Virus record (IMG/VR): IMGVR_UViG_3300031651_000016
Span: 1-29,681 of that record
Strand: one strand, 5' to 3'
Origin: a virus
DNA length: 29,681 nt
Shown here: positions 1 to 29,681 of the stretch, piece after piece
Layout: the number at the start of each line of letters is the position of its first letter
Numbering within the stretch: position 1 is the first letter of the stretch
The notes under the pieces: generated by a model
What the model saw: only the letters and a program-made list of their open reading frames with translations
The model's database searches: none
What the model was told of the DNA's origin: nothing
Position numbers and translations under genes: made by a program

Positions 1-17
1 AAAAAAAACAAAAGATA

Positions 18-53
18 GGGCTATTTAGTTACGTGCCGCTATCGAAATAGCCC
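18..53. other. 9-bp inverted repeat at the left edge
   Basis: The arms GGGCTATTT (18-26) and AAATAGCCC (45-53) are perfectly complementary around an 18-base loop. An A-rich run at 1-13 lies on the left, so read on the minus strand this is a hairpin followed by a T-rich tract, the form of an intrinsic terminator for leftward transcription. No T-tract follows on the plus strand. The octamer CGTGCCGC occurs at 32-39 and again at 53-60. It could instead be an operator for the rightward early genes. What lies to the left is not visible. Confidence 0.45.
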
Positions 54-75
54 GTGCCGCAATTAAGGACTCACA

Positions 76-264
76 ATGAGTTTATATACAAGATACCGCT
101 GTTGGTTGTTAACAAAGTCTCTTTTACTATTTAGGATATTGGACTGGATTGAATGTAGAATTAAGTCAATCAAATGTCTTTTTGTTGGACACAAAATAGT
201 TTCAGAATCCCCGGAAATAGGCGGGCCGGACATGTGTTCACGTTGCTGGAAGGTATTTTCATGA
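76..264 (+). CDS. Small unknown protein with C-terminal CxxC
   Basis: This 62-residue protein is not recognised. It is basic and aromatic in its N-terminal half and ends with GGPDMCSRCWKVF, a CxxC pair in the style of the small cysteine-bearing proteins common in phage early regions. One CxxC alone could bind metal only as a dimer or with other ligands. An AAGGAC ribosome binding site lies five bases before the ATG. The stop at 262-264 overlaps an ATG at 261, which suggests coupling to the next gene. The function is unknown, and I judge it real from its binding site, its spacing and the overlap. Confidence 0.55.
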   Translation: MSLYTRYRCWLLTKSLLLFRILDWIECRIKSIKCLFVGHKIVSESPEIGGPDMCSRCWKVFS

Positions 265-284
265 ATACGCAAAAGGAGGCGATA

Positions 285-575
285 ATGCCAAAGTTACAAC
301 CGCTTGAGCAGAAAGTTTATGAGATATTCTTGACTGCTAAAAGTCTCTATTGGAGCCATAGGTATCGAGGTAAAGATGGTTTTATCCGCCGGGGGCGCAC
401 AGGCGCGATAACGGGCCACGCCGTATTGGATGAATTAGAATATAGGTATAAAACCTACACTTCTCTGGATTCGCTTATGGCCACCATCCGCAATCTAAAG
501 AACAATCACAAGCTCATAGCGACTGAACGGCTTCCTGGTCACCCAAACGGCGTGTCAGTATATTGGGCAATATAG
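285..575 (+). CDS. Small basic protein, possible winged-helix fold
   Basis: The frame is open from 174, but the best start is the ATG at 285, which follows a strong GGAGG at 274-278 with six bases of spacing. An ATG at 261 overlaps the previous stop and is the alternative. The 96-residue product is rich in Lys and Arg. Its C-terminal half (SLMATIRNLKNN, then a short strand ending in VYWAI) reads like the helix-plus-wing part of a small DNA-binding domain. That is an inference from pattern only, and no family was recognised. Its position at the head of the early block would suit a regulatory or accessory role. Confidence 0.6.
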   Translation: MPKLQPLEQKVYEIFLTAKSLYWSHRYRGKDGFIRRGRTGAITGHAVLDELEYRYKTYTSLDSLMATIRNLKNNHKLIATERLPGHPNGVSVYWAI

Positions 576-601
576 AAAGGAAAATCATGCAACTCAAAGA
601 C
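575..601 (+). repeat. Left copy of a 27-bp near-repeat (RBS plus gene start)
   Basis: This segment holds a ribosome binding site (GAAAGGAA) and ATGCAACTC and matches 1256-1282 at 23 of 27 positions. The right copy is the true start of the gene at 1268. The left copy opens only a 12-codon frame. The two copies flank the nuclease-like gene at 622-1257. Confidence 0.7.
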
Positions 602-625
602 AAAGGGAAGGATGCGCTGAAATGA
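587..625 (+). other. 12-codon leader frame, apparent duplicated gene start
   Basis: An ATG with a good upstream AAAGGAAA opens a frame encoding MQLKDKGKDALK that ends in a TGA overlapping the ATG of the next gene (ATGA at 622-625). The first codons match the start of the gene at 1268 (MQLED). It probably now acts as a translated leader that delivers ribosomes to the 622 start, which has no strong binding site of its own. It is unlikely to make a functional peptide. Confidence 0.5.
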
Positions 626-1257
626 GTAACGAAAGGGATACTGTAAAATTTCATAAAGAACAGGATTTCTGTGAATATGTTATGCCCTGTATTTTAGGGC
701 TTTGGGAGAAGGATATTGGGAATCTCCAAGTAATAGCCGAGGCCCCTAAAAATTTCTTTTCTAACGACCATGTTGATATTCTTGTTATAAATCGTAAGGA
801 TAAAGACTTATTTGCGATAGAATTTAAGTTATCGGACTATAAAGGGCTCCAGAGACAGGTTGACATGACAAGAGATAAATTAGCAACGATTGGGATAATA
901 AACAGGCCAATGCCAAAAGTGAAAACGTATGGAAGAATATATGGCTTTACAGGAGAAGATTATGAAACAGAGAGAATAGCAGACCATTTATCAAAGAAAG
1001 AATCATATATCCATATTTTGCATTGTCCTTTTGGTATGGCGTATTGGTGGGGATATATGGGAGTAGAATCTAATCTATCCGGGGGCAAAGGAAGAAACAC
1101 AAAAAGACCGACGTTTCACCATTTATACGTAAGCGCAATTAAAAATCTACAAAAACATTACGATTGTAAATTACAGCCTCTTGAAGTAGCGGCGATATTG
1201 GGTTGCTACGAATATGACACTTTTATGAAACATTATCGGACGGCAATGAGTAACTGA
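622..1257 (+). CDS. PD-(D/E)XK nuclease-like protein
   Basis: The 211-residue protein shows the core pattern of the PD-(D/E)XK nuclease fold: Asp52 in VDILVI, then Glu67 and Lys69 in AIEFKL after a short beta hairpin, with a following Gln in the LQRQVDM helix. Proteins of this fold include restriction endonucleases, resolvases and many phage repair or defence nucleases that need Mg2+. The substrate cannot be read from the sequence. The gene is clearly more AT-rich than the head and tail genes, and it sits between two copies of a 27-bp sequence, which suggests recent acquisition. Its start overlaps the stop of a 12-codon leader. The fold call is moderately firm; the biological role is open. 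Confidence 0.6.
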   Translation: MSNERDTVKFHKEQDFCEYVMPCILGLWEKDIGNLQVIAEAPKNFFSNDHVDILVINRKDKDLFAIEFKLSDYKGLQRQVDMTRDKLATIGIINRPMPKVKTYGRIYGFTGEDYETERIADHLSKKESYIHILHCPFGMAYWWGYMGVESNLSGGKGRNTKRPTFHHLYVSAIKNLQKHYDCKLQPLEVAAILGCYEYDTFMKHYRTAMSN

Positions 1258-1282
1258 AAGGAACACTATGCAACTCGAAGAC
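1256..1282 (+). repeat. Right copy of the 27-bp near-repeat
   Basis: This copy contains the ribosome binding site and first five codons of the gene at 1268 and matches 575-601 with four mismatches. Similarity stops after the fifth codon, as expected for the end of a duplicated segment. Confidence 0.7.
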
Positions 1283-1717
1283 ATCGTAACTTCGCGTAAA
1301 CTATCGCAGGAGTTTGACGAGCTATGTAAAGAGAAGGGGATTACACTGCCGGAGACGCTGTTCGGCTGGATATTTATAAGAGGATGTGGTGAATGGTTTT
1401 TATGGCGTGAACACGACAGGGGATGCCATTCTGGGGAATGGGTTAATGGCTTCACGACCTCGGAACTGCTCGCACGGATGCCGGTTGGATTCGTCGAAGA
1501 AAAATATATTGATCGACTAATTATAATGAAACACTATAACTGCGAAACGAATGATGAATATTCAGTTGGATATTGTCCAATAAACTCAGAAGATAAGATC
1601 GAAATCACGGTTAATCAATGGAGGATACTCGGAGGGTATAAATCTCCCAAAGTCTCCGACGCGCTCCTGAAACTCGCTATATATCTTATCGAGAACGACC
1701 TATGGCAACCGGAATAA
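1268..1717 (+). CDS. Unknown phage protein
   Basis: This 149-residue soluble protein is not recognised. It is acidic and aromatic (GWIFIRGCGEWFLWRE near residues 33-48), with scattered cysteines that do not form a clear zinc site and no membrane segment. An AAAGGAAC ribosome binding site precedes the ATG by about five bases. It follows the nuclease-like gene with a ten-base gap and probably shares its transcript. Its ribosome binding site and first codons are the original of the duplicated segment at 575-601, so it was probably next to the 96-residue gene before the nuclease-like gene arrived. Confidence 0.6.
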   Translation: MQLEDIVTSRKLSQEFDELCKEKGITLPETLFGWIFIRGCGEWFLWREHDRGCHSGEWVNGFTTSELLARMPVGFVEEKYIDRLIIMKHYNCETNDEYSVGYCPINSEDKIEITVNQWRILGGYKSPKVSDALLKLAIYLIENDLWQPE

Positions 1718-1767
1718 AGCTACGAGAATAGTCAAGAGACAACTGAGGAATGGAAAGGACATATGAA

Positions 1768-1968
1768 ATGAGAGTATTCAAGGGTTTTAATCAATCAGGT
1801 AAAGACGTATGCCCTGTCTGTGGGACAAATGACGACAAGGAAACGGTTCTGGTCGCTATTGACGGAACACAAGAAGGGAATAATTGTCAAGCAATACAGG
1901 TGCATTTGGATTGTATTGAGCTTAACTATGACCCCGAAACTGGCATAATTTACCAATTAATACGATGA
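1768..1968 (+). CDS. Small zinc-ribbon-like protein
   Basis: The ATG at 1768 is chosen because GGAAAGGA at 1752-1759 lies about eight bases upstream; an in-frame ATG at 1750 has no room for a binding site. The 66-residue product has CPVCGTND near the N-terminus and HLDCIEL later. This gives three Cys and one His spaced as in a treble-clef or zinc-ribbon fold, which would suit nucleic-acid or protein binding. Its stop overlaps the ATG of the HNH reading frame (ATGA at 1965-1968), so the two were translated together. Confidence 0.6.
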   Translation: MRVFKGFNQSGKDVCPVCGTNDDKETVLVAIDGTQEGNNCQAIQVHLDCIELNYDPETGIIYQLIR

Positions 1969-2228
1969 CCAAGTTCCAGAAATGGGCGATAGCGGTGGCC
2001 GAAAGGGACGAATATACCTGCCAGAGATGCGGTATATACGGCTAAACTCTGGGGCCTCCGCACCATATCCGCTCACGCGGCGCAAGGCCAGACCTAAAAT
2101 ACGATATTGATAATGGTGTATTACTTTGCTATAGGTGTCACGCAGAAGCGCATGATAACCCAGAAGCATTCAAGGCATGGTTTATGGCGAACTATCCCGA
2201 ACGGGCGACGTATCTACATGAGCACTGA
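1965..2228 (+). pseudogene. HNH endonuclease interrupted by an in-frame TAA
   Basis: The frame starting at the ATG of the ATGA overlap encodes a compact HNH nuclease of 87 residues plus one internal stop. It reads through RDEYTCQRCGIYG, then a TAA at 2043-2045, then TLGPPHHIRSRGA, and continues to LLCYRCHAEAH and a terminal TGA. Two CxxC pairs for zinc and the HHI metal-binding motif are intact on either side of the stop, and the frame is otherwise unbroken, so this looks like a single nonsense change. HNH proteins of this size nick or cut DNA and often sit near phage packaging or methyltransferase genes. Without readthrough only a 26-residue stub would be made. A sequencing or assembly error is possible. 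Confidence 0.75.
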
Positions 2229-2280
2229 CTACGACATCCTAACCGGCGACGTCCTCGACTGGGCGCGTGATTATGATTAA
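2218..2280 (+). pseudogene. Fragment resembling a DNA methyltransferase N-terminus
   Basis: An ATG inside the end of the HNH frame opens 20 codons (MSTDYDILTGDVLDWARDYD) and stops at TAA 2278-2280. The LTGDVLDWA segment resembles the first strand and helix of phage N4/N6 DNA methyltransferases, which carry a G-D-x-L-D motif a short way before DPPY. The complete gene that starts inside this fragment has its own equivalent (YAGDCLDVMRD). I infer a leftover start of a second methyltransferase whose remainder was replaced. It may now serve as a translated leader for the intact gene, which lacks a clear ribosome binding site. Confidence 0.45.
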
Positions 2281-3652
2281 ACCCAACTACATAACCCCTG
2301 ACGGCACGGTGCAGCTTTACGCGGGAGATTGCCTCGACGTTATGCGAGACATACCGGATAACAGCGTGGACGCTATATTGACCGACCCTCCGTATGGCCT
2401 GCGTTTTATGTGTAAAAAGTGGGATTACGACGTGCCGAGCGTCGAGGTATGGACTGAGGCTTTGCGAATTTTAAAGCCCGGCGGTCACTTGCTATGCTTT
2501 GCAGGCACACGGACACAACACAGGATGGCCTGCAATATCGAGGACGCGGGTTTTGTAATACGAGATATGATTGCTTGGGTATATGGCTCCGGCTTCCCGA
2601 AATCTCTCGACATAAGCAAGGCGATAGACAAGGCGGCGGGCGCGGAGAGAGAAGTGGTGGGTGAGAAGCAATACGCAAGTCCCGGTGGAAACAATGATAA
2701 TTTTGGAGTAGGAAATAATTCAAATAATATCCATAAAAGAGATTTAACCGCTCCCGCGACCGACGAAGCCAAGCTTTGGCACGGCTACGGGACAGCGCTT
2801 AAACCCGCCCTCGAACCGATAACGGTCGCAATGAAACCGCTCGACGGGACATTCGCCCACAACGCGCTTACACACGGAGTCGCAGGCTTTAATATCGACG
2901 GGTGCAGGATAGAGACGGATACAAATGACCCGAATCATAGACCAAATCCGAGTCCGTCAAATCGAGGCGCAAACTCATGCTTTGGTTCCGGTGGACATGA
3001 TGGTGATACGCTATCTCCCTCTGGCCGTTTCCCTGCGAACTTGATCCACGATGGCAGCGATGAGGTGATGGCGGTGTTCCCGTCTCCGCACGGAGCAGGA
3101 AGTAAGCGTGATGCCGGAGGGTGGAATAGCGCTGGCGGTTGGGGATTTATCGGGAAAGGTGAACATGGTGGTGCTCGGCACGGCGACTCTGGTTCCGCCG
3201 CCCGCTTTTTCTATTGCGCAAAGGCTTCGCGTTCCGAGCGAAATGCCGGACTGGAGGGGTTCGAGGAAAAGCAACGCGATAAAAGCCGAAAGGCGGGCAA
3301 CCCCGGCGGCGACAACCCTCGAAATCGCGGCGTGAAGCCGGTTGCCAATGTCCATCCCACCCTAAAACCTATACGCCTTTGTGAATATCTTGCCCGTTTG
3401 CTCTTGCCGCCCGTGCAGGATAAGCCGCGTAGAATCTGCATACCATTCGCCGGTTCTGGTTCGGAAATGATAGGAGCGCACCTTGCCGGTTGGGACGAAG
3501 TAATCGGCGTAGAAATATCCGAGGAGTATTGCGAAATCGGTCGCAAGCGGTTGGCGTTCTGGTCGCAGTTTGGGAGTTACGAAGCGGCTATGAAGGCAGC
3601 GAAGGTCAAGCGCATAGACGCGGCGGCAGCGCAAGGAAAACTCGACCTATGA
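2267..3652 (+). CDS. Site-specific DNA methyltransferase (N4/N6 type)
   Basis: This 461-residue enzyme would transfer a methyl group from S-adenosylmethionine to an exocyclic amino group of adenine or cytosine. The catalytic motif DPPYGL is at residues 40-45. The SAM-binding motif FAGSGS, with the following VIGVEIS strand, is near residue 395, and HPTLKPIRL precedes it. Catalytic motif first and SAM motif last is the beta-class order. The Gly- and Asn-rich middle (about 130-330) is the likely target-recognition region. GTG 2267 or ATG 2273 could be the start; neither has a convincing binding site. Phages commonly use such orphan enzymes to protect their DNA from host restriction. The base and site methylated cannot be read here. 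Confidence 0.9.
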   Translation: MIMIKPNYITPDGTVQLYAGDCLDVMRDIPDNSVDAILTDPPYGLRFMCKKWDYDVPSVEVWTEALRILKPGGHLLCFAGTRTQHRMACNIEDAGFVIRDMIAWVYGSGFPKSLDISKAIDKAAGAEREVVGEKQYASPGGNNDNFGVGNNSNNIHKRDLTAPATDEAKLWHGYGTALKPALEPITVAMKPLDGTFAHNALTHGVAGFNIDGCRIETDTNDPNHRPNPSPSNRGANSCFGSGGHDGDTLSPSGRFPANLIHDGSDEVMAVFPSPHGAGSKRDAGGWNSAGGWGFIGKGEHGGARHGDSGSAARFFYCAKASRSERNAGLEGFEEKQRDKSRKAGNPGGDNPRNRGVKPVANVHPTLKPIRLCEYLARLLLPPVQDKPRRICIPFAGSGSEMIGAHLAGWDEVIGVEISEEYCEIGRKRLAFWSQFGSYEAAMKAAKVKRIDAAAAQGKLDL

Positions 3653-3720
3653 AAAAACCGCTTGACAAATGCGATTTAATCCTTATCTTATACGTAGACG
3701 AGGTTATGGATTATGCCTAA
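3649..3720 (+). CDS. Possible 23-residue peptide
   Basis: An ATG overlapping the methyltransferase stop (ATGA at 3649-3652) opens 23 codons (MKKPLDKCDLILILYVDEVM and three more) ending just before the terminator. The coupling overlap favours translation, but there is no separate binding site and no recognisable family. It may simply be a trailing frame. Confidence 0.25.
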   Translation: MKKPLDKCDLILILYVDEVMDYA

Positions 3721-3738
3721 CCAATACAAAAATAAACG

Positions 3739-3803
3739 CAAGCCGGACGGGAATTGTCCTTTGGGCATTTTCCATAGCTTCGTCGCTGTCCGGCTTGTTT
3801 TTT
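3739..3803 (+). terminator. Intrinsic terminator with an unusually long loop
   Basis: A perfect 10-bp stem, CAAGCCGGAC (3739-3748) with GTCCGGCTTG (3788-3797), is followed directly by six T residues. The 39-base loop is far longer than usual and contains GTCC (3756-3759), which can pair with the GGAC at the end of the left arm to form a small competing hairpin. It ends the accessory block before the replication genes. Confidence 0.75.
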
Positions 3804-3817
3804 ATTAAGGATAGTCA

Positions 3818-4960
3818 ATGAGTAGGCCCACAAAACAAGGAATAGACTATTTTCCTATGGATAACAACCCAGACAAGAAGCTCAAACTCTTTATACTCAA
3901 AAACGGCGCGGAGGGATTTGGTATTCTCGTTCTCGCGTGGGGAATGATTTACAGGGAAGAGGGATATTATACCCGTTATGATGAGGACTTCGTATTGCTT
4001 CTCCGGGAAGAGTCATTGTCAGAGGCGGAAACCATAGTTTCCGTAATCAAAAACGCCATTAATCGCGGACTATTCGACAGGGAATTATTTGAGAAATACC
4101 AAATTCTAACTTCACAAGGCATCCAGAAACGATATTTTCAGGCAGCTAAAAAGAAAAAAGAGGTGGCGGTTATCTCTGAATACTTATTAATTGATGTTTC
4201 CGACTGCGATAACCTTGTTTATGTCGCCGGAAATGAAATAGATTCTGGCGGAAATGCCCTAAAGGAAGAGGGGAAGGGAGAGGTAGAAGTAGATGTAGAA
4301 ATAAAAGAAAAGGAAAAACCAGCTTCACTGGGGGTCTCTACTCCTTCTCAAAAAGCGAAAAAAACAAGAATGGCTAATCTCGCCTTCGCTGAAGTAGTTC
4401 GCAATAAATATATCCGCTGCGCTGCGAAGTATGTATTTGGCAAGCTCGATATTAAGTGCACACCGGATAAAATACCGAGGGGGTTCGCGCCGAAATTCGC
4501 GGGAATGAGTTTAATGGACAATACGCGGTTCACTCGAAATGTTAAAAAGGCGGCTCAGGGAATGCTCGATCCGGTAGAACTTTTAGATGCCGCCGAAATA
4601 TATTTCACAGAGAATTTTGGGAAAGACAACCCTGACCCGATTTTTATCAAGCAGATTGACAATTTCTACGGCTCTCGTGAAGGTATTTACGGAAGTTATA
4701 TGCCACAATGGAAGATTGACATTGACTTGCCGGACGTTTGGGTTTGCCCTTGCGGTGGGGATGTCTATGTATGGCGAGATATTCGAGCACCGTATACAAT
4801 AGCGCGTTGCGAGAAATGTTTGAAGCGATACACGGTTGCGGAGGTAAAAGAACTCAAAAAAGCGGAGACGGTAGACGTAGCAGGATTAGTAAAAAAAGTT
4901 ACGGAATCAATGGGAAAAGCCGCCCATGAAGGCGAGGAAAAAGAAGATCGAAATGAGTGA
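3818..4960 (+). CDS. DUF4373-type phage replisome organiser
   Basis: The N-terminal 110 residues (GIDYFPMDNNPDKKLK, then GAEGFGILVLAWGMIYREEGYY) match the pattern I know as the DUF4373 / Lin1244-Lin1753 winged-helix domain found at the front of phage replication initiators. A charged linker (about 145-190) follows. Near the C-terminus, CPCGGDVYVW and CEKCLKRYTV form a zinc ribbon. Such proteins are thought to bind the phage origin and recruit host replication proteins. The length of 380 residues is normal for multi-domain members. AAGGATAG precedes the ATG. The gene overlaps the next one, which encodes another DNA-binding replication protein. The origin itself is not evident. Confidence 0.75.
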   Translation: MSRPTKQGIDYFPMDNNPDKKLKLFILKNGAEGFGILVLAWGMIYREEGYYTRYDEDFVLLLREESLSEAETIVSVIKNAINRGLFDRELFEKYQILTSQGIQKRYFQAAKKKKEVAVISEYLLIDVSDCDNLVYVAGNEIDSGGNALKEEGKGEVEVDVEIKEKEKPASLGVSTPSQKAKKTRMANLAFAEVVRNKYIRCAAKYVFGKLDIKCTPDKIPRGFAPKFAGMSLMDNTRFTRNVKKAAQGMLDPVELLDAAEIYFTENFGKDNPDPIFIKQIDNFYGSREGIYGSYMPQWKIDIDLPDVWVCPCGGDVYVWRDIRAPYTIARCEKCLKRYTVAEVKELKKAETVDVAGLVKKVTESMGKAAHEGEEKEDRNE

Positions 4961-5282
4961 TATATTAGATAATAATCCTGATAATAGGTTTGGGTTTATA
5001 GTCCGAATCGTAGCTACCGATACGGAATTCAATGTCGAGCCGGAGGAAATATTGAGCTATCTTCGTGCCCAGCCGGTAGCTTTAGCGCGACAGGTAGTTT
5101 GGTATTTTTTGAGGAGGGAGTTCCGTTTTTGGGGATACAATTATATAGGGAAACGCTTTGGCTTAACGCATTCTACGGTGATTTCGGGAATAAAGAATGT
5201 CAAGAATAAAATGGAAACCGACCCGGACTTCGCTGCGCTGATCGAGCGGATAAAGACAAAAATCGAAAGCGAGAGGAAATAA
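4926..5282 (+). CDS. Stand-alone DnaA domain IV-like DNA-binding protein
   Basis: This 118-residue protein corresponds to the C-terminal domain of the bacterial initiator DnaA alone. ARQVVWYFLRR (54-64) matches the conserved DnaA helix, and IGKRFGLTHSTVISGIKNV (74-92) matches the helix-turn-helix and signature segment, where full-length DnaA has D-H-T/S-T-V-L-x-A. There is no AAA+ ATPase part. It could bind DnaA-box-like sites to direct or block initiation. A second start at 4953 is plausible, since the first nine residues are only basic; the family core is unaffected. It overlaps both the replisome organiser and the next gene, so the three form one translation unit. Confidence 0.75.
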   Translation: MKARKKKIEMSDILDNNPDNRFGFIVRIVATDTEFNVEPEEILSYLRAQPVALARQVVWYFLRREFRFWGYNYIGKRFGLTHSTVISGIKNVKNKMETDPDFAALIERIKTKIESERK

Positions 5283-5524
5283 TGGGAATCAAGGTAAATG
5301 TTTATTGCGATAAGTGCGGGCGTGAAATCCCAATGGATGAGGGAACTCCGTTTTTTGAGATAAGCAATGACAGGGTGGAGGATGGGACGGAGAATGGCTA
5401 TATTGTAACAACAAAAATAAAAGCGGGACTATTATTTACGGGAATATCGGGTACGATAATATTTACACCGTGGAATAAAATAATCAAAACACTCTGTATA
5501 AAATGTGCAAAGGAGGCGGAATGA
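5282..5524 (+). CDS. CxxC/CxxC zinc-binding protein, copy 1
   Basis: The 80-residue protein opens with YCDKCGREIPMDEG and ends with LCIKCAKE, giving two CxxC pairs about 60 residues apart that should bring the termini together around one zinc ion. A beta-rich middle lies between them. It is clearly paralogous to the protein at 6538-6828, which has YCDKCGDEIPTDEG and LCAKCAKK and a shared IVTT-IK-GL core. The start overlaps the stop of the preceding gene. The two copies bracket the RuvC-like and NTF2-like genes. The function is unknown. Confidence 0.7.
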   Translation: MGIKVNVYCDKCGREIPMDEGTPFFEISNDRVEDGTENGYIVTTKIKAGLLFTGISGTIIFTPWNKIIKTLCIKCAKEAE

Positions 5525-6006
5525 TTCTCAGTATTGATCCCGGGTGTAGCGCAACCGGCGTAGCCTTGCTTGACGAGAAGGGCAACCCGCAGAAGCTCTG
5601 GACTATAAGGCCGAAAGGTAAAACGATTGACGACAAGATAAGAGATTTTGTTTATCATTTTGTAAAATTAAACAAAGAATTTAATCTATGTTCTTATAAA
5701 ATTTTTGTTATCGAAGAGCCGAATATCGGTTGGACACGCGCCGGGAAAAATCATAAGGATTTAATGAAATTGCAACGATTTATAACGAGACTGGTTCAGC
5801 ATTTTGCCTATTGGCATTTTAAGATATTATACGTTGACGCGGACGAAATATCGAAAGGCCCAACGCGCAATTGGGATAAGGAACAGGACGCGATAGTCAA
5901 GCTCGAATTAAAGGAAGCCGGATTTAAGAGAACATCGGTTCACGCGAGGGACGCTGTAAGAATTGGGCGCTTTTGGCTCGGTCAACAGAGGATAAAGGGA
6001 ACTTAA
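5521..6006 (+). CDS. RuvC-like Holliday junction resolvase
   Basis: The 161-residue protein begins MILSIDPGCSATGVAL, the first strand of the RuvC branch of the RNase H fold with catalytic Asp6. A second acidic position is in VIEEP (Glu65/66), and the last site is in HARDAVRIG (His141, Asp144) near the C-terminus, matching the HxxD arrangement of RuvC. Such enzymes cut four-way DNA junctions with two metal ions, and in phages they resolve recombination and replication intermediates before packaging. The ATG at 5521 follows AGGAGG at 5511-5516, so the upstream in-frame GTG is not used. It sits in the replication block between two paralogous zinc proteins. Confidence 0.85.
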   Translation: MILSIDPGCSATGVALLDEKGNPQKLWTIRPKGKTIDDKIRDFVYHFVKLNKEFNLCSYKIFVIEEPNIGWTRAGKNHKDLMKLQRFITRLVQHFAYWHFKILYVDADEISKGPTRNWDKEQDAIVKLELKEAGFKRTSVHARDAVRIGRFWLGQQRIKGT

Positions 6007-6034
6007 CCGCCCGAGAGGGCAAGGAGGAATGAGA

Positions 6035-6541
6035 ATGTCTTTGCTTAATCCTGATAAGTGGGATAACCGGTCCGCCGAACACGCTCTCGCGGATTTTTTC
6101 TCTGCGTGGTCTCAGCGCGATTTTTCTGCGATGTATCAAGCCACTGTCTATTCGTGGCGCAAGGAGCAGTCGGTTGCCGACGCGATACGATATCTGAAGT
6201 CTTGGTATGGCGAGTTTAGGCTTCGAGAGGCAACACTTATCTCAACCGAGGTTATCCGAGAATTGCACGGTAAGGAGGATATTTATGCCGTATACCCCGA
6301 CGATGTTATCGGCAATAGGGAACTCGCCGATGAATATATCTCGAAACTGAAAGCCCTCGAAGGCGCGTTTTTAGTGAAGGCTACGGTGAAAATTGTCGTT
6401 AAGTATCGAAAGCGGCGAATAACGGATATGATGATGATCTCCGTTATATGCGAACAGGAAGGTCTCGGAATCGATCCTGGCGGCGACTGGGGTGTATCTC
6501 CAGCGATGGCAATGCCAACAGTGAAAAAGGAGAAAAAGTGA
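6035..6541 (+). CDS. Unknown protein, possible NTF2-like fold
   Basis: The ATG at 6035 is preferred because AAGGAGG at 6021-6027 is seven bases away; the ATG at 6029 is too close. The 168-residue protein has an N-terminal helix pattern (SAEHALADFFSAWSQRDFSA) typical of NTF2-like folds, followed by alternating strands. NTF2-like domains serve as binding pockets or oligomer modules, so no activity follows. Its stop overlaps the GTG start of the second zinc protein. The role is unknown. The fold suggestion rests on the look of the N-terminus alone. Confidence 0.5.
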   Translation: MSLLNPDKWDNRSAEHALADFFSAWSQRDFSAMYQATVYSWRKEQSVADAIRYLKSWYGEFRLREATLISTEVIRELHGKEDIYAVYPDDVIGNRELADEYISKLKALEGAFLVKATVKIVVKYRKRRITDMMMISVICEQEGLGIDPGGDWGVSPAMAMPTVKKEKK

Positions 6542-6828
6542 ATATCGAGTGGAAGATTTATTGCGATAAGTGCGGGGATGAAATACCGACAGATGAGGGA
6601 AAACTGTTCTTTGAGGTAAAGAATAAACGAGGAGATACGGGGTCGTATTTGATTTCAGAGTTTGTTGATGGCAGTATTGTAACAACGGACATCAAAATAG
6701 GGTTGTCGTTTCGATATGCCAGAATTTTTCAAAAGGCTATCGAACAGCCTATAAAAATAGCATTTATACAACAGGGAGAAACAACCAAAATACTCTGTGC
6801 AAAATGTGCGAAAAAGGAAACCAAATAA
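6538..6828 (+). CDS. CxxC/CxxC zinc-binding protein, copy 2
   Basis: A GTG at 6538 overlaps the previous stop (GTGA) and follows AAGGAG by five to six bases. The 96-residue product is a diverged copy of the protein at 5282-5524. It shares the YCDKCG-EIP-DEG start, the IVTT-IK-GL middle and the LC-KCAKK end, with about 15 extra residues between. A stretch around the first CxxC is nearly identical at DNA level (TTTATTGCGATAAGTGCGGG in both), which indicates a fairly recent duplication. Two CxxC pairs should hold one zinc. The function is unknown. Confidence 0.7.
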   Translation: MNIEWKIYCDKCGDEIPTDEGKLFFEVKNKRGDTGSYLISEFVDGSIVTTDIKIGLSFRYARIFQKAIEQPIKIAFIQQGETTKILCAKCAKKETK

Positions 6829-6849
6829 CTCAAATCGAAAGGAGTCTCT

Positions 6850-7389
6850 ATGTCAAAACCCCTTGTCGATGTAGCTCTGATTATGGAGCCGATTGCAAGC
6901 ACGGGAAAACTAATTACGGGGAAGGCGTCGGATAAGGACGGCGCTGGTCCCGAATTGGTAATCCTGAAACTGTCCGGAGAGTGTCCCCCGGAGGTCGTAA
7001 GAACTTTCGGCGATTCTATCGCTGCGAGTATTTACGGGAAAAAGCCTCCGATAGAATCGCCGCCGGAAAGTTACCTCTGGCCGTTCGAGGGTGCTGTGCA
7101 TCCGAACATCAAAATCGGCAACCGGGAGCTTCACTTCAAACATATCGATGGCGAGAACGAACTCGCTTATCCGAGGGGCGTTATCGCGGAGATCGAGAAG
7201 CCCCTCTTTGTCTATCGCAGGAACGGTCTCTATCTTCAGTTCGAGATCCGCACGCCCGCGACGAAGGAGATTCTCGGATTCTTCTCAGATGTTTTCGGTG
7301 AAAGGATTCTCGTGGAGTTTCAGGCCGGGCCACAGGGCGAATTAAAGTTAACGATGGGCGAAGGCGAAAAAGAGGAAGGGGGCGAGTAG
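6850..7389 (+). CDS. Unknown protein with acidic C-terminal tail
   Basis: The 179-residue protein is not recognised. It appears beta-rich and has no membrane segment or cysteine motif. The last dozen residues are very acidic (GEGEKEEGGE). Acidic tails of this kind occur in single-stranded DNA-binding proteins, but no OB-fold signature is obvious, so I do not assign that role. GAAAGGAG precedes the ATG with good spacing. The gene ends in TAG, followed nine bases later by a hairpin, and the same reading frame stays open to 7758. Confidence 0.55.
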   Translation: MSKPLVDVALIMEPIASTGKLITGKASDKDGAGPELVILKLSGECPPEVVRTFGDSIAASIYGKKPPIESPPESYLWPFEGAVHPNIKIGNRELHFKHIDGENELAYPRGVIAEIEKPLFVYRRNGLYLQFEIRTPATKEILGFFSDVFGERILVEFQAGPQGELKLTMGEGEKEEGGE

Positions 7390-7397
7390 TTTCGTGG

Positions 7398-7421
7398 CCG
7401 GGGAGCTTTCGGGTTCTCCGG
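7398..7421 (+). other. 8-bp hairpin just after the TAG of the preceding gene
   Basis: CCGGGGAG (7398-7405) pairs with TTCTCCGG (7414-7421) over eight positions including two G-T pairs, with an 8-base loop. No T-run follows, so it is not a typical terminator. It begins nine bases after the TAG at 7387-7389 in a frame that stays open. Confidence 0.4.
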
Positions 7422-7476
7422 TATACCGAACTATTTTACATATAGCGGCATTAAAGATGCTATTCCTTCCCATATC

Positions 7477-7758
7477 GTGGGGATAGAAGACGTGGTTTTT
7501 CTAAAAGTAATTCCCCACGATTCCGATAGTTATATTGGGGAAATTAATATGGTTCCTTTTGGAAAAGTGAAATATGGCCTAATGAAGGAAAAAAATTTAA
7601 ATGAATTAGTGGGGTCATATGTTGTTGTGGCCAATGGTATATATTACGCTATTAAACATTTCGCTATATTTCTTGATTGCTGTCCAGATGGCGAGACCTT
7701 TAATGCACATTTGGTATGGCCAGGGGATAGGCTTAAGCAAAAAGAAAAGGGGACTTAA
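7477..7758 (+). CDS. Unknown AT-rich small protein, start uncertain
   Basis: The protein of up to 93 residues is not recognised. It is hydrophobic in places (VGSYVVVANGIYYAIKHFAIF) but has no clear membrane span. GTG 7477 has no ribosome binding site. An ATG at 7549, after GGGGA, gives a 69-residue version. The frame is open back to the TAG at 7387 with no normal start codon in between, so the true N-terminus is unclear. Base composition is more AT-rich than in the flanking genes. The TAA overlaps the start of the radical SAM gene (TAATG). Confidence 0.45.
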   Translation: MGIEDVVFLKVIPHDSDSYIGEINMVPFGKVKYGLMKEKNLNELVGSYVVVANGIYYAIKHFAIFLDCCPDGETFNAHLVWPGDRLKQKEKGT

Positions 7759-8552
7759 TGTTCAATCCGATTTACACACCACGAGGCCGCGCCCGTGAAT
7801 ATTCACCACTCGCCCTGAATATCTATAACGGATGCGACCACAACTGTTCGTATTGCTATGTTAAGGGAATCCCCGGTCAGCGATACGACGGAGTGAATCC
7901 CCGGAAGGGATTGCTCGACGCCCTCAGTAAGCAACTCCGCAAGCACGATATAACCGAACAGGTTCTACTATGTTTCACCGGCGATCCGTATTGCCACAAG
8001 GACGTAGAGGTCGGGTTGACCCGGGACGTTCTTGAATTGCTTCTCGCTTATCAGGTGCCGGTGGCGATATTAACGAAAGGAGGAGCGCGCTGTCTACGCG
8101 ACATCGACCTATTTAAGAAGTTCGACAATATCAAGGTCGGGGCGACGTTGACGTTCATTGACGTGCTTGATTCAGCTACGTGGGAGTTGGGGGCAGGCTC
8201 TCCGGCGGGTCGAATGAAAGGATTAGCAGAACTCTATGTAAAGGGAATCAAAACGTGGGTATCCCTCGAACCCGTTATCGACCCCGCTGTGTCAATCAGA
8301 ATAATCGACTTGACTCATTCCTTCGTTGACCAATACAAAGTCGGCAAACTGAACCACTACAAGGAACTCGAAGCTAAAATAGACTGGACAGTGTTCGCAA
8401 CCGCCGCTGTTGAGAAGCTTCGTGGATACGGGAAGCAATTCTATGTCAAAAAAGACCTTGCTAAGTTCTTACCTGATGGTTATTTAACTGCAGAAGAAAA
8501 CGACTCAGATAAATTAGCCTTGACAAAATCGAGAGAAGGTGTATTATTATAA
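7758..8552 (+). CDS. Radical SAM protein of the SplB-like (COG1533) type
   Basis: The 264-residue protein has the radical SAM cluster motif CxxxCxxC in GCDHNCSYCYV (Cys26, Cys30, Cys33), which binds a [4Fe-4S] cluster and S-adenosylmethionine to make a 5'-deoxyadenosyl radical. The N-terminal IYTPRGRAREYSPLALNIY and the GDPY segment followed by LTRDVLELLL are characteristic of the group related to spore photoproduct lyase. That enzyme repairs thymine-dimer-like lesions, but most phage members have no known substrate, and repair or base modification are both possible. It overlaps the preceding gene and ends just before the terminase genes. Confidence 0.8.
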   Translation: MFNPIYTPRGRAREYSPLALNIYNGCDHNCSYCYVKGIPGQRYDGVNPRKGLLDALSKQLRKHDITEQVLLCFTGDPYCHKDVEVGLTRDVLELLLAYQVPVAILTKGGARCLRDIDLFKKFDNIKVGATLTFIDVLDSATWELGAGSPAGRMKGLAELYVKGIKTWVSLEPVIDPAVSIRIIDLTHSFVDQYKVGKLNHYKELEAKIDWTVFATAAVEKLRGYGKQFYVKKDLAKFLPDGYLTAEENDSDKLALTKSREGVLL

Positions 8553-8556
8553 CGAA

Positions 8557-9039
8557 ATGGTGAAATCTAAAGAACCAGAGCATAATTATACTTATAAGCA
8601 ACGCAAGTTTTGTGAGTATTATATTGGGGAGGCCAAAGGGAATGCAACAAAGGCGGCTATACTTGCGGGATATAGTGAAAAAGGGGCACGAGTTAGTGGA
8701 CGCCGATTGCTTACAAATGCTAACATTATAGCTTTAATTGACTGCCTCGAATCAAACCTGCCCAAACGACTCACCCCAGAAGACATTCACGCACAGTGGT
8801 ATGATATAGCGCACGACCCGGATACTTGCGACGGGATACGCTTACAGGCCTTACGGGATGCAGCGCGTGCGAATATTATGTTCATAGAGCGCCACGAACA
8901 CACCGGCCCCGACGGAAACCCCCTTAAACTCAAAATAGATTTCACCAATGGAGACCTCACTGAAACAGCGAGAATCCTTGCAGAGAATAATTGCCTCCGA
9001 CCCGGCGCTACGCCGCTCACTGACGCCGAGGTTGACTAA
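8557..9039 (+). CDS. Terminase small subunit
   Basis: The 160-residue protein has the Terminase_2 pattern: YKQRKFCEYYIGEAKGNATK, then AAILAGYSEKGARVSGRRLL, the N-terminal helix-turn-helix that recognises the packaging site. A central helical oligomerisation region follows. In these phages a ring of small subunits binds the pac or cos site and delivers it to the large subunit. The ATG at 8557 lies four bases after the radical SAM stop. A GTG at 8539, adding six residues, is the alternative, and neither has an ideal binding site. The 3' end overlaps the longest large-subunit frame by 92 bases. Confidence 0.85.
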   Translation: MVKSKEPEHNYTYKQRKFCEYYIGEAKGNATKAAILAGYSEKGARVSGRRLLTNANIIALIDCLESNLPKRLTPEDIHAQWYDIAHDPDTCDGIRLQALRDAARANIMFIERHEHTGPDGNPLKLKIDFTNGDLTETARILAENNCLRPGATPLTDAEVD

Positions 9040-10276
9040 ATACATTATCCACAAACCCTGGCCGAAGCAAGCCGCGTTCCTTTTATTGCCTCACCGAGAG
9101 GCTTTTTATGGTGGCGCAGGTGGAGGAGGTAAAACCGATGCCGGATTAATGGGTGCTCTTCAATATGTTGATATCCCCGGATTTAACGCGCTTTGTCTCC
9201 GTAAAACTTATCCAGAATTAGTCCAGCCGGAAGGTCTCGTAACTCGATCCCACGAATGGCTCGACGACACCGATGCAGAATGGCACGCTGGTTTGTGGTC
9301 GTGGATATTTCCTTCTGGTGCTCGGGTTCGCTTCGGTCACATGGCAACGGAAGCGGACAAACGAAAATATCAGGGCGGCGCTTATCAATATATCTTTTTC
9401 GACGAGTTGACGGCTTTCGCCGAAACGCAGTATCGATATATGTTTGGGTGGCTTCGGAAGCTGGCTGGTGTCGATATACCGTTGCGAATGCGAAGCGGCT
9501 CGAACCCTGGCGGGGTCGGTCACGAGTGGGTTAAGCACCGTTTCGTTGACCCCGGCGATCTTAAACGTCCTTTTATCCCCGCGCTTATATCGGATAACCC
9601 AGCGCTCGACCAGAAGGAATACGAACGCTCCCTCGAAGAGATGACGCCGGTTATGCGTGAACGGATACTCAATGGCAACTGGGATGCTATCGAAGAGGGC
9701 AACGCTTTCCGGAGGGAATGGTTCTATGATTCTTATATCAAAGCGCCACCGGTCTCCGCAACGCGCCGGGTCCGAACGTGGGATTTGGCAACGACGGCGA
9801 AGACGAGCGCGGACTTTACCGTTGGCGGTCTCTATTCCCGCGACGGGGACGATATGATCGCTGAACACGTTATTCGAGGACAGTGGGAATATCCGGTTGT
9901 GCGAAAGGCAATACTCAAAACTGCGGTGAACGACGGTTACGGCGTGCGTATTGGTATCGAGGCCGTTGGTATGCAGAAGGCTATTGCGCAGGACATAGCC
10001 GCTGAATTGGAGAAGGTCGGCTATACCGTAGAGGCAATCCAAATTGACAGGGACAAATTTACTCATAGCCTCCCCGTGCAGGCGAAGGCGAAGAGCGGCC
10101 ATTTTAAGATCGTCCGGGCGGCGTGGAACCGTGAATACATCGATGAGTTCTGCATCTTCCGGGGTGACGGCAAAACGCACGACGATCAAGTGGACACAGC
10201 GAGCACGGCGTTTACTATGCTGTTCGTCGAGGAGCCGGGCGACTATTCCCTTGGCATAGTTCCGGGCGGCGTATAA
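8948..10276 (+). CDS. Terminase large subunit
   Basis: This is the packaging ATPase and nuclease that drives DNA into the prohead and cuts concatemers. The P-loop is GGAGGGGKT (residues 55-63) and Walker B with catalytic Glu is YIFFDELT (about 148-155). The RNase H-like nuclease domain shows Asp in TWDLATT (about 278), Glu in GIEAVG and Asp in HDDQVDTAS (about 411-419). The length of 442 residues is typical. The ATG at 8948 lacks a binding site and lies inside the small-subunit gene; a TTG at 9032 would give an 8-base overlap and keep every motif. Its stop overlaps the next start. Confidence 0.93.
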   Translation: METSLKQRESLQRIIASDPALRRSLTPRLTKYIIHKPWPKQAAFLLLPHREAFYGGAGGGGKTDAGLMGALQYVDIPGFNALCLRKTYPELVQPEGLVTRSHEWLDDTDAEWHAGLWSWIFPSGARVRFGHMATEADKRKYQGGAYQYIFFDELTAFAETQYRYMFGWLRKLAGVDIPLRMRSGSNPGGVGHEWVKHRFVDPGDLKRPFIPALISDNPALDQKEYERSLEEMTPVMRERILNGNWDAIEEGNAFRREWFYDSYIKAPPVSATRRVRTWDLATTAKTSADFTVGGLYSRDGDDMIAEHVIRGQWEYPVVRKAILKTAVNDGYGVRIGIEAVGMQKAIAQDIAAELEKVGYTVEAIQIDRDKFTHSLPVQAKAKSGHFKIVRAAWNREYIDEFCIFRGDGKTHDDQVDTASTAFTMLFVEEPGDYSLGIVPGGV

Positions 10277-10464
10277 TGACTCGAAGGCAGGAATTGGCTT
10301 TGATTAAAGGCTTGCGAGAAGCCGGGATATTGCGCCCGCATCGTCGAATAGAGATTCAGTTAGACGCTAACCAGATCACTGGTCTTTGGGTTAAGGATTC
10401 CGAAAACAGAAATAATGTAAATTTCACCTTGACAAACGAGGAACCGATAACTATCATTGGTTAG
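10276..10464 (+). CDS. Small unknown protein after the terminase
   Basis: The 62-residue basic protein is not recognised (MTRRQELALIKGLREAGILR at the start, beta-like at the end). The ATG overlaps the terminase stop (TAATG), so it is probably translationally coupled. Its last five codons and stop lie in the first copy of a 20-bp direct repeat. Confidence 0.5.
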   Translation: MTRRQELALIKGLREAGILRPHRRIEIQLDANQITGLWVKDSENRNNVNFTLTNEEPITIIG

Positions 10465-10467
10465 AAG
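10448..10467 (+). repeat. 20-bp direct repeat, left copy
   Basis: TAACTATCATTGGTTAGAAG is identical at 10657-10676. This copy encodes the end and stop codon of the preceding gene. The flanking bases differ at both ends, so the repeat is exactly 20 bp. Confidence 0.9.
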
Positions 10468-10482
10468 AGTGAGGAGTGAATT

Positions 10483-10659
10483 ATGAAGGCGAGCGAAGTT
10501 GTAGAGATACTGAAAGATTCAATTAAGAAATATGGAGATTTGCCTGTTTATGCTATCGATGGTTCAGAAAGATATGAAGAAGTCGAACATCTTCACTTTA
10601 ACGATGAAGACCTTAGTAATGACCCTGAACGTTTACCTAAACATTTTTTTATAGTTTAA
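10483..10659 (+). CDS. 58-residue acidic protein in a repeat-flanked cassette
   Basis: A strong GAGGAG precedes the ATG at 10483. The product (MKASEVVEILKDSIKKYGDL, then PVYAIDGSERYEEVEHLHF) is acidic and soluble. It resembles small phage and plasmid proteins in which an N-terminal helix is followed by strands of the PVYAIDG kind; their function is unknown. The stop codon falls in the second copy of a 20-bp direct repeat whose first copy ends the preceding gene. The whole unit of gene plus repeat therefore looks like an inserted cassette. It is more AT-rich than the surrounding packaging genes. Confidence 0.65.
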   Translation: MKASEVVEILKDSIKKYGDLPVYAIDGSERYEEVEHLHFNDEDLSNDPERLPKHFFIV

Positions 10660-10676
10660 CTATCATTGGTTAGAAG
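10657..10676 (+). repeat. 20-bp direct repeat, right copy
   Basis: This is identical to 10448-10467. It begins with the stop codon of the 58-residue gene. Recombination between the copies would remove 209 bp, taking out the cassette gene and leaving the upstream gene intact. Confidence 0.9.
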
Positions 10677-10712
10677 CAGTTTTGACAATTTTGCTGGGAA
10701 CTGGAAGAACCA

Positions 10713-10748
10713 GGCCCGTCTTGCCCGAAAGGGCGGCGGGTCTTTTTT
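10713..10748 (+). terminator. Intrinsic terminator before the portal gene
   Basis: A GAAA-capped stem GCCC/GGGC (10723-10734) sits on a lower CCCG/CGGG helix, with a small internal loop between, and is followed by TC and six T residues and then more T-rich sequence. The portal ATG begins seven bases after the T-run. Confidence 0.75.
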
Positions 10749-10755
10749 ATTTTGA

Positions 10756-13062
10756 ATGGATTTATTCGGTCTAAACATATCAAGAGCGCGAACCGCCGGG
10801 CCGATTAACGTTCCGCCGCCGACCAAGGCCGAACTGCCTCCCTCCGGCAAAAGCTCGAAGTCTCCCGGCGAAATCCTCGCGGCGCAGTTCTCGATATTCG
10901 AGGGGATGAAACCGCCGGATACTCGAATCTGGACGTATATCGAGCTTGCCGCGCTATACAATCCCGATATTTCCGCGGCGATACACACCATAAAATCCCT
11001 TGCCGATACGCCATATAACATAGTTTCAGAGACCGGAGACCCGCTATCCGAACAAGCGCAAGACGTTATCGGCGCTTTCAAAGATCGATGTTTCCCGCTC
11101 GCCGGAGGTATGGACGGCTTTCAACTTGCCCTTATTCGAATGTTTGCGAAGTTCGGGGCGCTGTCCACCGAAGCGGAAATATTGAAGGATCGATCTGGCA
11201 TCAAGCAGCTCTGGTTCGTTCCCGTGCCGGAGATACGATTTAAATTCGAGGACGGCGTTTATACGGCTCACCAGTCGATAACCGGCGTTGGCACGGGCAA
11301 CCTTATTCCGTTGAATCCGATCACTTATCAGTTCCTATGCGCGGAGTTCTGGGAGGATGGCAAGCCGTATGCAAAGCCGCCGATGACCGCCGCTATCGAC
11401 GGGATACTGCGCGGAGATAACATCCTGACGAACATCGACTACATCATCGAGAAGGTTGGATTGCTGGGGATAAGAGATATAGCCTTTGCGCCGCTGAAGC
11501 CCAATCCGGGAGATGTAGCGGACAGCCCGTCGCACGTTGCGAAAAACATCGCTTTTCAAGCGAAGATTATGGCCAGCGAAGAGGATCACAAGCGCGACGG
11601 CGTTCGTGTTCATACCAACGACATCGACTATACCTTGACACAAGCCGCCGTAGACACACGTGGCGTTGCAGATATATACAAGCTCAATGAGGAGCAGATT
11701 TCGGCAGGCACGGGAATAGCAGAAGCTCTATATGGACGTTCGCGGCAAACGACTGAGGCCTTTGCAAAGGTTATGTATCTGCTCGCTCTGAACTATGCTG
11801 AGATTGCACAGCGGCTTTCAGGTAATTTCTCGTCGTATTTTGTGAATCTTGAACTTGCGTTAAAGGGAATTAACGAAAAGGTGAAGTTCGAGCACGATCC
11901 TATCCCGCCGCTCGACGCTCAGAAGGACGCCGAAGCTGAATATAAGCGGATCGAGACGATAGCCTTGAAGGAAGGACTTGGATATATCGACCACGAGCGG
12001 GCGGTGAACGAGGCCGGTTATGAGGATATTCCCGACGAGAAGCCGGAACCTGAACCAGAACCGGAACCCGTCGAAGAGGAGCCGGTCGAAGAGCAATCTT
12101 TGATAACGATACCCGCTATATTGAGCCGAAGCGCAATGCTCAAAGAGCTAACTCCGAAGGCGCGAAAGTTCATAAGAGATTTTATAAAGGCTACAAACGA
12201 TGCCGCTGGCGGCGCAGAGATATTCGCAATGGGGGACTTTGAAACGTTCATGGAGTCGCGTGTTGCTGGAGACTTTACCGGAGCAGAGGACTTCGCTAGA
12301 CAGCTTATGGAAACGGTCGGTAGCGGCTGGGCGGCAGCAGGTTCAGAGTTCCAAGAAGCCGTTGAAAGCACCGTTCCTGCGCTCTATGAATACCTAATTA
12401 TCTCCGATGCTTCGGTATGGCACAGCGCAACCCCGCCGATAGAATTTGTATTCGGTGAAGGGTCGCAGAATCTTGTCAATTTTGCACGGTTGTTTGAGCC
12501 GCATCTTTGCACAACGCTTTGGTCAGACCCGACGTGCCCAGAAAATAAAGCGCTCGGAAAATACCTCGAACGAGAGTTTTTGGATAGAGGGGCGGATATA
12601 TTTAGTCGGACAAATCCTGAGGGATATAGAACATTTCGTAATGCCTTTGGTAGGCAACTTGGACATCTATCCGACTATCAGATACGCCGGATACAGGACA
12701 CATTCGTTATGCGTTGCCGGAACGGGTCGATGCTCGAACAGCTACACCAAGCCAGAACGAAAACGGCGCGGATAAGCACGACGGTTACCTGTTGCGAGAT
12801 ATGCGAACCGTATGAAGGCAAGGAGTTCGCCGTCGAGCCACAATACGAGGCTATGCAGAGCCAAATGGCAATGTCGCCGGACGAATACCTTGGATTTCTA
12901 CGGGATAACAACGACACAATCCGGTCGGGCACTCGTCAGAAGGACGATACAGACGCCGATTATAAGAAGCGTGGAGATAAGGCATGGGCGACACTGCAAG
13001 AACAGGGGCTTTGTTTGCCGCCGTATCACCCTATCTGTGGCCACGATTTAGTCGAACCTTAA
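10756..13062 (+). CDS. Portal protein fused to a MuF-like head domain
   Basis: The N-terminal part (about 1-420) is a phage portal of the DUF935/gp29-like kind, with helical segments around IWTYIELAALYNPDISAAI and a long stem region. It would form the dodecameric ring through which DNA enters. A proline-glutamate linker (about 427-447) joins it to a C-terminal part whose end carries CCEICEPYEGKEF (about 678-690) and LPPYHPICGHDL, the Cys/His pattern of Mu gpF-like head morphogenesis domains. These are usually two genes, so this is a natural fusion of 768 residues. The ATG follows directly on a terminator and has no ribosome binding site, which leaves its expression unexplained. Confidence 0.85.
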   Translation: MDLFGLNISRARTAGPINVPPPTKAELPPSGKSSKSPGEILAAQFSIFEGMKPPDTRIWTYIELAALYNPDISAAIHTIKSLADTPYNIVSETGDPLSEQAQDVIGAFKDRCFPLAGGMDGFQLALIRMFAKFGALSTEAEILKDRSGIKQLWFVPVPEIRFKFEDGVYTAHQSITGVGTGNLIPLNPITYQFLCAEFWEDGKPYAKPPMTAAIDGILRGDNILTNIDYIIEKVGLLGIRDIAFAPLKPNPGDVADSPSHVAKNIAFQAKIMASEEDHKRDGVRVHTNDIDYTLTQAAVDTRGVADIYKLNEEQISAGTGIAEALYGRSRQTTEAFAKVMYLLALNYAEIAQRLSGNFSSYFVNLELALKGINEKVKFEHDPIPPLDAQKDAEAEYKRIETIALKEGLGYIDHERAVNEAGYEDIPDEKPEPEPEPEPVEEEPVEEQSLITIPAILSRSAMLKELTPKARKFIRDFIKATNDAAGGAEIFAMGDFETFMESRVAGDFTGAEDFARQLMETVGSGWAAAGSEFQEAVESTVPALYEYLIISDASVWHSATPPIEFVFGEGSQNLVNFARLFEPHLCTTLWSDPTCPENKALGKYLEREFLDRGADIFSRTNPEGYRTFRNAFGRQLGHLSDYQIRRIQDTFVMRCRNGSMLEQLHQARTKTARISTTVTCCEICEPYEGKEFAVEPQYEAMQSQMAMSPDEYLGFLRDNNDTIRSGTRQKDDTDADYKKRGDKAWATLQEQGLCLPPYHPICGHDLVEP

Positions 13063-13071
13063 GGAGGAATA

Positions 13072-13266
13072 GTGGGAATGCGAACGACGATATGCCCAAA
13101 ATGCGATAAGGTTATCAGGGTCCGCAAGGTATTCTGGCCGGGGGACTCTAAGATATATGAGTTGTGTAACGAGTGCGGAGGGAAACGGGAAAGCAACGAA
13201 AGGGAAATTCGGAAGGGAAAAAAGAATCGAAAGGGGTCGTTTCGGAGTGGAGGCTGGCATGTTTAA
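13072..13266 (+). CDS. Small zinc-ribbon protein
   Basis: AGGAGG at 13062-13067 serves a GTG at 13072 or an ATG at 13078. The product of about 64 residues has CPKCDK and, 20 residues later, LCNECGGK, a compact zinc ribbon, followed by a very basic tail. The basic tail suggests contact with nucleic acid. Its position between portal and protease is unusual for a known head protein. The stop overlaps the protease start by eight bases, so coupling is likely. Confidence 0.6.
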   Translation: MGMRTTICPKCDKVIRVRKVFWPGDSKIYELCNECGGKRESNEREIRKGKKNRKGSFRSGGWHV

Positions 13267-14815
13267 GAAGCTGACTTTCCAAGGCAAGGCTGGCGCTCGA
13301 TTAGATTTCGAGGGGGACTTTGATACAGGGAGCGGAAGTCTAATTGCCACCTCCGCGACGTTGAAGGTAAAGAGTAACCTCGAACCTAACGAGAAGTTCT
13401 CCCCGGACGAGTTTATTTCAGTCCCGTTTCGGTTCCTTTCCGCAACGATAATCGAAGGCCACGAACTCGAAATATCCGAGAAGGTTCTGAAAAAGGCGGT
13501 TAAGCTCTGGGACAATAAGCCGGTGCAGGTCGATCATTTATTCAATATCGAGGACAATATCGGGATAACATCGAATCCTATATGGGATGGTGAAAGTGAA
13601 CCGCCCGGAGTGAACGGTTGGCTACATATTAATAAAATCCGGGACGCCGAAAAGGGGCAGGCCGTTTCGCAGGGACTTAAAATGGGAACGGTCGAATCGA
13701 CATCGGTTTGGTTCTGGTTCGATTGGGAACCGAGCCACCCCGACCTCGACGAGGCGGTGTTCTGGGAGATGCTCGGACAGGAGGTAAATAGTCGGCGGGT
13801 AACTATCGTCCTGACCAAGATTACCGATGTATGGGAGCAGTCTCTTGTGCTTCTCGGCGCGGACGTCAACGCGAAAAAGCTGTCAAGAAATGATAGCGGT
13901 TCGCAATTCGCCGAGGATGAAACCTATAAATGTGAATGTATCGACTGCGGCTATACGATTATGACTCAATCGCACTGTGCTAATCTAACTTGCGCAGAGT
14001 GTGGGGGGCAAATGCGACGTGCGGAGCGCCCTGGGGGGGGCGATAGCAGGGGCGCTCAAGATGAAGATGGCTGGGTATTGAATACCGCCGGAGTAACTCA
14101 GGCAAAGTCGGCTATAAGCGCCGGAAAAATAAATACTGGCAAATGGGACGGCGCGGCGGCGGAGAAGGAAGCCCTCGGAGATCCCGACAATCCAAATTGG
14201 ACGCGCTATGGGAAATGGCATTTGGCTCATAGAAGCGAAGGCGAGAAGGAAACAAAGGCATACTGGGGTTATCCATTCGGCGACGGAACGGAGGTTTATA
14301 CCGCCGGACTCCGTGCGATAATCTCGGCGGCTTCCGGTGGGCGCGGCGCGGAAGAACAGAAAGCGATAGCCGAAGCCGCGCGGAATCTGTTGGAGTTAGC
14401 AAATGAGAAAATAGAAACATCAAAGGAGGCGAAAATGCTCGAAAAACTTCGCAAGCTGTTTGGGTTGCCCGACGAGGCAACCGAGGACGAGGTAATGGGG
14501 GTCGTTTCGACGGCCAAAACGAAGGCCGAGAAGCACGATGTAGCGCTCAAAGCGGTACAGGATGCCGGAATAGCGGCGCTTGGAGTGTTAGTAGAGAAAA
14601 AGGTCGAAGTCAGTCCAAACCTGAAAGCTATGCTCGAAGGCGCGGATGAGGACGGTATCCGCTACGCGAGTGCGGAAATCACGCGGATTCTCGTGGAGAA
14701 GCTCCCCGAATCAGGGCGTTCCTCGAAGACAAGCGACCCGAACGCTTCGGCGGAGCCGGAGTCAACCGAACCGGCGGAAGGTTTCAAGGCCGCCGGTGTA
14801 GTCCCTCACAGGTAG
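13259..14815 (+). CDS. Head maturation protease with C-terminal scaffold
   Basis: The ATG at 13259 follows GGAGG by five bases. Residues 1-200 resemble a prohead protease, with His93 in QVDHLFN and Ser147/Ser149 in VESTSVWF as candidate catalytic positions. A zinc ribbon (CECIDCG, then CAECGG, about 224-250) is inserted next. A segment with GKWHLAH and VYTAGLRAIISAASG follows. The last 125 residues are charged and helical, as in scaffold proteins. A protease-scaffold fusion would guide capsid assembly and then be degraded. The catalytic assignment is an inference from pattern and position. The gene lies between portal and capsid genes, where this protein is expected. Length 518 residues. Confidence 0.65.
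   Translation: MFKKLTFQGKAGARLDFEGDFDTGSGSLIATSATLKVKSNLEPNEKFSPDEFISVPFRFLSATIIEGHELEISEKVLKKAVKLWDNKPVQVDHLFNIEDNIGITSNPIWDGESEPPGVNGWLHINKIRDAEKGQAVSQGLKMGTVESTSVWFWFDWEPSHPDLDEAVFWEMLGQEVNSRRVTIVLTKITDVWEQSLVLLGADVNAKKLSRNDSGSQFAEDETYKCECIDCGYTIMTQSHCANLTCAECGGQMRRAERPGGGDSRGAQDEDGWVLNTAGVTQAKSAISAGKINTGKWDGAAAEKEALGDPDNPNWTRYGKWHLAHRSEGEKETKAYWGYPFGDGTEVYTAGLRAIISAASGGRGAEEQKAIAEAARNLLELANEKIETSKEAKMLEKLRKLFGLPDEATEDEVMGVVSTAKTKAEKHDVALKAVQDAGIAALGVLVEKKVEVSPNLKAMLEGADEDGIRYASAEITRILVEKLPESGRSSKTSDPNASAEPESTEPAEGFKAAGVVPHR
14435..14815 (+). CDS. Scaffold protein from an internal in-frame start
   Basis: Inside the protease gene, a strong AAAGGAGG (GGAGG at 14425-14429) lies five bases before an in-frame ATG at 14435. 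Translation from here gives 126 residues (MLEKLRKLFGLPDEATEDEV onward) of charged helical sequence with an acidic tail, a normal scaffold. This repeats the lambda C/Nu3 arrangement, in which the scaffold is the separately initiated C-terminal part of the protease gene. The site is stronger than that of many genes here. Direct proof would need protein data. Confidence 0.7.
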   Translation: MLEKLRKLFGLPDEATEDEVMGVVSTAKTKAEKHDVALKAVQDAGIAALGVLVEKKVEVSPNLKAMLEGADEDGIRYASAEITRILVEKLPESGRSSKTSDPNASAEPESTEPAEGFKAAGVVPHR

Positions 14816-14830
14816 AAAGGAGGTTATAAG

Positions 14831-16834
14831 ATGAGAAAAACTATTGTCCTTGTTCTGGCTATGCTTATGGCCGGTCTGATAGTTACGTCGGCTTTCGGAC
14901 TGGCAGGGGTTAATCATAGGTTAATCCCGTGGACGTTCTGGCCGAACGTTGCGGACTACATCGAGACCCGCGACACGCTCTGGTTCGATTCCTGCTCCGG
15001 TGTCTGGTCAGACGCGATACATGATTCTTGCGAACAGGTCCGTAGCGAGATCGATGACTCGGTGTTATCGGACTGGTCGGAATTTCTTAGGGATTCGGCG
15101 GACGTTGTTGCAATCGAAAACTGGAACGATAGCGCGGGAGTAATATTCCGGCACGATGGCAGTGTTCCAGCGTCAGGAGATTGGAATCTATCCCAACAGA
15201 ATATCGATAGCGTGAACTTAATTAAAGTCGATACGCTTGGGGCGTCGAGCGCTGAGATAGATTTAGCCTATATAGCAGCGATTACCGGTATAAATACTAT
15301 CGAAAACATCAACTCAATTGCTATAAACAGCGCGGAGCATTCCATATCTTTCGAAGGGGATAGTTTCATCTTCAACGACGGGGGCTATGGCGGCTCTGGA
15401 TGTATATACGCGGATACGATATATGGCGACCTTCACGGGAACGCTTCCACGGCGGATAGTGCTTTACACGCCGACCATGCCGACCATGCCGACCAAGCAG
15501 ACACGGCGGGGCTTGCGTTGACAGCAGATTATGCCGACACTGCTGGTTGTTGCGAAACGGCATGGGCAAAGATGATGGACACTTTAGTAGTAATTCGAGG
15601 TGAGATGCCGGATAGCACATTGCGCGTTTGGAATGATTCGCTACCGGCGGCACTGGGATACGTCCACGATACAGCGGAAGTAGTTCGAGGGGAGATTCGG
15701 GATACAGCGACAGTTGTTTGGAACGACTCACTCGATATTATTCTGGGAGCCATATCGGATACGTCGCAAGCGTATTTGACTTTTATTCGAGATTCCGCTA
15801 CCGTTGTTTGGAATGATTCGCTCGATATTATTCTTGGGGCGGTATCGGATTCCGTCGATGCACATGCTGCGGATTCGCTCGATTTGTTCTTACGGCTCGA
15901 TGGGACTACGATAATGGATGGCGGTGTGCGATACTGGGGGCAGGATGCTACGCTTGCCGACTCGTTCTGGATTTTCGACGACGGCGATACAACGCGCTTT
16001 AATGCCGACAATCCGATTAAGATTGGCAATGCATCGCTAATTGTCGGGACGGACGGCAAAATCTACACGAACGATATATCTTATGTTACCCAAAACGACT
16101 CGGTTCTATATGGTGGTGTATATTATATATCGTATTACGATTATTTCACCACTGGTGTCGATACGTCGATTATAGCATTTCTAAAAACCGACGAAGATAC
16201 CGGCCTTGTGATAGTTAGCACTCAGGATTTGTTTATGGTAAGTGAAAATATTCACCTATCGAATCCTTCCGGTGGCAATTCGCTTGTCGAGGTTAGCGGA
16301 AACATCGATGTATCCGATACTATCTTTATTGACAGTAAAGATGTTCTCGAAATGGTGCATGATAGTGTAGTCGCTGGTATAGCAGCAATCGATACATTAG
16401 CGGGGATGCTCTATGTTAATGGTGATTGGCATTCTGTTAATGGTGACAGAACTATGTTTAATTTCCCCGGTATTAACGAGTGGACAATCGGCAACACTAC
16501 CGACACGCTCGTTGTCGCGTCCTCGACGTGGGACATAGACAAGAATGGGATAGCGACGTTTGATAGTGTTTATGCTGATATTATCGGCGCTTTGACCGGC
16601 CTTGCGGATAGTGCTTCGATTGCGATTTTAGCCGATAGTGCTACGGTTGCGGTCACGGCATATGATGTCGATACAGCGGGAACCGCTTTAGCGGCGGCGC
16701 TTGCGAATAGGCAACCGCTCGCAACGCTATTAACGCAATTTGTAGCTTGCGTAGATAGTGCAACATGCGCAACCGATACGTTGTGGCTCTGGAAGGGCGG
16801 CAAACACTTCGAGATAGTATTTACTACACCGTAA
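14831..16834 (+). CDS. Signal-peptide-bearing fibre-like repeat protein
   Basis: This 667-residue protein begins with a clear Sec signal peptide: basic MRK, hydrophobic core about 5-17, probable cleavage around 22-27. The mature part is acidic and Asp/Ser/Ala-rich. It includes an A-D-x-A heptad tract (about 204-239, STADSALHADHADHADQADT and on), three tandem 30-residue repeats, beta-rich segments and a second heptad tract before the end. Such tracts are typical of trimeric phage fibres and secreted adhesins. Phage structural proteins normally lack signal peptides, and this gene sits in the head block between scaffold and decoration protein. It could be a cell-surface protein made during infection or an exported receptor-blocking factor. 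AGGAGG precedes the ATG. Confidence 0.7.
   Translation: MRKTIVLVLAMLMAGLIVTSAFGLAGVNHRLIPWTFWPNVADYIETRDTLWFDSCSGVWSDAIHDSCEQVRSEIDDSVLSDWSEFLRDSADVVAIENWNDSAGVIFRHDGSVPASGDWNLSQQNIDSVNLIKVDTLGASSAEIDLAYIAAITGINTIENINSIAINSAEHSISFEGDSFIFNDGGYGGSGCIYADTIYGDLHGNASTADSALHADHADHADQADTAGLALTADYADTAGCCETAWAKMMDTLVVIRGEMPDSTLRVWNDSLPAALGYVHDTAEVVRGEIRDTATVVWNDSLDIILGAISDTSQAYLTFIRDSATVVWNDSLDIILGAVSDSVDAHAADSLDLFLRLDGTTIMDGGVRYWGQDATLADSFWIFDDGDTTRFNADNPIKIGNASLIVGTDGKIYTNDISYVTQNDSVLYGGVYYISYYDYFTTGVDTSIIAFLKTDEDTGLVIVSTQDLFMVSENIHLSNPSGGNSLVEVSGNIDVSDTIFIDSKDVLEMVHDSVVAGIAAIDTLAGMLYVNGDWHSVNGDRTMFNFPGINEWTIGNTTDTLVVASSTWDIDKNGIATFDSVYADIIGALTGLADSASIAILADSATVAVTAYDVDTAGTALAAALANRQPLATLLTQFVACVDSATCATDTLWLWKGGKHFEIVFTTP
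15608..15877 (+). repeat. Three tandem 90-bp repeats in the fibre-like gene
   Basis: Three in-frame units (15608-15697, 15698-15787, 15788-15877) each encode 30 residues with VWNDSL at the same offset, then LG and a D-T/S near the middle. Units 2 and 3 are nearly identical over RD-ATVVWNDSLDIILGA. Unit 1 is more diverged. Confidence 0.8.
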
Positions 16835-16846
16835 CATTTAAACAAC

Positions 16847-16865
16847 GGGGCGGGTTAAACGCCTC
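16847..16865 (+). other. Short hairpin before the capsid genes
   Basis: GGGGCG and CGCCTC pair over six positions (one G-T) around a seven-base loop in the 73-base gap after the fibre-like gene. No T-run follows. It could be an RNA-processing or stability element, or chance. Confidence 0.3.
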
Positions 16866-16907
16866 TAAATATAATTGACAATATAACATAAATAAAGGAG
16901 GTCAGAA

Positions 16908-17303
16908 ATGCCTTACATCACAGACGTAGACGGGTATAATGAACTCGACCTGCTTGCCGGAGATTGCGATAGCCTTACGGCTACGACCTCTGACGCAACG
17001 GGAGACGAGAATAAACCCGTCAAAGTAACCGGTGCGTTGAAGTGGGGATTACTTGCCGCGAACGACGATATCGGCGGTATCGTTCGCAAGATCGAGCGGA
17101 CGAATGAAGTTTGCGCCGTTCAGGTTCACGGTGTCGCAACTCTTGCTTACACCGGGAGCGCCCCGACGGTTGGCTGGGGAACGCTTATTAGTTCAGCCAC
17201 TATTGGCAGCGTCAAGGCCGGGACGCCAGCAGCGGGTTCTCCACTTCAAGAGATTCTCGAAGTTGACACCGTCGCCAAAACAGTAACCTTTAGAATGCAG
17301 TAA
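16908..17303 (+). CDS. Head decoration protein
   Basis: The 131-residue protein is beta-rich and Gly/Ala/Thr-rich, with a conserved-looking centre (NKPVKVTGALKWGLLAANDD) and a C-terminus ending in strands (VDTVAKTVTFRMQ). This is the usual look of DUF2190-type decoration proteins, which bind outside the capsid lattice after expansion and stabilise it. It stands directly before the major capsid gene, where such genes belong. A perfect AAAGGAGGT precedes the ATG. Family assignment rests on composition, size and synteny. Confidence 0.65.
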   Translation: MPYITDVDGYNELDLLAGDCDSLTATTSDATGDENKPVKVTGALKWGLLAANDDIGGIVRKIERTNEVCAVQVHGVATLAYTGSAPTVGWGTLISSATIGSVKAGTPAAGSPLQEILEVDTVAKTVTFRMQ

Positions 17304-17316
17304 GGGGGTGAAAAAA

Positions 17317-18426
17317 ATGCAAATACTCAATAAAATATCCGATATTCCGAGAATAGTATTGACGGCGCAGGATCACCTCACGGCAGCCGCTCGGAAGATA
17401 TCCATTCGTGAATTTCTCGCCGAGAAGGAACGCGAAGCCCTCGTCGATAAGGTTCTCGCGGACTGGATGAAAAAGGACGTTAATACCGGACAGACTCTGG
17501 ATGCTTACGACAGGCAACTCGAAGTCCGGGGAATCCGAGGTTCTTCGCAACTCGGAATATTCTTCACGCCGGAAAATATCGGTCTATTTCCCGAACTCGT
17601 CGAGAGCTTGATTTTCAACACAGAAAACGAGCTTGACGTGAACGAGTTAAAGCCGGCCGATTTCATCAAAACGACTATCGAAATCGAATCGAACGCTACG
17701 AAGGTCACGGAGCTATCGCTTCCGACCGGCAAGAAAAAGGCGAAGAGGGCGGTCGAGGGCGCGGCGCTTCCGCAGTATTCGATTCAGGAATCGGGCACCA
17801 CGGTAACTCTGACGAAATACGGATTTTCTGTCCGTATAACCGACGAGGCAAAACGCCGGGAAACGGTCGATAGCATCAAGACCGTCTATAATGAGATTAT
17901 AACCAACGAGATTTACAGGCGTCAGGTCGGAGCAGGCCTTGCCGTTCTGTTGGCAGGAGGCTATACTTCGTTCTCTTTGGCTGGAGTGAATCTTACCGAT
18001 CTCGACCTCTATCGGCTTATGTTCTCGAATTCCGAGGACGCCGGGGCAACGGTCAATCAGGCACGGAGACCGGACATACTCATAACCGCTGCTGATGGAG
18101 CTACAACGCCAAACGGGAAATTCCTGTTCGATTTGGTCAGTATGCGAGACTCGCGCACGGGCTACGACATTACGAAGCCAACTCTTCCTCCATGTAAGGG
18201 CAGGCCTGTAAAGTTCTATCATTCACCCGACGGTTCCGGCCCCGACCTCGACGGGAAAATAGTCGGACTATACACCCCGTTGGCTTTACGTAAATATGTC
18301 GAACGCGGTTCGCAGATTACGGAAACTGCGCGGTTCATTAACGGACAGTGGAACCAAATGGACTGGTCGATTTATATCGGGTTCCACCGGTATAATGCCG
18401 ACTGTGTCAGGGTGCTAATACCGTAA
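17317..18426 (+). CDS. Major capsid protein (HK97 fold)
   Basis: AGGGGGTG at 17303-17310 sets the ATG at 17317 as the start; the GTG at 17308 is part of the binding site. The 369-residue protein has an N-terminal charged helical segment, an extended-loop region (about 85-140), a spine-helix region and a C-terminal part with LYTPLALRKYVERG and WSIYIGFHRYNADCVRVL, as in HK97-fold capsid proteins. It assembles into the icosahedral shell. There is no long N-terminal delta domain, which agrees with a separate scaffold. Position after decoration and before connectors supports the call. Confidence 0.85.
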   Translation: MQILNKISDIPRIVLTAQDHLTAAARKISIREFLAEKEREALVDKVLADWMKKDVNTGQTLDAYDRQLEVRGIRGSSQLGIFFTPENIGLFPELVESLIFNTENELDVNELKPADFIKTTIEIESNATKVTELSLPTGKKKAKRAVEGAALPQYSIQESGTTVTLTKYGFSVRITDEAKRRETVDSIKTVYNEIITNEIYRRQVGAGLAVLLAGGYTSFSLAGVNLTDLDLYRLMFSNSEDAGATVNQARRPDILITAADGATTPNGKFLFDLVSMRDSRTGYDITKPTLPPCKGRPVKFYHSPDGSGPDLDGKIVGLYTPLALRKYVERGSQITETARFINGQWNQMDWSIYIGFHRYNADCVRVLIP

Positions 18427-18878
18427 TGTCGATTGCTACAACGGCATATGTAGCAGAAGTTGGCAGCTTTTTCGAACGCGGCGATCTATCGTATCTGGAG
18501 GCTCCGCTTCGGCGGGCCTCCAGAAAACTACGGCGCTGGGTTGGGGCAACGGCATATGATACAGCGGAAAGTGCGGGCGCGGGTGAGGTATTCGACGCTT
18601 TACGCGAAACTGAAGCGTTGCTTGCTGTTCGAGAAGCCCTGCCATCCGTAAATCGAGCGGATACTGGCAAGGGAATAACCTTGACGTCGGGGATAAATTC
18701 AACGGAAGGCAGCAAAACAACTCGCTATATGAATCCAGCGGAGGTCAGCGCGGAACAGCAACGGTTAATAGCACAGGCGCTCGAACAGGTTCGGGACTAT
18801 TTGCTTTCTGCCTATCAAGCCGGACTCAAGCCGGCGCACATCGACGAGAGCGATTTCCAAGACGAGGAAGAGGAATAA
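18426..18878 (+). CDS. Head-tail connector (adaptor, gp6-like)
   Basis: The 150-residue protein is largely helical and very acidic at the end (DESDFQDEEEE). Its start overlaps the capsid stop (TAATG). By place and size it should be the adaptor that docks on the portal ring and begins the neck. The sequence motif is weak, so the assignment relies mainly on gene order. The GAGGAAGAGG that encodes its acidic tail also serves as the ribosome binding site of the next gene. Confidence 0.6.
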   Translation: MSIATTAYVAEVGSFFERGDLSYLEAPLRRASRKLRRWVGATAYDTAESAGAGEVFDALRETEALLAVREALPSVNRADTGKGITLTSGINSTEGSKTTRYMNPAEVSAEQQRLIAQALEQVRDYLLSAYQAGLKPAHIDESDFQDEEEE

Positions 18879-19300
18879 TGCGTCCAGTGAAACCAGAGGA
18901 ACTATCCGGCCTTTTTGAACTCGCCATACATCGTGGGTTTATAAAGATTGCGCACAAAGTTCGCTCGAAAGCGAAAACCAAATACGCCCCGGAAATTACC
19001 GGGAACCTTCGCAGATCAATAGTCGATCCACAGATAACAGCGCAAGGTGTTTATCCTATGCGAGCGAAGCTACCGGCGCAGGCAACCTATTCGGCGGCAG
19101 TCCACGAAGAGACAAAGCCTCACGATATATATCCCGTGAATGCGAAGGCTCTATATTGGCCGGGCGCGGCACATCCGGTAAAGGTCGTTCACCACCCGGG
19201 AACAAAACCGAATCCATTTTTCCAATATGCCATCGAGGACGTTGAGCAGAACGAACTCGATGAATGTATCGCAGGAGGATTTAGGACGGTGTTCTCGTGA
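18878..19300 (+). CDS. HK97 gp10-like neck/tail component
   Basis: The 140-residue protein contains the pattern of the HK97 gp10 family: YAPEITGNLRRSI, then YSAAVHEETKPHDI, ALYWPG and a C-terminal PGTKPNPFFQYAIE. These proteins act in joining head and tail. The start overlaps the previous stop and the end overlaps the next GTG start, so it is embedded in a coupled connector operon. The HEETKPHDI and PNPFF motifs are clear. Confidence 0.8.
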   Translation: MRPVKPEELSGLFELAIHRGFIKIAHKVRSKAKTKYAPEITGNLRRSIVDPQITAQGVYPMRAKLPAQATYSAAVHEETKPHDIYPVNAKALYWPGAAHPVKVVHHPGTKPNPFFQYAIEDVEQNELDECIAGGFRTVFS

Positions 19301-19830
19301 AGGAATTCAGGGACGCAATACACGATATTCTATTGACTCCGACTGAGAATTTCGCTGTGTATCTCGCCGCACTTGATCCGCCGAAAACGTGTAAGATTCT
19401 CGAACACGGCCTCGACGTTGTGAGCAAGTCGAAAAGCTCGGACTTTCCGCACCTCGTCCTCGATCCGGGGCCGAACAGGGTAACTCGTTCAATTGCCGGA
19501 CATCCTGCAAAAGGACAACTCCGCAAAGGACGGCTGAATATTCTTATCGCAGTTAGGCGTGACGAACAAACTTACGCCGGATACAATGAGGCGCAACAGG
19601 CCGCCGAAGGGTTAATGGTTGACGTTGTGATGTATCTCGAAACGAAATTCAATTTAATATCAGAAGCCGGTTTCGCCGATATGCGATATAGGGAGGGAGA
19701 GGATAACTGGTTCACTTATCTAACACAGGTCGCAGGTGTCGAATGCGTTGTCGGAAGACTGGCCTTTGAAGCTGAATACGAGTGGAGTCAAAATAGAGTA
19801 TTAACTAATAAAGCACCTTCAAGGAGGTGA
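19297..19830 (+). CDS. Tail terminator / completion protein
   Basis: A GTG overlapping the previous stop (GTGA) opens a 177-residue alpha/beta protein. Size, position between the gp10-like and tube genes, and the central strand pattern (RLNILIAVRRDEQTYAGYNE) fit the gpU-like tail terminator, a ring that caps the finished tail tube and joins it to the neck. No diagnostic motif is visible, so synteny carries the call. AAGGAGGTG at its 3' end is the binding site for the next gene. Confidence 0.6.
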   Translation: MKEFRDAIHDILLTPTENFAVYLAALDPPKTCKILEHGLDVVSKSKSSDFPHLVLDPGPNRVTRSIAGHPAKGQLRKGRLNILIAVRRDEQTYAGYNEAQQAAEGLMVDVVMYLETKFNLISEAGFADMRYREGEDNWFTYLTQVAGVECVVGRLAFEAEYEWSQNRVLTNKAPSRR

Positions 19831-19833
19831 AAA

Positions 19834-20481
19834 ATGGCAGAAATTAAAGCTGGCCCAGGTTGGATAATTCTACAGGGATTAGACCCTGCGGATTTAGGAA
19901 CTATCCCTACTCCGGCGGTCAGTCCAATTACAAATCTTCTTTACAACAAGGAGATGAAAGCAACTTTTCAACCGACGAAATACGAGGTAAAACCCGATAA
20001 TGCGGCTGGCGCGGTCGAGGTTCTTGCTCTCGGGCTGGAGAGTTGCCAAATTGCCGAGAACCTATTAAGCATTGGCGCGGATGTTCTCGGTATGTGTCTT
20101 GCCGAAGCAAGGTCGACATACGGAACGCCCCGAGGCGATACAGATGTTATTAATATCACGGGGCGCGGACGGATGCCGTTATTCCGACTCCTCGCTATAT
20201 TCCCCGATCTTATCGCTAATACCGATATATTCGGGGCAATCGAGGATGGAGACCCGCTTATCGTCGATATTATTGAAATGCGTATCGCAGCGCTCGGTGG
20301 CGAGGCCGTTGAGTTCGCCGCGCTACCGGACAAGGAACGGGAAATCTCTTTTATAGCATCCGGCATAACCAAGCCCGGAGTTACCGCTATCCCGGCGAAA
20401 ATGAAACTCGGAGCAACGCTGGCGGATGCGAGTATGCTGAATCTCGCTACCCCCCCGGCGTGGCCGATAACTCTTTATTAA
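19834..20481 (+). CDS. Major tail tube protein
   Basis: The 215-residue protein has the layout of siphovirus tube subunits: an early strand set, YNKEMKATFQPTKYEV, a helix in the middle and long strands with EREISFIASGIT near the C-terminus. It would stack as hexamer rings around the tape measure. AAGGAGGTG with ideal spacing suggests high expression, as needed for a tube protein. It lies between the tail terminator and an Ig-like protein. Synteny is the main evidence. Confidence 0.65.
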   Translation: MAEIKAGPGWIILQGLDPADLGTIPTPAVSPITNLLYNKEMKATFQPTKYEVKPDNAAGAVEVLALGLESCQIAENLLSIGADVLGMCLAEARSTYGTPRGDTDVINITGRGRMPLFRLLAIFPDLIANTDIFGAIEDGDPLIVDIIEMRIAALGGEAVEFAALPDKEREISFIASGITKPGVTAIPAKMKLGATLADASMLNLATPPAWPITLY

Positions 20482-20502
20482 TACCGAAGGAGGTGAAATA
20501 GA

Positions 20503-21414
20503 ATGGCAAGGACAATTACGTTTAATGTTAAGGATGCCGACACCGGCTTAGACCTTCAAAAAGTCGTAATGACGGTTCTGGATGCCGCCGACGCGGTTCT
20601 GTCAACCGGGAACACCGATGCAAACGGGGACTATACGAGCGCAGCGCAGCTTGCTACGACGGCGTATTATCTCACCGCAACGTTGGCCGGATATATTTCG
20701 GTCGTTAAAGCGGCTGCTGCCGGTGCACCTGTTACTTCGTATTTCCAACCGAAGCTGCACTGGATAAGCCCGACTGCGGATGAAACGCAGGGTATCTCAA
20801 TTCTGTTGATACCTGATCGTGCGCGGACGCAGTGCGTCGTCTATGAAGGCGCAGGCGCGGGCGCAGGTGCAGTGCAGACCCCGGTTGCCGGTGCGACGGT
20901 TCTCGTTAAGAAAACAAGCGATAATTCGCTTATCGAAACACTGACGACCGATGCCGATGGGGTTGTTTTCCTCGACGAAACCTCGTATCTCGGCGTGCCG
21001 TATTCCTGTGTAGTGAGCAAGGCTCTCTATAATTCCAATACGGTGTATCGCGGGAATTATGAAGCCGGTCAGAGTTTCGCCGTGCCGCTACAGTTGACTA
21101 TCGCTCACACAACGCACAACTTCTCACTGCACCTGATCGACGGTTCCGGTGCTCCGATATCCGGGAAGGTTCTAAAACTTAATATACTCGGTATGTTGAG
21201 CATAACCGATACCGGCGAGGAGTATTACGTCAATAAGAGCGGGCAGTTGACCCTGACAACCGATGTCAACGGCGATGCCGATGTAGAGATTCTCGAAGGT
21301 CTCGTCGTGCAACCGGCCTCGGGTTGGGCGTCATACTTCGGATATCCTGAAGGCGTATTATGGATTATTACGGCAGACGTTATTCTCGGAGATAGTGCCG
21401 CTGGATTGATCTAA
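20503..21414 (+). CDS. Ig-like tail or surface decoration protein
   Basis: The 303-residue protein has three beta-sandwich units of the carboxypeptidase-regulatory or Ig-like kind, each with a T-D-A/V-D/N-G turn: NTDANGDYTS (about 38-47), TTDADGVVFL (about 147-156) and TTDVNGDADV (about 249-258). A GAGAGA stretch separates units one and two. Such domains are often attached to phage tail tubes or capsids and bind carbohydrates weakly on cell surfaces. No signal peptide is present. AAGGAGGTG precedes the ATG, and a strong terminator follows the stop. Confidence 0.65.
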   Translation: MARTITFNVKDADTGLDLQKVVMTVLDAADAVLSTGNTDANGDYTSAAQLATTAYYLTATLAGYISVVKAAAAGAPVTSYFQPKLHWISPTADETQGISILLIPDRARTQCVVYEGAGAGAGAVQTPVAGATVLVKKTSDNSLIETLTTDADGVVFLDETSYLGVPYSCVVSKALYNSNTVYRGNYEAGQSFAVPLQLTIAHTTHNFSLHLIDGSGAPISGKVLKLNILGMLSITDTGEEYYVNKSGQLTLTTDVNGDADVEILEGLVVQPASGWASYFGYPEGVLWIITADVILGDSAAGLI

Positions 21415-21429
21415 ACTCTAACTGGATAA

Positions 21430-21461
21430 GGGGGGTCGGTTGAATCCCGATCCTCCTTTTT
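21430..21461 (+). terminator. Strong intrinsic terminator inside the tail operon
   Basis: GGGGGGTCGG (21430-21439) pairs with CCGATCCTCC (21447-21456) over ten positions, two of them G-T, around a seven-base loop, and is followed by five T residues. It lies between the Ig-like gene and the next start and probably lowers downstream transcription relative to capsid and tube genes. Confidence 0.8.
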
Positions 21462-21475
21462 CCCGAAAGGATATA

Positions 21476-21691
21476 ATGGCAGATACCAAACCGGAAACAA
21501 AAAAGGACTCGGTGGCGACGGAGGCCATAAAGGAACTCCGTTCACTTGCCGCGAAAATAGCGGCCAAAGCCGGAAATGCCCGCGAGCGGAATGTCGGTGC
21601 TCTATTTGTCGAGGCAATCGACAAAGCCGTCAAGGGCAAAAAGTTCAAGGACTTCGCCCGGTTCAACGTTAAACTTAACTACAAAGGATAA
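21476..21691 (+). CDS. Small lysine-rich protein in the tail cluster
   Basis: The ATG at 21476 is chosen because GAAAGG lies five bases upstream. The 71-residue product is helical, basic and lysine/alanine-rich (TEAIKELRSLAAKIAAKAG). It is not recognised. Its place directly before the chaperone pair suggests a tail-assembly role, or a small DNA- or RNA-binding protein. It begins 14 bases after the terminator, so it is made only from read-through transcripts or from a promoter I cannot see. Confidence 0.55.
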   Translation: MADTKPETKKDSVATEAIKELRSLAAKIAAKAGNARERNVGALFVEAIDKAVKGKKFKDFARFNVKLNYKG

Positions 21692-21693
21692 TT

Positions 21694-22227
21694 GTGGAGA
21701 AAATAACGTTTCCGATCCCCGGAGTTGAAGAGGAATACCATATCCCGCTCCTGAACTTCGACCAGCAGGACGAGGTTCTTAAAATCGCACCGCGCTTTCT
21801 CGCTATTATCAGCGATAAAGATTTCGATTTTACAAAAGAGGAGAATCTTGTTACGGCCTTCCTGCAACTTATAACCACCGGAGCTATTTTCAAAAAGCTC
21901 GCTGCCGCAGCGATATGTCCAGCTTCTCGTGATTATTATTTAGGCGAAGATACGGAAGAGGGAGAAATTGGAGATTATAAAAGGAATATGAAAATTGTCG
22001 GACGGTTGCCGATAACATATCTCCTCGAAAACCATATCGACGAAAATGGCGAAAAGAAATTGAGGCCGGGGGTTCTCCTGCGGTCTTTTTTCGCCAGCAA
22101 CTTCGAGTGGTTCGCGCCTCTCGGCGGCTTACTGAACTTGTGGGCATTGGAAGCAAAGTCGGAAGCGGAGGCCCCGACCGATTCCGAGGATACACCCCCG
22201 GAAATTGGCAAGAAACCGACTGGTTAG
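21694..22227 (+). CDS. Tail assembly chaperone (gpG-like)
   Basis: A GTG start follows AAAGGA at 21682-21687. The 177-residue acidic helical protein lies immediately upstream of the tape measure, the place of lambda gpG and its analogues, which coat the tape measure during tail assembly. The last 120 bases overlap a second open frame in the -1 phase, so a longer frameshifted product is expected. Near the end it is acidic and proline-rich (SEAEAPTDSEDTPPEIGKK). Sequence similarity to known chaperones is not evident by eye; order, size and overlap support the call. Confidence 0.65.
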   Translation: MEKITFPIPGVEEEYHIPLLNFDQQDEVLKIAPRFLAIISDKDFDFTKEENLVTAFLQLITTGAIFKKLAAAAICPASRDYYLGEDTEEGEIGDYKRNMKIVGRLPITYLLENHIDENGEKKLRPGVLLRSFFASNFEWFAPLGGLLNLWALEAKSEAEAPTDSEDTPPEIGKKPTG

Positions 22228-22508
22228 CATACGCTATTTTAGGCGTTTCGGGGTTGCCCGATCTTAAAAAGTTTCGCCGTGAAACGCCGGTATTGACGGC
22301 CATACAGTATCTAACGAATGATATAGTGAGTCAATATAACTCTGCGGCGAAGGCATTCCCCGATAAATGGAAAGGGGTTGGACTCGTCAGGCATAATTTC
22401 GCTAAATACGCTGGGATGTCGCGTGAGGATCTAAAAAAGGCAAAGCAAGCAAAGGCTGATGAATACTGGGAAGTGGCTCAAAGTAAATGGCTCAAGAATT
22501 CGTCATAA
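22107..22508 (+). CDS. Frameshift extension of the tail chaperone (gpT-like)
   Basis: This frame is open from 22107 to 22508 in the -1 phase relative to the preceding gene. It has no credible start: only a GTG without a binding site at 22107, and the first ATG beyond the overlap comes late. Its unique part (NWQETDWLAYAILGVSGLPD onward) is helical and ends 22 bases inside the tape measure gene. This is the standard two-frame chaperone layout in which a small share of ribosomes slip to make a G-T fusion. The slip site is probably near the C-run at 22195-22199. Confidence 0.65.
   Translation: MVRASRRLTELVGIGSKVGSGGPDRFRGYTPGNWQETDWLAYAILGVSGLPDLKKFRRETPVLTAIQYLTNDIVSQYNSAAKAFPDKWKGVGLVRHNFAKYAGMSREDLKKAKQAKADEYWEVAQSKWLKNSS
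22194..22200 (+). other. Candidate -1 slippery site (ACCCCCG)
   Basis: In the zero frame this reads ACA CCC CCG. A shift of -1 gives ACC CCC, so the A-site codon re-pairs perfectly and the P-site codon at two of three positions. It lies within the frame overlap. It is not a classic X-XXY-YYZ heptamer, so the exact site stays uncertain. Confidence 0.35.
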
Positions 22509-25500
22509 AACTCATAATGCAAACGGGGCCGGGATTCCCAAAGGGCGGGAAACCTCTCCCTGGAATGCCGACACCCGGCGGCGCAAACAAATTAACCTCC
22601 GCTCTCGGTAAGCTCGGCCTTGCCGTCGGCGGTTTAATGATAGCCCGCAAGGGTATCGTTGCCCTCCGCGAACACTCCATTGAAATGGCGCAGGTCGGTT
22701 TGATGGCCGGGAAAACCGGCGACGATCTGCGCGGCCTCGGCCACGACATACTCGACCTCTCCGTTCAATACGGTAAATCCGCGTCGGATATGCGGAAAGC
22801 CGCCTATGAAGTTTACTCTGCGCAGGTTCCGGCGACGCAAGCCCTGAACGTCCTCGAGCAATCGACGCAGGCGGCAATGGCGGGGAACGCCGGAGTAACC
22901 GAATCCTTCCGGTTAATGAGTTCTATTATTAAAGGCTACGGCAAGGATTGGAGCGAGGTCGGGGATGTGTCCGACCACGTATTTAAGATAATCGAATTAG
23001 GTCAAACCGATATGAACGCCCTCGCCGGCTCGATGGGTCGAGTTGTTCCTATCGCAAATTCTCTCGGTGTCGGCCTTGATGAATTGTCTGGCTTTTACGC
23101 AACTTTTACGGGCGTAACTGGCGATGCGACTCTGGTAACTACACAGCTTCGTGCTACGATGGCAGCTTTTATAAAGCCCCAGCCAGCGATGATAGCTCTC
23201 GCAAAAGAACTCGGTTATGCGACCGCGGAGGAAATAGTCCAGCAGAACGGTCTTGACAAAGCCCTGAAGATGGTTATCGGTGCGACGGACGGCAGCGCAA
23301 TGGCGGTCGGCGAATTGATTCCGCAGATAAGGGCCTTGCCGTTGGTTCTCGCTGCGACCGGTGGACAGGCCGATGTGCTTACGGATAAAATCGGTAAAAT
23401 GAATGATAGGTTCGGAGTTACCGAGAAGGCAGTTGCGGATGTCAAGAAATCTATCGGTCAACGGATGTCAGAGATTCAGGCCAAATTCAGTGCGACACTT
23501 ACAAGAATAATGGAGTTGGCCGTTCCATTCTTAGAGGCTGGTATGGTTTTATTGTCGGGGATACTATCGGGAATCACGTTAGTAGCGGGGGCTTTTGATT
23601 CCTTGCCTGGGTTTATAAAACCCGTTGCCTTGATTTTGGGCATTTTAACGGGACTACACCTGAAATATAATTTGGTTGCGAAAGCTACGGCTTTTTGGAC
23701 GAAGGCGGTAGCTGTTGCAAAAAAAGCGGCAACTATTGCGACCAAGATTTATACGATGGCTGTCCGTATATTAACGGCTTCTTTTGGACCTCTTATTATT
23801 GCAGTCGCTGGTGCTATTGCTATATTTTTAGTTTGGAAAGCAAGTGCTGAAGCTGCTCGAAAGGCCTCGAATAAAGCAATAGAAGAAGAAAACAAACGAA
23901 TGTCGGCTTCAGGAGCAAATCTTACGCGACAAATTGTAAATCTTAAGAAGCTCGAAGCAGCGAAACGTGGAGCAGCAAGGTTAGATAAAACTGAACGTAA
24001 AGCCCTTGAAAAGGATGTTGCGGAATTTCTCGGTTGGGAAGTCGGAGCGGTTCAAAAAGCATCGGCAGAAGAACTTGCAGCGAAACTGAAATTATATCGT
24101 GGGCTAAAAGCGCGACAGGATGCCGCCGCCGCAGACGAACAAAAGCAGGCCGAAAATCAGGAAGCGCGACTCGCAGGCCTTATTGAGCAATTAAAAGAAT
24201 ACGATATGACTTTTAAGAAAACTGAAGATGTTGTTGCCGATATAGATAGGGCGGAAGTTCTGCTCGCAGAAGAAAGGAAGAAACGGGGGATTGAAACCGG
24301 TGAGAAATTGAAAGAATTCCTTGCCGCCGAAGCCGAAGCTACTGAAGAAATGGTGCGTCTGGATTATGAAGCTGGACGGAAAACGCTTAAACAATATGTT
24401 GCGCACTTACAGGCGAAGCTCAATGCGATGAAATCCTCGACGAAAAAAGCGACTGCGCAAGAATTACTTGCACAGATGCAGTTGCAAAACGAAATCGATA
24501 CCCTAAATGCCGAGGGGTTTGCAAAAGAACAACGTATATGGGATATGCGTTTAGCAATGGATATTACAGCGGAAAAAAAGGCGCTGGATATTACACTGCA
24601 AAACGAAGATTTAAAAATAGAAGAGAAAATTGCCGCCGGAGACAAATATTGGTCTATGATGGAGAAGCAGACCAAAGCGGGCGTTGACACCGCAGGACTA
24701 ACTGAAGAGCAGGCCACAGAAAAAACAAAATTAGCTTTAGAGGCACTCGGGATCGAACGTGCGGAATGGGAGCAGGAGCTACGAGACGCCGACGTGGAGG
24801 CGACAGTCGCCGCCGAAGACCTAAAGGCTCAAGCCCGTGCTGAGACGTTCCAACAGGCGCTCACGACCGCACAGACTATCGGGGATTCGATAGCGTCGAT
24901 ATATGAATCACAGAAGCAACGGCAGATTTCGGCGGTTAAGAAGCTCGGATTATCCGAGGAAGAGGAAAAGAAGCGGATAGCGAAAATCGAAGCCGAATAT
25001 GCAAAAAAGCAGCGGACGATTGCGGCTATTCAGAAGTCGGTTAAGTTAGCGCAAGCCATATCGAATACTGCATTAGGAGTTACGCAGGCCCTCAAGGCTT
25101 ATCCGCCACCTCTCAGTTTTGTCCTTGCCGGCCTCGTAGCGGCGGCCGGCGCGGCACAGATCGCCGCGATTGCTGCGCAACCGTTTTATAAGGGCGGCAT
25201 TATCCGCAAGGGCGAGATGGGATTTTTCGAGGGCAAACGCGATGAGCTTGTTATGCCGCTGCAAGGCGAGGGGAGTTTCGAGGAAATTGCAAAGCTCCGA
25301 CTTATCCCCGAAATACTGAAAGAGATTAACAGCCCCAGTGCCGGAGGAGGCGCAAGCGCCCCGGGCGGGGCCGTCGTCCAGAATATAACGAACAATATGA
25401 ATTATAACGGGGCGTATTTGGGCAGCGACGCTGAGGCAGTTTCCGAATGGAGGCGCGGAGGAGCGTTCTTTATAGCGGATAAAATCAAAGAAGCGAATGA

Positions 25501-25513
25501 ATCACTTGGGTAA
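22487..25513 (+). CDS. Tail tape measure protein
   Basis: At 1008 residues this is the longest gene, and it has the tape measure plan. The N-terminal half carries the TP901-type core (AAYEVYSAQVPATQALNVLE, SMGRVVPIANSLGVGLDELS). Hydrophobic spans lie near residues 347-370, 375-392 and 430-450. A long Lys/Glu/Ala-rich coiled coil runs from about 460 to 830. The C-terminal motif YKGGIIRKGEMGFFEGKRDE is typical of these proteins. It sets tail length and may help DNA cross the host inner membrane. The ATG overlaps the chaperone extension by 22 bases and has only a weak binding site. The coiled-coil section is more AT-rich than the ends. Confidence 0.9.
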   Translation: MAQEFVIKLIMQTGPGFPKGGKPLPGMPTPGGANKLTSALGKLGLAVGGLMIARKGIVALREHSIEMAQVGLMAGKTGDDLRGLGHDILDLSVQYGKSASDMRKAAYEVYSAQVPATQALNVLEQSTQAAMAGNAGVTESFRLMSSIIKGYGKDWSEVGDVSDHVFKIIELGQTDMNALAGSMGRVVPIANSLGVGLDELSGFYATFTGVTGDATLVTTQLRATMAAFIKPQPAMIALAKELGYATAEEIVQQNGLDKALKMVIGATDGSAMAVGELIPQIRALPLVLAATGGQADVLTDKIGKMNDRFGVTEKAVADVKKSIGQRMSEIQAKFSATLTRIMELAVPFLEAGMVLLSGILSGITLVAGAFDSLPGFIKPVALILGILTGLHLKYNLVAKATAFWTKAVAVAKKAATIATKIYTMAVRILTASFGPLIIAVAGAIAIFLVWKASAEAARKASNKAIEEENKRMSASGANLTRQIVNLKKLEAAKRGAARLDKTERKALEKDVAEFLGWEVGAVQKASAEELAAKLKLYRGLKARQDAAAADEQKQAENQEARLAGLIEQLKEYDMTFKKTEDVVADIDRAEVLLAEERKKRGIETGEKLKEFLAAEAEATEEMVRLDYEAGRKTLKQYVAHLQAKLNAMKSSTKKATAQELLAQMQLQNEIDTLNAEGFAKEQRIWDMRLAMDITAEKKALDITLQNEDLKIEEKIAAGDKYWSMMEKQTKAGVDTAGLTEEQATEKTKLALEALGIERAEWEQELRDADVEATVAAEDLKAQARAETFQQALTTAQTIGDSIASIYESQKQRQISAVKKLGLSEEEEKKRIAKIEAEYAKKQRTIAAIQKSVKLAQAISNTALGVTQALKAYPPPLSFVLAGLVAAAGAAQIAAIAAQPFYKGGIIRKGEMGFFEGKRDELVMPLQGEGSFEEIAKLRLIPEILKEINSPSAGGGASAPGGAVVQNITNNMNYNGAYLGSDAEAVSEWRRGGAFFIADKIKEANESLG

Positions 25514-25624
25514 GAAATGGCCATTCGCGGTCATCGAAAGGTTACAAATATCGTGCCAAAAAACGAGTTTTTGAAAAATAGTTCCGCAAGCGCAACAATA
25601 TCACCATAATTATTTGGAGGCGTG

Positions 25625-26224
25625 ATGTCGGATACTTATAACAGACCATCGACTTGGCCGGACGGAGTTACCCCACCAGCGTTTTTAATTCAGAACCTTT
25701 CGGCAGCGACGCCGTTTGCTATCGAAATTCTTATGCCAAATCCAGAGAAAGGCTTTGACCCGGAGTTCAACGAGGCGATCGTGAAGCGGTCGAAATACGG
25801 TGGCCGAATCCACAAATCTCTGAAAGGCGATTTGTGGGACGCCGAGTTTCAGTGGGTTTTGACTGCGGACGAAATCGTCCTCGGCCTCGACCCGACCGGC
25901 GATGTTTATCCTGTCCTCGATGTAAATTATCTTAATGTAATCCAAATGATTCTCGATGTTGACGCGGTGTTCGATACGACGGCGGGTTGCTTTCTTGGAA
26001 TAATCCCTCACGGCGCGGATCCTCGTGGCGACCTCGATGACGCCGATTATGATTCCCGCCCTCCTCGACACTATACCCCGTTCCGGCTTTCCAACCGAAA
26101 GGATATTATAAAAGCCCTAAAAGGTAAAACCGTTGCGAAAACCGTAAAAGTCCAAATTAGCACTGATGGATATATCCCCCGTTTGCCCATCAATACCATT
26201 CTCCCGCCGGTATCTTATCGATGA
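25625..26224 (+). CDS. Unknown distal tail protein
   Basis: GGAGG at 25616-25620 lies four bases before the ATG at 25625; a GTG at 25622 is too close. The 199-residue protein is beta-rich with many aromatic and acidic residues (VLDVNYLNVIQMILDVDAVF) and is not recognised. Its place between tape measure and a large tail protein is where siphoviruses encode the distal tail (Dit-like) protein that joins tube to tip. The 108-base gap before it holds no convincing gene. Its stop overlaps the next start (ATGA). Confidence 0.5.
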   Translation: MSDTYNRPSTWPDGVTPPAFLIQNLSAATPFAIEILMPNPEKGFDPEFNEAIVKRSKYGGRIHKSLKGDLWDAEFQWVLTADEIVLGLDPTGDVYPVLDVNYLNVIQMILDVDAVFDTTAGCFLGIIPHGADPRGDLDDADYDSRPPRHYTPFRLSNRKDIIKALKGKTVAKTVKVQISTDGYIPRLPINTILPPVSYR

Positions 26225-28800
26225 GAAATGTCGAATTTTACATAATTCCCTATCGAAAACGCGCCGACGGCGCGTGGGTAACTTGCAAAGAGGACGGAAG
26301 CCCCCTTGCCCATGGTGGTAGTATCGGTGAGCAAGTTATGGCCCCGGACAATATCGCTCAGAGGGTTCTCGGCAAGATTTGGCTCATAACTGATAGCGCT
26401 ATAATGTATCAGTTAGCTGGGGATTTACAAAGCACACGTGGAAGTTCCCAGTCGATTTTACTTGCGAACGTCGACGGTGAATTCGGGACTATCGAGAGCG
26501 CGTTGCCGTATTCGATATTCGTTGAGGATAAGGACAATTTTATGCTGGGGCTTTCGATACGCCCGCCACAGGAAAGGCTTGCTCACTATCCCAGTGAATT
26601 GGACGCGCCTGACAATCGGGTATATGCGTGGGGTGGGTTTTTGACGAATTCAGAGTTTGTTTTCGGCGGGGATTATATCCAATTGGACTTCAAGGATTAT
26701 ACTTACTGGTCGGGGAATTTCAGAGTTAACCAGAACTATGCTCATATCGGTCGGACAGCGCTACTTAATGATATGGCGAATGCCGTGCCGTTTGTTGTCG
26801 GCGACCCATTAGTTCCCGGAGATATTGGACTCGACGAGGAAATAACGGAATTGCCTGATGTTTGGGATATGCGCAAAGCCCACCGTTTTTATTTTGGGAT
26901 GTCGATTGTCGACTCTGATCCTTTTGATATGGCTCGATACGATGACGATTACTTTTGGGCGAGAATAGATAATATTGTTTACAAGGTTGCTCTAATCTCA
27001 GGCACAGTTCACGCCATATTTGTCAACGATAACTATATGCCGCCTGAAGGTTGGCAAAGGTCAAGTTTTATACAGGATGTCAACGCACAATTACCCACGG
27101 CATTTAACACTCCAATTAGCCCTCCGATGCCATATTATAAAGACGGGGATGGTCGAGTCCCTCCGCAAGCTGGATATACAAATTCGGTTGCGAATACCGG
27201 ATATTGTTTTTATTTGAAGCCAGTAGGAGATAACGTAGAGGTGCATGGAATTAGATGGGATGCTGCTACTTTGTCTTGGATATTGCCGGCTTTAAGTCAT
27301 ACTCTCGACTCAAAAGGGCAGTCCGAATGGGAGATTACAATAGGAAGCAATACAGCAGGAAACCTCGTTGCCCTTATAACCCCTGTCGAGGGTGAATTAG
27401 GTTACATAGAGACAATCGTTTCCCGTAGTTATCCACAAACAAAGACTGGTCAAGTTAGGCATTATGTTCAAGGGCACACTATCGGTGGAATTGAATATCC
27501 TTTTTTAGGGAAGCGTAAAGATGGGGCGTGGGTTTGGTCATACGTCGTGGGTAGAGATACAGTTCATAGTATTGAGGCAAACATAAAAGGGATAAATGCA
27601 GAGCGATTAGATAAAATCCCCAAAGGAGAGTTGTATCATTTAGATACAGCGAAATATCCTAATTGTATATGTTATGCAAAAACGAAGGAAGACAGAAATT
27701 ATCTCGCTATCGTAAATGATAAATTTGAGTTGTTGGAAGAGCTATATCCCGGTGAACCACCTCCAAGAGAAGGACACACTTGCGGAGAAGTTGGGATTGG
27801 CGAGGGAATAGGCTCAACGACCCTCGTTGGTCCTGACTATATTCCTGCGATGCTCGGCGTGTTCCCACAAGAAGATTCCCTAAATATTATGACTCTTCAG
27901 AAAATAACCCCAGCCTCGGTTTTGCGTTTATTCGCTGAGGACTGGGCCGTCGGTAAGGCCGTTTCGACGGCGGCGAAATGTTTCTCCGCGTGGGCGTGGT
28001 TTATGCCAAATATGCGACTTTGGTTTAAGAATTTCGGTGCGGACTCGGGAACGGCGGCAATAGACCTAAAGCCTGAGGTTCGGCTCAAGGCTGGTAATGA
28101 AGATTCGATTAACTATTGGGGACAGCAATTCGAGCAAATAAAATGCGAGTTCGGTGCGGATAGGCAAGTGTCAATTGGTAAGAGCCTCTGGAATCACAAA
28201 ACGAAATCCCTCGACCTAAAAGAGGTTATCTATTCCGCAGATCACGCGAGGATGTTAGCCCTTCAGGATTATTTGATATACCATCCATTTCGGCAGCGGA
28301 TACGAGCGCCGCTATTCCGAGGTTCGATGTTCCTTTTATGGACGGCTTTTACGCTTCACAAGGAGTGGGCTACGATTTTGACACGAATTGATCTCGGAAG
28401 CCTTATCTCGGAGATTCAGGGCATAAAACCCCCGCTAATGCTCGACATAGTATTCGATGAAATGGATTTGTGGATCGCTGGGTTCTGGCTTCATGTTATA
28501 TCTGGTTCTTTTCCTGACCCTTATTCTGGATGGTATTTTTGCGATTGCTATGATTATGGATGTATTCCTGCTCCCCCAGGGGGTCCAGCGCCGTGGTGTT
28601 GCTCGTTTATTGGTGATACTCTTGGATACCCCGAACTGGCGAATAGTATGCTTCGCGCCCTTATGGAGCAAATCCAAATCGATATAAACGACGACGCCTG
28701 GACAGGCGATTTTTCAACGTGGTGGGATATCCACTATTTTGAATACTGGGATCAAATATACGCTATAATGATGGTGCTCGAAGAGGCCGGATATTTCTAA
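26221..28800 (+). CDS. Large tail hub / tip protein
   Basis: The 859-residue protein starts in an ATGA overlap. It is rich in Tyr, Trp and Asp and contains many strands, as tail hub or receptor-binding tip proteins do. Its position after the distal tail gene and before membrane genes supports this role. The middle (about 260-520) is more AT-rich than the rest and may be an exchanged domain. Near the C-terminus is a cysteine cluster (FCDCYDYGC, then PWCCSF, about 772-798), followed by an aromatic tail (WWDIHYFEYW). No enzyme motif was seen. I could not assign a family. Confidence 0.55.
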   Translation: MRNVEFYIIPYRKRADGAWVTCKEDGSPLAHGGSIGEQVMAPDNIAQRVLGKIWLITDSAIMYQLAGDLQSTRGSSQSILLANVDGEFGTIESALPYSIFVEDKDNFMLGLSIRPPQERLAHYPSELDAPDNRVYAWGGFLTNSEFVFGGDYIQLDFKDYTYWSGNFRVNQNYAHIGRTALLNDMANAVPFVVGDPLVPGDIGLDEEITELPDVWDMRKAHRFYFGMSIVDSDPFDMARYDDDYFWARIDNIVYKVALISGTVHAIFVNDNYMPPEGWQRSSFIQDVNAQLPTAFNTPISPPMPYYKDGDGRVPPQAGYTNSVANTGYCFYLKPVGDNVEVHGIRWDAATLSWILPALSHTLDSKGQSEWEITIGSNTAGNLVALITPVEGELGYIETIVSRSYPQTKTGQVRHYVQGHTIGGIEYPFLGKRKDGAWVWSYVVGRDTVHSIEANIKGINAERLDKIPKGELYHLDTAKYPNCICYAKTKEDRNYLAIVNDKFELLEELYPGEPPPREGHTCGEVGIGEGIGSTTLVGPDYIPAMLGVFPQEDSLNIMTLQKITPASVLRLFAEDWAVGKAVSTAAKCFSAWAWFMPNMRLWFKNFGADSGTAAIDLKPEVRLKAGNEDSINYWGQQFEQIKCEFGADRQVSIGKSLWNHKTKSLDLKEVIYSADHARMLALQDYLIYHPFRQRIRAPLFRGSMFLLWTAFTLHKEWATILTRIDLGSLISEIQGIKPPLMLDIVFDEMDLWIAGFWLHVISGSFPDPYSGWYFCDCYDYGCIPAPPGGPAPWCCSFIGDTLGYPELANSMLRALMEQIQIDINDDAWTGDFSTWWDIHYFEYWDQIYAIMMVLEEAGYF

Positions 28801-28810
28801 AGGAGGCAGT

Positions 28811-29068
28811 ATGAAAAGATTGAACGGAAATCTAAATAAATATGTATGGGTTCCGCAAGTATTCGTTACGATAATCCTTGCGCTTCTCGTATTTATTTTC
28901 GTTGGCCGGTCGAAAGATGTCACCCAAAACCAAATGGCAATCCAAGAACTCGAACCTCGTATGCGAGTTGCGGAGACGCAGGTTGAAAATATCGAAGACG
29001 CGATAGTGGATATAAAAGAAGGGCAAAAGGAAATCCAGACAGATATAAAAATTCTCTTGCAAAGGTGA
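28811..29068 (+). CDS. Small membrane protein with coiled coil (holin-associated?)
   Basis: AAAGGAGG precedes the ATG. The 85-residue protein has one membrane span (about 12-31, VWVPQVFVTIILALLVFIFV) and then a charged helix predicted to coil (about 40-85, IQELEPRMRVAETQVENIED and on). A membrane anchor plus coiled coil is the plan of XhlA-like and some spanin or holin-accessory proteins, here with the anchor at the N-terminus. The next two genes also encode membrane proteins, so a role in lysis is likely but not shown. Confidence 0.6.
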   Translation: MKRLNGNLNKYVWVPQVFVTIILALLVFIFVGRSKDVTQNQMAIQELEPRMRVAETQVENIEDAIVDIKEGQKEIQTDIKILLQR

Positions 29069-29071
29069 GAA

Positions 29072-29239
29072 ATGTCGTTATTATTAGAGAGGCTCACAAG
29101 CCGGAAACTGGGAATCGCGGGAATCGCTACGGCTCTTGTATACCTCGATAAGATTCCCGCGTGGGCTTGGGTCGCTGTCGTGGTCGCCTATATTGTAGCG
29201 AACGTATTTGAAAACCATAAAAACGGAGGTCAGAAATGA
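29072..29239 (+). CDS. 55-residue membrane protein, holin candidate
   Basis: The ATG at 29072 follows AAAGGTGAG. The product (MSLLLERLTSRKLGIAGIAT and on) has a weak hydrophobic helix at about 14-25 and a strong one at about 29-45 (PAWAWVAVVVAYIVANV), with a charged tail. Small size, a strong membrane span and neighbouring membrane genes fit a holin, which forms lesions in the inner membrane at lysis. The 3' end holds the GGAGGT that serves the next gene and overlaps its ATG. Confidence 0.6.
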   Translation: MSLLLERLTSRKLGIAGIATALVYLDKIPAWAWVAVVVAYIVANVFENHKNGGQK

Positions 29240-29681
29240 GAAGGACACAAAACACGATCCTTTGGGCGCTATCGATTCTAATGGTGCTTGGTGCATTGTC
29301 GTTTTTCGCGCCGGTATCGACATTCGCACAGAGACACGACCCCGATAGTCCAAGTGCAATCGAAGCGCCGGAGGCGGCGGTCGAGACCCCTGTCGAGGGT
29401 GAATCGGCAACCGAGAACGAGGGAATCTGGAAATATATTTACTGGATTTTCGGCAGCTTTGGCGTAATTATTCTCGGGTTTGTTTTCAAGCTCGTGAAGG
29501 ACAAAGTAAAGTTCGCGCGTTATATGAACGTCGCCGGGGAGACCCTCGATGCTATCGCTACTATTGCGAAGGCCGCTGCCGATTGTGAATTTTCTGATGC
29601 CGAAAAAGCGGAGATTAAGAAGGAACTCGACGAAGCCCGTGCCGCATGGAAAAACGGCAAGGTCTACGGTTCGCAGATACA
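29236..29681 (+). CDS. Signal-peptide membrane protein, cut by the window end
   Basis: GGAGGTCAG precedes the ATG. The visible 148 residues begin with a Sec-type signal sequence (about 8-30) ending in a good cleavage site (STFAQ). An acidic Pro/Glu/Ala stretch follows, then a second membrane span (about 75-92, YIYWIFGSFGVIILGFVF) and a charged helical cytoplasmic or periplasmic part. The gene runs off the window, so its full length is unknown. With the two preceding genes it forms a membrane-protein cluster, likely holin or lysis related. It is the second phage gene here with a signal peptide. Confidence 0.6.
   Translation, partial: MRRTQNTILWALSILMVLGALSFFAPVSTFAQRHDPDSPSAIEAPEAAVETPVEGESATENEGIWKYIYWIFGSFGVIILGFVFKLVKDKVKFARYMNVAGETLDAIATIAKAAADCEFSDAEKAEIKKELDEARAAWKNGKVYGSQI

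Follow-up and report, generated by a model that had tools for sequence, protein, structure and literature searches.

Gene order around the fibre-like ORF

The window analysed here, that is, the whole stretch of DNA under study, is a 29,681-base linear virus record. Its genes run from a replication region through the small and large terminase subunits, the portal and a head maturation protease to a fibre-like ORF of 667 amino acids (aa), and from there through a decoration-like protein and the major capsid protein to connector genes, tail genes and, at the end, lysis-like ones (Table 1). The ORF starts with ATG, and its coordinates and reading frame proved exact. Its Shine-Dalgarno sequence begins right behind the protease stop codon (14813-14815), with 15 untranslated bases between that stop and the ATG, and on the other side the ORF is separated from the major capsid gene by a single gene, that for the decoration-like protein. 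The initial annotation had placed the ORF between scaffold and decoration protein, which agrees with the families matched by the flanking genes, phrog_8158 for the protease/scaffold and phrog_4588 for the decoration-like protein. A scan for sigma-70-like sites found no plus-strand promoter match before the ORF, and this, together with the tight spacing, would fit late coexpression with the head genes. The hairpin that follows the ORF was not called by the terminator scan and could serve as a weak terminator or attenuator. Two features of the neighboring regions were also recorded. Residues 252-292 of the protease form a Zn-ribbon-like insert with six cysteines and a weak likeness to rubrerythrin-like domains (match at 2.2e-5, under its cutoff), and the replication region contains a stand-alone DnaA C-terminal DNA-binding domain (4926-5282; PF08299, 1.1e-12).

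Table 1. Features of the 667-aa ORF and of the genes on either side (positions in the window; a slash marks the predicted cleavage site)
Feature	Position	Strand	Basis or remark
Head maturation protease, scaffold-like C-terminal part, Zn-ribbon-like insert	13157..14815	+	phrog_8158 4e-33; phrog_34096 7.5e-18
Shine-Dalgarno sequence AAAGGAGG	14816..14823	+	7 nt upstream of the ORF's ATG; read from the sequence
Fibre-like ORF	14831..16834	+	667 aa; no homologue in the libraries searched
Predicted Sec signal peptide, residues 1-23, MRKTIVLVLAMLMAGLIVTSAFG/LAG	14831..14899	+	Hydropathy, shuffles
N-terminal amphipathic, probably helical region, residues 40-105	14948..15145	+	Hydrophobic period 3.85
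Triplet-alanine tract 1, residues 204-240, GDLHG just before	15440..15550	+	Alanine period 3.0
Three 30-residue tandem repeats, starts 254, 284 and 314, predicted coiled coil	15590..15859	+	DNA repeats, self-comparison
Triplet-alanine tract 2, residues 590-632	16598..16726	+	Alanine period 3.0; aligns with tract 1
Short C-terminal segment ending in WLWKGGKHFEIVFTTP, plus stop	16727..16834	+	Translation; no family match
Hairpin in the gap between ORF and decoration gene	16847..16865	+	Fold of 16835-16910: -11.9 kcal/mol, z -2.7
Decoration-like virion protein	16908..17303	+	phrog_4588 2.5e-16
Major capsid protein	17308..18426	+	phrog_3922 1.4e-23; PF25209 4.9e-8

The ORF is an orphan. We found no homologue of its product in Pfam, PHROGs, NCBIfam, PDB, INPHARED, PLSDB (best match E = 5) or IMG/VR, where INPHARED and PLSDB were searched by tblastn and IMG/VR was scanned with the whole protein and one 76-residue segment. 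Among tail-fibre families, PHROGs gave no match and Pfam a chance-level one (E = 0.4, below cutoff). When 681 genomes were scanned for the DNA pattern encoding ADTAGxADTA, one genome matched, and the peptide lies in no predicted ORF of its locus. Likewise, queries with the capsid protein, protease, portal and terminase reached only distant phages in the collections searched. The closest cultured virus by terminase is the methanogen virus psiM2 (45% identical); an archaeal host was nevertheless judged unlikely, since a Bac_DnaA_C domain and a Lin1244_N replication protein, both encoded in the window, point to a bacterium as host.

Predicted signal peptide and periodic body

The initial annotation read a Sec signal peptide at the N-terminus of the protein and proposed signal prediction as a check, and this reading is borne out by the simple purpose-made rule (charge, hydropathy and cleavage motif) on which the term “signal peptide” rests here. 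The rule asks for a positive n-region, a hydrophobic core of 7-15 residues and small residues at positions -3 and -1, and the protein has canonical n-, h- and c-regions: an MRKT n-region (charge +2), a hydrophobic core of about 15 residues (residues 5-19) and a small-x-small motif at the cleavage-like site AFG/L24. When the protein was shuffled 20,000 times with its composition preserved, only 40 of the shuffles passed this rule; it is also passed by 10 of the 1,167 plus-strand ORFs of at least 80 aa from the fetched loci. None of the other late structural genes of the window passes it, and the peak hydropathy over 10 residues is 3.17 in the 667-aa protein versus 1.42 in the next late structural gene. 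Because the strong Shine-Dalgarno sequence fixes the start codon, the predicted signal would always be made. Since the protein has no homologue, there is no sign of selection conserving this signal.

An N-terminus of this kind could also act as an uncleaved anchor that tethers the protein to the inner membrane, for instance in lysis or in spanning the envelope. The hydrophobic core could weakly span a membrane, and other membrane proteins are encoded at the right end of the window. However, the core is short and followed by a cleavage motif, and judged by its sequence it resembles a cleaved signal more than a membrane anchor. Furthermore, a long distance separates the gene from the lysis-like ones, and its product matches no enzymatic or spanin family, so that we consider this explanation highly improbable. 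Behind the signal, the protein lacks a second strongly hydrophobic stretch (maximum 19-residue mean hydropathy, 1.49).

The remainder of the protein is an acidic, Asp/Ser-rich body, just as first described, with 77 D, 58 S and a net charge of -70. Its six paired cysteines (55/67, 240/241 and 640/646) could be candidates for disulfides formed outside the cytoplasm; the first pair, 12 residues apart, falls inside the amphipathic region, whose hydrophobic period is supported by a shuffle test (p = 0.005). In both alanine tracts an alanine occupies each third residue, and none of 2,000 whole-protein shuffles reaches the score of either; in tract 1, TRF detects 2.9 copies of GCCGACCAT. The three tandem repeats of the initial annotation were recovered in DNA and protein alike, as DNA repeats D1 and D4 with a 90-nt spacing, as self-comparison BLOSUM scores of 106 and 81, and as 82% DNA identity over 66 nt between the units starting at residues 284 and 314. 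Their hydrophobic period is 3.75 (15 residues per 4 turns; shuffle p = 0.003), which is moderate evidence because six segments, picked by eye, were tested for periodicity. The description given in the initial annotation is thus confirmed with one exception, namely the “A-D-x-A heptad tracts”: the alanine-rich tracts are there, but heptads were rejected, the period being 3.0 in these tracts and 3.75 in the repeats. A single-sequence AlphaFold model of the whole protein (pLDDT 34.6, pTM 0.26) is unusable beyond the signal helix at residues 2-23, the sole stretch to come near a pLDDT of 60.

The 15/4 period is known from the coiled-coil stalks of trimeric adhesins such as YadA. The 667-aa protein thus shares with trimeric autotransporter adhesins of this type both a Sec signal, here a predicted one, and a stalk-like period. 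Unlike them, it has no C-terminal YadA membrane anchor and no Pfam family above cutoff, and it is encoded in a phage head cassette. We also take its alanine-triplet tracts and a G-x-L-x-G-N-A-x-T-A-like motif to resemble tail-fibre linkers. Nevertheless, it differs from fibres of the Peptidase_S74 and tail-fibre-repeat kinds in its predicted signal peptide, in the lack of any Pfam or PHROG fibre match and in its place outside the tail module.

The head-gene junction in relatives and signal-bearing proteins in other phages

According to the initial annotation, the position between protease and decoration gene is normally empty, and homologues were to be sought at the same locus in related phages. 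The first claim stands in the eight distant relatives whose junction is readable, six of them recognised by portal and protease (L006, L011, L012, L013, L014 and L017) and two by their capsid protein (L008 and L009). In all eight, nothing lies between the protease and the decoration protein: the protease is followed by a small protein of about 110-160 aa, which we took to be the decoration protein by size, position and inspection, and then by the capsid gene. L005, which is disturbed at this point, was left out of the count. The search for a homologue at the same locus could be carried through in these eight distant relatives, and none has one there. Portal identity to the distant relatives is 26-27% (two aligned), and the insertion of the ORF is undatable because the relatives are so distant. 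As a separate observation, the gene between protease and capsid in L002 (8674-9714) encodes 346 aa rather than about 130; by inspection, it is apparently a decoration protein plus an extra C-terminal domain.

The closed junction, the orphan status of the protein and the hairpin behind the gene would all suit a moron, that is, a secreted-fibre gene captured from a bacterium and inserted into the head operon, where it would serve lysogenic conversion through adhesion or superinfection exclusion. We nevertheless consider this unlikely, given that the ORF has no promoter match of its own in the sigma-70-like scan, that its GC content (0.49) is close to that of the neighboring genes, that no integrase or repressor was recognised in the window and that 199 genomes from the single bacterial phylum sampled yielded no homologue.

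Another observation was that signal-bearing proteins occur in the structural regions of other phages. In L023, a fibre-like protein of 386 aa (17789-18949; N-terminus MRRHLLVLLLGLAAAAGALA/D, 12 Cys), for which INPHARED holds no homologue, starts in overlap with the stop of the preceding structural-cassette gene. In L052, a protein of 270 aa (11171-11983) with a strong Shine-Dalgarno sequence and a signal-like N-terminus is encoded downstream of a PF05065 capsid gene and the gene for a 160-aa decoration-like protein. A scan for relatives of the 270-aa protein returned its own contig only; its C-terminal half matches phrog_11997, a domain shared with a protein of Pseudomonas phage Rollin that is encoded beside a tail-fibre gene and has no signal. 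Both proteins are unrelated to the 667-aa protein, and both phages are uncultured. A third phage, L095, with one of the large terminases closest to that of the window, encodes a 117-aa signal-bearing protein directly after its terminase (6200-6553). The three cases are single observations, met while relatives were scanned by terminase rather than in a survey, and they lower the likelihood that the 667-aa ORF arose as a chance fusion within one assembly. It is tempting to speculate, if only tentatively and against the greater probability, that some uncultured tailed phages send fibre- or decoration-like proteins of the structural cassette through host Sec, and that these fold outside the cytoplasm, perhaps with disulfides, and coat the infected cell or join particles after lysis; the window, L023 and L052 would then be independent, nonhomologous examples.

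Possible export or assembly as a head fibre

The explanation that we favour, and to which we give about an even chance, is that the 667-aa protein is a late-expressed, Sec-exported and probably trimeric fibre that acts either at the cell envelope or extracellularly. Its predicted export signal is a textbook one, so that the infected cell may secrete the protein instead of, or before, incorporating it into virions. The fibre would be made late, together with the capsid proteins, and leave through the host Sec pathway; signal peptidase would presumably cut after Gly23, and the acidic fibre would fold and trimerise outside the cytoplasm, where it might function at the infected cell's envelope or be shed at lysis. 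Its putative task there would be that of an adhesin-like or receptor-masking fibre, or attachment to released particles. The roles suggested in the initial annotation, namely a coat on the host cell, receptor blockage or altered adhesion, are hypothetical. The signal anatomy, the strong Shine-Dalgarno sequence, the 15/4 repeats, the closed junction in relatives and the L023 and L052 cases speak for export, which the sequence thus supports as plausible, if unproven. On the other hand, the gene shares a tight cassette with virion genes, as expected of a virion protein. In diderms, Sec by itself takes a protein to the periplasm rather than the surface, and a search of Pfam found no outer-membrane anchor; in a host of that kind, the protein would therefore be left in the periplasm. 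If export holds, late infection would leave the host cell covered in phage fibres, or else tailed virions could acquire components that had left the cytoplasm.

Fibres of tailed phages are as a rule synthesised and put together in the cytoplasm. The main alternative, possible though doubtful, is a head or receptor-binding fibre assembled there, its hydrophobic N-terminus being hidden within the capsid or removed by the head protease and playing no part in export. The position of the gene between protease and decoration gene agrees with such a fibre, as does the fact that no separate fibre gene was recognised in the window, even though lysis-like genes come after the tail genes; the Rollin protein, which carries the L052 C-terminal domain without a signal, points the same way. 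On the other side, a cytoplasmic virion protein with all three Sec parts at its N-terminus would be expected to be mis-exported, and no known head or tail fibre matches in sequence. To our knowledge, no Sec signal is known for gp8.5 of phi29. This protein forms trimers on the phage head, has a spike built as a coiled coil and has been proposed to help in attachment (PMC7602432). It resembles the 667-aa protein, whose coiled coil is a predicted one, in that its gene lies near the capsid gene and in its repeats and coiled coil, and it may be regarded as a positional and architectural analogue. It may differ in its beta-tulip capsid-binding base, for which the 667-aa protein offers neither a PDB sequence match nor, at the low pLDDT given above, a fold model.

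Reports on Porphyromonas gingivalis phages bear on both explanations. For Sec export, they provide a precedent in phage genes of unknown function whose products carry predicted Sec signals; the secreted proteins treated in the portion of that work drawn on here are other ones, and a fibre-like head-module architecture is not described in it (PMC10367356). For a head fibre, the same portion includes capsid proteins with predicted signal peptides that are thought to be removed by the head protease (PMC10367356). The statement in the initial annotation that virion proteins normally lack signal peptides must be qualified to this extent, as these capsid proteins are exceptions at the level of prediction.

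Toward its right-hand part, the window encodes two further proteins of note. One is a 303-aa protein of the tail region (20503-21414) with carboxypeptidase-regulatory/Ig-like repeats, which is poor in Lys and Arg, as is the 667-aa fibre. The other, at 29236-29679, runs off the end of the window and follows two small membrane proteins (28811 and 29072) in the lysis-like module; its N-terminus, MRRTQNTILWALSILMVLGALSFFAPVSTFAQ, is the second signal-like one in the window, and behind it come an acidic linker and a transmembrane segment.
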